Assembly: GCA_945876035.1 (NCBI GenBank) | Contig: CAMCMU010000026.1 | Coordinates: forward strand, 1 to 64,000 | Direction of reading: 5' to 3' | DNA length: 64,000 nucleotides | Source: Schlesneria paludicola DSM 18645 | GTDB taxonomy: Bacteria > Planctomycetota > Planctomycetia > Planctomycetales > Planctomycetaceae | Translations under genes and position numbers: made by a program | The notes under the pieces: generated by a model | Database searches by the model: none | Seen by the model: the letters and a program-made list of their open reading frames with translations, nothing else | What the model was told of the DNA's origin: nothing | Shown: piece after piece, positions 1 through 64,000 of the stretch | How positions within the stretch are numbered: the first letter of the stretch is position 1 | Layout: each line of letters starts with the position of its first letter

Positions 1-415
1 GGAGATCACCCCTGGGCGGGGGGGGGGCTGTTCCGAGCCGCGTATCGACTCCCTGAATCAGAGTGATGGGCCAACCGGCGGCATCGTCGATGCGATGCCC
101 CATTCAAACGCGAACGAAATCCCGTTCGGATTGAGACGTTGCACACGCCGGCCCCGTTGACCCTATACCCTGATCAAGCCGGCCGGTTTATCGGTTCGCT
201 CGCGACTCACGGTAAAACAGTGGTCTGTTGGCCAATTCAAACAGGGACAGAAGTTGCCGCTGCCAAAAAACACGGAGATTCAGACGCATTTTTTGTGAGT
301 GTTTGTTTGAAATGAGATTCAAAAACGGAGTTGCCGGGTGAGGGCGGCGTTATTCCCAAGCCTCAAACAGGCCGATCCTCTGTTGTTTCACAGCGAACCG
401 TTGTGGTCGCGATTT
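1..415. other. Intergenic edge region, no gene seen
   Basis: No open reading frame with recognisable content is visible here on either strand. The only compositional oddity is an uninterrupted run of ten G residues at 18-27. The region lies downstream of the FHA gene, which is transcribed toward it; I see no convincing hairpin plus T-run to call a terminator. Confidence 0.5.
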
Positions 416-1192
416 TCAGGCACTCGCGCGGAGATCAATAGCGAGGGACTGTGTTGGCAACTGTTCCAGTAGTTCTTCAATTTGCTGAGACACACGGCCC
501 TGAGCCACTTCGAGCAACGCGGCAGCGGTCACGAGCTCCGCCTCACAAACACCCAGCTCTCGTGAGTGTGTGTCGATCATCTCCGACAACTCTCGAATTT
601 GGCCAAACAAACGTTCACAATTCTCGGGCTGAACACCATGGAGGAACTCCGATTCGACCGAAAGGGGCAATTGACCCGCCGTTTGTGAGTCATCCTGATG
701 CGCCTTCATGGCCGCCATCAGATTCTTCCAAGCGCCACGGCCACCCTCCTCGAAGTCGTTGATCATTGTCTGCTCAGCAAAAATTCGATCGCATAATTCC
801 GAGGCGGAGAGCAGTGATAATTCGGACTCGGCACATTCTGCGGCATCCTCCAAATCCGACCTGGAGCGAAATCGAGCCGTCAGCTGTAGCCCATGGATAT
901 CGATCACGTCGCCTTCACGGAGTGCCATCCGGCTTCGAGCAAGACCATTGATCAACATCAGGGAATCTTCCACAGTCTCAATCCAGGTGGCTCCGGACTG
1001 TTGATGAACGACACTATGAAGTGCCGGACCTTGTTGGAGTAGAAACTCACAAGCGGCTTTGGATCCGATCCGCATTCCGTCGCGATCGACCACGAATGAT
1101 TGGCCAAGTCCTTCGAGCACGAGAATCGTGTCCGATGGGGGGGATGTGTTGTTAAACGCGGGCCATGAGGGGACAGCACGTGAATTTGTCAT
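416..1192 (-). CDS. FHA-domain protein downstream of the ATP synthase operon
   Basis: This is a 258-residue protein with an ATG start. Residues about 24-110 look like a forkhead-associated domain: a GMRIGS strand, then a PALHSVVH segment where the family has its Ser/Arg-His phosphothreonine-binding loop, then INGL and LREGDVIDI, which match the late FHA strands. FHA domains bind phosphothreonine peptides. The usual Arg after RIG is Ser here and the S-R-x-H motif is degenerate, so phosphopeptide binding is uncertain. The C-terminal half is helical and acidic with Glu/Gln-rich coiled-coil character and no membrane segment, so a cytoplasmic protein is expected. It follows atpC on the same strand after about 290 bp and a terminator-like hairpin, so it is probably a separate unit. 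A link to the Ser/Thr kinase further along is only speculation. Confidence 0.7.
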   Translation of the reverse strand: MTNSRAVPSWPAFNNTSPPSDTILVLEGLGQSFVVDRDGMRIGSKAACEFLLQQGPALHSVVHQQSGATWIETVEDSLMLINGLARSRMALREGDVIDIHGLQLTARFRSRSDLEDAAECAESELSLLSASELCDRIFAEQTMINDFEEGGRGAWKNLMAAMKAHQDDSQTAGQLPLSVESEFLHGVQPENCERLFGQIRELSEMIDTHSRELGVCEAELVTAAALLEVAQGRVSQQIEELLEQLPTQSLAIDLRASA

Positions 1193-1380
1193 AAGTTTCT
1201 CGATCCAACATCTTGCCGGGCGGAGGAAAGCTCACGGAATGGGAACCAAGCCGAAAGCGTGTTCCTAAATTCGTCCGCGTCCCGGCACGAGCGTGAATCA
1301 AACCAAACAGTGTCTCAGATTCCAGCCTTGGCAACCTCGTCCGAATGTGCAGACTGCGTGCGGATTAATCCAGACAGGGG

Positions 1381-1421
1381 AAAAAAACGGGCAACAGGCC
1401 GGACAAAAAGGCCCTGTTACG
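1381..1421 (-). terminator. Terminator-like hairpin after atpC
   Basis: Read on the minus strand, AACAGG(G)CC pairs with GGCCTGTT across a 9-nt loop, with one bulged base. The stem is followed after a few bases by seven consecutive T. It lies about 65 bp beyond the atpC stop and before the FHA gene, where the ATP synthase transcript should end. The five-base gap between stem and T-run makes it imperfect. Confidence 0.5.
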
Positions 1422-1485
1422 GACTCTGGGCAGACACCGATGGCTGTAGTGGCTTGTGTACGAAGTCACGACCGATGCGAAGATC

Positions 1486-1887
1486 TCAATGAAAGCGTTT
1501 GGCCAGCGAAAGCATTTTTCTGGCACGCTGCTGATCCGCTATTTTCGCCGTCGACTCCGCATCACCGATGGCCAGCTTGGATTGATCGGTTTGGAGTTGT
1601 TTTTCCGCCTCAGCGACGGATAAATCCCCAACTGGAATCGCGCGTTGGGTCAGGAGAGAGACGACCGATCCTTGCACTTGAGCGAAGCCACCATCAATGA
1701 AGAAACTGCGTTCGCCAGCAGAGGATGTCAGCTTTAATTCTCCGCTGCCGAGTCGGCCGATCAGAGGAATCCGACCGGGTAAGATACCGATGTCTCCGTC
1801 ATACAGCGGAAACCGCAAAGCAGAAACGCTTTCATCAAAAAGCGTTCGTTCAGGTGTGACGATCACAAGTCGCAGTGTATCAGGCAT
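1486..1887 (-). CDS. atpC: ATP synthase F1 epsilon subunit
   Basis: This is the epsilon subunit (133 residues, normal length) of the F1 central stalk, which couples rotation of the c-ring to catalysis and can inhibit ATP hydrolysis. The N terminus PDTLRLVIVTPERTLFD opens the beta-sandwich, followed by the family's GDIGILPGRIPLIGRLGSG stretch and FFIDGGFAQV. The C-terminal helical hairpin (residues about 88-133) is Ala/Gln/Lys-rich. It is the last gene of the operon, 116 bp after atpD, with an ATG start and only a weak ribosome site. Confidence 0.95.
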   Translation of the reverse strand: MPDTLRLVIVTPERTLFDESVSALRFPLYDGDIGILPGRIPLIGRLGSGELKLTSSAGERSFFIDGGFAQVQGSVVSLLTQRAIPVGDLSVAEAEKQLQTDQSKLAIGDAESTAKIADQQRARKMLSLAKRFH

Positions 1888-2003
1888 GGGAATGGGCTAT
1901 TCGGGATTTTGGGTCGTGAGCATTAGCCATTTGGCAATCGATCGATACCTGTTCAGTCTTTGCATCAAATCTGTTTGCCCGTCTTCACCGCAGAATTTCG
2001 AGT

Positions 2004-3449
<1,446 letters not shown>

Positions 3450-3535
3450 TTAAAGTCTCTTTTCTCGAATGGTCTTGCGGCCGCCGTGTGTTCGGCCCCG
3501 ACAGGCTAACTTCCATCTGCTGGCGTATCGCTGGT

Positions 3536-4423
3536 CTACTCCAACGCGGCCGCTCCACCGATGATCTCACTGAGTTCTGAAGTAATTTGAGATTGCCGAG
3601 CGCGGTTATATTGTGCCCGAAGAATTCGAATCATTCCGTCGGCATTCTCGGTGGCGCTCTTCATAGCCACCATCCGCGCGATCTGTTCGCTGACTGTTGC
3701 GTCTAAAAAACACTTGAACAACCGCGCCTTAAAGGAGGCGGGTACGATCTCTTCCAAAATTTCTTGAGGCGAGGGTTGAAATTCGTACTCCGTCTTCGTC
3801 CGCACAGTCGCCGTCTCGGCCGTGGCCAGTTTGCCGATGGGCAGCAGTGTCTCGACCACCGCGACCTGCCGTGACATCGACTGAAACCGCGTATAGGCCA
3901 CATCGAGGCGATCAATCTCACCACGCACGAACTGCTCGGCGTAGCGTTTTGCCAAGACATCCACTTGGTCAAACGTCACTTTGTCGTCAAAGTGCATGTA
4001 GGACTGAGTCGTCGGCAATTTTTGAAATTTGAAATATCCGATTCCACGCTTACCCGAGACTTCGATATCGAGCTGCACGGCAGCGGATTTCGCTTGGCGA
4101 ATCCGTTGCTGAGTTTGTCGCAGTACGGCGCTGTTGTAGCCTCCGCACAGTCCCCGATTCGATGTCACGACCAATAGGACGCTTTTCTTTTCTGTCTCCC
4201 GTTGCTCAAGCAGTGGGTGAGTGACGGTCGATCCAGTCTCCTGCAGTGTCTCCGACAGATCGGAAACGATTTCCGAAATCTTGCGTGTGTAGGCCGCGGC
4301 TTGAGTTGCCCGATCCATCGCTTTTTTGAAGCGAGCGGTGGCTACCAGTTCCATCGTTCGCGTGATTTTGCGAACGTTGCGAACGGCTTTCAACCGCTTA
4401 ATGATTGCTCTTGCTTTGGCCAT
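3536..4423 (-). CDS. atpG: ATP synthase F1 gamma subunit
   Basis: This is the central rotor shaft of F1 (295 residues). The N-terminal helix MAKARAIIKRLKAVRNVRKI and the TRTMELVATARFKKA segment are the classic gamma start, the SNRGLCGGYNS motif follows near residue 88, and the C-terminal helix ends YNRARQSQITSELSEIIGGA. These N- and C-terminal helices form the coiled coil that turns inside the alpha3beta3 barrel. It lies between atpA (73 bp upstream) and atpD. The start is ATG. Nothing is missing. Confidence 0.97.
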   Translation of the reverse strand: MAKARAIIKRLKAVRNVRKITRTMELVATARFKKAMDRATQAAAYTRKISEIVSDLSETLQETGSTVTHPLLEQRETEKKSVLLVVTSNRGLCGGYNSAVLRQTQQRIRQAKSAAVQLDIEVSGKRGIGYFKFQKLPTTQSYMHFDDKVTFDQVDVLAKRYAEQFVRGEIDRLDVAYTRFQSMSRQVAVVETLLPIGKLATAETATVRTKTEYEFQPSPQEILEEIVPASFKARLFKCFLDATVSEQIARMVAMKSATENADGMIRILRAQYNRARQSQITSELSEIIGGAAALE

Positions 4424-4496
4424 GAAGCACTCGTACTGAACAAGATGTCGTCGTCAAACGTTTTTCGAAAACAGGGCTACGTGACCCACCACGGGA

Positions 4497-6020
4497 TCAC
4501 GGCTTTCCGACGGTTGCTTCCCAGCGAACCCGCCATTCTTCCAACGCCAATTTGAGTGAGGCTTCCGTCTTATCGTCGAGAGTACCACCGCTAATGATGG
4601 TGTTTCGGACTTCGCTCTTTTCATCACGCATAAACTGCAGCATGTGCTTTTCGGCTTCTTGGACACGCGTCACGGGAACCTTGTCAAAATAGCCCTTGGA
4701 GCCGCCGTAAATACTCATCACCTGATCACCCATCCCGAGCGGCTGGAACTGAGGCTGTTTGAGCAACTCCACCATGCGATAACCACGGTCGAGCTGTTGT
4801 TGCGTGGCCTTGTCCAGTTCGGTACCGAGTTGAGCGAATGCTTCCAGTTCTCGGAATGCGGCGAGATCCAGACGCAAGCTACCGGCCACCTTTTTCATGG
4901 CTTTCGTTTGAGCATTGCCCCCCACGCGTGAGACCGAGATCCCGACGTTGATCGCCGGCCGGACACCCTTAAAGAACAAGTCCGGTTCGAGGTAGATTTG
5001 ACCGTCGGTGATGGAAATCACGTTCGTTGGAATGTAGGCCGAGACTTCGCCTTCCAGTGTTTCGATAATCGGCAAAGCCGTCATCGAACCGCCGCCAAGT
5101 TCGTCGCTCAGCTTGGCCGCTCGTTCGAGCAACCGACTGTGGCAATAGAACACATCGCCTGGATAGGCTTCACGACCGGGAGGACGACGCATCAGGAGCG
5201 ACAACTGGCGATAGGCGGTTGCCTGCCGTGTCAGATCGTCATACACCACAAGCGTGTGCTTGCCTTGATACATGAAGTGTTCGGCAATCGCCGCACCGGC
5301 ATAAGGCGCGATGTACTGCAAAGGAGCCGGATCACTGGCAGAGGCGCTCACGACAATCGTGTAGTCCATCGCGCCCGCTTTGGTGAGTGATTCCACAATT
5401 GCGGCGGTTGAACTGGCACGTTGGCCGCAGGAAACGTAGACGCAGATGACGTCGCCGCCCTTTTGATTGATGATGGCGTCAATCGCCACAGCGGTTTTGC
5501 CGGTTTTTCGGTCGCCGATGATCAATTCTCGCTGACCGCGGCCGACGGGTGTCATCGCATCGACCGCTTTGATTCCTGTCTGCAGTGGTTGCTTCACGGG
5601 TTGTCGTCCGGAGACTCCCGGCGCAATCGTTTCCAGCGGTCGGAACGCGGTCGTGATGACCGGCCCTTTTCCGTCGAGTGCGTTTCCAAGAGGATCGACC
5701 ACGCGCCCCAGAAGGGACTCGCCGACGGGTACGGACAAGAGCTTGCCCGTTGTTCGTACCTCGTCCCCCTCTGCGATCTTCAAATAATCCCCGAGAATGA
5801 TCACTCCGACAGAGTGCTCTTCGAGGTTAAATACCTGACCGCGCACGCCGCTCGAGAATTCCACCATCTCGCCGGCCATGGCCGAAGCCAGTCCGTAGAC
5901 TCGTGCAATTCCATCACCCACTTCCACGACACGACCAACTTCACTCGTCTGAAGTTGGCCGTTGAAGTCTTCAATTTCCTTCTGGATAACTGAAGCGATC
6001 TCGCCCGCATTGAATTTCAT
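4497..6020 (-). CDS. atpA: ATP synthase F1 alpha subunit
   Basis: This is the non-catalytic alpha subunit (507 residues). It shows the P-loop GDRKTGKT at residues 169-176 (GDRQTGKT in most homologues), the YVSCGQRAS and [24 protein letters not shown] segments, and the SVSRVGG motif that carries the arginine finger completing the beta-subunit active site. The ATG start lies inside the atpH reading frame, giving a 50-bp overlap that probably couples translation of the two genes. It is intact and strongly conserved. Confidence 0.98.
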
Positions 6021-6609
6021 TCATACACCTCTCACGCAATCGAGCGCGAAGTTGTTTAACCTGTGCACTTAAGGACCCGTCATAAACGGTATCCCCCACA
6101 CGGATCACCAACCCGCCGAGTAACGACGGATCAACCCGTGTTTCCAAAATTGGTTCACATTCTAACGCAATCGCCAGTGAGGACTTGATCGACGCAAGGG
6201 ACGCGGCCGTTAACGGAACAGCGCTACTCACGCCGATTCGTCTCTTGCCAGCCCGTCGTTCAACCTCGTGGTCCACCAACCGCCGTATGACCGGCAACAA
6301 ATCTAAACGCTCATGCCTAGCGAGGACTCGCAAAAAATTGACGAACAGCGTTGTCGCTCGTCCCTCCAAAGTCCGCTGAATCAATCGCAATTTCTCATCA
6401 CGTCCCAAAGCGGATCCGCACAGTAACTGTTGGAACTGTGGCTGTGGCAATACGACATGATCCACGAAAGAACTCAACTCCAGAGCCGCAGTTTCTCCGC
6501 CAGATTTTCCAAGCGAATCAAGATACGCAACGGCGTAGACCTTCGCGACCGATTGGGTGCTCGGGTCTTCCACTGCGGACGGAATTCGATTTTGTACCTG
6601 AGTTTCCAC
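5971..6609 (-). CDS. atpH: ATP synthase delta subunit
   Basis: This is the delta (OSCP-type) subunit linking the top of F1 to the peripheral b stalk. At 212 residues it is longer than the usual ~180. The helical N-terminal domain includes [17 protein letters not shown], and the C-terminal part keeps the family motif [19 protein letters not shown]. The last ~17 residues (from about RERCMNEIQ) lie in the overlap with atpA and are probably non-essential tail. The N-terminal ~20 residues before SVAKVYA are also extra. It lies 49 bp after atpF. Confidence 0.93.
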
Positions 6610-6658
6610 AACGACTGTTCCCTAACGGACACCTCGGGCCGAGACAGTTCAAGGGAAC

Positions 6659-7294
6659 TTAGTTTCGGCGGACGTTCAACTGCGACAACGATTCTTTCAC
6701 CAAGCGTTCGTGGTCGTTATCGGTTAAGGTGCGTCCAATCACCTGTATGGTCGCGTTGACCACATTCGTTGACACGAACTCAAACAACTCGGTCAACGCT
6801 TGATCTTTTGATCGCTGAATCTCAGCGATGGCCCGCTGCTTGATTGCATCGGCTTCCTTCTGAGCACTGGTGGCGATCTCGACTTTCAAACGATCGGCAT
6901 CACGCCGCGCCTCGACCATGATTTCACGGACTTCTTCCTGAGCCTTGGCGAGACGCGACTCATAGTCCTTCAACAATTGTTCCGATTTCTGCCGGTTCGA
7001 ATCCGCATCAGAAATATCTTGGCGTATGCGTCGTTCTCGCTCGGTCAAACCAGCCCGCAACGGTTCCCAGGCACCGACCCGCAAGACGGTCAGATAGACC
7101 ACGAAGGTCACCAACGAAAATAGCGCCAGATCTCGAGTCCAAGACATTGGCAGACCGGTCGGATGATGGTCAGCCGTTGTCGCAGAATCCCCATGCGCAG
7201 CGGTCGCATGGTCTGCCGCCAGCACCGATGCCGGTAGCATCAGACTCAGGCTCACGACCGCAATTTGAGACCAGCGTAATAAACCAAGAGACAT
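6659..7294 (-). CDS. atpF: ATP synthase Fo b subunit with signal-peptide-like N terminus
   Basis: This is the peripheral stalk subunit b (211 residues; about 160 is common). A hydrophobic N terminus ending in LMLPASVLAADH looks like a cleavable signal peptide. A His/Asp-rich linker of about 25 residues follows, then the true membrane anchor (DLALFSLVTFVVYLTVL, about residues 55-71) and a long charged helix from about 80 to 190 (SEQLLKDYESRLAKAQEEV and the following), which dimerises and binds delta. The leader implies the mature N terminus is outside the cytoplasm, consistent with b topology, but a processed b subunit is not the textbook case. It sits between atpE and atpH. Confidence 0.93.
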   Translation of the reverse strand: MSLGLLRWSQIAVVSLSLMLPASVLAADHATAAHGDSATTADHHPTGLPMSWTRDLALFSLVTFVVYLTVLRVGAWEPLRAGLTERERRIRQDISDADSNRQKSEQLLKDYESRLAKAQEEVREIMVEARRDADRLKVEIATSAQKEADAIKQRAIAEIQRSKDQALTELFEFVSTNVVNATIQVIGRTLTDNDHERLVKESLSQLNVRRN

Positions 7295-7341
7295 CGAGTT
7301 GAACCTGTCAGGACGAGAAAAACCGAAGGAAGGAAGCGGAA

Positions 7342-7755
<414 letters not shown>

Positions 7756-7760
7756 TCACA

Positions 7761-8717
7761 TTAGTGCGGATTCACAGCCGCACTAATGAACAACGATGCG
7801 AGTAACGAAAATACATAAGCCTGCAAAAATGCCACGAACAATTCCAACATGCCGATGGCCACCTGACCGAAGATACTGGCCGGCATGACAATTCCCCAAA
7901 GAGGGCCGTTGGCCAACGCGATAAAGCCAAGGAACACACCGAGGACCGTATGGCCGGCCATGATATTGGCAAATAACCGCACGGCCAGGACGCCGTGCTT
8001 GATTAGTAAGCCACCCGCTTCAATCAACCAAATCACGGGAAGCAGTACGACGGCAATCAGCGGAGGCAAGTCCATTCCGGGGACGAGGGACTTCCAGAAG
8101 CCGACGATTCCAGACTGTTGGGACCCATAGAAAACGACATGGACGAACGTGATCACGGCCAATACGCCCGTGACATTGATGTCGGCCGTGGGAGAACCCA
8201 GAAACGGGATCGCGCCGAGTAGGTTACAGATCAAAATATAGAAGAATACGCTCCACACAAACGGCAGATACCTGTCTGCCGGATGCCCCAACGCAATGTC
8301 GTACGAGAGTTGACCCGAGTGCTGATGCTGGGGATGGCCGCCCGAATGATGGCTGTCAACGGAAAGAGCATGGGAGTCACCATGGCCGTGTTCTCCAGCC
8401 CCTTCCGCATGACCAACATGCTGATGAGGAATCCCGATCGAGGGGCGAACAACCTCATCACGAATGAATACCGCCAGCGACTCCCAAAAGTTCCACCACA
8501 AGCCTTTGACGGGCTGGCCTCCGGCGACGCGAGTCGCAAGGCCGCGGAAAATTAGAAATGCCAAGCCCACGGCGACGACCTGTAACACCATATATTTCGT
8601 TAGCGGCGAAGGCATAACGAACTGGCTGTTGCGGCCGAGCAGCTCCAACACAAACCCGGGAAGCTCCCAAGTGCTCGTGTCTCGCACATGATGAAAAGGG
8701 TCAGAACCCGCCGCCAT
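7761..8717 (-). CDS. atpB: ATP synthase Fo a subunit with His-rich insertion
   Basis: This is the stator channel subunit a (318 residues; 240-280 is typical). It is a polytopic membrane protein with the essential arginine in AVRLFANIMAGHTVLG and the late segment FVAFLQAYVFSLLASLF. Ions pass through its half-channels to the c-ring. An insertion around residues 98-133, between the first membrane helix and the conserved core, contains eleven histidines in 36 residues with Gly, Asp and Ser. This hydrophilic loop is not part of the standard fold and may bind metal or protons, or may be a neutral lineage-specific loop. The ATG start lies 32 bp after the atpI-like gene. Confidence 0.96.
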   Translation of the reverse strand: MAAGSDPFHHVRDTSTWELPGFVLELLGRNSQFVMPSPLTKYMVLQVVAVGLAFLIFRGLATRVAGGQPVKGLWWNFWESLAVFIRDEVVRPSIGIPHQHVGHAEGAGEHGHGDSHALSVDSHHSGGHPQHQHSGQLSYDIALGHPADRYLPFVWSVFFYILICNLLGAIPFLGSPTADINVTGVLAVITFVHVVFYGSQQSGIVGFWKSLVPGMDLPPLIAVVLLPVIWLIEAGGLLIKHGVLAVRLFANIMAGHTVLGVFLGFIALANGPLWGIVMPASIFGQVAIGMLELFVAFLQAYVFSLLASLFISAAVNPH

Positions 8718-8749
8718 AAATACCCAATCCGATTTTCAACGTTTTTATT

Positions 8750-9154
8750 TTAACCAGCCACGGCCTTGCTGTTCGCAGCAGGAACCAGCACCGCTCGCGT
8801 TTCGAGGGCCAGTGCCACAAGGTAACTCACAATTAACCAGACGGTGAACTCGCGAAATTTAAGATCAGGCCGCAGTGTGCGGATCGTAACGATCCCCAAG
8901 AACACAAACAACATCCGAAAGCTAGTTCCCACCAGAACGAGGTAGGCTGAGGAACCGCGATGCTTGAGGATACCGCCTACGAAAATTGTCATCCAACCAG
9001 GGATCAAGCACAGCAACCCGGCGTAGACCAAACCCTCGACCCCTACCCATCCCGCAAGAGCGTACGCCAACCCTGACATCAACAAGACATACAGAACCAT
9101 TCCAATAGTGAAAACCGCGACTTGAAAACCTGATGACTGCATGACGCTTCTCAA
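8750..9154 (-). CDS. atpI: Small membrane protein at AtpI position
   Basis: This is a 134-residue, very hydrophobic protein with about four predicted membrane helices (for example FTIGMVLYVLLMSGLAYAL, GLLCLIPGWMTIFVGGIL and FTVWLIVSYLVALALETRA). It sits between atpZ and atpB, where F-type operons often carry atpI, whose product assists c-ring assembly or cation supply. The sequence itself is only loosely like classical AtpI, so the name rests mainly on position, length and topology. The start is ATG. Confidence 0.6.
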   Translation of the reverse strand: MRSVMQSSGFQVAVFTIGMVLYVLLMSGLAYALAGWVGVEGLVYAGLLCLIPGWMTIFVGGILKHRGSSAYLVLVGTSFRMLFVFLGIVTIRTLRPDLKFREFTVWLIVSYLVALALETRAVLVPAANSKAVAG

Positions 9155-9181
9155 AGCCGGCGAAACCGCGTAACTAAAAAA

Positions 9182-9418
9182 TCATTTCGAAGATCGGCCG
9201 CTGCTTTTGGCAAGCCGCAACAGATCGAACATTGAAGTCATGAAACCCAGCATCACTCCCGCGATCGTAAACCAAGGACTGGTTCCCAATCGCTTATCCA
9301 GCCACCACCCACCACTTGGCGGAAGGGCCATCTGCAGGCCAATCGAAATCACTCGAGAGGCCATGACATAACCCTGCGCCAGAGAACTGCGACCGTCACG
9401 ATTCTGATCACTGGACAC
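9182..9418 (-). CDS. atpZ: AtpZ/AtpI-family small membrane protein
   Basis: The product has two short membrane helices and the family signature GGWWLDKRLGTSPWFTIAG followed by LGFMTSMFDLLRLAK. AtpZ/AtpI proteins precede the ATP synthase genes and have been connected with magnesium/calcium transport or c-ring assembly. The GTG at 9418 has GGGGAG six bases upstream and gives 78 residues. A TTG at 9493 would add 25 residues of low-complexity sequence. It is the first gene of the operon. Confidence 0.8.
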   Translation of the reverse strand: MSSDQNRDGRSSLAQGYVMASRVISIGLQMALPPSGGWWLDKRLGTSPWFTIAGVMLGFMTSMFDLLRLAKSSGRSSK

Positions 9419-9755
9419 GGAGTCTCCCCGAACAAACGAAACACCGATCGTGGAGCCACTGCGGATGCTAGCTTTGGCTTGAGATGTTGTCAAAGTGGCG
9501 AGGACGAGCCGCTGAGAATTCTCAAAAGTGGGGGTGTTGCGGGTGTCGGTGATTCAGTTGCCTGAAATGAAATCGAAGGATTCGCAATTTCGTGGGGCGA
9601 ATTGTCTGATCTTTCTCCGTTAAATGGCATGTTTTAGAGTGTTCCGTCAGCAGCAGGACGGGTACGATGGAGGTTCAAGACGCGGAATGGAAGACAGAAG
9701 CCGATCGGCTTCTCCACCTGTTGCGGTTACAAACCGCGAGTTTCAAGGAATTGCT
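9419..9755. promoter_or_regulatory. Divergent promoter region, ATP synthase operon / HTH gene
   Basis: This spacer separates two divergently transcribed units and should hold the promoters of both. I cannot mark -35/-10 boxes with confidence. The assignment rests only on gene orientation. Confidence 0.35.
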
Positions 9756-10718
9756 GTGAACGACCAAGATCTGCCAGAGACGATCACGAAGACGACTCGC
9801 GGTATCGCTGACCTCGTAGAAAAATCCGCTGATTTAGATCACGAATCGGTCGCTGACGAGCCGCTTGAAAAAGAGTTTGCTTGCCATATCGCCACTGACT
9901 TCGATGATGGTGATCCGGCTGACGACGATGACGAAGAAATCAGCGCGGCACAAATGAAGAATAAACTAGAGCAGTTCTTCGCCGATGACCCGTTGACCGA
10001 AGCCATCGATGCGTTGGATGTTCTGACTCTTGAGGAGGCAGCCATTTATTTGAAGATTGAATACGCCGATATCCGGCGGATGGTCAAGGAGCAGGGACTC
10101 CCCGGTCGCAAGATCGGTGAGGAATGGCGATTCCTGCGCGGGGCCATTGCTGATTGGTTGCGAGCAGCCAGCGGTTCTTCGCTTCCAGTTACCCAGCCGG
10201 AAAAGGCGACCCGAGCGGAGCGTCCCGCCCGCGATGATCGGCCACAGCGGCGATTTCCGGAGGAACAACGGGAGCAACAACGGGAGAGCAACGAGGGCTT
10301 TCCGCAACGGAGTCAGCCGCCACGCCCTCGACCGCAGTTTCGCAGTCAGAATCAATTCGGTGGCGGAGCCGAAACCAGCGGTTATCAAGGCGGACAACAT
10401 CAAGGCGGACAAGGGGGAGGGAACGCCGGCAGCGTTGGACAGGGGGGGTATCCACCCCCACGTCGTCGGCGTTATGAAGGCGATCAGTCACAACAGCCTC
10501 CACAGGGGGATTTTCGGCCTCCACGCAAGCGACCGTCAAGTGAAAATGTAGGAGGTCATGAAACGAGCACGGGGTTCAGGGGCCGTTCAGGCCATGGCGG
10601 CCCTGCCGGGGCAAGTCCATTCGTTGCCGCCTCCAAGAAGCCCAAGCGAGACGCGTTGGAAAATCAGCGTTTTAAGAGATTGGATCGCCGCCGATTCGGA
10701 TCCGATCAACCGGATTAA
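9756..10718 (+). CDS. Excisionase-type helix-turn-helix protein with disordered tail
   Basis: Residues about 85-140 form a helix-turn-helix domain of the excisionase/HTH_17 kind: LTLEEAAIYLKIEYADIRR, then GLPGRKIGEEWRF and a final helix AIADWLRA. Such domains bind DNA. Before it is an acidic region, and after it about 180 residues rich in Gln, Arg, Gly and Pro with no predicted fold, as in nucleic-acid-associated proteins. The GTG at 9756 has AAGGA at good distance. An in-frame ATG at 9624 would add 44 residues that look non-conserved. It is divergent from the ATP synthase operon. A transcription factor or nucleoid role is possible but not shown. Confidence 0.75.
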   Translation: MNDQDLPETITKTTRGIADLVEKSADLDHESVADEPLEKEFACHIATDFDDGDPADDDDEEISAAQMKNKLEQFFADDPLTEAIDALDVLTLEEAAIYLKIEYADIRRMVKEQGLPGRKIGEEWRFLRGAIADWLRAASGSSLPVTQPEKATRAERPARDDRPQRRFPEEQREQQRESNEGFPQRSQPPRPRPQFRSQNQFGGGAETSGYQGGQHQGGQGGGNAGSVGQGGYPPPRRRRYEGDQSQQPPQGDFRPPRKRPSSENVGGHETSTGFRGRSGHGGPAGASPFVAASKKPKRDALENQRFKRLDRRRFGSDQPD

Positions 10719-10792
10719 TTCGCCTCCCCGAATTCAATGATCAACAGGCTGTTCGTGTTCCAGTGGAAACTCGGAATCCTTCGGTGGAACTG

Positions 10793-12530
10793 TCAGGCGG
10801 TCTTCCATGGCCTGAGCGGACTGGCAGACACAATCCGGTTTTTGATTTGGGCCAAGATTGGTCCCTCGCTGCGTCGGAGAGTGTTTTTGCCGGTCACGGT
10901 TGTCCTGAACACATCGACTTTCTTCAAGAGGGCCGATGCTTCTGAAGCGACCAAATTGTTTACTAAGGCTGATGCCGCATGCCGTGAGGATCCGCGCATC
11001 AGGTGGCCGCAGGTGGATTACGTCGCAACACAATTCCACCTGCCATTGCCAGTTCAGGATCGTTGCAGAGTCGATTTGTGGTTCTCCGAGCGATCCGGCG
11101 AGTCGGTCGGGATCCGTCGATAACAGATCGCCAACCGTGCGAACTCCCGGAAGTTCCAGCCGCTCAGCGGTCGTGCTGTCAATCGACAGAGCCTTTTCAA
11201 GTGTCCTTCCGATATCGCCCCAGAAACTATCCTGCAGCCATTCAAAATCAGGAGCGACCGCCGCCGGGATCGTGGCTTTCGCGACAGTCGATTCCGGCAA
11301 TGCGACCGACTTTGAATTCGCAGCAGCGTTTTTTGTCTGCGATGGGCTTGGCCGAATGCGTCTCACAGACGCGTCCGAGACCCGCGTGTTTGGCGAGCGG
11401 AGTCGGTGCCGGCGAGTCCGAGGAAACGGTGGACCCGACGGCAGTCGCGGTGGTCCCGGCCCCGACCAAGGCCGGGGAGGACGATTTCTCGTTTGTCAGA
11501 CTGGGTCGCGTGGGAGAGCCGAGACCATGGGCGACGCCAACGGAGCGAGGTTTCTCTGCGTCCAGTTGTGCGAGCGACTTTTTGAGGACTTCCTCGGCAG
11601 GCGACTGACGGACCGTCGCATCATCCTCTGGCAACGTTTCGATCACTTTGCCGGTGGCCTCAAATTCCTGAAAAATGGCTTCAATCGTCGCTCGTTCCTG
11701 CACCTCTTTCCACTTCTTCGTGACCCAGAAGAGAGGTGGTCAACCGGGACATCACGCCGAGGAACCAAATCTTCGTGGCGGGAAGAGTGACCCCGAATTC
11801 CGCGAGGGCGCGTTCCATGATGCGTGCATAGCCGACGACCGCATGTCCGATCAGTCGGGCGATTCGGTCTTTGAGATCTTAATCGAGACCCGCTGGCGGA
11901 TCATTGATCCTCTTTTTTAGGTTGTCGTGATCAAGACAGACCTCGTAGTGCGGATGGGCGAGATTGGCTCCGGCGACGACCATTTTTGCCAGCCAATTGG
12001 CTTCTGTCGGAACAGTCACATCGGGCCAGCCACCCAGCTCCAGTTCAAGAATCTCGGTCAGCTCGCGATACGCGCAGGCAATGCTCCATTCCGCCGCGCG
12101 ATGCACAATCCGTGCTGCCTCTGATTGTCCCGTATGAAACGGCTGAATGGGGTCATCGTCGTCGTGGACCAAAACCCCGGCGGCGTAAATGCCATCGGAC
12201 CACTTCTTCACACGCAGGGCTGAGACAGTCTGTTCGTAACACGGCTGAGTCGCTGCGACAGCTCCCTCTTTATCCCCCAGCCGTTGTCTCGCACATGCAG
12301 GACGTGATTGCGGAAGTCCTTGAACTTGTTGTCGGGAACTTTTGAACACTCTGATATAGATTTCGATGTTAGCCAGACACAGGTGACGCCAATTTTCGGC
12401 AGGGTCCCCCGGAATTTGGTGAAGGGCATCCCACGCAAGTTTGTGCTGCGTTCGGGATCACTTCGAGGCAAACAACACGTTGAAGAATGTCGGGGGACAT
12501 GGTGAAACACCTGTTCCAGGGCGGCCATTT
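10793..12530 (-). pseudogene. Decayed phospholipase C-like/DUF4332 gene, multiply frameshifted
   Basis: Reading the minus strand and changing frame as needed reconstructs one long protein: WDALHQIPGDPAENWRHLC (near 12400), FKDFRNHVLHVRDNGWG (near 12310), KKWSDGIYAAG and DPIQPFHTGQSEA (near 12180), PTEANWLAKMVVAG, then an in-frame TAA at 11879-11881 followed in the same frame by DLKDRIARLIGHAVVGYARI. After another shift comes ATGKVIETLPEDD. A further shift gives LELPGVRTVGDLLSTDPDRL (the DUF4332 helix-hairpin-helix domain), and a last shift gives LLKKVDVF..LRRSEGPILAQIKNRI. From memory, intact planctomycete proteins have this same order (zinc-dependent phospholipase C-like N part, DUF4332 C part). 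At least five frame changes plus a stop argue for decay rather than one sequencing error. Neighbouring genes are intact. Confidence 0.75.
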
Positions 12531-12841
12531 ATCAACGCCCCTCGATAAAACCGAAAATGTCATGCGAGCTTGTGGCTTGCCGCAAGAGCGATCACAAAAG
12601 GGATTCCGGGGAGCCCAAGAATCTCTCCGAAGTGGGCTCACGGCTCAAGATCGGAGGGTCGTTTAATCGTCCAACCGTTCAAGTCCAAGCAGTTGGCAGG
12701 CCGGCATTTTTTTCTGAGGAGATGGGCAGACCCGGCCGATTCTCGACCTAGGGTTTGGTTGGAACCGATGAAGACAGCGATTTCTCGCACGCTCGCATCG
12801 ACGAATTCTTTTAACAAGCGAGTCATTTATTGAGTACGAAC

Positions 12842-13276
12842 ATGTCCCCAAAGTGCACTCGGCACAACTCTCATGGCCGGCACGACCTGCTCCAGCGGAT
12901 TTATCTCGCACTCTCAAAACAGCGGAACTGGATCGCCCGCAGCATCCGCATTAAGGTCATCGATTGCGAAGTCCTGCTGACAGGGACTGTTCGAAGCGAC
13001 CTCCCGAAACAGAAGGCACAGGAAAGCCTGCTTCAAAGTGAGGGACTCGGCCTGATCTGCAACCAATTGTGCGTCATGACGGTCGCTCAGACGATGTCGG
13101 CGATGACAATGAGCGGAAGTCGACGGGATGCACCGCGTCGGCAAGGCCTGACGATGCCATGTATCGTGACCGACTTATGCGGGTTCGACCAAGAGGATGG
13201 GATGAACGTTGCCTTTCTTGTCGAAGTGAGCGATCACGGTTTCATTGTTCGTGTGGTGCCCCAAAACCGCCCGTGA
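12842..13276 (+). CDS. BON-domain protein
   Basis: The predicted product has 144 residues. Positions about 15-80 resemble a BON domain, a small phospholipid- or polymer-binding alpha/beta fold: ALSKQRNWIARSIRIKVIDC, then EVLLTGTVRS, QKAQESLLQSEGLGLICNQL and a final hydrophobic strand. The C-terminal ~60 residues look unlike BON proteins and overlap the convergent heparinase-like gene by about 100 bp, so the tail may reflect a frameshift or loss of the original stop. A TTG at 12830 is an alternative start. No signal peptide is visible. It lies next to the decayed DUF4332 locus and could itself be damaged. Confidence 0.5.
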   Translation: MSPKCTRHNSHGRHDLLQRIYLALSKQRNWIARSIRIKVIDCEVLLTGTVRSDLPKQKAQESLLQSEGLGLICNQLCVMTVAQTMSAMTMSGSRRDAPRRQGLTMPCIVTDLCGFDQEDGMNVAFLVEVSDHGFIVRVVPQNRP

Positions 13277-15076
13277 TTCACCGGTTGTCTTCAAACTTCG
13301 GAACACAAGAAGTTGCAGTTCACCCAGTTTCAGTCGATGCCCCGCGGCGATGTCTGGTGGGACGACGCGGCCGTCTTCAGTAACGGTGAGCGACCTCCAA
13401 GCCGCGTCGGCGCGTGTGCGATCCGGGTGCCAGTCAAAAACAAGGGGCGCAAACAACCCCTCCCCGTGGGCGACTTGTTGGAGCGTCAATTTTTTGTTGG
13501 TGGCCGAAAATTCATGCGGAGTGCTCAAGATGCGATCCTGAACAACGGCCAAGGGGAAGGCCCGCACCTTGAGGCCTTTCATCGTCAATTGAGCCTCACG
13601 CGTCGGGGTGTCGAGTCGAACCAGAATATCCTCGGCAAGGGGCAGCGTTGCTCGATATTCAATTCGTTCTTGTTGAACACCGGAGATCGAGTCGGCCAGC
13701 AGCAGAAAACGTTCCTTTCGAGAGAGCATGATGATTCGCTCGACTCTCATTTTTCCGGGACCACACATTTGAAGTTCGATGTAGTCGGCATCGGGATCGC
13801 TTTGCCAGCAGACGCAAGACCATTCTTCCGCCATTTCGACAACGGCATCACCCAGTCGTAGATCGAGCGTCCAGTCTCCATGAATCAGCGGCTTTCCGGC
13901 CGCCATCACGTCGAGTTGAGGAAACCGGCGATGGTGCGCCACGGCCACGCTGTCTGCCTCAACGGACCAGTCGCTGCGAAGCAGGGCGAATCTTGCCCAA
14001 TCCGACTGATTGGAAGGCATTGTGACAACGCCATCATGCCGCACGCGGCGTGGAGTCTTTCCGGTGACTGCGCGTTTGACGGATTCTAAATAACTCCCCT
14101 CAGGGCCAATCTCGGGAAGATTGAACAACTCGGCCGCGGCGATGAGCACCGGCAGCGATTCCAGCGACAGACCATGAGAAAATACCGCCTTTCCGTCGGG
14201 ACGACACAGTGGAATCGCACGCTCCACCACCGATTTCAGCGTCTCTTCTTGTTCGGCTGTCCACAGGTCCACCCGGAAGTGTTTGGCCATCAGCGTGGCG
14301 CGGATCAATGATGCCAACCACAGAGGGAGTCGCTCGATGATTTCAGCGCGTGGTGTTCCGTCCGTATCCGAATTCTTTTCCAAGCTGCGACACAGGACTT
14401 TACGACCGCTTTTTAACAGATTACTCGCTCCAGAAACATCACGAAACACGATTCCCGCCACGAATGGCAACTCGCCTTGCTCAATCAATTGCACGTCGAA
14501 GGGAACCGCCGGATCAAAATCATGCTCGTTGACCGGGGGGGAGATTAAGCTCGCGATCTGGCACAGCGCATGTCGCCACAGCCGCCATGTTTGTTCGGGG
14601 CGAAGACGTGCACCCGCTAAGGCAAGTGTTTCGACGGAGGCCAAGAATGAGAACAGTGAGGCCGATTGTGGCGGCGAATCATTCTCTGCGGACAAGCGTC
14701 GAATCAAGGGTTCTATTCGCTGAGCAAGTGTCTTGGGGGCCTTGTTTGTAGCGCGGGGTTTGTCTGTACGAACCGTTGTTCGCAGCCCCCCGATTTTCGT
14801 CAGAAGTTTTCCGAGATCGGTTTCTTCGGGGAACGCCGCCTGAGACCAAAGTGTCCGAACTCCGAGGCCTAGCGAAGACTCGTGACCGGTGGCATAACTC
14901 TGAAACGAGGTCAACAATGCCGCTCGAACTCCATCGAGGTCGCCGGTTGATGCGGCTGATTTGAGAACGGGATCGGCACTCCGCTCCCAGACCAAGGATT
15001 CCAAAAATTCGGTGTCCGTCAGGCGACTCAAATCCATCGAACATCCGGACAGGGTGATCGCACAAGTCATCGTCAT
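13175..15076 (-). CDS. Heparinase II/III-like protein
   Basis: This is a large protein (about 633 residues from the ATG at 15076; a GTG at 15121 and an ATG at 15037 are alternatives). The first half is alpha-helical (LPLWLASLIRATLMAKHFRV, then PLCRPDGKAVFSHGLSLESL). The second half is beta-rich (DWARFALLRSDWSVEADSV, VERIIMLSRKERFLLLADSI). This order matches the heparinase II/III family: an alpha/alpha toroid followed by an antiparallel beta-sandwich. Such enzymes are lyases on uronate-containing polysaccharides. I do not see a clear export signal, and the match is structural rather than motif-based, so the substrate and even the activity remain open. Its 3' end overlaps the BON-domain gene. 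Confidence 0.55.
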   Translation of the reverse strand: MTMTCAITLSGCSMDLSRLTDTEFLESLVWERSADPVLKSAASTGDLDGVRAALLTSFQSYATGHESSLGLGVRTLWSQAAFPEETDLGKLLTKIGGLRTTVRTDKPRATNKAPKTLAQRIEPLIRRLSAENDSPPQSASLFSFLASVETLALAGARLRPEQTWRLWRHALCQIASLISPPVNEHDFDPAVPFDVQLIEQGELPFVAGIVFRDVSGASNLLKSGRKVLCRSLEKNSDTDGTPRAEIIERLPLWLASLIRATLMAKHFRVDLWTAEQEETLKSVVERAIPLCRPDGKAVFSHGLSLESLPVLIAAAELFNLPEIGPEGSYLESVKRAVTGKTPRRVRHDGVVTMPSNQSDWARFALLRSDWSVEADSVAVAHHRRFPQLDVMAAGKPLIHGDWTLDLRLGDAVVEMAEEWSCVCWQSDPDADYIELQMCGPGKMRVERIIMLSRKERFLLLADSISGVQQERIEYRATLPLAEDILVRLDTPTREAQLTMKGLKVRAFPLAVVQDRILSTPHEFSATNKKLTLQQVAHGEGLFAPLVFDWHPDRTRADAAWRSLTVTEDGRVVPPDIAAGHRLKLGELQLLVFRSLKTTGESRAVLGHHTNNETVIAHFDKKGNVHPILLVEPA

Positions 15077-16237
15077 CTCGCCGTTGCAGTGATTTGATAG
15101 GCTCCCTGCCGATGAAATCACCTAAAAATTTTCCGAGGTTCCTTCCGCTCACCGCAGCAGCGTAGCCAGCGGCCAATGAAATGCAACGAGGAGGACAACA
15201 TTCCTCGAGATCCGTTCCGGGAAATACAACAAGAGCATTCGTCAGACTGTGACGTCTCGGGCTCCTCGATAAGGGGGAGTTGGCGGAGATCTGACGACCC
15301 GTGGCGGCGTGATCTCGGCTGGTGTTCAGGGCTTGACGCGTGTCCTGCGGGGAGTGCCTTGCCGCAGTTTTTCCCAACAGTGAGCCTCCACGGAGGAACA
15401 TCGAGGCCGCAGACGAACTCGTTTTCAGTCGTCTGTTCCATTGTTGGTATTGATCACTTGCAATCGTTCGATGTGAGACACTGCGCCATGCCGATTTTTG
15501 CCTTTCAAAATGACGGGGATTCGATTCCCGATCGCAGCATCTAGAAAACAGGTCGTGTTCCGCTGCGTGATGGCCTGAAGCAGTCCGCGTTTTTCAATGT
15601 CCCGTGGATTTCAATAGTTTCCCCAAAAAATTTCGATGTCAGGTGGATCAGTCACATCGGAACGAGGGATATCAAAATTGGAATCACAAATGCTGGGCCG
15701 GAGCACCGTCTGATGTGCTCAACCCGAGCACAATCGAGGCGCTGATAATCGGATGTCCGTCCAACACGATCGTCGCGAGAAATACACTTCCGATGAAACA
15801 CGGTTTTCGCAATGAGGGCCATGGGTTTCTTGAGAAACCACGGAAAACAGCCATTTTGGGAAATTGAGGGAGTGGATGGAAATCGGAGTACTCGGCCTAA
15901 ATCTCCGTCAAAATTCTCCGAAAATTGACGAGCGGATCGAGGCGTGGTCCGCGTTTCTTGAGGCGGACATGGTGACTGGTCGTCGCTCAACGAACGAGGT
16001 GACTGCGGGAACCCAGCGAATCCCCGGTGATGAATACAGAGGGCCCTCGCAAGGCTCGACCTGAGATCAAGAAGTTTTTTATCCAACAGGAATTTTCCCA
16101 AATAGTTGCCGAATTTGGCGCCGTTGTTGCCTATGATATGCCACATCGCTTCGTAAATGACCTGCGGTGCGCGGGCATTCGCGGGGATGCTCGGTACTCT
16201 TCAATAGAACTCGCCAAGCCATCGTGGGAATTGAAAA
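15077..16237. other. Gene-poor stretch of about 1.1 kb
   Basis: There are several overlapping open frames on both strands, but none has recognisable domains, a good ribosome site or consistent codon use. A 7-bp inverted repeat (GGTTTCT..AGAAACC) lies at 15824-15839. A T-arm-like sequence near 15514-15530 lacks the rest of a tRNA. This could be the remains of a lost gene, but I cannot rebuild one as I could for the DUF4332 locus. Confidence 0.5.
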
Positions 16238-16831
16238 TTGGTCGCCTCACTGCAACGCCCAACCTTGGTTTTGAATCGAAACTGGCAACCGGTTGGAGTT
16301 GTCTCCGTTGCGAGGTCTCTGACGTTGGTTGCCTCGGAGCGGGCTCGGTTTGTCGATCCGGCGGATTTTCAACAGTACGCATGGAGCGATTGGGCTCGGT
16401 TCGTTCCCGCCAAGGACGAGTTGTTTGTTCAATCCGTGACCTTTCGAATGCGAGTTCCGGAAGTCATCACCCTGACGCATTATGATCGGGTGCCGACACA
16501 TATCGTGACATTCAGTCGCCGCAATATTTACAGGCGGGATCGCTTTACGTGCCAATACTGCAACACCCAGCCGGGGACCGAAGAATTGACGATTGACCAT
16601 GTGCAACCCCGTTCGCGAGGAGGGACTTCCAACTGGGAAAACTGTGTTCTGGCGTGCGTCGAATGCAACAAACGCAAGGCCAACAAGACTCCCGAGGAAG
16701 CGAGAATGCCACTGCGGAAAATCCCGGAACGTCCGGCGTGGAGGCCGATGTATTCTTGGCACTCCCTACGTATCGCAAGTTGGTCCAAGTTTATCAGTGA
16801 AGCCTATTGGAATATCGAGCTCAACGAATAG
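16238..16831 (+). CDS. HNH endonuclease family protein
   Basis: This is a 197-residue protein with a TTG start (a TGA lies just upstream in frame, so it cannot begin earlier). The N terminus PTLVLNRNWQPVGVVSVARS is the family's opening. The HNH nuclease core has two CxxC zinc pairs (CQYC and CVEC) around the catalytic ELTIDHVQPRSRGGTSNWEN segment. HNH domains cut nucleic acid with a His-metal centre. This subgroup is widespread in bacteria as a stand-alone gene, with no attached restriction or homing partner here. The biological role is unassigned. Confidence 0.9.
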   Translation: MVASLQRPTLVLNRNWQPVGVVSVARSLTLVASERARFVDPADFQQYAWSDWARFVPAKDELFVQSVTFRMRVPEVITLTHYDRVPTHIVTFSRRNIYRRDRFTCQYCNTQPGTEELTIDHVQPRSRGGTSNWENCVLACVECNKRKANKTPEEARMPLRKIPERPAWRPMYSWHSLRIASWSKFISEAYWNIELNE

Positions 16832-17081
16832 CGAACCGGCACACCGATTTAGGTCGAGAAGCGTTCGGACGCCGAGCAAACAGTGTGTCCGTGGGGGAAT
16901 AGTTCTGAGGTGTGATCTCTGGCGACCAACGAAACAGTTCGGACGTGGGCGACGATTCGTTGCCGAAGAGGTTTTGACGATGTGGATGACAGCACCGGAT
17001 TAAGAATGTACAACATGTCTCTGTATCGAAGGCTCCCGTAATCGGTGGTCGTGCCAAACAATTTCTTTCTACGGAAACCCG

Positions 17082-17921
17082 ATGAGCGTTGAAGGACTGG
17101 ATCCAGCAGCACGGCCGTATTCTGAAGAATGGTATGAAGCTCTGAAGCGGTCACTGGGTGAGATCGGATGTCGGCGGCTTGGCTGTTATGTCATTCCGGA
17201 CGACTGGCTGTTATCGGTTGTGATCCCGATTTACAACGAAGAACGAACATTGCGGGTTTTGATTGATCGGGTGCGTGCGGTCCCCATTCGAAAAGAACTG
17301 GTTCTGGTCGAAGATTGCAGTCGGGACGGAACCCGCTCTGTTCTAAAAAAACTCGAAGCAGAAGCGGCCGCGAATCCGGACCCGATGAACTCCATCAGCG
17401 TCACGTATCAGCCGGTCAATCAGGGCAAAGGGGCGGCCGTGAGAGTCGGATTTTCCAAGGCTCGCGGTGACGTCATCATCATTCAGGATGCCGATCTCGA
17501 ATACAATCCCTCCGAATACCCGCGGCTCCTGCGTCCGATTATTGAAGGCCATGCGGACGTTGTGTACGGCAGCCGATTTTTGGGTGATCAAGAGCGACGG
17601 GTTCTGTATTATTGGCACTCTCTTGGCAACGGAGTGCTGACGATGGTTTCTAATTTTATGACCAACCTGAATCTGACCGATATGGAGACCTGCTACAAGG
17701 TCTTTACCCGGTCCGCACTGGCCGATATTTGGCCGACGTTGAAGCAGAATCGGTTTGGAATTGAACCGGAATTGACCGCCAAAATCGCTCGGCGACGATT
17801 ACGCGTCTACGAAATGTCCATCAGTTATCACGGTCGCACGTACAAGGAAGGCAAGCACATCAACTGGAGGGACGGCCTAAAGGCCTTGTGGTGCATCGGG
17901 CGATATTGGTGCGCCGATTAG
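17082..17921 (+). CDS. Family 2 glycosyltransferase (DPM-like)
   Basis: This is a 279-residue GT-A fold enzyme. [20 protein letters not shown] opens the nucleotide-binding half, [10 protein letters not shown] follows, [18 protein letters not shown] and the DXD-type motif QDADLEYNP bind the nucleotide sugar and metal, and VVYGSRFLG matches dolichol-phosphate mannosyl/glucosyltransferase relatives. There is no C-terminal membrane segment, so it is a soluble or peripheral enzyme, likely charging a polyprenyl phosphate or extending a glycan. About 45 extra N-terminal residues precede the domain. The start is ATG. It lies upstream of ftsH and 3 kb from a GT4/asparagine-synthase pair. Confidence 0.9.
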
Positions 17922-18069
17922 TTTGACCGGCCATTGTTCACGGGGATCGCGTTGGCCTAAAACTCTGTCCGGGTTGACCTGGAGATCCCCGATTCGCCAT
18001 GCGGACACGTTTTCACTCAAGCATGATTGAAGATACCAAGATCGCACATCCTTAGAGGCTTTTCACGAT

Positions 18070-19995
18070 ATGAGTAGTTCTCCTTCAAATCACGAATCGG
18101 GTTCCGAACCGCCGCGAGGCCCATCGCGTTTGCCTGGAAAGGAAACCCGATCCCCATTTTCACGATCTTGGATCGCGACGATTATTGCGTTCACCTTGAT
18201 TGCATCGGTTCTGGTCAATTGGTCTGCCAGTTCGTCCAGTCGGGTGGACTACATGTTCCTGTGGAAACAGATTGAGGAAACGAATGTTGAACGAGCGATC
18301 TTTGATGGCGAAACTGTCCGCGGCAAGTGGAAGAAAATTCCGCCGAAGCCGGAACCGCCGTCGGTCGAGCTCAAATCGGAGTTTGTCGTCGATTTGCCAG
18401 TGGCCTTTGACCATGAGCTGAAAAATCACATGCGATTGCATGGCGTGCAGTTCACCGGCAAAGCGCAGGCCGGCATTTTCGGGATGAGCGACCTGATCGT
18501 GCTGCTGAATGTGCTTTCTTTTGTCGCATTCGTCTGGTTCATGTGGTTTATCATGCGACGCAACAGCGACCCGATGGGCTCCGGAATGATGGGAAATTTC
18601 ATTCGCAGTCCCGCGAAGAGATTCAAGCCGTCGGACGAGCAGACCACATTTGACGATGTGGCCGCCATGGAAAATGCCAAATTCGAATTGCAGGAAATCG
18701 TGGAATTTTTGAAGACTCCTGCCAAATTTCAGCGGTTGGGTGCTCAGATTCCCAAGGGTGTTCTGTTGATGGGTCCGCCTGGGACCGGGAAGACCCTGCT
18801 GGCGCGCGCGACGGCCGGCGAAGCGGGGGTCCCTTTTTTTACGATCAATGGATCCGAGTTCATTCAGATGTTTGTGGGTGTCGGTGCCAGTCGCGTGCGC
18901 GACATGTTCAAGACCGCCAAGGAAAGCGCCCCGTGTATTCTCTTCATTGACGAAATCGATGCTGTCGGACGGCATCGCGGAGCCGGACTTGGTGGTGGGA
19001 ACGATGAGCGGGAACAAACCCTCAACCAAATTCTCAGTGAAATGGATGGATTTCAGCAAACGGAAGCCGTGATCGTCGTGGCGGCCACAAACCGGCCCGA
19101 TGTCCTTGATCCCGCGTTGTTGCGTCCCGGTCGATTCGATCGTCATGTGACGGTCGATCGTCCCACGAAGGTTGGACGGGCGGCAATTCTGAAGGTTCAC
19201 GTTCGAAAAGTGCCCCTTGATAACGATGTTGATCTACTAAAGATCGCCAATGGAACAATCGGATTTTCCGGCGCGGAACTGAAGAACCTCGTCAATGAGG
19301 CCGCGTTGAATGCGGCACGGACGAGCCGTGATTCTGTTCGGGCGGAGGATTTCGATGCGGCTCGGGACAAGATTTTGATGGGTCCGAAGCGTGAAGAGGT
19401 ACTCAACGAGCAGGAACGTTTGATGACGGCCTATCATGAGGCGGGCCACGCACTGCTGGCATGGCTTCTTTCCGAAGTCGATCATGTTCACAAGGTGACC
19501 ATCATTCCACGCGGCCGGGCCTTAGGAGTGACTCAACTGCTTCCCAACGAAGACCGGTACAACATTGGTGAATCTCGGCTGCATTCGCAACTGGCATTCA
19601 TGCTCGGTGGCCGTGCGGCGGAAAAAATGGTGTTCAATGAATACTCGGCCGGGGCCGAGGATGACCTGAAGCGAGCGACACAAATCGCGCGCCGCATGGT
19701 GTCGCGTTGGGGGATGAGCCAAGTCATCGGTCCTGTCGCATTTCGCAATGGTGAAGAACATCCGTTCCTCGGCAAGGAAATGCATGAACAACGTGAGTAC
19801 AGTGATGAGACGGCAAGAATTATCGATTCGGAAGTGCAGATGTTTCTCTTGCAGGCCGATCGCCGGGCCGTTGAGGTGTTGACGCAGCATCGCGATAAAC
19901 TGGATTCGCTCACCAAGGCACTGGTTGACAAGGAATCACTCGATCAGGACGAAATCGCGCAGATCATCGGGGTCCCCGTTCGACGTGTCGAATGA
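18070..19995 (+). CDS. ftsH: ATP-dependent zinc metalloprotease FtsH
   Basis: This is a membrane-bound AAA+ protease (641 residues). The first membrane helix is at about 33-52, a short external domain follows, the second helix is at about 142-162, then the AAA module: Walker A GPPGTGKT at 235-242, Walker B ILFIDEID at 290-297 and the second region of homology [18 protein letters not shown] at 341-358. The zinc site HEAGH is at 456-460, with a further acidic ligand in AEDDLKRA. It degrades misfolded membrane and regulatory proteins. The start is ATG. It ends four bases from the convergent macro-domain gene with no terminator between them. Confidence 0.97.
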
Positions 19996-19999
19996 GGAC

Positions 20000-20539
20000 T
20001 CAGACGGCGAAGGAATCCAGAACACGGGCGAATGCGGCGTAGGTGCCCCAGTCGACGAGGACGAACTTGACAGCCATGGGGTGAGGATGTTGCAGCAAGA
20101 ACCTCCGTGCCTCATCCAAGGCATTCTCTGCCGCGAGGTCCACTGGAACCCGATAGACACCCGTGCTGATGGCAGGAAATGCGATGCTCCGGCAGTGATT
20201 CTCAGCGGCCAATTCCAAGCACCGGCGATGTGCGGATCTCAAAAGAGACGCTTCGTTTTCACGTCCGCCGCTCCACACGGGGCCGACGGCGTGAAAAATG
20301 TATTTTGCTGGCAAATGACCAGCACCGGTTTTGACGGCATCACCCGTGGCACAGCCGCACGCGTAACGCGTCTGGATCTCTTGCAGGACCTCTGGCCCTG
20401 CCGCTTGATGAATCGCGGCATCGACTCCGCTCCCCCCCCTCCATTCTGCGTTGGCCGCGTTGACAATCGCATCGACCTGCTGCCGCGTAATATCATCGCG
20501 CAGCAGTTCGAGGTAACTGGAACCGAAATAGACTTTCAT
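20000..20539 (-). CDS. Macro-domain protein (ADP-ribose-binding hydrolase)
   Basis: This is a 179-residue stand-alone macro domain. The adenine/ribose-binding signature DAIVNAANAEWRGGSGVDAA, then HQAAG, and the second loop AFPAISTGVYRVPVDLAAE match MacroD/YmdB-type enzymes, which remove ADP-ribose from proteins or acetyl from O-acetyl-ADP-ribose. The catalytic Asn/Gly-rich loop is intact. It has an ATG start and is cytoplasmic. It ends tail-to-tail with ftsH at a four-base gap and is divergent from a glycosyltransferase gene. Confidence 0.93.
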   Translation of the reverse strand: MKVYFGSSYLELLRDDITRQQVDAIVNAANAEWRGGSGVDAAIHQAAGPEVLQEIQTRYACGCATGDAVKTGAGHLPAKYIFHAVGPVWSGGRENEASLLRSAHRRCLELAAENHCRSIAFPAISTGVYRVPVDLAAENALDEARRFLLQHPHPMAVKFVLVDWGTYAAFARVLDSFAV

Positions 20540-20746
20540 CGTGACTGTTTCTGTTGTGTTGGCCGTCTTCCCGAAGAACGATGCGGGTTCGTCGAACAGT
20601 TCTGAGGTCGGTATCTTATCGGCTCAACGCTGGAACGACAGTATTATCATGTCCTTTGCAACTCTCCCGTCGGCACGTAAGCTGTAGCCCGTTCTCGGAT
20701 GTGCCGCAGGGCATCGTCAGTTTCACTCGTTTCATAAAGAATTCAT

Positions 20747-21904
20747 GTGTCGAAAACGCGTATCGTGTTGCTGATTCCGACCCTCGATCGCTCAGGCGCC
20801 GAGAAGCAATTTGCGTTATTGGCGACACGGTTACCGCGTACTGAATTTGACGTCCGTACGATTGCGCTGACGCGCAGTGGGCCATACGCTGAGGACCTTC
20901 ACGCGGCGGGAATACCGCTGGCGGTGATTGGCAAACGCTCAAAGTTCGATCCCTTTTCCTTGTGGCGATTGCGGGCCGAACTGAAGCGGCAAAATCCTCA
21001 GATTCTGCACACATGGCTGTTCGCGGCCAACGCTTACGGGCGACTCTGCGCCTCAGCGATACCCCGGACAAAAATTGTGGTTTCGGAGCGGTGCATCGAC
21101 AGTTGGAAGGCCGCTTGGCAACTCTGGCTCGATCGACGGTTGATTTCTTGCACCGACCGACTTGTGGGGAATTCGCCGGGAGTCGTGGAGTTCTATCGCG
21201 GCCTCGGTGTGCCGTCACAAAAATTGGTTTACATTCCCAATGGCATTGACGTTCCGGCCGATTCCGGGACGTCGGGTTCAATGACCTTGCCCCGAACCCG
21301 CGAACAGATATTGGCCGAGCTGAATCTGCCGCCGGATTCGTTCGTCGCCGGATTCGTCGGCCGTCTGGCGAAGCAGAAGCGGGTCGAAGACCTGATCTGG
21401 GCAGTGGAAACTCTCCGACAAATTCGTCCTCAACTCCGACTCGTCATCGTGGGCGATGGGCCTGAACGACAGCATCTGGAACAACTCGCCGCCGATGTTC
21501 AGTGTGCCGATTCTGTCAGGTTTCTGGGCCATCGCAACGACGCGTCAGAGCTCTTTAAAGCGTTCGACGTTTTTTGCTTACCGAGCTGCTTTGAGGGGAT
21601 GTCCAACAGTCTGATGGAGGCAATGGTGGCCAGCCGGGCCGTGATTGCGAGCGACATCCCACCGAATCGCGAACTCGTCGTTCAGGGTGAAACAGGCTTT
21701 CTTTTCAAGCCCGGTGACTCCGTGGGCGTGATGCAGTTCCTACGCCGTTTGATGGACGATCCGGAATTGTCTGCGCGTTTTGGTCGGGCCGGACGTGAGC
21801 GTATTGAGCGGGATTTCAGCAGCCAATCCATGGTCAATGGCTATGCGGAATTGTATCGCAGTCTGATCTCATCGACGGATTCGGCAAGTCATTCCTACTC
21901 ATGA
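20747..21904 (+). CDS. Family 4 glycosyltransferase
   Basis: This is a 385-residue GT-B retaining glycosyltransferase. The N domain begins RIVLLIPTLDRSGAEKQ (the SGAEK motif is common in this family). The C domain has FVAGFVGRLAKQKRVEDLIW, RLVIVGDGPERQHLE and the nucleotide-sugar-binding EGMSNSLME, the family's E-x7-E motif. It is likely involved in exopolysaccharide or LPS synthesis. It starts with GTG and lies 55 bp before the asparagine synthase gene, so the two are probably cotranscribed. Confidence 0.93.
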   Translation: MSKTRIVLLIPTLDRSGAEKQFALLATRLPRTEFDVRTIALTRSGPYAEDLHAAGIPLAVIGKRSKFDPFSLWRLRAELKRQNPQILHTWLFAANAYGRLCASAIPRTKIVVSERCIDSWKAAWQLWLDRRLISCTDRLVGNSPGVVEFYRGLGVPSQKLVYIPNGIDVPADSGTSGSMTLPRTREQILAELNLPPDSFVAGFVGRLAKQKRVEDLIWAVETLRQIRPQLRLVIVGDGPERQHLEQLAADVQCADSVRFLGHRNDASELFKAFDVFCLPSCFEGMSNSLMEAMVASRAVIASDIPPNRELVVQGETGFLFKPGDSVGVMQFLRRLMDDPELSARFGRAGRERIERDFSSQSMVNGYAELYRSLISSTDSASHSYS

Positions 21905-21959
21905 CAAGGATTTTTTTACTCCACGAGGCGACGGCGTCGTTCATGACCAAGAGGGAAGC

Positions 21960-23978
21960 ATGTGTGGCATCGCGGGCGGTTGTTGGATCAGTCAGAGCGA
22001 ACCTCTGGGGGAGGCGGTTCTGCGTCGGATGACTGCGGCCTTGAGTCATCGGGGGCCGGACGACGACGGCCATTATTTATCGGCGTCGGCCCCTCTGTCT
22101 GCAGCAAAAGGGATCGGCTCGTCCGGCGTCGCACTCGGACACAGGCGTCTTTCCATTATCGATCTGTCAGGCGGTCATCAGCCACTTTCCAACGAAGATG
22201 GTTCCGTCTGGATCGCGTTCAATGGCGAGGTCTACAATTACCGCGAACTGAAGCCTCAACTCGAATCGCTCGGGCATCGCTTTCGTACGCTGAGCGACAC
22301 AGAGTGTCTGGTGCACGCTTACGAACAATGGGGTCACGAATGCGTGCAGCACTTGCGAGGTATGTTTGCGTTCGCGATCTGGGATGATCGCCACCGCAAG
22401 CTGTTTTTGGCACGAGACCGAATGGGTCAAAAGCCGCTCGTCTATCGGCTGGCTGCGGGTCGGATCACATTTGCCAGTGAATTGAAATCACTGCTTCAGG
22501 TTCCCGGCGCGCCTCGCGACGTCAATCCGGAAGCCGTCGCCGACTTCGTGACGCTGCAATATGTTCCTCACCCCAAAACGATGCTGCGTGGTTATCACAA
22601 GCTCCCTCCGGCCCATTGGGCCGAGTTTGATGCGACAACAGGTGACCTGCTCGTGAGACGCTATTGGGAGGCTCCGTATGCCAGGCCGGCCGCAGACTCC
22701 CGTGATACGGAATCCACAACGACGCCCGCTGAGCCTCGGGCGGAAAGCCTGTCGAGGCTCCCTAACGACGACGACACCTTGGGGTGGAGCCGCCTTCTGC
22801 GCGAACGACTCAGCGACGCGGTTCGATTGCGAATGAGAAGCGATGTGCCTTTTGGTGCGTTTCTTTCCGGTGGAGTCGATTCGACGATCATCACCGGACT
22901 GATGCAGCAACTCGTCTCACATAAAGTCCAGACATTCTCCATTGGATTTAGCGTCAAACAATTCGACGAGCGAAAGTATGCGCGTGAGGCAGCGGCTCAT
23001 TTGGGGACGGAGCATCACGAGTTCGTGGTCGATCCCTCGGCCGTCGAAATTTTACCAAAATTGGTTCGTTACTTTGACGAACCATTTGCAGACAGTTCGG
23101 CAATTCCAACGATGTCGCTTTCACACCTGACCCGTCAACACGTTACCGTGGCACTGACCGGGGATGGCGGTGACGAGCTGTTCGCCGGTTACGACCGCTA
23201 TCTCGCCGTTGATCTCGCTGCCAAACTGGATCGTTGGCCAAGTCCGATTCGTGCGTTGTGGGCCAGTCCGGTGTGGCAGCGAGTTCCCGCTCCCGTTCGA
23301 CAAAAATCGAAACTGCGGCAGATGAAACGCTTTCTGTCTGCACTCGGCCAACCTCCGGAAAGACGCTATGTGAACTGGATCAGTATTTTTGATGATGTCC
23401 GACGACCGGAGTTGTTCACGGATGATTTTGCCGCGTCGCTGGCTGGCTATGATGGTGCCTCGTTCTTACTCGATGCCTACGCACGCTGTGCCGAAAGCGA
23501 TTTCGTGCACCGCACGACCTGTGTCGATCTGGAAACGTATCTTCCATGTGATATCCTGACAAAAGTCGATCGTGCGAGCATGGCCTATGGATTGGAGGCA
23601 CGCAGTCCCTTCATGGACCATCCTGTGGTGGAACTCGCCGCACGAATGCCCCGAAGACTCAAGTTGCGTGGTCGTCGGGGAAAACAGATTCTGACGGAGA
23701 CGTTTCGAGATCTTCTTCCCGAGTCGATTCAAACACGTCCCAAAATGGGTTTCGGAGTCCCCTTGGATCATTGGTTCCGAGGCGAATTGCGTGAGATGCT
23801 GACCGATACGCTGCTTGATACGCGTTCGCTGCAACGGGGATACTTCAACCCGGCGACAGTCCGGCGCCTCGTCGATGAGCACACGTCGGCACAATGGGAT
23901 CACAGTGCGCGTTTGTGGCTGTTGCTTGTCTTTGAACTGTGGCATCGACACTTTATCGATGATATTGTCCGTTCTTAG
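21960..23978 (+). CDS. asnB: Glutamine-hydrolysing asparagine synthase
   Basis: This is a 672-residue protein. The N-terminal class II glutamine amidotransferase begins MCGIAGG with the nucleophile Cys2 and has HRGPDDDGH and HRRLSIIDLSGGHQPL. The C-terminal synthetase domain has the PP-loop FLSGGVDSTI near residue 304. It transfers glutamine-derived ammonia to a carboxylate, classically aspartate to asparagine. In glycosyltransferase clusters these enzymes often amidate a sugar acid or another substrate (exosortase/PEP-CTERM-type AsnB), so the acceptor is uncertain. It is longer than the ~555 of E. coli AsnB, with an extra low-complexity segment around 240-270. ATG start. Confidence 0.94.
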   Translation: MCGIAGGCWISQSEPLGEAVLRRMTAALSHRGPDDDGHYLSASAPLSAAKGIGSSGVALGHRRLSIIDLSGGHQPLSNEDGSVWIAFNGEVYNYRELKPQLESLGHRFRTLSDTECLVHAYEQWGHECVQHLRGMFAFAIWDDRHRKLFLARDRMGQKPLVYRLAAGRITFASELKSLLQVPGAPRDVNPEAVADFVTLQYVPHPKTMLRGYHKLPPAHWAEFDATTGDLLVRRYWEAPYARPAADSRDTESTTTPAEPRAESLSRLPNDDDTLGWSRLLRERLSDAVRLRMRSDVPFGAFLSGGVDSTIITGLMQQLVSHKVQTFSIGFSVKQFDERKYAREAAAHLGTEHHEFVVDPSAVEILPKLVRYFDEPFADSSAIPTMSLSHLTRQHVTVALTGDGGDELFAGYDRYLAVDLAAKLDRWPSPIRALWASPVWQRVPAPVRQKSKLRQMKRFLSALGQPPERRYVNWISIFDDVRRPELFTDDFAASLAGYDGASFLLDAYARCAESDFVHRTTCVDLETYLPCDILTKVDRASMAYGLEARSPFMDHPVVELAARMPRRLKLRGRRGKQILTETFRDLLPESIQTRPKMGFGVPLDHWFRGELREMLTDTLLDTRSLQRGYFNPATVRRLVDEHTSAQWDHSARLWLLLVFELWHRHFIDDIVRS

Positions 23979-24274
23979 GCCCCCCGCAAACACTTTTGCC
24001 GATTCGCGATTTTGACTCCATCGTATTCGACGCTGTGCCATCAAAGTTCAACAAAAAAACGGCAAATCAGAGCACCGTGCCCATCGATATTCGGATCTGC
24101 GACCGTTGCTTCAATGCACGCACGGGGCCGGAGCGTTGTCGGACATTCAGGCCACGGTGTATGCTTCGGACGAGCCGAGTTTCGGGTGAGTGTTCAACGC
24201 GTTTCTGCCCGAGTCGAACCGTCCGCAGTTCCCTCGTTGACTCACCGATCGCGGTTGGCTTGTAATTTTTTAAG

Positions 24275-26587
24275 CTAGTCAGCGGACGAAGGGCCGAATG
24301 TGGTCTTGGCATAAGGTGAATCGCCGGAAGGGGACGTCGTGAGGTTGATGTGTCCTATGGTGACCGCATTGGCCTGATAATCACTGGCCAGCGGTCGGGT
24401 CGCGTCCCGGGAATCCGTCTGTGGCGAGGACGATGGATGTGGCGTCTCGCGACCGCTTTCGTGGCGGCTCCACCAGGCCTCCGCTTCGTTCAGCGTCCAG
24501 TCGTTGGCCGTCGGAGTCTTCGCAAGTCGCAGGGCGAGGTCGCGCGCGGTCTGCGGCCGTTTGGCGGGGTTCTTTTCCAGACAGGCCAAGATGGCATCCT
24601 CCAGGGCGGGAGAAACGGCCCGCGCCAGTCGTAGCGAGGGCGCGTCAGGGACCTGTGCGACATGCTGCCGGCACAGTTCGACAAGCGATTGAGCATTGAA
24701 GACCGCTTGACCTGTGAGCAGAAAGTAACCGACAGCCCCTACCGCATAAAGGTCACTTCGAGTATCGACCAGCAGTGGCGTTTGGATGGCCTCCGGCGAC
24801 ATGTAGAGCGGTGTGCCAGTCAGTCCGTTAGTGGTCAGCCCCGACTGCTTCTTTTCATCCAATGCTTTCACCAGTCCAAAATCGAGCACTTTCACCAGAT
24901 CGGGTTCGCTGCCGCGACGGTTGATCATGATGTTGGCAGGCTTGATGTCTCGATGGACGAGTCCCTGGGAATGCGCCTCGAACAACGAGCCGCAAACTTG
25001 GGTCAGAATCCGGATCACGCGCGATTCTGACTGAGGCCCATAACGCTCGACCAACACCTGCAAATCGATACCATCGAGGTACTCCATCGCGTAGTAGAAG
25101 ACTCCCTCGGGAGTACGGCCGTAATCGTAGACTGCCACCGTGTTGGGGTGATTCAGCTGGCAGGTGATTTGAACCTCACGCTCGAATCGCTGAATCGAGG
25201 AATCGTTGACGAGATCGACGTTGAGCATCTTGATGGCTGTCGGGCGTCGCAGCATCGCGTGATGCCCCTTATAGACCACACCCATTCCGCCAGATCCGAG
25301 CTTGCGATCGAGCACGTACTGTCCCAATTGCTTGGCTTCAATGGCGGACCTTTGAGCTTCGCGGCGTAATCGTGCCACGACTAGCGTGACCACGAAGAGG
25401 GCCACCGAGCACAGGCCCAGTAGCGTATAGATCCCGCTGAACATCCATTGCACGATGTTCAGCGGCTGAAAGGCTTCGGCATAATCCACCTCAGTCGCGA
25501 TACCGATCCCATACTTCGGCAACCAAGTCCACGCCCCCACCACGGGGACGCCGCGATAGTCTTGATAACCCTCCACATCGACACCCGCCTCGCCGGCCAC
25601 CGCATTCGCGGCCATCTTGGTCAGCGGCAGTTCCGCTCGGCGAATCTTGGAACGGAACCCCTTGGCCATGTTCCCACCAGGATTTCTCAGTGTCAGGTTC
25701 AGGATCGATTTCGCACCTGGAACGTCAGGCAGCAAGCCCATCAGCATCAGGTCTTCATCGAACCGACTGTTCGATACCATCAAGCCCTGCTTGTTGAAGG
25801 CATAGGTTTCGCCTGAGATTCCAATGCGGCCGAGTTGCAGAATGCGAGTGAACTCAAGTTCAGGACGGATCTCGAGAGCTAAGGCGCCTACCACTTGAAA
25901 CCCGGCATCGCGAATCGGCGCGGAGACGAACATTGTCGGCAGGCCAGTCCGCATCTGACCCGAATCGTCCTTCATCAGCACGACGCTGGGGAACGGTGCG
26001 CTGATGGCAGAGTTTCCATCCAGCGTTTTCAACAAAAAGCTCTCGAACTGAGGCACCGTCCGGCCCATGAGTTCCGCATGTGACCCCGCCAAAATTTTCA
26101 TCTGACGGTCGGTCACGAAGTACCCCACAAAATCCTGCGAAGCCATGCCGGGAGACAGATCACGCCCCAATTGGGCGATCAGTTGCGTGGGCACGGTGTC
26201 CGATGGCTCTGGGGTTAAGCCTTCGGATGCCGAGATCAGTTTTTCAACAATCGCTCGAACCTGCTGACTGTTCGCCTGAGCTTCGGCGCTGTCTGCCTGA
26301 GTTCCCATCCACGTCTCTAACATCGCGGTTTCTACATTGAGCAGCGTTTGCAGTTGTGACTGAAAGCTCTGCTTCATCGTTAATCGAATGGCGCTGCTGA
26401 CTCCGTATCCGACTACCGACAACGCGAGCACCGCCAGAATCGGCCAGAGCCACGCCTGTTTCTTCAGAAACAGGCCGGATTGCATCATCGTCCGCATCGC
26501 AGACGAATGAGCCAATGTCATGTGCGCCATCGCCCGTTGCTTGGGGTCACGTGATCGTCGAAAGTACGTGAGGAAATTCAAAACCAT
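24275..26587 (-). CDS. Membrane sensor Ser/Thr protein kinase with Cache-like ectodomain
   Basis: The protein is about 770 residues from the ATG at 26587; a longer frame to 26677 adds non-conserved sequence. The first membrane helix is at about 46-65. An extracytoplasmic region of about 310 residues follows with double-Cache features (YFVTDRQMKILAGSHAELMG, then GETYAFNKQGLMVSNSRF and PKYGIGIATEVDYAEAF near its end). The second membrane helix is at about 385-405. The kinase domain has LGSGGMGVVYKG, a VAIK-type lysine (TAIKML), HRDIKPANIM and DFGLVKA. The tail is Ser/Pro-rich. It likely binds a small ligand outside and phosphorylates cytoplasmic Ser/Thr. Unlike PknB, the sensor is N-terminal, as in a histidine kinase layout. 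Confidence 0.93.
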   Translation of the reverse strand: MVLNFLTYFRRSRDPKQRAMAHMTLAHSSAMRTMMQSGLFLKKQAWLWPILAVLALSVVGYGVSSAIRLTMKQSFQSQLQTLLNVETAMLETWMGTQADSAEAQANSQQVRAIVEKLISASEGLTPEPSDTVPTQLIAQLGRDLSPGMASQDFVGYFVTDRQMKILAGSHAELMGRTVPQFESFLLKTLDGNSAISAPFPSVVLMKDDSGQMRTGLPTMFVSAPIRDAGFQVVGALALEIRPELEFTRILQLGRIGISGETYAFNKQGLMVSNSRFDEDLMLMGLLPDVPGAKSILNLTLRNPGGNMAKGFRSKIRRAELPLTKMAANAVAGEAGVDVEGYQDYRGVPVVGAWTWLPKYGIGIATEVDYAEAFQPLNIVQWMFSGIYTLLGLCSVALFVVTLVVARLRREAQRSAIEAKQLGQYVLDRKLGSGGMGVVYKGHHAMLRRPTAIKMLNVDLVNDSSIQRFEREVQITCQLNHPNTVAVYDYGRTPEGVFYYAMEYLDGIDLQVLVERYGPQSESRVIRILTQVCGSLFEAHSQGLVHRDIKPANIMINRRGSEPDLVKVLDFGLVKALDEKKQSGLTTNGLTGTPLYMSPEAIQTPLLVDTRSDLYAVGAVGYFLLTGQAVFNAQSLVELCRQHVAQVPDAPSLRLARAVSPALEDAILACLEKNPAKRPQTARDLALRLAKTPTANDWTLNEAEAWWSRHESGRETPHPSSSPQTDSRDATRPLASDYQANAVTIGHINLTTSPSGDSPYAKTTFGPSSAD

Positions 26588-27120
26588 GGCCGTCCGATTC
26601 GGGTGTCTGGCGAATGAATTGGAACAAGGAGGAACCCGACTGAGGCAAAGAAGAACGCGTCGCTCAGCAGAGAACATTCAAAACTCTTATGGTGATGAAT
26701 GCGCGGGACGAAATGCAAGCGTTCTTTCTCAAGCGGGCGGAAAACGGCGGAACTTTATCCCGCAATGATCGGAAGGGGTTGACGGTCATGTGCCCTGCTT
26801 CATTTGTGCGGGGAAATGTCCTGACATTGAGTGTCGCCGGAGGCGATTGCCCGAAGACGTCGATCGCCTCGAACAGACTCTGACGGGCTTGTCGTTGGAT
26901 CTGATATTGCTCATGACGTTCGCTGTCCTCGTATCGTTCTTCGACGACGGAGCGTCGTTCAATCGACGATGTTCTCGGCAACGAGATGTGTGGTTGCTTT
27001 GAATCGGCGGCGATGAGACGGAACGTCTGTACGGTGGGTGTCTGGATTCCTACCTCTCTCGTGCCCCCCGTCTGCTGAACGCAGGCCTGTTTTTGACGCC
27101 ACGCATTCCGGCGTTGAGAG
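26588..27120. other. Intergenic stretch, no gene seen
   Basis: There are short open frames only, with no domain or plausible start. The region lies upstream of the kinase gene and should carry its promoter, which I cannot pinpoint. It also follows the DUF202 gene, which reads away from it on the same strand. Confidence 0.4.
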
Positions 27121-27540
27121 TCATTTCATGAAGAGTTCCCAGAGTCCTGCGAGGCCAATGACCGCCGAGAGCAGGGCCACGGTGAGACTCCACGGCCAAT
27201 GACTCAAGACGGGCGTTTCGCCTCGTCGGAGCCTGCGCAGGGTGAACCAGTGTGACAAACTCGCAAAAATCGTCGCGACGATCCCCAAGAGGATCAATGC
27301 GACGCCCATCCGAATCGCTCCGAGATACAACAGAATGCTCTCATCACTCGAAGAGGCCTTGTGCAGCGGACGGAAGAAGGCAACCATCCCGAATCCGAAA
27401 CTCCCCATGGACAATGCGGTTCTGATCCAAGAGAGCGTCGTTCGGTCGAGAGCCAACTGAGTTCGAAAACTTGCCATCTGTGTCTGGTCAGGAAACGAGA
27501 TAATGCGTGGGTCAATCGGATGTCGTGAGTCCTGATCCAT
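27121..27540 (-). CDS. DUF202 (YidH-type) membrane protein
   Basis: This is a 139-residue protein from the ATG at 27540 (seven G just upstream; an ATG at 27561 is also possible). The core LALDRTTLSWIRTALSMGSF matches the DUF202 signature, in which an Arg-x-x-L-x-W-I-R-T helix precedes a membrane segment. Three membrane helices are predicted in all: GSFGFGMVAFF, LGAIRMGVALILLGIVATI and SLTVALLSAVIGLAGLW. The molecular function of the family is unknown. It is a monocistronic-looking gene. Confidence 0.85.
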   Translation of the reverse strand: MDQDSRHPIDPRIISFPDQTQMASFRTQLALDRTTLSWIRTALSMGSFGFGMVAFFRPLHKASSSDESILLYLGAIRMGVALILLGIVATIFASLSHWFTLRRLRRGETPVLSHWPWSLTVALLSAVIGLAGLWELFMK

Positions 27541-27842
27541 GAATTCAGCCCCCCCTAGCATGTTAACGACAGTGTCAGTCTAGAACGGATACGCCCGCCG
27601 ATCCTATCTCAGAGCCCGTTGATTTACGACTCGTTGCGTGCGTCGGTTCTATCCCTCGTTCAAACGCCGCAGGCGGAGGCTCGGTTAGTCCCGCAAATCC
27701 CATAGACGGATCTGCAGAATCGCATGGAACAGAGGCATCACCGGCACCGGTCCTCGTCATTGGGTGACGGTTCGTGTATCGGAAAATGGGCAGATCTGTT
27801 GTCCCTCGCGTGGTGGGGATGAGGAGGGTGGTCGATTCGTAT
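27541..27842. other. Intergenic stretch, no gene seen
   Basis: About 300 bases separate the DUF202 gene from the ROK kinase gene. No frame here has recognisable content. Confidence 0.4.
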
Positions 27843-28934
27843 TCAACCGACGGTCAAAGTCTCGGAGCAATGTTTCGCCCAAGCTGCCGCTCCCAAGGCA
27901 CCCGCATCGTCGTCAAGCTTCGCCGTTCTCAGTTCATAGGCATTGGCAAACGCCGGCATGACATTGTGATCAAGCGACTTTCCGACCTCCTCCAGAAAGA
28001 GTTCCGGGAAGGCTTCGATCAGCCCTCCACCGAGAATAATCACATCGGGAAGAAGCAGATTCACGACACCAGCGATTGCGATTCCGAGATGTCGGGCACC
28101 ATTGCGAAGAATCTCTTCGACAAATGTATCTCCGGCCTCAATGGCCGACTTGATTGTTCCACTACGAATATTGGCGATATCGGTTCCGGCCGCTTTGAGA
28201 AGATTCGGAGCCTGACCTCGATAGGCCGCCTTCGCAATCTCACCAGACATTGCCAGCCGACTGGCGATTGTCTCCAAACAACCATGTCGTCCGCACCCAC
28301 AGAGCGCTCCATTGGGGATGACGATCACGTGTCCGATTTCGAGGCAACTGGAATTCTTACCGCGAAAGATGCTTCCGTTCAGGACCATTCCGCCGCCGAT
28401 TCCCGTCCCTGGAAAAACACCGAGCACCGTCCGTGCATCTTGGGCGGCCCCAAAACGGTATTCGCCATAGACACCCGCATCAACATCGTTGCAAATCGTG
28501 ACGGGACACCCAAATTTTTGTTCGAGGATTTTCTTTAAAGGGAGATTTTTCCAACCCAAATTGGGCAAGTCGAAAATCACTCCTTGATCCGGATCGATGG
28601 GCCCGGGACAGCCGATGCCAATGCCCGCTAGATGTTTCTTGGAGCGAACAGCCTCCTCCAAAACCTTGTCAATGAGCACACCAATGCGTTCGATTCCAGC
28701 ACTCGCACCTTCGAATCCGCGAGTCTTCTTTCGTCGTCGAGCGATGGACTCGAAATGGGAATCGAACAACACGGCATTCATTTTTGTCCCGCCAAGATCA
28801 AAACCGAGCCAAACCTTATCGTCCGCTCTCACCGGTTGCGACTCGGTCGGAATCGGTGTATCGCACAACCGCTCTGTGCCTTGGGCGGATTCGATCTGAG
28901 GCTCATGCGTTTCCATATCGAAAAGTTCATCCAT
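27843..28934 (-). CDS. ROK-family sugar kinase (glucokinase-like)
   Basis: The product has 363 residues from the ATG at 28934; residues before KVWLGFDLGGTK are a poorly conserved extension, so a later start is possible. The ATP-phosphate motif FDLGGTKMNAVLFD, GIGIGCPGPIDP, the catalytic NDVDAG and GVFPGTGIGGGMV are followed by the ROK zinc motif (GH..CGCGRHGCLE). The C terminus has DVIILGGGL. ROK kinases phosphorylate glucose, N-acetylglucosamine or fructose; the exact sugar cannot be told. The absence of an N-terminal HTH separates it from ROK repressors. Confidence 0.92.
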   Translation of the reverse strand: MDELFDMETHEPQIESAQGTERLCDTPIPTESQPVRADDKVWLGFDLGGTKMNAVLFDSHFESIARRRKKTRGFEGASAGIERIGVLIDKVLEEAVRSKKHLAGIGIGCPGPIDPDQGVIFDLPNLGWKNLPLKKILEQKFGCPVTICNDVDAGVYGEYRFGAAQDARTVLGVFPGTGIGGGMVLNGSIFRGKNSSCLEIGHVIVIPNGALCGCGRHGCLETIASRLAMSGEIAKAAYRGQAPNLLKAAGTDIANIRSGTIKSAIEAGDTFVEEILRNGARHLGIAIAGVVNLLLPDVIILGGGLIEAFPELFLEEVGKSLDHNVMPAFANAYELRTAKLDDDAGALGAAAWAKHCSETLTVG

Positions 28935-29654
28935 AAATAGTGTGGTAATCGTTGATGCCAATCGGTGAGGCAATCGAGAAGTTCCGTATCCAATGACTTT
29001 GGGCTTGAAAACTCAACCACGGGAAGCGGAGGACGCAAATGATTTGATTGTGACAACAGGGAACTGTATCAAGAACACCAGGAATCAAGTATTCGGATTG
29101 GATGCCGTCCCTCCAGCCGGATCTCCTGTGGCACAGGGCCGAGTCTGGCCGCTGACCGCGTTTCTGCAATCGCGAGAAACACGACCCCTCAAAAACTGCG
29201 AAAGAAATGAGAACGTGTTCTTCGGGGAGTATTCTTTCGGAGGGGCGATCCGGAACGCATGCGGAATTCCCCTCACGTGACGGTCCGCCTTTTTTCGCCA
29301 GTCAATGTCCGGAGGATCGTCTGGTCCGAGCGAGTCAAACGGGATCGAAACAACTCCGCGGACATGCCCTCGATCATTCCGCTGTCCTCGAGACAATGCG
29401 TGAGCCGTGGCGGCTAATGTGTGCCTCAGGGAAGTCCATTGAGCCATGTCGAACCTGTTTCAAGAGGGGCTTGATGCGTGTTGTCAACGCGTCGATTCTC
29501 CGAATCACGAGACGACATCAGGCCCCCGTCGTCTCCGTTCGTGCTGCCGGGTCTGTTGAATCAGACCCGCTTTCTCCCGATCGAGGTTGTTCGCAGATTG
29601 GAATTAATCTTCGATCTCTGCAATCGCTCATCCTCCCATGAAAAGGCCTGTCGT
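28935..29654. other. Intergenic stretch of about 0.7 kb
   Basis: Overlapping open frames exist on both strands, but none shows a domain or a good start, and no RNA gene is evident. Between two same-strand genes this length is unusual and may hide a lost gene. Confidence 0.4.
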
Positions 29655-31094
29655 TCAATGGCTTGCCGGCGGGCTGTCTTGGAATGCTCGTGCTCGAAAT
29701 AAGAAATCGACAATATTCCCCTCGTGTGGCTGGAGCCAGTTCAGTTGAACGGTTTTCACGCGACCAAAATTTAAGCGATCGATGTGGGCCGCATCGAGCA
29801 GGTTTTGTTGGAAACGAGGGTCGTCTGTGAATGCCGAACAGACTAAGGTTTGTTTGATCGAAGAGATAATTTTGTTTTGAGGACATTCCACGACAGAGAC
29901 GAAGGGGAACATGTATTCGGTATTAGCCAAAGGCGAATCCGCGGACGCGCAGTGGATCACCGTTGGCCTTAAATACTCACAACGGGGAGTCGTCACCAGT
30001 CGATCACCATTTCGATATTTTGCCGTCATCTCCGTCACCCCCGCACTCCGACATCCATCCTCGATTTGTGCGTTCATCGATCCGGCGGCTCCCGGTGTTG
30101 TAAACGCGGCCAACGGCGACAGGGGATCTGACGGAGGCAGCGGAACAATGGGGCCGAGACGTTGAGCCAGTGCGTCGGCGATGTCACGAGTATGACGGCT
30201 GGCCCAAATCCCGCTGGCGTTGATGCAACTGCGTCCGCTGTTCGCCATCACGCTATCCAGCATCAGATCGAGATAGTCCTCCCAATCGTCGATTGTGTCG
30301 TCTCCAAAGATGATTTTTGAAAAACCAGGTCCATGAACGGAGATCTGAGGATTTCCGGCATGCTGATCCACGGTGGTTTGTCCACCAAAAATCATCGAGC
30401 GTTTGCAATCGCTCATGATGGCTCCCCCGACATCGTGACCACCTGGATAAATGGAGATTGCCTCACGCGGTAAACCGGCCTTGAAGAACGCTTCCGCGAT
30501 GCGATACGGAGTCCAAAATTCTTGAGATCCAGGCTTGATAAAAAGCCCGACCTGCAGCGGCAATGCGGGAAGCCAGAGGGTATGGACTCCGGGCGAATTA
30601 TTGGGCAGGACCATGCCGAAGACAGGGGAGTTTGCTTGGTAGGAGACCATGACACCACGGGACTCGACGCCGAATCCTCGTTCCAAGATCTGATGAGGAA
30701 GACCACGCGTCAAGGCTTCCAAAACGTCATCCATATGCGACAGAACAAACGCGTTCTTTCGCATGTTCGTCGCGCACATCTGCGATGGCAGTCCGGTCGT
30801 CGCTGATTGCATCTCACAAAAATCGGCCGGCGACAAAAATTCGTCGCCCATCGGAAGGGTCTCATTGAGATAAGACTCAGCCGCGATTTTGCAAATATCA
30901 ATCAACGTTGAGACGGGGATGCTGCGCAGGGCTTCGCGGGCTTTTTGAGCCTTCTTCAAATCTAACTTGACCATCGCGCCTGTCGCTTGATGCAGTTTGG
31001 CCAATTCTTCCCCGGTATCAAAATGAACGATGGAGACCTTTTCCATCGACTCATAAACTTGACCGAATCGCAATATTGGAATTTCGAACATCAT
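29655..31094 (-). CDS. Aldehyde dehydrogenase-family protein lacking the usual general-base Glu
   Basis: This is a 479-residue protein from the ATG at 31094 (AAGGA five bases upstream; a GTG at 31136 is less likely). The ALDH fold is indicated by a cofactor region (VFGMVLPNNSPGVHTLWLP, then VGLFIKPGSQEFWTP) and the catalytic cysteine in SGRSCINASGI (Cys290). Where typical ALDHs have the general base in E-L-G-G-K, this one reads SVHGPGFSK, with His254 at the Glu position. Enzymes without this Glu are often CoA-acylating. It is probably cotranscribed with the HpcH/HpaI aldolase gene just upstream, so it may oxidise or acylate the aldehyde that the aldolase releases. Confidence 0.85.
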   Translation of the reverse strand: MMFEIPILRFGQVYESMEKVSIVHFDTGEELAKLHQATGAMVKLDLKKAQKAREALRSIPVSTLIDICKIAAESYLNETLPMGDEFLSPADFCEMQSATTGLPSQMCATNMRKNAFVLSHMDDVLEALTRGLPHQILERGFGVESRGVMVSYQANSPVFGMVLPNNSPGVHTLWLPALPLQVGLFIKPGSQEFWTPYRIAEAFFKAGLPREAISIYPGGHDVGGAIMSDCKRSMIFGGQTTVDQHAGNPQISVHGPGFSKIIFGDDTIDDWEDYLDLMLDSVMANSGRSCINASGIWASRHTRDIADALAQRLGPIVPLPPSDPLSPLAAFTTPGAAGSMNAQIEDGCRSAGVTEMTAKYRNGDRLVTTPRCEYLRPTVIHCASADSPLANTEYMFPFVSVVECPQNKIISSIKQTLVCSAFTDDPRFQQNLLDAAHIDRLNFGRVKTVQLNWLQPHEGNIVDFLFRARAFQDSPPASH

Positions 31095-31153
31095 GGAATC
31101 CTTCTGCAGAGAGACGTTGCCACGGATCTTAGTCACCGCGGCATTAATGTTCG

Positions 31154-31921
31154 CTATGCCTGCAGGGCAAGCAGACCGTCACGCAGTGCCGATTGATAGA
31201 GTGAGCAATCGCCGCAATAGGCGAGAAGCCTGAAGCCTCGAGCGAGTTGGGCGCGGCCATCGGCGACGCTGGTCACCAAAACGGCCGGAACCTTGCCGTA
31301 AGTCTGACAAGCGGCCAAGACACGCTCGATGGCGGCGAGAATATCCGGATGTGACAATTGGCCAGCCAGACCCATGGAATTGGCCAAGTCGTACAGCCCG
31401 ATCCAGAGGACATCGATACCCGGAACGGCGGCGATCTTTTCGACTTGCTCCAGTCCCTTGGCGGTTTCAATTTGGGCAATCAGCAGCGTTTCTTCATTGG
31501 CGGACCGGACGATTTCCGGAATCGGGTCATTGCGATACTCATCGTGAGCAATCGTAAAGGCCGCACCGCGCCGACCCATCGGCGGGTATTTCGCAGAACG
31601 GACCAGTCGCTCAGCTTCCTCGGCAGATTCGACCATCGGAACCATAATCCCCATGGCTCCCATATCGAGCACCCGAGCCACAAAGTGATATTCGAGGGCG
31701 GGAATTCTCACGATCGGCGTGATCTCGGACTTGGGGGTCGTGGCAATCAACATCCGAATGGATTCAATGGTCCATCCGCTATGCTCCATGTCAAACACCG
31801 CAAATTCTGCACCGGCAACCGCGGCCAGTCGTGCAACACCAGTCGTATTGAACTCAAACATCATCGTGCCGAGACAAATTTCCCCAGCCAAAGTTTTTCG
31901 TTTTACAACGTTGATTTGCAT
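31154..31921 (-). CDS. HpcH/HpaI-family aldolase
   Basis: This is a 255-residue TIM-barrel class II aldolase. The start is ATG at 31921 with GAGG upstream; a longer frame to 32029 adds unrelated sequence. Signatures are FDMEHSGWTIESIR (residues 44 on), the metal/pyruvate loop GAMGIMVPMVESAEEAE, YPPMGRRGA and LLIAQIETAKGLEQVEKIA, whose Glu binds the divalent metal. These enzymes split 2-keto-3-deoxy or 4-hydroxy-2-oxo acids into pyruvate and an aldehyde. Sitting 59 bp before the ALDH gene, it likely forms a two-step catabolic module; the substrate is unknown. Confidence 0.92.
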   Translation of the reverse strand: MQINVVKRKTLAGEICLGTMMFEFNTTGVARLAAVAGAEFAVFDMEHSGWTIESIRMLIATTPKSEITPIVRIPALEYHFVARVLDMGAMGIMVPMVESAEEAERLVRSAKYPPMGRRGAAFTIAHDEYRNDPIPEIVRSANEETLLIAQIETAKGLEQVEKIAAVPGIDVLWIGLYDLANSMGLAGQLSHPDILAAIERVLAACQTYGKVPAVLVTSVADGRAQLARGFRLLAYCGDCSLYQSALRDGLLALQA

Positions 31922-32035
31922 TGCCTCGCCTCTGTTAGTGGATTCCCTGTTTGAACAATGGACTCGCCATGACGATGCCGCATTTGACAGGAAGGACAAA
32001 CGGACTTTCTGCCGTTGAGCAGTTGTCAACGCGGC

Positions 32036-32227
32036 TCACTTCAAATCTTGATACGCTTCCCATCCAAGATAGCCAACCACGCCCGAGCTGAGAACAAACA
32101 GAATGTCCATCGTTCCTGATCCGGCGAAGGGTCGTGCGGTGACGATGTCAATAAGTGCCAAAGACGCGACCAATCCTGCGACGCCAAACGAGCCGAATAT
32201 CATGAGTTTGGGAAGATTGGATGCCAT
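32036..32227 (-). CDS. Small two-helix membrane protein
   Basis: This is a 63-residue protein beginning MASNLPKLMIFGSFGVAGLV; the ATG at 32227 has AAGGA nine bases upstream. Two hydrophobic segments, FGSFGVAGLVASLALIDIV and MDILFVLSSGVVGYLGW, flank a short polar loop. From memory, similar small proteins recur in planctomycetes, but no function is known. It lies about 115 bp ahead of the aldolase start on the same strand and may lead that operon. Confidence 0.7.
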   Translation of the reverse strand: MASNLPKLMIFGSFGVAGLVASLALIDIVTARPFAGSGTMDILFVLSSGVVGYLGWEAYQDLK

Positions 32228-33486
32228 TTGAGTTGTCCTTTGCTGATGCCACGCAAATCCGTCCGGAGCCGATATCAAAACGCGATCCCAGCCCCACATG
32301 CGAACGATGTTCGCTCCAATTCTAAAAGCCCCTGTAATTTTCTAAAAGCCCCCCGTGATTTGTACAAGCACACACGCCCGAAAAAATGAATCAAGAGGTT
32401 TGCTCGAAATTGCAGAGACTCCCTCGGTGAAAGGCAACGAATTGAGGATCTGGACGCGATCCGGAGAAAAGCCTCGGAAACAGAATCTGAGGATTGAGAT
32501 GCTGTGGGTTGGTGGGAGGGGCATCGATCATCGGAGTTCGGTTTGGATCATAGCCTAAGTCTTATCGTGTCGAATACGTTGTCAGAATCTATGGATTCTT
32601 ACCATAAGGTTGAATTCTCGTGGAACAGCAGTCCACGGAGATGCGTTGGCTCAGGAATGATGGATTCTAGGGGGGTGGCAGAATTGTTTTCGAAAAGAAG
32701 CTTCTCAAAATAATAAATAATAAATAAGAAAACCGTTTCCGCAACTTTTCAACCATTGATACCGATCGTTCTCAAAGTCATGGTTTACAGACGAAACCAC
32801 CCCAGCCTGTAAAAAAACGGTGTGCTGTGGGTGAGCGGGTCGAGTTTGAATTTGGCGCGCCCGCGGATTGTTCTAGGGTCCGAGGATTCGGTGGGTTGCG
32901 CCTCTGGGGACGCTTCGGGTTGACTGCCGGAGCGTTCATCGGTTGGCGGGGAATCGCACCAGCGATCCTCGAGAATACTGACAACGGGGCTGAAGTCCGG
33001 TGCCCGCTTCCTCGTTTCAAACAAACGGTTCCGGTGCGGAACCGTCGGGCGGCATCACGGGTTCCTAATTGTCCCCGGTAATTTGTCCCCCTAAACAGTC
33101 CTTTCCCAAAGACGAAGGCTGATGCGGTGACTGCCACTTGTGGCTTCGATCCTGTTATCAAACCCGCCCTGATTGCAGTTACGGCAAAACAAGTCTCCCC
33201 TGTTTCCGATGGCCTCTCATAAAATACAGCGTCCAAGTCTGACAGCGAGTGCGGACGTCAGCACAAGAGGAATATTGGCGACTCGCCACACCGCCGCCAA
33301 GTTCCCCCCGAAATCGGCGGAGAGAGGGGAGTGCCGCAAAATGCTTCAAAACAGCCGCCGAAAAAATTCCACCGATGTTGAACAGAATCCCAAGCCTTCC
33401 CATCCGATCTTCCTGAAAACGTCGCTTTTCCCGAAATCAACCCGCCGAGGAGCGGACGGCGGCGCGGATTGTGACGTTTTCGCCAT
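32228..33486. other. Gene-poor stretch of about 1.2 kb
   Basis: No confident gene is present. An A/T-rich patch with AATAAATAATAAATAAG-like repeats is near 32708-32728. A 79-residue minus-strand frame at 32785-33024 has an FSPVVSILEDRW stretch loosely like N termini of planctomycete surface proteins, but it lacks supporting signals. Confidence 0.4.
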
Positions 33487-33684
33487 TTATGCGGCGCGAC
33501 GTATCGTATCACTTTTGTTGGTATCGACTTCCGTCTTGTGTGAAGGCACCTGCGTCCAACGCGGGACAGCGAACAGGTGGCAGCAACGATGGCAGCGGGC
33601 GGAAGTCGTCAGGAACGAGATCATCCCGACATTTCCACGACGGCTGAGATAGACATCGTCACATTTGCATCGCGGGCACTTCAT
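33487..33684 (-). CDS. Small zinc-ribbon protein
   Basis: This is a 65-residue frame with ATG at 33684 and AGGA just upstream. It begins MKCPRCKCDDVYLSRRGN and has a second pair CHRCCHLF, giving CPRC and CHRC knuckles about 27 residues apart that could hold one zinc. The tail is polar and of low complexity. Such short ribbons bind nucleic acid or protein partners; the target is unknown. It has no obvious operon partner and is divergent from cobA-hemD. Confidence 0.55.
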   Translation of the reverse strand: MKCPRCKCDDVYLSRRGNVGMISFLTTSARCHRCCHLFAVPRWTQVPSHKTEVDTNKSDTIRRAA

Positions 33685-34066
33685 GGGTCCTGCCTTAAAT
33701 GAGTCTGGCCTTCGAAAGGTGAGCGAGTTTTAGAGATTTACCAACAATCGCCCACTTTCGGATCTGGAGTTCCTGAAATTTCGTAACTCAGCTTATAAAA
33801 TCAACCGATCAACTGTGAAACCCCAATATGATACACAGACAGATGTTCGCGTCTTCGGGGAGGAATCCATTACAATTGCCACAGCGCCAATCGCGAAGAC
33901 TTTACGGTCAGGCGATCTCTCGGAGGCGGATTCAGAGGAGCGCTGTTGTTCTGTCGAGTTTCTACTCGTCACGGCTGAGCGACCCTGTGGCGGGAAGTTG
34001 GCATGTTGTATCCCGAACCTTAACGAGGCCCCCGAAAGCCAAAGCGTTTATTGATTGAAGACATCC
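33685..34066. other. Divergent spacer, zinc-ribbon gene / cobA-hemD
   Basis: This spacer should carry both promoters. No riboswitch-like conserved core (for example a cobalamin B12 box) was recognised by eye. Confidence 0.35.
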
Positions 34067-35629
34067 ATGACGATTGCCACCAATGTCGGTTCGATCTCCA
34101 GTGTCCCCGCCGAGACAATTGGCAAAGTCTACCTCGTTGGCGGTGGACCCGGAGATCCCGGGCTTCTGACCTTGAAGGGGGCCGACTGTCTGCGCCGTGC
34201 GGACTTGATCCTGTACGATGGTCTCGTCAATCCCCTGCTGCTCCTGCACGGACATGCGGACGTCGAGCGAACGTGTCGTTCGGAGGGACCACTCGGCCGA
34301 CATCTGCCACAGCAGGAGATCAATCGTCGGTTAATCGACGCGGCGAAATCTGGAAAGACGGTCGTTCGTCTCAAGGGGGGCGATCCGTTTATTTTTGGGA
34401 GGGGTTCCGAAGAGGCCTCGGCACTCGCCGCGGCGGGCATCCCCTTTGAGGTTGTGCCGGGGATTACAGCCGCAACCGCCGCGGCGGTCTACACCGGAAT
34501 CTCGTTGACCCACCGCGACCACGCGTCGGCTGTGGCGTTTATTACAGGACACGAAGATCCCTGCAAACTCAGCGAAGCCACCCTCGACTATCATTCGCTC
34601 GCCAAGTTTCCCGGCACGTTGGTGTTTTACATGGGATTACATCGGCTGGAGTCGATTACCTCATCACTCATCCAAGCAGGCATGTCCGGGCGGACTCCGG
34701 TGTGTGTTGTGTGCCGTGCCACTCAGCCCCTGCAACGGACGGTGACGGGGCCGCTGAATGAGATCGCCGAGATCTCTCGCATGGCGGATCTTCACCCTCC
34801 TTCATTGGTCATCGTTGGCGACTGTGTTCAACTTCGAGAGCAGGCACACTGGTTTGAAGATCGTCCATTGTTCGGCCAGATGATCGGCGTGACACGGCCG
34901 GATGATCAGGCCGGCGAGACGGCACTTCGAGCCTATGAATTGGGAGCATTGCCAGTGATGCTCCCCACGATCAAGATTTCCCCTCCAGAGACGTGGACGG
35001 AAGTCGATGCCGTTCTGGATCGTTTGCACGAGTTCGATTGGATTGTGATGACGAGTGTCAATGGGATTCGAGGTCTTCTTGGCCGCCTCTGGAGTCGGGG
35101 GGGGGATGTTCGATCGCTGTCGCATGCAAAGCTTGCGTGTATCGGCCCTGCAACCGCTGCCGTCCTTGAAGAGTACTCGCTCAGAGCCGATCTTGTCCCC
35201 AGAGAATATCGGGCGGAATCACTGGCCGAGGCTCTGCAGTTATTCGTCACCGGAAAACGGGTTCTCTGGGCCCGCGCCTCCCGTGGACGGAACGTTCTCC
35301 CCTCGATTCTGACCGCCGCCGGGGCAAACCTCGAACAACTCGTCGTGTACCAGAACCGCGACGTCGAAAAACTGCCGGCTACCCAACTGGAACAAATTGA
35401 AAGAGGCGATCTCAACTGGATCGGACTGTCGAGCCCCTCGATTGCCCACAGTCTGGCTCGATTGCTCTCACCCGCGGCCCGAAAGCAACTCGGAACAAAA
35501 ACGAAAATTGCCAGTATCAGTCCGGTGACCTCTGCCGCCGCGAGGGAAGCGGGTCTTCCGGTCGCCGCCGAAGCCACCGTCTTTACTTGGGAGGGACTGT
35601 TTCAAGCGATGATTTCTCATCAGGAATGA
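34067..35629 (+). CDS. Uroporphyrinogen-III C-methyltransferase / uroporphyrinogen-III synthase fusion
   Basis: This is a 520-residue CobA-HemD fusion. Residues about 15-255 are the SAM-dependent methyltransferase: VYLVGGGPGDPGLLTLKG, VVRLKGGDPFIFGRG, VPGITAATAAA and a central TLVFYMG. Residues about 275-515 are uroporphyrinogen-III synthase: GVTRPDDQAG, DWIVMTSVNGIRGL and WIGLSSPSIAHSLA. The enzyme closes hydroxymethylbilane to uro'gen III and methylates it twice to precorrin-2, the branch to sirohaem and cobalamin. The ATG at 34067 is preferred over a TTG 12 bases upstream. It converges on the OsmC gene 29 bp away. Confidence 0.94.
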   Translation: MTIATNVGSISSVPAETIGKVYLVGGGPGDPGLLTLKGADCLRRADLILYDGLVNPLLLLHGHADVERTCRSEGPLGRHLPQQEINRRLIDAAKSGKTVVRLKGGDPFIFGRGSEEASALAAAGIPFEVVPGITAATAAAVYTGISLTHRDHASAVAFITGHEDPCKLSEATLDYHSLAKFPGTLVFYMGLHRLESITSSLIQAGMSGRTPVCVVCRATQPLQRTVTGPLNEIAEISRMADLHPPSLVIVGDCVQLREQAHWFEDRPLFGQMIGVTRPDDQAGETALRAYELGALPVMLPTIKISPPETWTEVDAVLDRLHEFDWIVMTSVNGIRGLLGRLWSRGGDVRSLSHAKLACIGPATAAVLEEYSLRADLVPREYRAESLAEALQLFVTGKRVLWARASRGRNVLPSILTAAGANLEQLVVYQNRDVEKLPATQLEQIERGDLNWIGLSSPSIAHSLARLLSPAARKQLGTKTKIASISPVTSAAAREAGLPVAAEATVFTWEGLFQAMISHQE

Positions 35630-35658
35630 CAGATCCTGAAAGGGCCCGTTGCAATCCG

Positions 35659-36174
35659 TCATTGTTTTAACGAATCCCACTCCGTCTGCAATCGGGGGGA
35701 GTTCTTCAGTGACTGATAGACGACGCAGTACCGCTCGGTCAATTCGATGAGCTTTTGAATCTGTTCGCTGGGGGCGACAGAATCAAGCTGAAATTTTAAG
35801 CGGATCTGTTGAAATCCGACCGGAGTCTCGCGCTGAATCCCCAGTGTTCCTCGAAAATCGACGTCGCCCTCGGCGATGATCGTCCCTCCGTGAATCGGGA
35901 TCTCCATGGCTGTTGCGATGGCGCCCAGTGTCACTCCAGCGCAGCCGACCAGTGCGTGGAGGAGCATTTCAGCCGAGCACGCCAGCGTATCATCGCCCCC
36001 CGCGAGGGGGTGCAGTCCGGCGTTCTGAGGTGCCGTTTTCATACGCAGCTGACACGACACCGTTTCGACATCCAAATCACCAACGGCCCGGAGTGTGACA
36101 TAGGCCGATGCGGGGTCCTGTTTGTATCTCTCCTTATGGGGAGCCTGTTTTGCTCGAAATTCGACGTTGTTCAT
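35659..36174 (-). CDS. OsmC-family protein
   Basis: This is a 171-residue thiol-dependent peroxidase family member. It has the two redox cysteines of OsmC/Ohr folds: Cys78 in ALVGCAGVTL and Cys150 in ERYCVVYQSL. The family reduces organic hydroperoxides through a Cys-Cys pair, but many OsmC-like members are uncharacterised. An additional Cys66 (TLACSAEM) is present. The start is ATG. It is monocistronic and converges on cobA-hemD. Confidence 0.9.
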   Translation of the reverse strand: MNNVEFRAKQAPHKERYKQDPASAYVTLRAVGDLDVETVSCQLRMKTAPQNAGLHPLAGGDDTLACSAEMLLHALVGCAGVTLGAIATAMEIPIHGGTIIAEGDVDFRGTLGIQRETPVGFQQIRLKFQLDSVAPSEQIQKLIELTERYCVVYQSLKNSPRLQTEWDSLKQ

Positions 36175-36454
36175 CGGTCAATCTCTAAAAGCTAGGTTAA
36201 TTTCAATCCTTGGTTACCCGCTCCGATCTGCGTCAGAGGCAGATTGTGTGATCTCGATAATATTGTGTCTGGCTATCGGTTATGCGGGATGGATAGCATG
36301 GGCTGATGTCGCTGGTGGTATCCGCTACGCGTTGTGAGTCAGGATTACTCACTTTTTTGCTGGAAATTGACGACGCAACAATGATGATTCTTTCGTCGAA
36401 ACGTCACCCATTCTGTTCCCGGGGCCGGTTCCCAACAATCACGAAAGTGCCGAG

Positions 36455-37729
36455 ATGTTCGTTTGGAATCGAGTTGCTCTAGTGTGCGCTTGTGGGTTGT
36501 TGCTGTCGAGTGCGGCTTCGGCGCAATCAATCAGCAAGAGACTGCCAACACAAGAGAATTTAAGCCCGCTCGGCCTCGAGCGTGCTTGGTGGGGCCAAGC
36601 TGTGTTGAATCCCCGTCGGGACACGATTCGGCACATCTCGGTTGATGAGGACGTGGCTTACGTGCAAGCCACGTCCGGAGCGTTGACCGCGTTTGATTCT
36701 GAAACGGGTCAAAAATTGTGGGCGACGCAGTTGGGCCAGTTCGACGAGCCCAGCTATCCGGCCGTGGCGAATGACAATATTGCCCTTGTGGTTGTCGGTT
36801 CGGCGATGTACGGGCTGGAAAAAAAAACCGGCAAGATCGCCTGGAAACTGATCCTTCCCGGGCCTTGCTCAACGGAGCCTGCGATCGACGATGACCATGC
36901 CTACGTCGGAACTCTCGACGGAAGCCTCTACGCCTTTAGTCTTAAAACAATTCGACAACTGCATCAAGAACAGCGGCTTCCCCAATGGTCGGCTAAGACA
37001 ATGGTTTGGAGATATCAGGCCGGAAAGGAGGTGACCTCGCAACCCCTTGTGACCGGACGTTCTGTCGTTTTTGCGAGTCGGGATGCGTCGCTGTATTCGG
37101 TGACAGCCTCTGATCGAAAGTTGAATTATCAATTGCAAACAGACGGTCCAATCGTTGCGCCCATCACGAATTCCGGGTCCATTCTGTATCTGGCTTCAGA
37201 AGATGGGACATTCAATGCGATCAACATCGATAACGGCCGAGTGTTATGGAATTTCACCTCGAGTTCTCCGATTCGAAACGCGGCACAAGCCGTTGCGCGC
37301 GACCTGTACATCACGCCGGAACGTCGCGGAATGTACTGCATCAATGCCGACAATGGACAACAACGATGGTGGCAACCAAACCTGACCCGATTTGTGGCGG
37401 TCATCGGTGACTCGATGTTTGCCTCTGACCATGATGGACGTCTGGTCAAAGTCTCGCGGGAAACGGGAACGATTACAGCAACACTTCCGCTTCGAGATTT
37501 CACAATCCGCTTCATCAATGACCGTACGGATCGGATCTACCTAGCAACGGAAAGTGGGCTGATTCTCGCCCTGCGTCAGAATGGTGAGGAGTTTCCGGTT
37601 TTCCACAAGTTTCCAGACCGCCTGCCCATCTTGCCGCTGATCGCTCCGGACGCTACGATTCCAGACACGTCGGCCGGCAACAGCAAATCTGCAGACAACG
37701 AAGCCGAGAATAAGAATACAACGAATTGA
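36455..37729 (+). CDS. Secreted PQQ-like beta-propeller protein
   Basis: This is a 424-residue protein with a signal peptide (VALVCACGLLLSSAASAQS). Repeated blades follow the BamB/PQQ pattern: ALTAFDSETGQKLWAT, GLEKKTGKIAWKL, NAINIDNGRVLWNF, CINADNGQQRWWQ and SRETGTITATLPL. Such propellers act as scaffolds or bind quinone cofactors. No dehydrogenase catalytic residues are evident, so a structural role in the periplasm or cell surface is likelier. The C-terminal ~25 residues are Asn/Glu-rich and disordered. ATG start. Confidence 0.88.
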   Translation: MFVWNRVALVCACGLLLSSAASAQSISKRLPTQENLSPLGLERAWWGQAVLNPRRDTIRHISVDEDVAYVQATSGALTAFDSETGQKLWATQLGQFDEPSYPAVANDNIALVVVGSAMYGLEKKTGKIAWKLILPGPCSTEPAIDDDHAYVGTLDGSLYAFSLKTIRQLHQEQRLPQWSAKTMVWRYQAGKEVTSQPLVTGRSVVFASRDASLYSVTASDRKLNYQLQTDGPIVAPITNSGSILYLASEDGTFNAINIDNGRVLWNFTSSSPIRNAAQAVARDLYITPERRGMYCINADNGQQRWWQPNLTRFVAVIGDSMFASDHDGRLVKVSRETGTITATLPLRDFTIRFINDRTDRIYLATESGLILALRQNGEEFPVFHKFPDRLPILPLIAPDATIPDTSAGNSKSADNEAENKNTTN

Positions 37730-37891
37730 GGAGCCTCGGTCTCGGGAAACATTTGAAGTGATTATTGAGGGTGCGGCTGACCCTCTGCAGGTCTTGTTTT
37801 GGTCTCCCAGAGATCCACGCGTCTGACGCCTGCAAAATTGCGATTCCGTGAGCCACTTCTGCCGGTCATTTTTTAGTAAATCGTCACAATA

Positions 37892-38299
37892 ATGAATACA
37901 CCCCTCACCGAAATTCCTCAGCGAACTCGGCAAAATTTTCATCCTCAGGCTTACTCATTTCTATCTGAGGCACTCAAGACGGCACAGGATATTCTCGGCA
38001 ATCCCGTAGAGGTCGCGCACGCGGATGAGACGCATCATATCTCCGGTCCGGAACTGCTTGAGGGAGTTCGGGTTCTCGGTTTGCGACGATACGGACCGAT
38101 GGCGTCTGTGGTCTTTGGCTACTGGGGGCTCCATTCGACCGATGACTTTGGGCGCATGGTGTTTGAAATGATTGATCGCGGCGAAATGCGGAAATCGGAA
38201 CGCGACCAACTGAGCGATTTTCATGCGGTTTATACGTTCCATCACGTGTTTTCCGAAAACTATCTTGTTGATGTTGCCAAGGCCTTTCGCAAAGCGTAG
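37892..38299 (+). CDS. Minf_1886-family conserved protein
   Basis: This is a 135-residue cytoplasmic protein. YSFLSEALKTAQDILGNP, HHISGPELLEGVRVLGLRRYGP and DDFGRMVFEMIDRGEM match what I recall of the Minf_1886 family, found in planctomycetes and verrucomicrobia, whose role is unknown. It lies just before the PhyH gene on the same strand, so the two may be cotranscribed. ATG start. Confidence 0.75.
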   Translation: MNTPLTEIPQRTRQNFHPQAYSFLSEALKTAQDILGNPVEVAHADETHHISGPELLEGVRVLGLRRYGPMASVVFGYWGLHSTDDFGRMVFEMIDRGEMRKSERDQLSDFHAVYTFHHVFSENYLVDVAKAFRKA

Positions 38300-38385
38300 A
38301 CGCGGTGGACGACCACCCCGCCACTCAGTTCCCGCCGAAAGCAAGAAGCCAAAAAAAGTTAATAAGACAGCGGGAGATCCATTCC

Positions 38386-39222
38386 GTGCCAAGCTCCGTT
38401 CCGTTTAAAGCTGTTCTCGATCAGGATGAATTGGCGACGATCTCTCGCGATCTCCGCTTTCATCCGGTGACGAATGACTCCCCCGCAGTGCTGACCCGTG
38501 AGCAGATCGAGCAGTTCAATCGTGAGGGTTACATCAAAGCGGTTCGTGTCTATGCGGACGCCGAGATTGACGACATTCGCGTCTACTTCGACCGACTTTT
38601 GGCCAAGGTTGTTGCGGCTGGGGGAGACAGTTATTCGATCAGCTCAGCGCATCTGAGATATGGTCGGGTTTGGGATATTCTGACCCACGCGAAGATCGTG
38701 GCCTGCGTGACGGATTTGTTGGGCAAAAACTGTGTTGGTTGGGGGTCGCACTTTTTTTGCAAGATGCCGCAGGATGGCAAGAGCGTGGCGTGGCATCAGG
38801 ATTCGAGCTATTGGCCCCTCACTCCGTCGAAGTCGGTGACAGTCTGGCTGGCGGTGGATGATGCCGATGCGGAGAACGCCTGCATGCGATTCGTCTCCGG
38901 CTCCCAGCACCATGGTGCAGTGACATTTCGTCCGAGCGATCCGCAAGAGCACAATGTGCTCAATCAGACGATCGATAACGTTGAGCAATACGGCACGTTT
39001 GTGGATGACTGCTTGAAAGCCGGTCAGATCAGCCTGCATTCGGATCTGCTGTTGCATGGATCCGAAGCCAACCTCTCCGACCGTCGCCGCTGCGGCCTGA
39101 CATTGAGGTATGCTCCGATGGATGTACGCGCCCATCTGGACTGGAATCAGAAGGGAGTCTGGGTCAGCGGCCGTGATCCGCAGGGTCACTGGTCCGACCG
39201 TGAGCGGCCGAGCGTAGACTAA
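38386..39222 (+). CDS. Phytanoyl-CoA dioxygenase (PhyH)-family protein
   Basis: This is a Fe(II)/2-oxoglutarate dioxygenase of 278 residues from the GTG at 38386, which has GGGAG nine bases upstream; a GTG at 38305 would add 27 low-complexity residues. The iron facial triad is visible as WHQDSSYW (His137, Asp139) and the distal LLLHGSEAN (His224). An Arg eleven residues later (SDRRRCGLTLRY) suits 2-oxoglutarate binding. The family hydroxylates diverse substrates, including ectoine, quorum signals and phytanoyl-CoA. The substrate cannot be inferred here. Confidence 0.92.
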   Translation: MPSSVPFKAVLDQDELATISRDLRFHPVTNDSPAVLTREQIEQFNREGYIKAVRVYADAEIDDIRVYFDRLLAKVVAAGGDSYSISSAHLRYGRVWDILTHAKIVACVTDLLGKNCVGWGSHFFCKMPQDGKSVAWHQDSSYWPLTPSKSVTVWLAVDDADAENACMRFVSGSQHHGAVTFRPSDPQEHNVLNQTIDNVEQYGTFVDDCLKAGQISLHSDLLLHGSEANLSDRRRCGLTLRYAPMDVRAHLDWNQKGVWVSGRDPQGHWSDRERPSVD

Positions 39223-39700
39223 ATTGTTCGAGTGTTGCTTTGCGGCGTAGCTTTCGAATGTTCGTGTTCTGCCGTCCCTGCTGCAGACGAAATCGTTTCC
39301 AATCCGTTTGTGTTCCTGCTGTCACTCATCAACCCCCGCGAGTCAACCGTCTGCGTCTTCGGTCTGATCGTGGTCGGACTGGTTGATGATTCGTGATCTT
39401 CACGTCCCAAGGCGGAACAGTCCCTCAGCGTCCCACGGGGGCTTCTGCGCCGGATTCGATTCCGAGAGTTTGAAATCCAGTGGTTGGCCTCACTTGGTTT
39501 CCAGACGGACGCTGCCTCTGCGTGAACGCTGGTCGATCAATACGGGCCGTCCATTGTCGTGGTCATTGAACACGCGGCTGCTGGCGTGTCTCGGACTTTG
39601 CGACGCAGGAATCTCGTGACCAACTTCCCTCAATGCTCAAGGATTCGTAGAATCGCCACACGTTACACTTTGGGGTGAGACACATTCCCAATGATCCTCC
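39223..39700. other. Intergenic stretch before putA
   Basis: No coding frame is recognised in about 480 bases. It should contain the putA promoter. The putA start is uncertain (TTG without a clear ribosome site). Confidence 0.4.
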
Positions 39701-42700
39701 TTGACCCTCGATTTCACCGACAGCACGGATGCGACCTTGGCCAAAAAGTCGACACGCAAATCTTCTGAATCAGGACCGACCGCTGTCAGCCAGGACAATA
39801 CCTTGTTGAGCACTGCGGTGCTAAACTCCGTATCGCTGGCCCCCGACATTGAAGAACAGACTCAGCAAACGGGCCGGTCTGTCTGGGGGCATCTCGCTCG
39901 GCGTCGACCCTCGTTTTTTGAGCGGCGATGGTGGGACGACCGCATTTTGGCCGCCGCCATGGCGGATGAATCGCTGAAGGTGCAAATGTTTCGGTTTGTG
40001 GATGTGCTCCCGCGACTGAGAACGCATCGGGAAGTCACACGCCACTTGCAGGAGTATTTTCTGGAGGTCAAGGAGCATCTGCCGCTGGCCATCGAGATGG
40101 TTCGATTCGGAATCGGCCAACTGTCACCGGAATCTGTGCTGTCTCGTGCACTAGCGTACAATGCTCGAGGCAATGCGGCTCGAATGGCGCGGCGTTTCAT
40201 TGCGGGTTCCAGCACGGAGGAAGTCCTGACCGCGGTGACGGCACTGCGCAAGTCGGGCTTTGCCTTTACGCTCGATCTGCTGGGGGAGGCCGTGATCAGC
40301 GAGCCCGAAGCAGAAGCGTATCAGCAAGAGTACATCCGGTTGATGGAGAGTCTCGCTCCGCGCGTCAATGCGTGGCCTCACAACGAGCAAATTGACTTCG
40401 ATGATATGGGGTCCCTCCCACGCGTGAATGTGTCCATCAAACTCTCGGCCCTCGTCAGTCACTTTCGTCCGGCAGACGCGCAGGGGACCACGGCCGCGGT
40501 CCAAGCCCGTTTGCGACCTTTGCTGCGAGCCGCGCGACAGCACAATGCCTATCTGCACGTGGATATGGAGCAGTTCGCTTATAAGGAACTGACGCTCGAA
40601 ATCTTCAAAAAGACGATGCTCGAGGCTGAATTTCGAGACTGGAGTGATGTTGGCATCGTGATTCAAGCCTATTTGATCGATTCCAATCGGGATCTCGCCG
40701 GGTTGCTCGAATGGTCCAAGCAGCGGGGAACTCCGGTAGGGGTGCGTTTGGTGAAAGGCGCCTACTGGGATTATGAGACCGTCGTCTCCGCAAGTCGGAA
40801 TTGGCCGAGACCGGTGTTCGACAAGAAATGGCAGTCGGACGAAAGCTATGAACGCCTGACGCGAATGCTTCTGGAAAATCGATCCCTGTTGCGTCCGGCT
40901 TTTGGCAGTCACAACCTGCGGAGCCAGTCACATGTCTTAGCCTGTGCCAAGCAACTCAAGATTCCTAATGCGGGATTTGAACTGCAGATGTTGTACGGCA
41001 TGGCCGAAGAACAGGCCCGGGCGTTCTCCGGGTTGGGCTATCGCGTGCGGATTTATACGCCGTTCGGACAACTGATGCCGGGCATGGCTTATCTGGTCAG
41101 GCGATTACTGGAAAATACATCAAACGATTCCTTTCTGAGACACAGTTACAACGACGACGTGAAGATCGAGGACCTGCTCATGAAACCGACCCTTGTTGCT
41201 AGTAAAACACCCACAAAAACGCCACTTCCCCCCCCTGCATTTGTCAATCAGCCAGTCGCAGATTTCAGTCGGCAGGAGGTGCGCGATGCCATGCAAGACG
41301 CGCTCGATAAAGTGGCGGATGAACTGGGGCAAGACTATGCCATCAGCATCGGCGGAAAAGCAATTCATGCCCGGCCCACGATTGTCTCTCGAAATCCCTC
41401 GCACAAGCAGCAGATTGTCGGCCGGATCGCATCCGCGACCCCGGACGACGCAATCGCAGCCATCGATATGGCTCGGCGCGCCTTCCCCTCGTGGTCTCGA
41501 ACCGAGGTCAAGTATCGTGCGGAATATCTCGAACTCATCGCCAGTGGCATCCGTGAAAGTCGTTATGAATTGGCGGCGTGGCAGGTTTACGAGTGTGGCA
41601 AGCCGTGGGTGGAAGCTGATGCGGATGTGTGCGAGGCCATTGATTTCTGTCTCTACTATGCTTGGCAAATACGATTGCTGGACAACCCCTTACGCGTCGA
41701 TTTGCCCGGTGAAGAGAACGTCTATTACTATCGTCCACGGGGTGTTGTGGCGGTGATCGCACCGTGGAACTTCCCGCTGGCAATCCTCACGGGGATGACG
41801 ACGGCCGCCATTGCCGCCGGAAATACGGTGGTGATGAAGCCGGCTGAGCAGTCGTCTGTCGTCGCCGCCAAACTGATGCAGATCATTCACTCGATCGGAC
41901 TGCCCGAGGGTGTGATCAATCTGCTACCCGGCATCGGCGAAGAGGTCGGTCCGGTGCTCGTTGGCAGCCCGGATGTTGACCTGATTGCTTTTACCGGGTC
42001 GCGGCAAGTGGGACTGGCGATTAATGAGAATGCTGCCGCGGCGCATGCTTCCCAACGTGGTGTGAAGCATGTCATTGCGGAGATGGGCGGTAAGAATGCG
42101 ATCATTGTTGATGGCGATGCCGATCTCGATGAAGCTGTCGTGGGAGTGATGCAGAGCGCATTCGGATACGCGGGTCAAAAGTGTTCCGCCTGTTCTCGAG
42201 TCATCATTCTTGCGGAGGCCTATGACGAATTCCTGACTCGATTGGTCAAGGCCGCCAAATCGCTGAACGTCGGTCCTGCGGAACTTCCCTCAACAGATAT
42301 CGGACCGGTGATTGATGAAGCGGCGGTGACCCGGATTCTCAAGTACATTGAACAAGCGGAACTGCAGGGCGGGCGACTGATCTTGGGAAGTCTCGATGCG
42401 CAACTTGCTTCTCAGGGCTATTTCATTGGACCGCATATTTTTGTCGATCTGGCTCCAGATTCCAAATTGGCTCAGGAAGAAGTGTTTGGGCCGGTCTTGG
42501 TCGCTTTTAAAGCGCGTGATCTCACCGAAGCAATTTCCATCGCCAACGATACGGATTATGCCTTGGCCGGTGGAATTTACAGTCGGAGTCCGGCGAATCT
42601 CAAACGAGTCCGTCAGGATTTTTCCGTCGGGAACCTGTATCTCAATCGGCCCATCACGGGGGCCTGTGTTGGCCGCCAACCTTTCGGCGGTTTCAAATTG

Positions 42701-42856
42701 AGCGGTATCGGCAGCAAAGCCGGCGGACCGGACTATCTCAAACACTTTCTGATTCCGATGAGCGTGACAGAAAACACCTTGCGAAGAGGGTTCGCTCCCG
42801 TGGGACACGATGCCGATTGTTCCTTGAACAGCGATACCGCCGCGCCATCACCCTGA
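39701..42856 (+). CDS. putA: Bifunctional proline dehydrogenase / glutamate-semialdehyde dehydrogenase
   Basis: This is a 1051-residue bifunctional enzyme turning proline into glutamate. The FAD-dependent PRODH domain (about 140-500) has VNVSIKLSALVSHF, VRLVKGAYWDYE and the signature YLVRRLLENTSNDSF. The NAD-dependent ALDH domain (about 540-1020) has APWNFPLAIL, the general base in EMGGKN near 793 and the catalytic Cys near 826 in GYAGQKCSACSR. An internal tunnel between the two active sites is known for the family. No DNA-binding ribbon-helix-helix is seen at the N terminus, so it is not the autoregulatory PutA type. The first ~60 residues look disordered and the TTG start is provisional. 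Confidence 0.94.
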   Translation: MTLDFTDSTDATLAKKSTRKSSESGPTAVSQDNTLLSTAVLNSVSLAPDIEEQTQQTGRSVWGHLARRRPSFFERRWWDDRILAAAMADESLKVQMFRFVDVLPRLRTHREVTRHLQEYFLEVKEHLPLAIEMVRFGIGQLSPESVLSRALAYNARGNAARMARRFIAGSSTEEVLTAVTALRKSGFAFTLDLLGEAVISEPEAEAYQQEYIRLMESLAPRVNAWPHNEQIDFDDMGSLPRVNVSIKLSALVSHFRPADAQGTTAAVQARLRPLLRAARQHNAYLHVDMEQFAYKELTLEIFKKTMLEAEFRDWSDVGIVIQAYLIDSNRDLAGLLEWSKQRGTPVGVRLVKGAYWDYETVVSASRNWPRPVFDKKWQSDESYERLTRMLLENRSLLRPAFGSHNLRSQSHVLACAKQLKIPNAGFELQMLYGMAEEQARAFSGLGYRVRIYTPFGQLMPGMAYLVRRLLENTSNDSFLRHSYNDDVKIEDLLMKPTLVASKTPTKTPLPPPAFVNQPVADFSRQEVRDAMQDALDKVADELGQDYAISIGGKAIHARPTIVSRNPSHKQQIVGRIASATPDDAIAAIDMARRAFPSWSRTEVKYRAEYLELIASGIRESRYELAAWQVYECGKPWVEADADVCEAIDFCLYYAWQIRLLDNPLRVDLPGEENVYYYRPRGVVAVIAPWNFPLAILTGMTTAAIAAGNTVVMKPAEQSSVVAAKLMQIIHSIGLPEGVINLLPGIGEEVGPVLVGSPDVDLIAFTGSRQVGLAINENAAAAHASQRGVKHVIAEMGGKNAIIVDGDADLDEAVVGVMQSAFGYAGQKCSACSRVIILAEAYDEFLTRLVKAAKSLNVGPAELPSTDIGPVIDEAAVTRILKYIEQAELQGGRLILGSLDAQLASQGYFIGPHIFVDLAPDSKLAQEEVFGPVLVAFKARDLTEAISIANDTDYALAGGIYSRSPANLKRVRQDFSVGNLYLNRPITGACVGRQPFGGFKLSGIGSKAGGPDYLKHFLIPMSVTENTLRRGFAPVGHDADCSLNSDTAAPSP

Positions 42857-43091
42857 ATGACAATCCCCCGTTGTTCGCGCTGGTGGAGAGAGCCGCCCTC
42901 AGGACGACGCAGGCCCGAACTTTCGCAATAATCGATTGTATCGAAAGATTCGATCATTCTCAGTTTCTCCACCGGTCCTCCGCGGCCAACGTGTTATGCT
43001 CGGCTTGTGGCGGCATCGTGCTGTTCGAAGCCTCATTGCGAAGTAGGGTTTCGACACCTAAATCGTGGTCGTGAATCCGAGGAGTTTGATC

Positions 43092-44639
43092 ATGAACGAC
43101 GAATCGTTGCTGAGCATGCGAAGGCCATTTTCTGTTCGAATTCCCCCTCCCAGCAAGTGGGGATCGGGAGTCTCGGCACTGATCGGTTTCGGGCTCTGTG
43201 TTGTTCTTGGTGGCTGGGCTGTTTATGACCAATTCCTGATCGAGGTTTCGACGGGAAAGATGGCGATTCTGATTCGCAAGACAGGAATTGACCTGAACAA
43301 CAGCGATGAAGTGGCACCGTCAGAAAACCACAAGGGCGTTCAAAAAGAGATCCTTCTCGAAGGACGACACTACCGCAATCCGTATCACTACAGTTGGCAG
43401 ATCGTTTCACAAACGGAGATCGCATCGGAGAACCTCGGCGTCTTGGTCCGGCTGTATGGTGACGAACTTCCGCCCGGGCAGTTTCTCGCCGAGAATGATT
43501 CGCAGAAGGGTGTTGTTTCCGGAGTCAAACTGCCCGGGCGGTATCCGATCAATCCGCACCTGTATACGGTCCTCAGAGTTGATCCGGTGACCATTGATGC
43601 GGGCTTCCAAGGAGTGGTGACGAATCTCTCCGGATCTCTGGCGGATAACCCGAATGTGATTCTTGTTCCGGCTGGAAAGCGGGGTGTGCAGGACCAAACT
43701 CTCCGTGAAGGGACGCATCTGATTAATCCGTTTGAACAGCGAATTTCAAAGGTCGATTGTCGCAGTCAGCGATTCAACCTCGCGGAAAACAAAGAGTTTG
43801 GATTTCCGTCGCAGGACGGTTTCTGGGTCAGCCTCGATGCCATTATCGAGTTTCGAGTTGATCCGCAACGCGTTGCGGAAGTGTATGTGATGTTTAATGA
43901 AGACTTTAATGGCAACGCGATCGCGGAAGAATTGATCAACAAGATCATTCTTCCGAACGCACGAGGTTTTTGTCGTATGGAAGGTTCAAACACTCTGGCC
44001 AAAGATTTTATCGGTGGTCGTGGTGAATTTCAGACGCGGTTTCAGCAGGAACTGGAAATCGAATGCAGCAAAAGTGGTGTCGAAATCGTTCAGGCGTTGA
44101 TCACTCGCATTATCCCCCCTTCTCAGATCGCGACACCGATTCAGGAACGCGAAATCGCCAAGCAGACGGAAAAACAATATCAACAACAAATCCTGCAGCA
44201 GGAATCGGAAAAGCGTCAGCGAGTTCAGGAAGAGACCGTGTTGCAACGACAGGCGTTGGTGGTTGCTGAACAGGACGTCGTGAAAATCACCACGGCTGCC
44301 CTTCGAGAAAGAGAAGTTGCGGAAATCAAGGCGGAAGAACAGCTGGCTGTCGCGAGATTGAAACAGGCTGCCGCCAAGGACAAGGCCGCAGCCGTTCTTT
44401 CGCGAGGTCAAGCGGCCGCCGAAGTGGAGCAGTTCAACAACCAAGCCGAAGCCGCGGGTTGGCAGTCAGCCGTTGCCGCCTTCGGTGGGGACGGAGCGGA
44501 ATACGCCCGCTACGTATTGATCCAGAAGCTGGCGGGGTCTTACCAACAGATGATGGTGAATACGGCCGATAGTCCGCTGATGAAGATTTTCGAAGCCATG
44601 ATTTCGCGTCCTGACCAATCGGAAAAACCGAGCAAGTAA
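43092..44639 (+). CDS. SPFH/band-7 membrane protein, first of a pair
   Basis: The product has 515 residues from the ATG at 43092 (GGAG seven bases upstream). An N-terminal membrane helix at about 25-45 (VSALIGFGLCVVLGGWAVY) is followed by an SPFH domain (about 60-300) containing GFQGVVTNLSG, PFEQRISKVDCRSQRF and SLDAIIEFRVDPQRVAEVY. A long Gln/Glu/Ala-rich coiled coil (about 340-440) comes next, then a small C-terminal region. Such stomatin/flotillin-like proteins oligomerise in membranes. It is followed 101 bp later by a second family member, so the pair probably forms a hetero-oligomer. Confidence 0.88.
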   Translation: MNDESLLSMRRPFSVRIPPPSKWGSGVSALIGFGLCVVLGGWAVYDQFLIEVSTGKMAILIRKTGIDLNNSDEVAPSENHKGVQKEILLEGRHYRNPYHYSWQIVSQTEIASENLGVLVRLYGDELPPGQFLAENDSQKGVVSGVKLPGRYPINPHLYTVLRVDPVTIDAGFQGVVTNLSGSLADNPNVILVPAGKRGVQDQTLREGTHLINPFEQRISKVDCRSQRFNLAENKEFGFPSQDGFWVSLDAIIEFRVDPQRVAEVYVMFNEDFNGNAIAEELINKIILPNARGFCRMEGSNTLAKDFIGGRGEFQTRFQQELEIECSKSGVEIVQALITRIIPPSQIATPIQEREIAKQTEKQYQQQILQQESEKRQRVQEETVLQRQALVVAEQDVVKITTAALREREVAEIKAEEQLAVARLKQAAAKDKAAAVLSRGQAAAEVEQFNNQAEAAGWQSAVAAFGGDGAEYARYVLIQKLAGSYQQMMVNTADSPLMKIFEAMISRPDQSEKPSK

Positions 44640-44740
44640 CTCAGGCCTGGATCGTCAGAAACGAACAGCGGCATCCCCAGCCCGTCCGGGAAACTGCGGA
44701 AAATACTGAAACTCAACAGAAAAAGCAGAGGCGACCTCAG

Positions 44741-46378
44741 ATGAGTCGATCACGAATAAACGCAACCCGTTGCCTCATTGGCCTTGGAATTCTCGTTGTG
44801 GGTTATGGCTTATTCGAGTGGACGGTCAATCGGATCGAGGTTCCCGTCGGTTCTAGTCTGTTGCTTCGGTACAAGGGTCCGCTGCTGTTCGGGTGGCCCC
44901 GTCGGGCCGTGGGTCGCTTTGCTGTCCGAGATCAATCGCGACTGCTGGAGGTCGGTATCCTGGAACACATGCCAGGTCCCGGACGACACTTTTACTGTCC
45001 GGTGTGGTGGGAAACAAAAATTGTTCCCGACAATGAGGTCGGTCCCCGCGAAATTGGTTTTGTCACTAGCAAATTTGGTGAAACGCTGCCTGCCGGTCAG
45101 TACCTCGTAGATGGTGAAATCGGTGACGTCAAACATGCGGGAGTACTTCGCAAAGTCTATGGACCAGGACGCTATCGTGTGAATCCTTATGGCTATGACT
45201 TTCAGGTCGTTCGACAGTTGCAGTCCGAGAAAACTCTGCATGGAAAGCATCATGGTTGGGTCGAGATTCCGACGGGTTATGCGGGGGTCGTGACCAATCT
45301 GACCGACAATAAGTCAACCGGGGCCGTTGTCGGTATTCAGGAAAAGGTATTGCAGCCGGGGATCTATTTGATCAATCCCCGAGAACAGCAGATCGATATT
45401 ATTTTGGTGGGGTACTACGAAAAGAGCCTCTCCACGAATCTGCGGACCGACGACAAAGGTCGGCTGATCTTGGATGACAGCGGTGAGCCGCAAGTGGCCA
45501 GTGACGACAGCGGTACTGCGTTCCCTTCGTCGGACGGTTTCAACATGCACATCGACTTCACCGCGATTTGGGGGGTCATGCCAAATCAGGCGGCGAATGC
45601 CATCAAAAATTTTGGAAACTTAGAAGCGATCGAGTCCAAAATTGTCATTCCACAAATTGAAAGCATCGTCCGCAATCAGGGATCACATTATGGTGCTCCT
45701 CAGTTAATGTCGGGTGATTCACGCGAAGACTTCCAAAAGCAGATCTCCAGTGCCTTCACCACCGCGCTCAAGGAAAAGAACCTGTCGCTTCTGAGCGGCC
45801 TCGTCCGCTATATTTATGTTCCCAATAAAGTGAGAATCCCGATTCAACGGGCGAATCTGGCGAATGAATTGAAACTCACCAGCGAGCAGAAAGAACTGAC
45901 CGCAAAGACAGAAGGAACGTTGCGAGAAGCAGAAAAGAATGTCGATCTTGCGGCGGCAACCGTTCGTGTAGAAACGGAACGCAAACTCGCAAAGTTGACT
46001 GCGGATGCGAGAAAAAGGGCGGCTGAGACCGCTGCGGAAACGCAAAAACGTTTGGCGGAAGTCGATCGAAAGACCGCGGAACTCGATCGCCAAGCCACGA
46101 CTGCCTTGGGCGAAGCAACCGCCGAAGCCCAGAAACTCATGGAACAAGCCAAATCTGGAAAATTCAAACTCGCTGTTGCGGCCTTCGGTAACGCGGCCGC
46201 ATACAGCCAATGGTCATTTGCCAACGGACTCCCGGAAAATGTGAAGTTACAGATGCTCTATGCCGGTCCGGGGACGTTCTGGACGGACCTTAAGGGTTTC
46301 ACAGAAACAATGCTCAGTCGGCAGATCCCGTCGGGTGACGCTCCCCAGTCGAAGACACCCCTTGCCCAAGAAAAATAA
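44741..46378 (+). CDS. SPFH/band-7 membrane protein, second of a pair
   Basis: This is a 545-residue protein with a single N-terminal membrane helix (CLIGLGILVVGYGLFEW). The SPFH domain includes IPTGYAGVVTNLTDN, INPREQQIDIILVGYYEKS and FNMHIDFTAIWGVMPNQA. An Ala/Glu/Lys coiled coil follows (about 370-480; VETERKLAKLTADARKRAAE), then a globular end. It shares architecture but little identity with the preceding gene, so the pair looks like ancient divergence rather than recent duplication. A strong terminator hairpin follows. Confidence 0.88.
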   Translation: MSRSRINATRCLIGLGILVVGYGLFEWTVNRIEVPVGSSLLLRYKGPLLFGWPRRAVGRFAVRDQSRLLEVGILEHMPGPGRHFYCPVWWETKIVPDNEVGPREIGFVTSKFGETLPAGQYLVDGEIGDVKHAGVLRKVYGPGRYRVNPYGYDFQVVRQLQSEKTLHGKHHGWVEIPTGYAGVVTNLTDNKSTGAVVGIQEKVLQPGIYLINPREQQIDIILVGYYEKSLSTNLRTDDKGRLILDDSGEPQVASDDSGTAFPSSDGFNMHIDFTAIWGVMPNQAANAIKNFGNLEAIESKIVIPQIESIVRNQGSHYGAPQLMSGDSREDFQKQISSAFTTALKEKNLSLLSGLVRYIYVPNKVRIPIQRANLANELKLTSEQKELTAKTEGTLREAEKNVDLAAATVRVETERKLAKLTADARKRAAETAAETQKRLAEVDRKTAELDRQATTALGEATAEAQKLMEQAKSGKFKLAVAAFGNAAAYSQWSFANGLPENVKLQMLYAGPGTFWTDLKGFTETMLSRQIPSGDAPQSKTPLAQEK

Positions 46379-46425
46379 TCCTGAGACGACTCGAGGATAA
46401 TGGAATGTGTCAGACTCGCGACGAG

Positions 46426-46457
46426 AAAACACGGCGAACCGGTGTTCGCCGTGTTTT
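46426..46457 (+). terminator. Perfect 14-bp hairpin terminator
   Basis: AAAACACGGCGAAC (46426-46439), a four-base loop and GTTCGCCGTGTTTT (46444-46457) form an uninterrupted 14-bp stem with A-run and T-run flanks, 48 bp after the second SPFH stop. It is a textbook intrinsic terminator and is symmetric, so it could stop transcription in both directions. Confidence 0.9.
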
Positions 46458-46627
46458 CATGAGGGGCCGCCAAGACATCGGCTTTGACAATCTGCATGCC
46501 CTCATTTTCAACGCCACACATTGACTCCGCTTCGGCCTCAGTCATACTTTAGCGGTGATGTTCCGTCTAAAAGTCTCTAGCGTCTCGGTCAGTTCAGTCG
46601 GCGGAATAGGGGTGGGAGCCTCTGGCG

Positions 46628-47980
46628 ATGTTTGGATTTGGAAACTATTCGGCAAAAGATTGTTCAGGATGGAGTCGCAGATCATTTCTGCAATTCGCTG
46701 CCGGTCTACCGATGGCGGGTGGTTTGTTGAATGCCGCGCAGACGGAGCGGACACCGCAAGCCCGGTCGGTAATGTTGATCTGGCTGGTCGGTGGTCCAAG
46801 CCATCTGGACCTGTTTGATCCAAAACCGCATGCACCTTCTGAGTATCGAGGTCCGTTCTCAGCGATCTCTACGCGAACGCCGGGCATGCAGTTTACGGAA
46901 CTGTTGCCACGACTTGCCGCGCGAAGCGATCGCTTTTCTGTTGTCCGGACAAATATCAACTATGACGGTGGCCACCGCGCAGCCGGTTCGATTTCTTGGA
47001 CATGTGGTCGGGCAAACGACGGAGGGGAAAGCGGCAACGGCAAGCCCTCAGGATATCCGCCGAACATCGGTTCCATTATTTCGCGCAATCGTGGTTCCGG
47101 CGACCTTCCGCCGTTTATTTCGCTGTCTCGAGGTCCCGTGGGAGACGGCGACGGGCCGAGTCTGGGTTACGGCGGTGGCGTCTGGGGACCGAACTACGAC
47201 CCGTTTATGGTCAATTGTGCGAAAACAGGCCAGGTATCGATTCCCGAGTTGAAACTGCTGGAAGGATTGAGCCCCGGACGGTTGGACGATCGTCGACGAG
47301 TTCTTGGCGAACTGGACAGGGTCCGCCGCAACCTCGATCGAGGCCGGCTTGAACAATGGGATGGCTTGCATCAGAAAGCTTTTCAACTGCTGCGCGGTGG
47401 TCGGACGTTGGACGCATTCGACCTGTCACGCGAGTCGTCGGCAACACGGACCCGTTATGGCCGAACGTCGTTCGGGCAAAGTTGTCTGCTGGGACGAAGG
47501 TTGGTCGAGGTGGGTGTGCCGTATATTCAAGTCAATTGGAGCCAGTATGCAGAGGTGCTGTATCCGTTCTCCGACTATGGTTGGGACACGCATGCCGACA
47601 ATTTTGGGCTGTTAGCCGACTGGCACGGACCGTTGTTGGATCAGGCGTTTTCGACGCTTCTGGACGATTTGCAGGACCGTGGATTATTGGAGACAACACT
47701 GGTTGTCTGCATGGGCGAATTCGGCCGGACGCCACGGATCAATAACATCGGCTCGCGCGACCACTGGCCCCGTTGTTATTTTTCCGTCTGGGCCGGAGGC
47801 GGTGTCCAGCCCGGACGAGCCATTGGGGAGAGCGACCCGCGAGGGGAATTTCCGCTGACAGAACCGGTGACGCCTGAGATGGTCGGGACGACGATCGTGG
47901 AACTGGCGGGTGTCAACACTCAACGGCGAGCCGAGTTCCGAGTACTCGAAAGAGGACGCGTCATCAATGATCTGCTGTGA
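46628..47980 (+). CDS. DUF1501 exported protein
   Basis: This is a 450-residue protein of the sulfatase-like DUF1501 family. The N terminus RRSFLQFAAGLPMAGGLL is a Tat-type export signal. VMLIWLVGGPSHLDLFDPKP is the family opening, with TRTPGMQFTELLPRLA, HRAAGSISWT and the C-terminal VVCMGEFGRTPRINN and GRDHWP-like SRDHWPRCYF. In planctomycetes these genes usually follow a DUF1549/DUF1553 cytochrome-like gene; that partner is absent here. GGGAG precedes the ATG. Confidence 0.92.
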   Translation: MFGFGNYSAKDCSGWSRRSFLQFAAGLPMAGGLLNAAQTERTPQARSVMLIWLVGGPSHLDLFDPKPHAPSEYRGPFSAISTRTPGMQFTELLPRLAARSDRFSVVRTNINYDGGHRAAGSISWTCGRANDGGESGNGKPSGYPPNIGSIISRNRGSGDLPPFISLSRGPVGDGDGPSLGYGGGVWGPNYDPFMVNCAKTGQVSIPELKLLEGLSPGRLDDRRRVLGELDRVRRNLDRGRLEQWDGLHQKAFQLLRGGRTLDAFDLSRESSATRTRYGRTSFGQSCLLGRRLVEVGVPYIQVNWSQYAEVLYPFSDYGWDTHADNFGLLADWHGPLLDQAFSTLLDDLQDRGLLETTLVVCMGEFGRTPRINNIGSRDHWPRCYFSVWAGGGVQPGRAIGESDPRGEFPLTEPVTPEMVGTTIVELAGVNTQRRAEFRVLERGRVINDLL

Positions 47981-48086
47981 ACAACTGCGGACAAATCGAT
48001 CGAAGATCAACTCCGTGGGTCGGTCAGGGTTCTTCGGTTGTTTTTCACAAACGCAGCGGAATGAGCAATACCATTTCTGCCATCGA

Positions 48087-49004
48087 GTGCGCAATTGTGT
48101 TCGGACGGGTTGTCTGTCCGGACGACAGAGTCTGGTTTACGTAGGCCTGATGATCTTCACCTGTGGTCCCGCGATCGCCACTGAACCGCAGCGACTGACT
48201 CGCGATGGTGCGTTAAAACTGAGCCCTGTTTTCACACACAAAGGGGCGGGCGTCATCTTCTCCATGCATCGCGAGCCAAATCAGGTGTCGTTGATGCAGA
48301 TGCGACTGTCGGATGCAAACCAAGAACGCCTTGACACGTCACTGGTGGCGCACCAGTTCGACGCGGATGTGACCGCTGACGGACGCTACCTGTGCTTTGT
48401 CCTGACTTATACGAGTCCCCAATCGATTCTTGTGATTCGAGATCTCAAGGATGGAACCGAAACCAGATTCATTCCCCAAGAAGCACGGGGGACAGTGCGC
48501 TCGCCGAAAATTTCGCCAGATCAACGAAGCGTTGTGTTGACGCTTTCTGACCCCGGTGGACAACAGATTGCTACCGTGGACATGAAGGGAGCGAGTCTCA
48601 GGCGACTCACGCAAACGGTTGGTACGAATGCTTGGCCCGCAATCTCGCCCGACGGTCGTCACATCGCCTTTAGCTCCAGTCGTGATGGCAATTTTCAAAT
48701 CTATATCATGAACTTGGACGGTAGTGGTGTCCGACAGTTGACCAATCATCCGCTACGAAACATCCGGCCGACTTGGTCGCCGGACGGCCAACGCATTGCG
48801 TTTACTTCGGCCCGTGATGGAAATCTGGAGATCTACGTGGTGCGCTCCGACGGAACGAACCTGCAACGCCTGACCGATCACCCAGAACGCGACGACTTTC
48901 CCGCATGGCATCCTGATGGAAAACGGTTGCTCATCGTTTCCGAACGCGAAGGTGATTCCGATTTATACATCATCGAATCCGATAGCGAGGACGTTGGTCA
49001 ATGA
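48087..49004 (+). CDS. TolB-like PD40 beta-propeller, exported
   Basis: This frame encodes 305 residues from a GTG at 48087, with a signal peptide ending near GPAIATEPQ; a GTG at 47910 inside the DUF1501 gene is an alternative. Repeated WD40-like PD40 blades are evident: ISPDGRHIAFSSSRDGN, WSPDGQRIAFTSARDGN and HPDGKRLLIVSEREGDSD, each followed by an (I/V)Y(I/V)(M/V) strand. TolB-type propellers serve as periplasmic protein-binding scaffolds. It may be cotranscribed with the DUF1501 gene. The start is uncertain. Confidence 0.82.
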   Translation: MRNCVRTGCLSGRQSLVYVGLMIFTCGPAIATEPQRLTRDGALKLSPVFTHKGAGVIFSMHREPNQVSLMQMRLSDANQERLDTSLVAHQFDADVTADGRYLCFVLTYTSPQSILVIRDLKDGTETRFIPQEARGTVRSPKISPDQRSVVLTLSDPGGQQIATVDMKGASLRRLTQTVGTNAWPAISPDGRHIAFSSSRDGNFQIYIMNLDGSGVRQLTNHPLRNIRPTWSPDGQRIAFTSARDGNLEIYVVRSDGTNLQRLTDHPERDDFPAWHPDGKRLLIVSEREGDSDLYIIESDSEDVGQ

Positions 49005-49508
49005 CCTCGTCATGACAGACCATCCCAACCCCCGAAGGGCCTCAAGTAGTCCGCTGCAAAACTGTTCGGCACTCGGTTTGTTGACGGTATAGTGCCTCAC
49101 ATGTCCGTGGTGTATGGCCGGCCGACGAGAAACAAAAAGTCTGCGGGCGACTGGCCGAGCCTCGAATCATCGACTGCCAGATTTCGTCTTGTGAGGTGAT
49201 CAATCCGCGAAACTTTTAGGTCTCCGGCGGGTTTGTTGGTACCGAGTCATGACTTGTGGAACACTGTTTTGAAATCACAGGTTTAATTTTTGTCAGGACG
49301 CACAAAGTTCGGGATAAGAGTCTCGATGTGGGGGTCATCGCCTCCGAAGTTGATGATCTGGGAAATAGGTTTTGAGGAAACTTTAGCGAAAAATCGATAG
49401 GGTTTTTATCAGTGATTCGGTCGCAAAAGAGAATTTCCAGGGACGTTTTGGAACGACGCACGCTCTGAAATCGTCGGTGTTGCGAGTTTTTTAAACAAGG
49501 AAATTTTG
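49005..49508. other. Intergenic stretch before the Gly-Lys protein gene
   Basis: There is no recognisable coding frame. A promoter for the downstream pair is expected; I could not single out a convincing -35/-10 set. Confidence 0.4.
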
Positions 49509-49889
49509 ATGTCAGATCAAACCCGAAATGAAATTGAAGCGGCACTGGACGGGGTCGCCCCCCATCGGCGCGATTTTCTAAGGAGCCTCTTGATGGCTGG
49601 TGCAGTGGCATTGACGCTCCCCGCATCAAGCCTCCTTGCCGACGAGGCTGAGGGGACGGGCAAAGGCAAAAAAGGCAAAGGCAAAAAAGGCAAAGGTGGT
49701 GATGGTGATGGTGATGGAGGTGGTGATGGTGATGGAGGAAAAGGAAAAGGAAAAGGAAAAGGAAAAGGAAAAGGAAAAGGCGACGGCAATCTGTCGCAAA
49801 CACTCCGCAGACCGGGAACGGCTGGCGGTGATAGGAAAGGGAAATGCGACGGTCGAGTTGGGAAAGGCAAGAGTCAAGGCCGCGTCTAG
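49509..49889 (+). CDS. Tat-leader Gly-Lys/Gly-Asp repeat protein, candidate modified peptide
   Basis: This is a 126-residue frame beginning MSDQTRNEIEAALDGVAPH (ATG at 49509; AAGGAAA upstream). Residues about 20-40 form a twin-arginine signal (HRRDFLRSLLMAGAVALTLP) ending near SSLLADEAEG. What follows is almost entirely repeats: GKGKKGKGKKGKG, then GDGDGDGGGDGDGG, then a run of seven Gly-Lys pairs encoded by (GGAAAA)7, and a tail with further GKGK, RKGK and one Cys. The mature part is nearly free of hydrophobic residues and cannot fold conventionally. A PqqD-methyltransferase fusion gene follows 188 bp later, suggesting this is its substrate. The function is not known. Confidence 0.75.
   Translation: MSDQTRNEIEAALDGVAPHRRDFLRSLLMAGAVALTLPASSLLADEAEGTGKGKKGKGKKGKGGDGDGDGGGDGDGGKGKGKGKGKGKGKGDGNLSQTLRRPGTAGGDRKGKCDGRVGKGKSQGRV
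49737..49778 (+). repeat. (GGAAAA)7 microsatellite inside the Gly-Lys gene
   Basis: Seven perfect hexamers GGAAAA each encode Gly-Lys in frame. The length is a multiple of three, so gain or loss of units changes the number of Gly-Lys pairs without a frameshift. The upstream Gly-Asp segment is a similar but less perfect GGTGAT-type tract. Confidence 0.95.
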
Positions 49890-50077
49890 ACTCAGACACG
49901 CTCTGTGGAGGGTTTCTGGACCCTCACTCGAAAGAGCGAACGAAAGGTTTCCGCCTCGATGTTTCATAGTCTTGGTGGAGACAGGAACACTGTTTTTTGT
50001 GTGCTGAATGGTTTTGGCGAGCGGGCAACCATTTGTGGACCTCGGTTTGCCGGATCGACTTTTGACGCGTGTGCCTC

Positions 50078-51253
50078 ATGTTTCTTTCGCGAAAACGATC
50101 GGTTCTCTTGTCACCCACTGCAGAAGGGTATTTGGCCTACGACGTCGAACTCGATCGTTTGCATCGGCTCAATCCGATGGCAGCATTGATGATTGAGCTC
50201 GCTGATGGACAGCGAACTCAAGACGAAATCCTTGCCGCAGTGCTCCCCTTATTGGCACAACCCGATGTTGCGGGATGTCTGCAGTGGATTACGCAAGCGG
50301 TGGCACAGGGACTCTTGGTTGCAGACAGGAGTCTTATGCTTGAGGTCGCGACGTTGCCGCGAACATCGCCTTTTACGGCAGCAGAATTGATCGAAACCGC
50401 CGCAGTTCTGCGAAACCGCGATCGGGTTCTTGCCGCCTTTATTTGTCAGCAGCACGTCACCGAACTGATTCCCGACAATCCGCATCAGTGGTATCAACTC
50501 GGAACATTAGCGCACATTGTCGGTCGACGGTTAGAGGCTCGCGAGGCTTATGAGCGTTATCAGTCTGCTTTTCCGGATGATGCCGAGATCGAACATCTGC
50601 TGATCGCGTTGCGAGATGAATCGCCGCCGCAGCGTGCCTCGGACCGTTGTATCGAGCAACTCTACGCTCATTTTGCGTCATTCTACGACCAGAATATGTG
50701 CGGTGAACTCAATTATCGGGCTCCCGAATTGTTGTTGTCCGCCATCGCACAGGAGGTGGGATCTGGACACGATCTGAACGCACTCGATATCGGGTGCGGC
50801 ACCGGCCTGTTCGGAAAATTATTGAGGCCACTTGTGCAGCGACTGGTCGGAATCGACTTGTCCGCGGCGATGATTGCGCTGGCCCACGAACGTGGTGTTT
50901 ACGATCAATTGGAAACCGTCGAATTAACCGCATGGTTCAATCGCGATCCGCTGGAACGCTTCGATGTCATCGCCAGCTGCGATACGCTGATCTATTTCGG
51001 CGACTTGATGCAGGTTTTGCCCGCTGCCGCCAGACATCTTTCGCCTGGCGGCCTCTTGGCCTTCACCGTCGAGCGTGGCGAAAGATTTCCATTCCACCTG
51101 ACAGATTCAGGGCGTTTCACGCATCATCAGCAGCATTTGATCGCTGTCGCGCGCGTCGCTGGATACCGTATCCTTTGTCAAACGGAGGAGGTTTTACGGG
51201 ACGAGTATGGGGAATCGGTGATTGGCTGGGTCACCGTCCTTCAAGGTCCATAG
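50078..51253 (+). CDS. PqqD-like (RRE)-TPR-methyltransferase fusion
   Basis: This is a 391-residue protein from the ATG at 50078 (a GTG nine bases earlier is possible). Residues about 1-85 are a PqqD-type domain: LLSPTAEGYLAYDVELDRLH, LNPMAALMIELADGQRT, then a helix LQWITQAVAQGLLV. PqqD domains are RiPP recognition elements that bind leader peptides. Residues about 125-165 form TPR-like helices (PHQWYQLGTLAHIVGRRLEA). The C half is a SAM methyltransferase: LDIGCGTGLFGKLL (about 236-249), VGIDLSAAMIALA and FDVIASCDTLIYFGDL, closest in feel to TPR-containing COG4976 enzymes. The preceding gene offers a repetitive Lys-rich candidate substrate. A peptide-modifying role is inference. Confidence 0.85.
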   Translation: MFLSRKRSVLLSPTAEGYLAYDVELDRLHRLNPMAALMIELADGQRTQDEILAAVLPLLAQPDVAGCLQWITQAVAQGLLVADRSLMLEVATLPRTSPFTAAELIETAAVLRNRDRVLAAFICQQHVTELIPDNPHQWYQLGTLAHIVGRRLEAREAYERYQSAFPDDAEIEHLLIALRDESPPQRASDRCIEQLYAHFASFYDQNMCGELNYRAPELLLSAIAQEVGSGHDLNALDIGCGTGLFGKLLRPLVQRLVGIDLSAAMIALAHERGVYDQLETVELTAWFNRDPLERFDVIASCDTLIYFGDLMQVLPAAARHLSPGGLLAFTVERGERFPFHLTDSGRFTHHQQHLIAVARVAGYRILCQTEEVLRDEYGESVIGWVTVLQGP

Positions 51254-51984
51254 ACTCGGGTGGGCCGGAATAGGCCACTGCTGTCCGAACATCAAAACGG
51301 CCGGCGACAGAGTCGCGTCATCAGTTCCCAACCACGCCTTTCCAAATCCGAGATCGATCAGCCACGTCGTTCGAGAACAGGACGAGTTCCGGGTCCAGAG
51401 GTGAAGGGATTCTGACGCGATACAAGGAATCGATACGGTCACGAATCGAGACTGTCAGACAGCGACACCACGAGTCACGGAATCGATGGCCTCGCGAAGA
51501 CAACGTTGAGCGAGGAACGGTTGCCCCGAGGGACGTTGGGAGTATTGACGGCGACAGCCAGCCACAGTCCCCCGCCCGAAAAACAGCCAGCCCCAGAACC
51601 GCTGTGATGCGATCGCCCTTCCCCACTTGAAGTGGGCTGGCCGGGTGTCGAGGATCTGCGTCATTGTGCGGAGACCTCGGCGGATGGCGACACAGTTTAA
51701 CAGGCGGTGGAACCAGATCTTGAGGAAGGGCAAAGCTCCCGCTGAGCCGCGATCCAGCACCCGTCTCGACACGCCTGCGGCTCGGCGGGAGACTCGTGAT
51801 TCCTATTCCCATAGTCTGTGCAGAGAGATCCCTCACCGAAATACGTCTCCGCCGATTCGTCGGTCAGTCACTAAGAATCGTGCGTAATTTGTGTCATTCG
51901 GTGTACAAACGTGGTACGGTCTTGCGGTGTCGACAATTCATTCTGCCACACCTTGGGTCGGCGGCCGGTGATTGAAAGATTTTC
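51254..51984. other. Gene-poor stretch of about 0.7 kb
   Basis: Minus-strand frames at about 51321-51836 and 51455-51772 look like broken coding sequence, but I cannot assign a family or rebuild a protein across frames. It separates the PqqD pair from the long operon downstream. Confidence 0.4.
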
Positions 51985-54201
51985 ATGAGTCGCTGGCATT
52001 GCATCCGCGTAACGTGGTTTCTCGTCTGTGTTGCCGCATTGTCGGGTTGCGGAGCCGTCGCCTCAAAACCATCGGCGACGGAGGATGCGACCGCCGTGCG
52101 GCCGAGCGAGAAATTCGAGACGGCGATAAAGATTGCAACCCTGTATTTCAATGACAAGGAGTACGATCGGGCCGAGGCGGCGTTGCAAGCCGCATTCACG
52201 GACCCGTCGGTGACCCCAACGGCCGAAGCCAAAGCGTTACTCAACGCCATCAGGACTGCGAGGCGTGCGGCTCCGGTTTCGGCAACACCACCGGGGTCGC
52301 CTCAAACTCCGTCACCACCGATTGTGGCCCCGCCAGACGTTTCCAGCAGCCTGACAAACTCTCCCAGCGAACCATCCGTGAGTCCACCGGCGACATCGGA
52401 GCCGAAGCCCAACCCGCCGGGCCAGACGTCCGTAGATGTCGTCATTGTTGAGGATCAGACGGAGCCAGAGGCACCCTTCGTTCAGACGCCAGCGACAGAG
52501 GCCATGATCGCCAAATTGGAGGCCCGACTGGAAACAGAGAATGAAGCGATCAACACCCTCAAAATCTATGAACGATTTGTCGAGCGGCATCCGCTGACGG
52601 CGGAACAGGCGAAAAATTTCGCTCCTCGATTGGAGAAGTGGCGGGACCTCGCTGGCAAGAAACTCGTCCGCTGGGGAACGCAATGGATTGCCCCGGAATT
52701 GGCCCGGCAGAAAAAGGCTGAAGCAGAGGCACTGATTGACCAGGCGCTCACGCAGATCCGACTACGGAACTTTAAGATGGTTGCCGAACTCCTCGAAAAA
52801 GCGAGCCGAATTGACCCGAACGCGATCAGTGCGCACTTCATTCTTGGTCTCCTGAACTCGGGAGCCATAGGCGTCAATCACCCGCCGACCGCTGAGGAAC
52901 ATTTTCGGAAGGTCTTGGTCCGATCGCCACAACACATTTCTGCGTTGAACAATCTCGCGCTGACGGAGATCAAACTCGGAAAGTACCCGCAGGCCTTGAT
53001 GCATTTCACGCAAGCCGCAGAAATTGCACCATCCACTCTCCAACTCAGTCAGAATATCGGCCGTGTGATCAAGGAAGCCGCGGCCCGTAAACTGATTATT
53101 CCTCCAACGCTGTTGTTAAAATTCGCCAAACTGTATGCCGAACTGACGAACCCTGGGACGACTTCGTTGTCAGACAAAATTCGAGGTTGGTTGTACATGC
53201 CTCTGTATCTGCCGGAGAACGAACGAAAGGGTCGACCAACCAAAGATGTGCGGAATGAGGGTGAGTTGGTCATGACGGCAACTGGGTCTGGATTTGTCGT
53301 CTATCCTGGATACGTGCTTACAAATCGACACGTTGTCCGAAGCGAGGAGTTCGGTGTAGGGGAACTGAAGATTGTGGATCCGACTGACGACAAACACAAA
53401 CGCGAACTCCCCGCAACCGTGGTCGCGATCTCCGCTGACCATGACATTGCGTTAGTGAAGTGTGATGCAATTAAGTCACCTGCGATTCCGTTGAGCATTG
53501 CAGCTCCAAGACGCGGAACCGAAATCCTTGCACTCGGTTATCCACAAGTCGATCTCATTGGTCGGGGACTCAAGGCCACGCGAGGTATTATCACGGCCCT
53601 TCCAGAGGACGCTAACGAGGGAATGCTGTTGTTTGATGCGGAACTCAACCACGGCAACAGTGGAGGGCCGGTTCTCGACAAAACCGGAGCGGCGATAGGA
53701 GTGGCAACAACCAAATACAATGCCGCGATCGTGGGGAACTACAGCGGAGGCGTTCCTGTTGGCAGGGTGATTCCGTTCGTAAAAACAATTCTGCCCAGCT
53801 TTGTGAGTGCCCCCGTTTCCACTGTTGAGAAGAGTTGGCCCGATATCGATGCCCAGGTCGCTCCCTCAACAGTGATGCTGTTATGTTACTACCCGTCCGT
53901 CGCCGTGAGTGTCAACCCGGCACCCTCCAAAGGTGGGTCCAAGGTGAGTGGGGACTTTTACGAAGACTTCAGCTGTATTGTCTGTCAAGGGTCGGGTGTC
54001 CGGGCGTGCCCCAATAAAAGGTGTGTCAAGGGTGAGGTTTCGAGACAAGAAAAGTATCAAGAAAATATCGGCATTGCGGAAAAATTAATCGTCAACAAGA
54101 CGCGTCTTGTCAAGTCGGATTGCCCTGTGTGTCACGGGCGAGACCGGGTGGATTGTGGTGCCTGTTCGGCCGGCCGTGACACCCGATTTCTTGGCCGGTA
54201 A
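51985..54201 (+). CDS. TPR / trypsin-like protease / DnaJ-type zinc-finger lipoprotein
   Basis: This is a 738-residue lipoprotein: the lipobox LSGC places the lipidated Cys at 22. A Pro/Ser-rich linker follows, then TPR-like helices at about 250-370 (HFILGLLNSGAIGV, SALNNLALTEIKLGKYPQAL). A S1C/HtrA-like protease domain has His449 (TNRHVV), Asp487 (DHDIALVK) and Ser559 (HGNSGGPVLD), all present. The C terminus has two CxxC-x-G-type zinc modules (CIVCQGSG and CPVCHGRD, with ACPNKRC and CGAC) like the DnaJ zinc finger. It lacks the PDZ domains of DegP. ATG start. It lies upstream of the GTPase operon on the same strand. Confidence 0.88.
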   Translation: MSRWHCIRVTWFLVCVAALSGCGAVASKPSATEDATAVRPSEKFETAIKIATLYFNDKEYDRAEAALQAAFTDPSVTPTAEAKALLNAIRTARRAAPVSATPPGSPQTPSPPIVAPPDVSSSLTNSPSEPSVSPPATSEPKPNPPGQTSVDVVIVEDQTEPEAPFVQTPATEAMIAKLEARLETENEAINTLKIYERFVERHPLTAEQAKNFAPRLEKWRDLAGKKLVRWGTQWIAPELARQKKAEAEALIDQALTQIRLRNFKMVAELLEKASRIDPNAISAHFILGLLNSGAIGVNHPPTAEEHFRKVLVRSPQHISALNNLALTEIKLGKYPQALMHFTQAAEIAPSTLQLSQNIGRVIKEAAARKLIIPPTLLLKFAKLYAELTNPGTTSLSDKIRGWLYMPLYLPENERKGRPTKDVRNEGELVMTATGSGFVVYPGYVLTNRHVVRSEEFGVGELKIVDPTDDKHKRELPATVVAISADHDIALVKCDAIKSPAIPLSIAAPRRGTEILALGYPQVDLIGRGLKATRGIITALPEDANEGMLLFDAELNHGNSGGPVLDKTGAAIGVATTKYNAAIVGNYSGGVPVGRVIPFVKTILPSFVSAPVSTVEKSWPDIDAQVAPSTVMLLCYYPSVAVSVNPAPSKGGSKVSGDFYEDFSCIVCQGSGVRACPNKRCVKGEVSRQEKYQENIGIAEKLIVNKTRLVKSDCPVCHGRDRVDCGACSAGRDTRFLGR

Positions 54202-54503
54202 TGACAAGTGCGATGGTAAAGCGGCACGCGTGCAGGTGATTGAGGGTCGCAAAAAATGGCCCAATGCCACATGCTAGCCCCAGCCTTGTCCGTGGCGTTT
54301 CTTCCTGGCAAGTTTCGGCGGTGATTGCAGGGAATTCAATTCCGTCCGTGACCATCGCTCTTGTGGATCGTCCGTCCCTAAAATTGTCGATTATTTCCAC
54401 ACACCTGTCATCGAAGTTTTCGATGGAAAGACACGTGATGTTCGATAACGCCAGACGCTTCGTGACCATTCGACATGCGTCTTCGTCCTTGGGCAAAGGG
54501 ACG
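54202..54503. other. Spacer between protease and small lipoprotein genes
   Basis: About 300 bases. The frame of the downstream gene is open across part of it from 54240, but that sequence does not look coding. A promoter for the operon that follows may lie here. Confidence 0.35.
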
Positions 54504-55073
54504 ATGTCCGGGGTTTCTCGGATCGCGGTCTTGATCCTATGCTGCGGTTCGCTGTGTCTCGAGGGTTGCTCGGGATGCCGAGCCATTTCACCAGAAGTCC
54601 CCCAGCCGGAATCGTCAACGCCGGATCAGCCGCTTTCGGATCAGACTGCGAAGATTCCACTTGAGAGTCCGCCTGACAAGGATTCGGCGTCCCCGGTGTC
54701 TGCTCCAACCGGCACGGAAACACCAGCGGGAAAAGAGACCTCCGAGGCTTCCCGATCTTCGGCCTCTGCAGCGGGCGACGAGGCCAAAGAGGTCTCTCCA
54801 AGTCCGCGTCAATCCGGGGACGCGGAATCGGCCTTGAAGTCGGCGACATCTTTGCGAGACAAGGCTCGGCAGGCAGCGGCTCGTCAGGACTATGGGATCG
54901 CATTCGATCACACGTCTCGGGCGTGGGAGTCCGCTAGCGTTTGGCCGAAGGATCCTCGGCTGACGAGACTCGCCGCAGAATTACTCGCCGATTTGGAAAA
55001 GTTCGGTGAGCAAGCCAATTTGAAGTTCTCGGATCGGGCCAACAACTCCAGCACAAAGCTCATCGACAAATGA
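54504..55073 (+). CDS. Small Ser/Pro-rich lipoprotein
   Basis: This is a 189-residue protein from the ATG at 54504, giving a lipoprotein signal (VLILCCGSLCLEGC) with Cys at 22; starts at 54438 and 54240 are in frame. A low-complexity Ser/Pro/Thr/Glu linker of about 90 residues follows, and the last 70 residues are helical (ATSLRDKARQAAARQDYGIA), resembling a TPR hairpin. No catalytic motif is seen. It probably opens the GTPase operon as an outer-leaflet component. Function unknown. Confidence 0.6.
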   Translation: MSGVSRIAVLILCCGSLCLEGCSGCRAISPEVPQPESSTPDQPLSDQTAKIPLESPPDKDSASPVSAPTGTETPAGKETSEASRSSASAAGDEAKEVSPSPRQSGDAESALKSATSLRDKARQAAARQDYGIAFDHTSRAWESASVWPKDPRLTRLAAELLADLEKFGEQANLKFSDRANNSSTKLIDK

Positions 55074-55128
55074 CGTCCCACGCCCTACCCCGAGGATAGG
55101 ACGTCACCACACATCACAGGCGAACACC

Positions 55129-56430
55129 ATGACGATGACTGCTAAAATTCCCCGACCGGCAGGTCTCTTGCCACGCGTCACATGCCCGCACTGCTGGGAG
55201 CAGTGCGTACCCGAGAAGCTGTTGTGGATTTCAGAACACACGGATCTCTTGGGAGATCATCGGCTTGGTCCTGAGCAGGCGCAACGCTTTCTTCCAACGA
55301 GGTTCACTGTCAGTGGCGAAGCAATCGACGCCAAGGGTTTTCCGTGTCATCAGCTGGCGTGTCCTCATTGTCATCTCACCATCCCCCGTGCGCTATTGGA
55401 GCTGGAGCCACTGTTTCTTTCGATCTTCGGAGCGCCGGCCAGTGGGAAATCGTACTTCCTCGCTGCGTTGACTTGGGAACTGCGCAAGACTCTGCCGTTG
55501 GTGTTTCGCCTAGGGTTCGCCGACGCCGATCCGGTTCTCAATCACCAACTCCATGAGTACGAAGAGTCCGTCTTTTCCGGATCATCGACCAATGAACTCG
55601 TGCCGCTGGGCAACCTGATTCGTAAGACGGAAGAACAGGGCGACTTGTACGATACGGTCTCCTTCGGCAATCAGACGGTCAGTTATTCGCGTCCCTTTGT
55701 GTTCACATTGCAGCCGCAGCAGGATCATCGCAACGCGCATAACGCAGCGAAACTCGCACGGACTGTTTGCCTGTACGACAACGCAGGCGAATCGTTTCAG
55801 CCGGGCAAGGATTCGGCGGCGGCTCCGGTTACGCGGCACATGGCATTGTCGCGTGTTTTGTTCTTCGTGTTCGATCCGACGCAGGACGCGCGGTTCCAGC
55901 GATTGATCGGAAAGCCGTCGGCCCATTCTGAATCAGCCGCTCGGACTATGCGGCAGGAGCCAATTTTGCAGGAAGCCATTGCCCGTATTCGTCGCTTCGC
56001 CGGGCTGAAGCAGTCGGAGCGTCACAAGCGACCGTTGGTCGTGATCCTCACAAAATACGATGCGTGGCGGAACCTGCTCGGTCGCGAGCCGCCACCCGAT
56101 CCATGGCAGCTGGCGCGCTCGGCCTCGAATGCGGAGGTCACGTTCAATGCATTCGATCTGAATGCCGTGGCCAAGCAGTCGCAGTTAGCTCGCGAAATGC
56201 TGCTACAGACCTCACCCGAAATTGTGACTGCCGCCGAAGGCTTTGCCGAGGACGTGACCTATGTCCCCGTGACCGCGGTGGGCTGGAATGTGTCCACCGA
56301 GAGGAAGTCGGGTCTACCCGCAATCAAGCGGTCTGAAGCGATACCGTATTGGGCGACTGTGCCGTTTCTGTACGGATTGTCCCGTGCGATTCCCGGCCTG
56401 ATCCCGACCATTTCCCAGAAGAGCCGTTAG
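55129..56430 (+). CDS. Zinc-ribbon TRAFAC-type GTPase (DO-GTPase-like)
   Basis: This is a 433-residue protein. An N-terminal zinc ribbon uses CPHC at 19-22 and a second CPHC at 78-81. The P-loop GAPASGKS is at 101-108, a Walker B/G3-type DNAGE at 217-221 and the guanine-specificity motif TKYD at 308-311, with an alpha/beta core in between. From memory this matches the double-GTPase-2 / TRAFAC-clade GTPases that occur beside GAP1 proteins in predicted bacterial conflict systems. No membrane segment. It is followed 43 bp later by the GAP1-like gene, with which it probably forms a complex. Confidence 0.85.
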   Translation: MTMTAKIPRPAGLLPRVTCPHCWEQCVPEKLLWISEHTDLLGDHRLGPEQAQRFLPTRFTVSGEAIDAKGFPCHQLACPHCHLTIPRALLELEPLFLSIFGAPASGKSYFLAALTWELRKTLPLVFRLGFADADPVLNHQLHEYEESVFSGSSTNELVPLGNLIRKTEEQGDLYDTVSFGNQTVSYSRPFVFTLQPQQDHRNAHNAAKLARTVCLYDNAGESFQPGKDSAAAPVTRHMALSRVLFFVFDPTQDARFQRLIGKPSAHSESAARTMRQEPILQEAIARIRRFAGLKQSERHKRPLVVILTKYDAWRNLLGREPPPDPWQLARSASNAEVTFNAFDLNAVAKQSQLAREMLLQTSPEIVTAAEGFAEDVTYVPVTAVGWNVSTERKSGLPAIKRSEAIPYWATVPFLYGLSRAIPGLIPTISQKSR

Positions 56431-56473
56431 CGACGGCACTCGGTTCGACCCCTGTGACCGAGGAGGAACAATC

Positions 56474-59116
56474 ATGAGCCAAGAACTGCTGTACACGTCG
56501 GCACCCCGCGGTCTAAAGCCGGGAAGTCGCGGCTTCTGCACGGTTCTCAGCACGCAAGGCATGCCCGCACCACTGGCGACGGCACTCGAAGGACTGTCCG
56601 GCTATCGTCTGATCTCCACTGCGGGAGACAAAGGTGCGAATCGTAGTCCGATCGTGTACTCACATCTCATCCTGCCGGCGGGCGGTCGTACATTGAACGT
56701 CCTGTCGCGGATCGCTGAGTTTGGGTTGGATTATTCGCAGCGAGCGAACAAGTTAGCGCACCATGTGGTTCTGGACAAGACGGAACTGCTGCCGGGGGGT
56801 CCGGCCAACCTGCTGTCGATGCCGGACTTCATGCGTGAGCAGTGGCAAGGCGAGCCCAAGGTTGTTGCCTTCAAGCCCGTCAAGCGTGAGGGCCGCCTGC
56901 CGAGCGGCCCCTGCCGCGCGTGGGAGGAGCGAACCGGCGACGCAGGCTGGGCCGGTGTTCTCGCCGAATCGTTCTTGCGTGATCCAGAACGGCTGGTCTT
57001 TCTGATGTTCGCACCGGGGCAAGAGATTCTGCCGCTGTTCGCCGAAGCGTTATCGCTGCTTCCCGTCGAGAGACGCTGGAACGTGACGTTCAGCACGTAC
57101 TTCACCGGCCTCGTACCGGGCACGACTTGCGTTTGGCGAGCGATGGTCTACGACTCGAAGGAGGCGCACGAATCGCTCCGCTTCGTGCAGGCGCTGCGTG
57201 TCGACCTCACCTCCGGCTCGCTCGGTCCCGCCCGGGGCGGCACACTCGTCGAGGCCGCACGCACGGGGACCAGACCCCACGATTCCCCCCGCCCTGCCCG
57301 CTCGCTCGCGTCCACCGACGAAGAATTCGTCGAACTCGAAACGGCTCACGTGGAGTTCGCCTCTGATGAAAAACCAGCGGAGGACATCCAATTCACCGGT
57401 GCCCCACCAGCCCCACCGCAACTCGCCCCGAACGGCTACCCGCTCCCCAAGCTCGCTGCCCCGACCCCACAACCGAAACGTCGCAGCTTCGCCGATGAAG
57501 TCGAAAAAGACACCCGCCGCGCGCCCTCCCGCCGTTGGCTCTGGCTCACCCTGACCGCCGTCGTCCTGATCATCGCGACTTTGTTCGGGGTCGCGAACAT
57601 CTCGTCGAAACCGAATGGGATAGCGGAGGCTCCTTTGGATCGCGCTGTGCCATCAGCGGTGGAGGGGCCCAAGCAAAAGAAAAACGACGGCGTGGAGCTG
57701 GCTTTGAAGACGTCTGAGCAAAAAAAGGAAGATTCAGCGCCCCCGAAAGTTGATCAAGAGGAAGAGGAAAAAACTGAGACAACTGATCCTCTGGCACCTC
57801 ACTCCGCGCCGTCTGCCGGCCCGGCTCCTAACGGTCCAGCAGACGGTCCAGCAGACGGTCCAGCAGACCGTCCGGCAGACGTGCCGGCAGACGTGCCGGC
57901 TCCAAAGTCTCCACCCAAGTTGGTCAACGAGGTAGTAGATCTTCCGAAGAAAGATAAGCCACAGATCACCAAACTGCATTCAATCGATGCTTCGGCTGGT
58001 GAAAACCCTCCGAAAATATTGCTGCTACTGAAACCCAGTTGGCTGCCTTACACGGATGCCGAACCGACCTCGGTACACAAAAAGGACTACGCAGCACAAA
58101 GAGCGATCACGTGCGAGACGACCGCCGGGCCGATATCGATTGCACTCTTCACTTTCGTTGTGAAAGAAAAAGTGGGTTTGTTCAAACTGAAGTCGCTCGA
58201 CGACAATCACACACGGTGGCTCGGTTGGTACCGAATTCGTGTTCTCTCTCCCAATGCGCAGGATCCGCCGCTCAAGGACCTCAGTTTCACCAGTTTTCCG
58301 CTAGACAAGACAACGCTGGAACGAAACTTTGGCGAGAAGACAACTATTGTTTGGAAGTTGCCAAACACTGCCGCCGTCGATAAAAGCCACCTGCCTAAAC
58401 TCATTCTCGACCGACTGATCGTCCGAATTTCTGGCACTCGTCGTTCGCTCGATGTGACGCCACTCGACGAGCAATCGACTTGGAAAGCCAGCCTTGCGGA
58501 GTTTGCGACTGCCAGCCTTGCCGAGTTTGCGACTGACAGCTACTCGAAACTCGGAGTTGACTCCCACGGTTCATCGCCACTGGCTGTGACGCTCGGGGTC
58601 AATACGGATACGGACACGGCCGCGATTGAGTTGAAGCTGTCCGGTAAACACAAGTTCCTGAATGCGTTGGAAGGTGCCCTAGCAAAAAGTCTGTCCGCTC
58701 TGAGGTCGGACCTCACCAAGCTGTGTGAATTGGATTCCGACCTCAAGCAAGCCGTTGAGGCCCAATTCAAAGGACTCTCCGTCACCAGCAACCCGGGGGC
58801 GGAGGAAACTCTGGTCGTGACGGCTACGATTGGCGAGCAACTCGTAAAGCTGCGTGCTGAGTCAAAGAAAAAGAAGGACGAGGAACGTGGCAAGGTACTC
58901 GATGAGGTCGATGCTCGTGTGGCAGAATTAGAAGCGTTGTTCATTCGCATCGTTGAGTTCCGCAGCGTTGCGAAGTCGCTCGACAATGTAGAGGTCGCGT
59001 CGGCTCGTATCTACTACGTGTTGAAAGACACGAAGAAAAACTCAACACTCTCTGTCGATGTCGATGTCGTGAACTTTGACGGCACGGCGAAGGACGATGC
59101 CGAGCAGAATCCATAA
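56474..59116 (+). CDS. GTPase-associated protein 1 (GAP1)-like membrane protein
   Basis: This is an 880-residue protein with a very strong AGGAGG ribosome site. Residues about 1-250 match what I recall of the GAP1 N-terminal domain: ELLYTSAPRGLKPGSRGFCT, LSGYRLISTAGD, LPAGGRTLNVLSRIAEFGLD and RRWNVTFSTYFTGLVPG. A Pro-rich linker (250-350), one membrane helix at about 354-376 and a second low-complexity linker with GPAD/VPAD repeats follow. The C-terminal ~400 residues are a mixed alpha/beta extramembrane domain of no recognised family. The protein would connect a cytoplasmic GTPase-binding head to an external domain. It is encoded between the GTPase and the coiled-coil gene. Confidence 0.82.
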   Translation: MSQELLYTSAPRGLKPGSRGFCTVLSTQGMPAPLATALEGLSGYRLISTAGDKGANRSPIVYSHLILPAGGRTLNVLSRIAEFGLDYSQRANKLAHHVVLDKTELLPGGPANLLSMPDFMREQWQGEPKVVAFKPVKREGRLPSGPCRAWEERTGDAGWAGVLAESFLRDPERLVFLMFAPGQEILPLFAEALSLLPVERRWNVTFSTYFTGLVPGTTCVWRAMVYDSKEAHESLRFVQALRVDLTSGSLGPARGGTLVEAARTGTRPHDSPRPARSLASTDEEFVELETAHVEFASDEKPAEDIQFTGAPPAPPQLAPNGYPLPKLAAPTPQPKRRSFADEVEKDTRRAPSRRWLWLTLTAVVLIIATLFGVANISSKPNGIAEAPLDRAVPSAVEGPKQKKNDGVELALKTSEQKKEDSAPPKVDQEEEEKTETTDPLAPHSAPSAGPAPNGPADGPADGPADRPADVPADVPAPKSPPKLVNEVVDLPKKDKPQITKLHSIDASAGENPPKILLLLKPSWLPYTDAEPTSVHKKDYAAQRAITCETTAGPISIALFTFVVKEKVGLFKLKSLDDNHTRWLGWYRIRVLSPNAQDPPLKDLSFTSFPLDKTTLERNFGEKTTIVWKLPNTAAVDKSHLPKLILDRLIVRISGTRRSLDVTPLDEQSTWKASLAEFATASLAEFATDSYSKLGVDSHGSSPLAVTLGVNTDTDTAAIELKLSGKHKFLNALEGALAKSLSALRSDLTKLCELDSDLKQAVEAQFKGLSVTSNPGAEETLVVTATIGEQLVKLRAESKKKKDEERGKVLDEVDARVAELEALFIRIVEFRSVAKSLDNVEVASARIYYVLKDTKKNSTLSVDVDVVNFDGTAKDDAEQNP
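57833..57892 (+). repeat. 12-bp tandem repeat in the GAP1-like gene
   Basis: Three perfect GGTCCAGCAGAC units and two variants (CGTCCGGCAGAC, GTGCCGGCAGAC) encode GPAD-GPAD-GPAD-RPAD-VPAD, placed just after the membrane helix. Such a linker can vary in length without breaking the frame. Confidence 0.9.
58487..58534 (+). repeat. 24-bp tandem duplication in the GAP1-like gene
   Basis: Two adjacent 24-bp units differ at one base and encode the octapeptide ASLAEFAT twice. It looks like a recent in-frame duplication within the external domain. Confidence 0.9.
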
Positions 59117-59136
59117 GCGGAGAAAGGGGCCAATTA

Positions 59137-62088
59137 ATGACTGAGATTCAGCGAGTGGTGGATGAGTTGCGGTTTTTGCTTCAGCGGGAAGTTGTCGAGC
59201 AGACGGATGAGTTGGCGGATCTGGTGCGCGAGTATTCAGCTCACTGTCACACGGCGAACGTGCGGCTGCGGCGGGGCAATGAGTGTCTCAAGCAGGGGCT
59301 GCGGTCCGAGGCGCTGCATCTGGCCGAGGCTGCGCCGAACTTGTTGGACGTCGTCGCGATTCTCGACTTTGCCGAATTAGATCAACTGCTCGAAGTCGTC
59401 TCTATGTATTTCTTGGCGCCGCCTGAGCCCCTATTGCTCGATGTCGCGTCGGCGCTGAACGAGGCGTATGCGCAGCAAGAGCCGTTGCAAAAACTGCTCG
59501 ACTTGCACCGTCTGCTGGCGCTGGGCCGCAGTCCGCTGCCGCAGCGGATTACGATCCTGCGGTCGCTCGCCCAACTCGATGCCGAGTCGCCTCATTGGGA
59601 AGCGGATGTGCGCGACATGGAACGGGCGCGGTTAAGCGAGATGGATGCTGAGTCGCGCACTGCTGCCGCGCGCGGTGATGTCGCTACCCTCAAATTACTC
59701 TGGGCCGAGACTCAGGATGAAAACTGGTACGAAACCGTTCCGGCATCATTGCTAAAGACCATCAAGTCGCGTTCCGGCCAAACAGTGCGTGGCAATGCTC
59801 GAGAGCGGATGGCAGAACTGGAGCCAGAACTCTATGCCGCATACTCGGCTCTGGATGTCGTCCGAGCGAGACCTTTGCGAGACGAGTGGAATCAGAAGCA
59901 GCAGACGGTCCAACTGGCCAAAAACGATCCTCTGTGGGAACAGGTTGCTCCGATTCTTGACTGGTTAGAGGATGAAGACCGCAAGCTGGAGACGGATCAG
60001 GCCTACTCAAAAGTGGTCGGCGCCATTGAACGGGCGATGGACAATGACGAGCTATCTTTGGCGGATCTCAAACGGCTGGGATTGTCTTTGGATCGTCTCG
60101 ATCGGAGTTTGCCGGCGTCACTGGAAGGTCGCTATCGCAATCGCCTGATCACGTTGGACGTGAAGGAGTCACGTCGTCGCCGATTTCTCGTTGCGGCGGG
60201 TCTCGCCGCGTTCGTGGCCGTCGTTGGCGTTTTCGGTGGGATTGTTTCCATCTCTTACGAAGCGGAAAAGACACGCACTCGGATCGCTGCCGTGGACGCC
60301 TTCATCACGGATGGCAGTTTGGACGAGGCCCGCAAACTGATGGAACAACAGCCGACCGCATTGACTTCCGAATCTTGGCTGGCAGCCCAAAAAAAACTGA
60401 TCGATGCCGAGCAGTCGGAGGAGAATCGAAAAGCGGAGTTGAAGGCGGAGATGGAAACTGTGGCACAATCGACCGAACCGCCGCGAATCGAAGCCGCGTT
60501 CACGCGGGCCCGTGGACTCGCAAAAACGTCCGATGAGAAAATTGAACTTGGCAAGTTACAACGGACGTGGCAGCAGCAAGTCAATAAAAGTACGGCCGCA
60601 CGCGAGCAAGAGTTTCGTGAACGACTGGCCACGGCTAGCCGTTCGCTGCAGGCATTGGATCAGGCTGCAGGCCAGAAGGACTCGCCGAACCTTGATGATT
60701 TGAAGGTATTACTGAGCACGGCGGAAGCGGATACCGAGCAACTGCGTTTGTCGCGTGGATCCGTTGCCAACGAACTCGAATCACAAGCCTCATTGCTCGA
60801 TTCGCGATTAGAGGCCTCGCGACAGACGCTGGCCGGTCTGACTCGCAAGCAGGGCCTGTTGGACAAGTTGACCGATTCGACGTTGCTGCTGGGAACCGCT
60901 GAGGGGAGTTCCAAAGCAGGTGTTTTCGAGGTCACACTGCGCGAGTTCGCGACCGTTTTACCGCACGATCCGCTGGCGGCAACGCTGAAGGCGGCGGCCG
61001 AAACATCCCCGATTCCGTCGGTGCTGGAGCGTCATCGATTGATCGATCGGTGGTCGAGTCTGCGGACGATCAACCGCAAAGATGTCGAGACACGTCTTCG
61101 CGACATCGCCGCCTTCTTCAAAGAGCATCCGGCCAGTCCTGATCGTGACGTCATCAGCCGCTATCAAACCTGGCTGGCTTCGATTCAGCGGCGTTTCATT
61201 GATGACGGGGACCCCGACAACGGAGCACAACGACTTATGGGGACTCTGTTCAGCCGAAAGCTCATCGGTGAGAGCCACACGCTGTGCGATACGGAGGAAC
61301 ACACGTACTACCTTTCCGAATCGAGAAATGAACCCTTTGGGGACGTAATCAGTTTTGAATATCTGTACGGTTTTAACGGCGACAAGCGTCGGATAACGTT
61401 AAAGAAACCCAATATCCTGAAGACGCAAAAAACGGTCGCAGCCCCTCAACAAGAGATCGCCACCAAGGTTCAGACTACGATCCGTGATGTCGGCATGGAC
61501 GACTGGCAGAAGTATTTTCGAGAGATCACGACGTCCCTCTTGAAGGCGGATAAAATCGATCCATTTCTGCGATACTTGCTGGTCTTGAAGACACTCGAGT
61601 ATGCGAGCCTCGGTGATCAGTTCTTGGATCAGGAACTGGCACCGGTGCTGATGATGTTGAGCGATAACGATGTAGACCGAACAGTCGCGTGGATGGATCC
61701 GTTGAACAAAATGGCGGACACGGCGCGGAAACAGGCTCAAGCATTGTTGGCGAAGATGCCGCCTCTGGAACCGATCTTCGCCAACGCCGCGAAACGTCAG
61801 CAACAGCTCGAACGCGACTTATTCGCCCGCCGATTCTCGATTGGCTGGCTGGAGAAGACGAGTCGCGGTGGGTGGATCTGTCGGACAAAGTGGCCGCCGG
61901 TTAGCAATCACGTACTCTACGCGGTCTCACGCCCAGATGCTGAAGGAAGGCGAGAATGGCTGATGTTGGGACACGTTCAGGACCCGTCGTTGACGATTGA
62001 TTCCACGGTCGCTCAGGCCGTTGGGGAAGCCGGCGTCGTGTTCGCTTCGGTGGCTCCCTCGGAAACCAAGATCGAGTTGTTGCCGTAG
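59137..62088 (+). CDS. Large single-span coiled-coil protein of the GTPase operon
   Basis: This is a 983-residue protein (AAAGGGG upstream of ATG). The first ~340 residues are helical and cytoplasmic in character (EALHLAEAAPNLLDVVAILD). One membrane helix lies at about 348-370 (FLVAAGLAAFVAVVGVFGGIV), preceded by a run of Arg, and then about 300 residues of Glu/Ala/Lys/Gln coiled coil (ENRKAELKAEMETVAQS, RERLATASRSLQALDQAAG). The last 250 residues are mixed alpha/beta. I recognise no family. It lies 20 bp after the GAP1-like gene, hence the same operon, and may be a transmembrane transmission rod. Confidence 0.8.
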   Translation: MTEIQRVVDELRFLLQREVVEQTDELADLVREYSAHCHTANVRLRRGNECLKQGLRSEALHLAEAAPNLLDVVAILDFAELDQLLEVVSMYFLAPPEPLLLDVASALNEAYAQQEPLQKLLDLHRLLALGRSPLPQRITILRSLAQLDAESPHWEADVRDMERARLSEMDAESRTAAARGDVATLKLLWAETQDENWYETVPASLLKTIKSRSGQTVRGNARERMAELEPELYAAYSALDVVRARPLRDEWNQKQQTVQLAKNDPLWEQVAPILDWLEDEDRKLETDQAYSKVVGAIERAMDNDELSLADLKRLGLSLDRLDRSLPASLEGRYRNRLITLDVKESRRRRFLVAAGLAAFVAVVGVFGGIVSISYEAEKTRTRIAAVDAFITDGSLDEARKLMEQQPTALTSESWLAAQKKLIDAEQSEENRKAELKAEMETVAQSTEPPRIEAAFTRARGLAKTSDEKIELGKLQRTWQQQVNKSTAAREQEFRERLATASRSLQALDQAAGQKDSPNLDDLKVLLSTAEADTEQLRLSRGSVANELESQASLLDSRLEASRQTLAGLTRKQGLLDKLTDSTLLLGTAEGSSKAGVFEVTLREFATVLPHDPLAATLKAAAETSPIPSVLERHRLIDRWSSLRTINRKDVETRLRDIAAFFKEHPASPDRDVISRYQTWLASIQRRFIDDGDPDNGAQRLMGTLFSRKLIGESHTLCDTEEHTYYLSESRNEPFGDVISFEYLYGFNGDKRRITLKKPNILKTQKTVAAPQQEIATKVQTTIRDVGMDDWQKYFREITTSLLKADKIDPFLRYLLVLKTLEYASLGDQFLDQELAPVLMMLSDNDVDRTVAWMDPLNKMADTARKQAQALLAKMPPLEPIFANAAKRQQQLERDLFARRFSIGWLEKTSRGGWICRTKWPPVSNHVLYAVSRPDAEGRREWLMLGHVQDPSLTIDSTVAQAVGEAGVVFASVAPSETKIELLP

Positions 62089-62160
62089 CAGCGGAATCCG
62101 GACCCAAAAGACTCGACGATCTCCAAGCCTCATTCCAACCTTGATAGACGAGACAACTCC

Positions 62161-62964
62161 ATGGCCGACACAGAGAACGGCACGACCTATTATATCCGGG
62201 TCCGCGGGCGAGTTCTCGGCCCCTACGACGTGGCTCAACTGAAGACTCTGCGCGGACGGGGACAATTCGGTCGCGCCAACGAAGTTTCGACTGATCGCCA
62301 GACGTGGCAATCGGCGGCGATCATTGAACAGCTGTGGGGCGGAACAAAGGTAACCGCCACAACGACTCGTCGGCAGGCCAAGGATGGGGCTTCGGTTGCC
62401 GACACAGCGGGTTCCGGACCGCCGAGCCCGACATTGACACCCGTTTGGCATTACGCTGTCGGAACGGAACACAGTGGCCCTGTGACAGTCTTGGAATTGC
62501 GAGGCATGATCGCCAGCAGTCAGTTGATGCCGGACGACAACGTCTGGAAGGAGGGCATGGCCGACTGGATTCCGATCCGCGACGTGGCCGAACTCAATGC
62601 GGTTGCGAAGTCGAACACCGGTGCCTCGGTGTCACAAACCACCTCCGGCACAATGGCCATGCAAATCTTCTGCTATGCCTGCGGCTCACCGACAGACGCG
62701 CGGGCCGAGGTCTGTCCCAAGTGTGGTGTCAGGCAGCCACAACACTCGGCCGCTTCTGAAAAGAAGCGAATGACTGCCGCTCTATTGGCATTATGCCTTG
62801 GAGGGCTTGGCGTCCATCATTTCTATCTTGGCAACACTCTCTTGGGCGTGGTCTATTTGTTGTTCTGTTGGACCTTGATACCCGCGATCATCGCCTTCAT
62901 TGAATTCATCATCTTCTTGTGCATGTCCGACGCAAGTTTCGCAGCCAAATACGGACGAAAATGA
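62161..62964 (+). CDS. GYF-GYF-zinc ribbon-TM2 protein
   Basis: This is a 267-residue modular protein. Two GYF_2 domains at about 9-60 (YYIRVRGRVLGPYDVAQLK) and 95-143 (HYAVGTEHSGPVTVLELRGM, VWKEGMADWIPI) bind proline-rich sequences. A zinc ribbon follows (Cys171, 174, 185, 188). The C terminus is a TM2 domain with two membrane helices (ALCLGGLGVHHFYLGNTLLG, then LIPAIIAFIEFIIFL). GYF domains could bind the Pro-rich linkers of the GAP1-like protein. ATG start at 62161, 72 bp after the coiled-coil gene. Confidence 0.9.
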   Translation: MADTENGTTYYIRVRGRVLGPYDVAQLKTLRGRGQFGRANEVSTDRQTWQSAAIIEQLWGGTKVTATTTRRQAKDGASVADTAGSGPPSPTLTPVWHYAVGTEHSGPVTVLELRGMIASSQLMPDDNVWKEGMADWIPIRDVAELNAVAKSNTGASVSQTTSGTMAMQIFCYACGSPTDARAEVCPKCGVRQPQHSAASEKKRMTAALLALCLGGLGVHHFYLGNTLLGVVYLLFCWTLIPAIIAFIEFIIFLCMSDASFAAKYGRK

Positions 62965-63037
62965 ATTGAAAGTTGAGCCGTTTCACCTCATGTCATCTCC
63001 CCGTCCGCCCATCGTCCACTCGATAAAGTGACCCTTC

Positions 63038-63916
63038 ATGCCTGTTCCCACTCACGCAGCGCCCGCAGTTCTGGAACCGTTGTCGTGGGCGCGCGATGAC
63101 ATCGAGCAGCAAATGCTATTTCGCGGTGGACGGTTTACACGCGTCAACTCGTGGTGTTCGTTTGCGCTGGCGGTGTTGATGACGTGCGCGTTCTATGCCG
63201 TCCTATTTCCATTCCGCAGCAACTTGATTGCCGGTAGCTTCTTCTTTGCGAGGAATCGAGAAACGCCGGCCTGCATCGTCTTTTTGTCCTGCTGGTCGCT
63301 GGCGATCCTCGGACTGAAGTGGAGCAAACTACGGATGCAGCGTCGTGCGCTGCAGTTCAGCATCGTTCCGGAAGATCCCGAGTTCGTTCTGACGCCTCAA
63401 ACGGTGGATGATGTCATGCAGCGGATCCACGAGTGCGTCGATAGCGCGCGGCAGTTCGTTGTGTTTCACCGGATTACGTCGGCGTTGGCCAACCTGCGAA
63501 ACTTGGGGCGTGTGACTGACGTGGACGAAATCCTGCGTGCGCAGGGCGAGACGGATGAATCGTCGATGGAGACGAGTTACTCGTTGCTGAGTGGCTTCGT
63601 GTGGGCGATTCCCGTGCTCGGTTTCATTGGGACGGTCGAGGGCCTGTCGATCGCAATCGGGGGGTTCGGCGGCGTGCTGGCATCGGCGAGTGACTTCGAG
63701 CTGGTGAAGACGGCGTTGCAGGGTGTCACAGGCGGTCTCTCGACAGCGTTCGAGACGACGCTGCACGGGCTGGTCGCGGCGTTGGTGATCCAGCTCACGA
63801 TGACGGGACTGAAGAAGGCGGAGGAAGAGTTCCTCGACGCCTGCAGCGAGTACTGCTCGAAGCACATCGTTAGCCGTCTGCGGTTGATGCCATTCGAGAT
63901 GCGGGGAGACGAGTGA
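63038..63916 (+). CDS. MotA/TolQ/ExbB-family proton channel protein
   Basis: This is a 292-residue protein with four membrane helices (about 40-57, 77-94, 185-209, 229-256). The paired helices 3 and 4, FVWAIPVLGFIGTVEGLSIA and GVTGGLSTAFETTLHGLVAA, are the ion-motor core shared by MotA, TolQ, ExbB and ZorA. In such pairs the stator pentamer surrounds a dimer of a single-span partner (MotB/ExbD), driven by proton or sodium flow. The next gene begins at the overlapping TGATG. It is the last complete gene in the window. Confidence 0.92.
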   Translation: MPVPTHAAPAVLEPLSWARDDIEQQMLFRGGRFTRVNSWCSFALAVLMTCAFYAVLFPFRSNLIAGSFFFARNRETPACIVFLSCWSLAILGLKWSKLRMQRRALQFSIVPEDPEFVLTPQTVDDVMQRIHECVDSARQFVVFHRITSALANLRNLGRVTDVDEILRAQGETDESSMETSYSLLSGFVWAIPVLGFIGTVEGLSIAIGGFGGVLASASDFELVKTALQGVTGGLSTAFETTLHGLVAALVIQLTMTGLKKAEEEFLDACSEYCSKHIVSRLRLMPFEMRGDE

Positions 63917-64000
63917 TGTCACGCCGTGGCAGATCGGGGCCGACAATCTCCCTCTTTTCGTTTCAGGACATCATCACGTCAGTGACCGCGATTGTGACCG
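63916..64000 (+). CDS. MotB/ExbD/ZorB-like protein, 5' end only
   Basis: Only the first 28 codons are inside the window: a basic start MSRRGRSGPTISLFSFQDII leading into a hydrophobic helix (TSVTAIVT). SLFSFQDIITSVT is a recurrent beginning of planctomycete partners of MotA-type proteins, and the short cytoplasmic lead plus helix fits a MotB/ExbD single-span protein. The ATG overlaps the preceding stop by one base, implying translational coupling. Confidence 0.75.
   Translation, partial: MSRRGRSGPTISLFSFQDIITSVTAIVT

Follow-up and report, generated by a model that had tools for sequence, protein, structure and literature searches.

Does an operon that places a zinc-ribbon GTPase and a GAP1-like protein beside a MotA/TolQ/ExbB-type ion channel encode one machine or two neighboring systems? 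We addressed this question in a stretch of 64,000 nucleotides (the window), which represents bases 1-64000 of a 66516-base contig, and completed the operon from the sequence beyond position 64000. The preliminary description of the window had proposed a set of genes running in one direction with small gaps, and every gene that it named was found on the same strand (+, as for all coordinates below). Past position 64000, the motor gene cut by the edge of the window was complete (278 aa) and was followed by a paralogous gene (304 aa). The operon thus comprises eight same-strand genes from 54504 to contig position 65663, with 20 to 73 bases between them or short overlaps, in the order lipoprotein, DO-GTPase2, GAP1 protein, P983 (our label for the 983-aa single-span protein), GYF/zinc-ribbon/TM2 adaptor, MOTA (the TolQ/ExbB-type channel), and the tandem single-span partners MOTB1 and MOTB2. 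The topology of the operon proteins was judged from hydropathy alone, and a scan for promoters and terminators gave results near chance level. The identical gene order was found again in many genomes, indicating that it reflects more than chance.

The GTPase/GAP1 switch and its accessory proteins

The second gene (55129..56430) encodes a zinc-ribbon DO-GTPase2 of 433 aa lacking a membrane helix, which was assigned by its match to PF19993 (E 8.3e-08; 32.6 bits vs. a cut-off of 27). In 23 aligned rows, including that of the window, Cys-19, Cys-22, Cys-78, and Cys-81, the P-loop residues Gly-101, Pro-103, Gly-106, and Lys-107, the DNAGE motif at 217-221, Lys-309, and Asp-311 were invariant, and the GTPase motifs are intact. 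Only DO-GTPase models matched at E 1 or better, i.e. no GTPase of the MglA type was found, and the GTPase profile gave only weak matches to PDB sequences, such as Der/EngA. The GAP1 protein (56474..59116; 880 aa) contains a GAP1-N2 domain (56474-56854; PF20013, E 2.4e-25, 89.6 bits), a GAP1-M domain (56915-57211; PF20014, E 2.3e-14, 53.9 bits), and a single membrane helix predicted by hydropathy (57539-57595), after which about 500 aa follow. No GAP1-C or FNIII match was obtained in the seven operon proteins scanned against Pfam (E 1 or better), and 10 P983 proteins gave none in their C-terminal 101-107 residues even at a threshold of E 10. The FNIII repeats of DO-GTPase/GAP1 systems are described as rapidly evolving (PMC7159879), and a diverged copy in the operon is therefore possible.

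This half of the operon is an already published predicted conflict system, as the preliminary description had suggested of GAP1/GTPase pairs (Kaur et al. 2020, PMC7159879). Like the DO-GTPase/GAP1-N2 systems described there, the operon has a DO GTPase that carries zinc ribbon(s) at its N terminus as well as the Walker B glutamate, and downstream of it a GAP1 protein with the N2 and M domains and a membrane helix; also shared is a planctomycete neighbor that combines a pair of GYF domains with a membrane region. Unlike those systems, the operon adds a TolQ-type motor trio and P983, and the main text of that paper, to which our comparison is confined, does not contain the words “MotA,” “TolQ,” “ExbB,” “proton,” or “zorya.” The open-licence literature that we searched yielded no experimental follow-up of the GAP1/DO-GTPase systems since their prediction in 2020 and no report of their combination with a motor.

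The adaptor (62161..62964; 267 aa) has two GYF domains (GYF_2, E 2.1e-24), a zinc ribbon, and a TM2 region (E 3.8e-16) of two membrane helices, all assigned with Pfam. Its best NCBIfam match was GltJ (E 4e-09; 36.1 bits vs. a cut-off of 450), covering residues 63-148, i.e. the GYF region only; we note that this match depends on the GYF domain, which is a common module. At the other end of the operon, the small lipoprotein (54504..55073) had no Pfam match but has a hydrophobic stretch near its start. Its open frame reaches back to 54240; when translation is taken to begin at 54504, the protein has a signal peptide whose lipobox was recognized by eye. Relatives of this lipoprotein precede the GTPase gene in eight other loci (L040, L079, L080, L083, L085, L095, L097, and L117). 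Further upstream, and ending 302 bases before the small lipoprotein gene starts, lies a gene (51985..54201) for a lipoprotein with TPR matches, a trypsin-like domain of the HtrA type (Trypsin_2, E 1.9e-25), and a C-terminal CxxC zinc-finger-like tail, of which the lipobox and the zinc finger were assigned by eye. Relatives of the trypsin-like protein adjoin the operon elsewhere (e.g. at L035, L060, L092, L146, and L175), and it is a possible upstream partner of the operon.

The motor trio and the single-span protein P983

MOTA (63038..63916; 292 aa) was identified by its match to MotA_ExbB (PF01618, E 1.2e-09; 38.5 bits vs. 22.9), which stops at residue 264. When a MOTA profile was compared with the PDB, the sole matches up to E 1 were two TolQ sequences (E 0.031). 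Pro-192, Gly-198, Thr-199, Gly-202, Gly-233, Thr-240, and Thr-241 were kept in 18 rows, and conserved threonines of PF01618 channels have a functional role in Tol/Ton motors. MOTA is adjacent to MOTB1 (278 aa; 63913-64749, with 63913..64000 in the window; L002:914-1750) and MOTB2 (304 aa; 64749-65663, beyond the window; L002:1750-2664), two single-span paralogs that match each other's profiles. In both partners an aspartate at the membrane helix is invariant, within Phe-17, Gln-18, and Asp-19 of MOTB1 (17 rows) and at Asp-17 of MOTB2 (15 rows), so that, with Thr-199, Thr-240, and Thr-241 of MOTA, the residues of the putative ion path are invariant.

The preliminary description had called the start of MOTB1 “MotB/ExbD-like,” and this holds for the membrane helix with its aspartate but not for family membership: MOTB1 and MOTB2 of the window had no Pfam match to MotB, OmpA, or ExbD/TolR (PF02472) at E 1 or better. 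Alignments of the partners matched mostly coiled-coil noise among the best 25 of 97 and the best 25 of 57 Pfam families, and a PDB sequence search with MOTB2 returned coiled coils in the best 60 of 253 rows. The MOTB2 model (mean pLDDT 82) had no Foldseek match at E 0.001 or better. In a second fold search, an IS110-type recombinase ranked first (Z 6.4; rmsd 3.2, 98 aligned), closely followed by actin, ribosomal S11-type, and MOC1 rows; ExbD, TolR, and OmpA were absent among the matches listed. At most, the model suggests an RNase H-like arrangement.

P983 appears from its AlphaFold model (mean pLDDT 84) and hydropathy to consist of a helical half on the GTPase side (residues 1-351; 59137..60189), which is cytoplasmic by the reading given here, a single membrane helix at which the halves join (residues 352-370; 60190..60246; hydropathy 2.45), and a half on the motor side (residues 371-983; 60247..62088). 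It had been described as a coiled-coil rod with a single span; the span stands, but instead of a rod the model shows long helices and helical repeats in the latter half, with beta regions at 714-756 and 900-972. Pfam returned only noise for P983, with no family and no TonB or TolA match, and the whole model had no Foldseek match at E 0.001 or better. Candidate fold relatives from a second search, helical-repeat and spectrin-like rods with Z up to 10.8, were set aside as uninformative given their very large rmsd.

Further, P983 is modular around its membrane helix, and versions split near the helix exist for either half. First, N-half proteins (373-439 aa, tail-anchored) occur at 11 distinct GTPase/GAP1 loci, none of which has a local MOTA (0/11; 7 of the 11 have the 4 kb or more of downstream sequence that gives enough room to tell). 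Second, C-half proteins occur at six motor loci without a nearby GTPase (L160, L161, L172, L173, L174, and L177). This distribution, in which the N-half travels with the GTPase and the C-half with the motor, makes the full-length protein look like a bridge in which a GTPase-side and a motor-side half appear to have been fused.

The C-half loci bear on an alternative that we consider improbable, although not negligible, in which the periplasmic half of P983 forms, together with the motor, a Ton/Tol-like energizer for transport at the outer membrane or for upkeep of the envelope, with the GTPase in a purely regulatory role. MOTA is indeed TolQ/ExbB-like, and a motor with a C-half P983 occurring apart from the GTPase is what would be expected of a transducer module. 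As in TolQRA and ExbBD-TonB, there is a PF01618 channel, an aspartate where the partner's membrane helix begins, and a third single-span periplasmic protein. However, the operon has two, unlike partners, both without PF02472, and P983, besides lacking a TonB/TolA match, has a 351-residue part before its helix that is associated with a GTPase switch. Pfam matched no receptor family among the operon proteins, and the occurrence of P983 (26 of 392 phylum genomes) is patchy for an upkeep function.

Co-occurrence of the switch, P983, and the motor

The motor of the operon belongs to a MOTA class (class I) that we delimited at over 320 bits, the lowest member in the phylum sample scoring 342.8 and the next best match 238.5. 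Class I MOTA was present in 22 of 392 genomes, and in all 22 a P983 relative lies upstream of it, either directly or with a GYF gene between them. Scores of about 145 to 240 bits defined a second MOTA class, which was rejected as part of the same system: the eight of its loci that were inspected (L163-L167 and L169-L171) have neither a P983 nor a GTPase gene but carry MOTB-like partners.

The converse association is looser. The preliminary description had raised the co-occurrence of GTPase, GAP1, P983, and MOTA in other genomes as a check, and although the same order does recur in many of them, a local MOTA is missing from 26 of the 49 full-length P983 loci whose downstream sequence extends for 4 kb or more, which makes the motor an optional module. 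When 19 genomes chosen among these motor-less loci were searched, 13 (including the single-contig G155) had no class I MOTA anywhere by the same search, many of these genomes being incomplete; in such genomes, full-length P983 must act without the motor. Conversely, two of the five genomes searched that have an N-half P983 (G412 and G413) have class I MOTA elsewhere, so an N-half P983 does not imply a motor-free cell. A split state was seen in four genomes (G394-G397), in which a GTPase-GAP1-full-length P983-GYF locus is accompanied by a separate locus of C-half P983-MOTA-MOTB1-MOTB2. On a GTPase tree (65 scored of 80 rows), at least 14 changes in local motor presence were counted; this tree was built rapidly, and 24 of its 77 inner branches have poor support. 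The changes imply that the pairing was gained or lost repeatedly, yet the gene order is unchanged.

These counts weigh on the view that two independent systems share the operon, with P983 serving the GTPase core alone and the motor trio only accompanying it. The frequent full-length P983 loci without a local motor, and a second MOTA class that has partners but no P983, speak for it; the association of class I MOTA with P983 in 22 of 22 genomes, and the retention of the P983 C-half at motor loci free of the GTPase, speak against it, and we consider it very unlikely. Together with the apparent fusion of two halves in P983, the 22 of 22 association upholds the initial proposal of a single system.

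A putative GTPase-gated motor in the cell envelope

The gene content, its conservation, the invariant ion-path residues, and the modularity of P983 are observed, and they suggest that this gene cluster, which recurs in relatives, encodes a switch-controlled machine in the cell envelope. We put forward, with a conviction evenly balanced between acceptance and doubt, that this is one ion-driven, GTPase-gated envelope motor, with P983 as the bridge and the switch as a clutch. MOTA, probably a pentamer, would encircle an axle of one MOTB1 and one MOTB2 (5:1:1), and ions passing both aspartates would rotate this axle as in other 5:2 motors. With its cytoplasmic half, P983 would bind the GYF adaptor and the DO-GTPase/GAP1 switch; through its membrane helix it would join the motor, and its periplasmic half would pass force or position to the cell wall or outer membrane. 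We infer a physical complex that is gated from the inside out, the GTP state of the switch setting whether the motor engages. Its output would be mechanical and would most likely act on the cell surface or the envelope, for instance in adhesion, movement, or the organization of surface components.

The closest parallel may be the Agl-Glt gliding machinery of Myxococcus xanthus, which is controlled by the small GTPase MglA and in which GltJ has a zinc finger and binds MglA. The operon shares with it a GYF-containing membrane adaptor (GltJ in Agl-Glt) and the pairing of one TolQ-type subunit with two single-span partners (PMC3169522). However, the GTPase of the operon is of the DO type, no other Glt protein was identified, and AglQ and AglS match ExbD/TolR PF02472 (PMC3169522), whereas MOTB1 and MOTB2 do not. 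Our best reading, by analogy, is of a machine that would work like Agl-Glt without belonging to it. Should P983 indeed link the GTP state to a rotary motor, the operon would be a second example, beside Agl-Glt, of a TolQ-class motor under GTPase control, and it would offer a way into the envelope mechanics of planctomycetes. With a motor as partner and a bridge protein that divides at a natural point, the DO-GTPase/GAP1 switch also gains an output that is concrete and testable. More tentatively, and with more doubt than confidence, the operon may represent a new type of bacterial nanomachine, a clutch operated by GTP across the inner membrane. A single-span bridge would physically connect its GTPase switch to an ion-driven rotary motor with an unequal two-part axle, and in planctomycetes and relatives the two modules would have been repeatedly joined or separated at one membrane helix.

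A defense role is possible but not favored. In this alternative, to which we assign a low probability, signaling would run outside-in as in Zorya: envelope damage would turn the motor, P983 would signal to the GTPase and GAP1, and an effector such as the trypsin-like protease would act. GAP1/DO-GTPase pairs have been predicted to function in conflict, and GAP1-N2 systems of planctomycetes that include GYF proteins are mentioned in that context (PMC7159879). The distribution is patchy (P983 in three of nine sampled genomes of genus g3), and protease relatives recur near the operon in other loci. Against PADLOC, the protease of the window matched RT-Protease_XI (E 8.6e-19), Avs1b (1.6e-08), and LmuA (5.2e-07), as expected of any trypsin-like domain. 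Zorya shares with the operon an ion-driven motor of the same superfamily and an extra signaling part (ZorA/ZorB; PMC11890865). The Zorya-type link suggested initially was not, however, supported: MOTA, at only 292 aa, does not have the long cytoplasmic tail of ZorA and matched PADLOC ZorA weakly (E 0.0019 to 0.28), MOTB1 and MOTB2 have no peptidoglycan-binding match, and ZorC, ZorD, and ZorE were absent among the nine operon proteins scanned with PADLOC.

The genomic setting likewise does not clearly favor defense. Ten genes tested upstream in the window are of metabolic, regulatory, and housekeeping types (PutA, a HemD fusion, Band 7, a protein kinase, and others). With PADLOC at E 1e-10, we scanned 14 stretches of 15 kb (121 open frames) that flank seven loci, one of which (G155) is motor-less. 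The flanks hold transposases and single strong matches, including PD-T4-6 (2.7e-90), mad6 (2e-70), UzuA (1.9e-65), and DrmD (1.3e-43), but every PADLOC family was matched by one protein only. The best 25 of 40 PADLOC families in the flanks reduce to six names (PD-T4-6, mad6, UzuA, C3a189, DrmD, and MkoA), and the 72 frames of six control stretches also gave six, from 8 families, the strongest being mad3 (9.6e-60). The defense-island setting that had been envisaged was thus not borne out, in what is a weak test since the PADLOC scan does not give the number of distinct proteins matched. The Pfam content of the flanks was mixed, with amidohydrolases, sulfatases, DUF1501, PSD families, and transposases among the best 25 of 121 families.

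Gene content and conserved residues of the operon

The source contig is 66516 bases long, within a 4.71 Mb draft genome, and the window covers its bases 1-64000. The operon consists of eight genes on the + strand, from 54504 to 65663, which are spaced by short gaps or overlap. The first gene, from 54504, encodes a lipoprotein and is followed by genes for a zinc-ribbon DO-GTPase2; for GAP1, which has a single membrane helix in addition to its N2 and M domains; for P983, a single-span protein of 983 aa without any Pfam family; for an adaptor that combines a pair of GYF domains with a zinc ribbon and TM2; for MOTA, a MotA/TolQ/ExbB-family channel subunit; and for MOTB1 and MOTB2, of which the latter lies entirely past the window end, up to 65663. 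The preliminary description had seen only a MotB/ExbD-like start overlapping MOTA; with the sequence past 64000, this start becomes MOTB1, the first of a tandem pair of single-span genes. For simplicity, the GTPase, GAP1 and adaptor will be referred to as the switch, and MOTA, MOTB1 and MOTB2 as the motor. A gene for a TPR/trypsin-like lipoprotein (51985-54201) lies upstream of the operon, and a partial trypsin-like protein, ended by the contig edge, lies ~420 bases past MOTB2 (contig 66087-66516; L002:3088-3516). An open frame at 49636-50007 translates into a low-complexity, strongly repetitive sequence, with a long EK run as well as VM/ME repeats, and is probably not a gene.

As seen in alignments, the zinc ligands, P-loop, DNAGE motif and K-x-D motif of the GTPase are all kept (23 rows), and P192, glycines and threonines of MOTA are conserved (18 rows); in TolQ/ExbB these threonines line the path of the ions. 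F17-Q18-D19 is invariant in MOTB1 (17 rows) and D17 in MOTB2 (15 rows), at, or just ahead of, the one membrane helix, which spans residues 19-37 of both proteins. MOTB1 and MOTB2 are paralogues, because the profile of each matches the other, and the natural reading is that they would form an unequal two-part axle. The motor superfamily is already known, as are the GTPase/GAP1 pair and the GYF partners that accompany it in planctomycetes. The preliminary description did not know the combination as characterised, and within the accessible open-licence literature we likewise found neither the motor link nor P983 nor its modular split described; supplementary data of PMC7159879 may list such neighbours. 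The accessible text of a 2025 survey of MotAB homologues records many uncharacterised non-flagellar forms and does not mention "GTPase" (PMC12505986).

Distribution of the motor, P983 and the switch

In a phylum sample of 392 genomes, GAP1-N2 is present in 41 and P983 in 26, and 85 have a MOTA match of E 1e-10 or better. The MOTA scores split clearly: 22 genomes, termed class I, reach at least 342.8 bits, and the score below them is 238.5. A P983 relative lies upstream of class I MOTA in 22/22, directly or with an intervening GYF gene, and the GTPase and GAP1 both occur in the same stretch at 17 of the 22 loci, in agreement with the earlier proposal of a single system. At L077 the GTPase is only a partial frame of 159 aa, and no GAP1 match lies nearby; L159 and L162 are truncated by contig ends; and L160 and L161 have the motor-side half (C-half) of P983 only, with no GTPase nearby. 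The link from P983 to MOTA is looser than that from MOTA to P983, with class I MOTA lacking in the P983 genomes G270, G298, G155, G135, G034 and G104 (the last a weak P983 match). Further, MOTA/MOTB-like sets are not specific to the P983 system, since another MOTA class, with at least one MOTB-like partner each, lies at loci that hold no P983 gene (L163-L167, L169-L171). Many planctomycetes carry additional MOTA genes of this type, with MOTB1/MOTB2-like partner(s) and no P983 or GTPase gene, and contig C24 of the window's own genome has a more distant MOTA/MOTB-like set (L168, 3068-7826; 488, 708 and 372 aa).

Public genome contigs were scanned with the GTPase alignment, and the best 80 of 428 confirmed relatives gave 80 loci, the majority of which belong to Planctomycetota and Victivallales/Lentisphaeria; a few records bear other labels. 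Among these loci, the closest kin of the window GTPase, at 82% identity, is that of L080, from an uncultured Schlesneria sp. Over the phylum sample and these best 80 of 428 loci, MOTA is downstream of 34 of 66 full-length P983 rows (L043 and L133 being one record), and in 23 of the 49 full-length loci where 4 kb or more of sequence is available downstream. Conversely, P983 is upstream of MOTA in 36/37 cases, the sole exception being L155, where MOTA is on the strand opposite to the GTPase. Class I MOTA was searched for (>320 bits; next score, 217) in 24 genomes without a local MOTA at the GTPase locus, many of them incomplete: it lies elsewhere in 6 and is absent in 13 of the 19 with full-length P983, and lies elsewhere in 2 and is absent in 3 of the 5 with the GTPase-side half (N-half). 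The genomes in which this search did not find it include the single-contig G155. The 8 genomes with MOTA elsewhere hold nine MOTA places, four adjoining C-half P983 without a nearby GTPase (L172, L173, L174 and L177), four adjoining full-length P983 (L175, L176, L179 and L180) and one truncated by a contig end (L178). L180 (4218-14791), in the genome of the Victivallales locus L147, is a complete diverged operon with motor outside Planctomycetota.

Additional MOTB1-MOTB2 pairs that lack a MOTA of their own precede a second GTPase operon (L125 7470-9235, L130 7437-9169, L132 1644-3376 and L154 7515-9253). At L038 (17616-18761), L039 (2559-3704) and L044 (17678-18823), which also have a second GAP1 ahead of the GTPase, an additional gene lies between MOTA and MOTB1; its start resembles a GYF domain and its later part, weakly, part of GAP1.

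P983 as a candidate bridge between switch and motor

Full-length P983 has a single membrane helix at about residue 350, both in six examples checked and in the predicted model. N-half P983 accompanies the GTPase and GAP1 at 11 distinct loci (L034, L052, L124, L127, L128, L129, L131, L137, L138, L140 and L141). A local MOTA occurs at 0/11 of these, and for 7 of the 11 the sequence extends 4 kb or more downstream. Four of five N-half C-termini read end within 6 residues of the helix; the L052 protein extends some 70 residues past it. In C-half P983, the profile match starts at about position 285-289, and in the four proteins checked the annotated start and the helix are 66 to 197 residues apart (start codons uncertain). 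MOTA and two MOTB genes follow each of the six C-half genes, and none of the six has a GTPase nearby. Fold searches with the P983 and MOTB2 models yielded no informative kin. At L055 (2835-5532), P983 occupies two overlapping frames, through a frameshift or because the halves are naturally separate there.

On a GTPase tree built by a quick method (80 rows; several long branches, and poor support at 24/77 inner branches), the N-half state requires 4 changes, one of them for L180, a diverged full-length protein, and local motor presence requires at least 14 over 65 scored rows, gain and loss being indistinguishable by count. The two halves of P983 were therefore joined or separated on more than one occasion, at a point near the helix. 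This is the strongest sign that each half may serve one module and that the full-length protein would couple both. Several results speak against a single coupled system: a motor is missing from many loci with full-length P983, class I MOTA did not turn up in several genomes searched, G155 among them, MOTA/MOTB-like sets exist apart from P983, and the fold searches were uninformative.

The gene content, conservation, residues and modularity of the system are established by these comparisons. We propose that the operon may encode an ion-driven TolQ/ExbB-class motor with an unequal axle, which P983 would tie to the cytoplasmic GTPase/GAP1/GYF switch; the assembly, stoichiometry, ion, gating direction and output of such a system are as we infer them. 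We favour control that would run inside-out, from switch to motor, because some motors with C-half P983 have no switch in their vicinity, as ungated motors would, and because AglRQS, by analogy, acts in a surface machine that a GTPase controls. The GTPase in question is MglA, and GltJ has a zinc finger and binds MglA. AglRQS itself is a TolQ-class motor with two partners, as it appears in the accessible parts of PMC3169522 and PMC13104615.

Flanking genes and a possible role in phage defence

That the operon is a phage defence system is possible, and is not the reading we favour. As the preliminary description stated, the switch half is a predicted conflict system in print (accessible text of PMC7159879); the distribution is patchy (P983 in 3/9 genomes of genus g3), and the upstream trypsin-like protease matches PADLOC protease models. 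However, the Zorya hallmarks set out in the accessible part of PMC11890865 are missing from the operon proteins, so that the suggested link to Zorya-type defence is not supported. In the flanking genes of seven loci, PADLOC families are matched singly, some of them strongly, and transposases lie amid metabolic genes; control stretches gave a comparable number of PADLOC names from fewer proteins. The ten upstream window genes tested are of metabolic, regulatory or housekeeping types.
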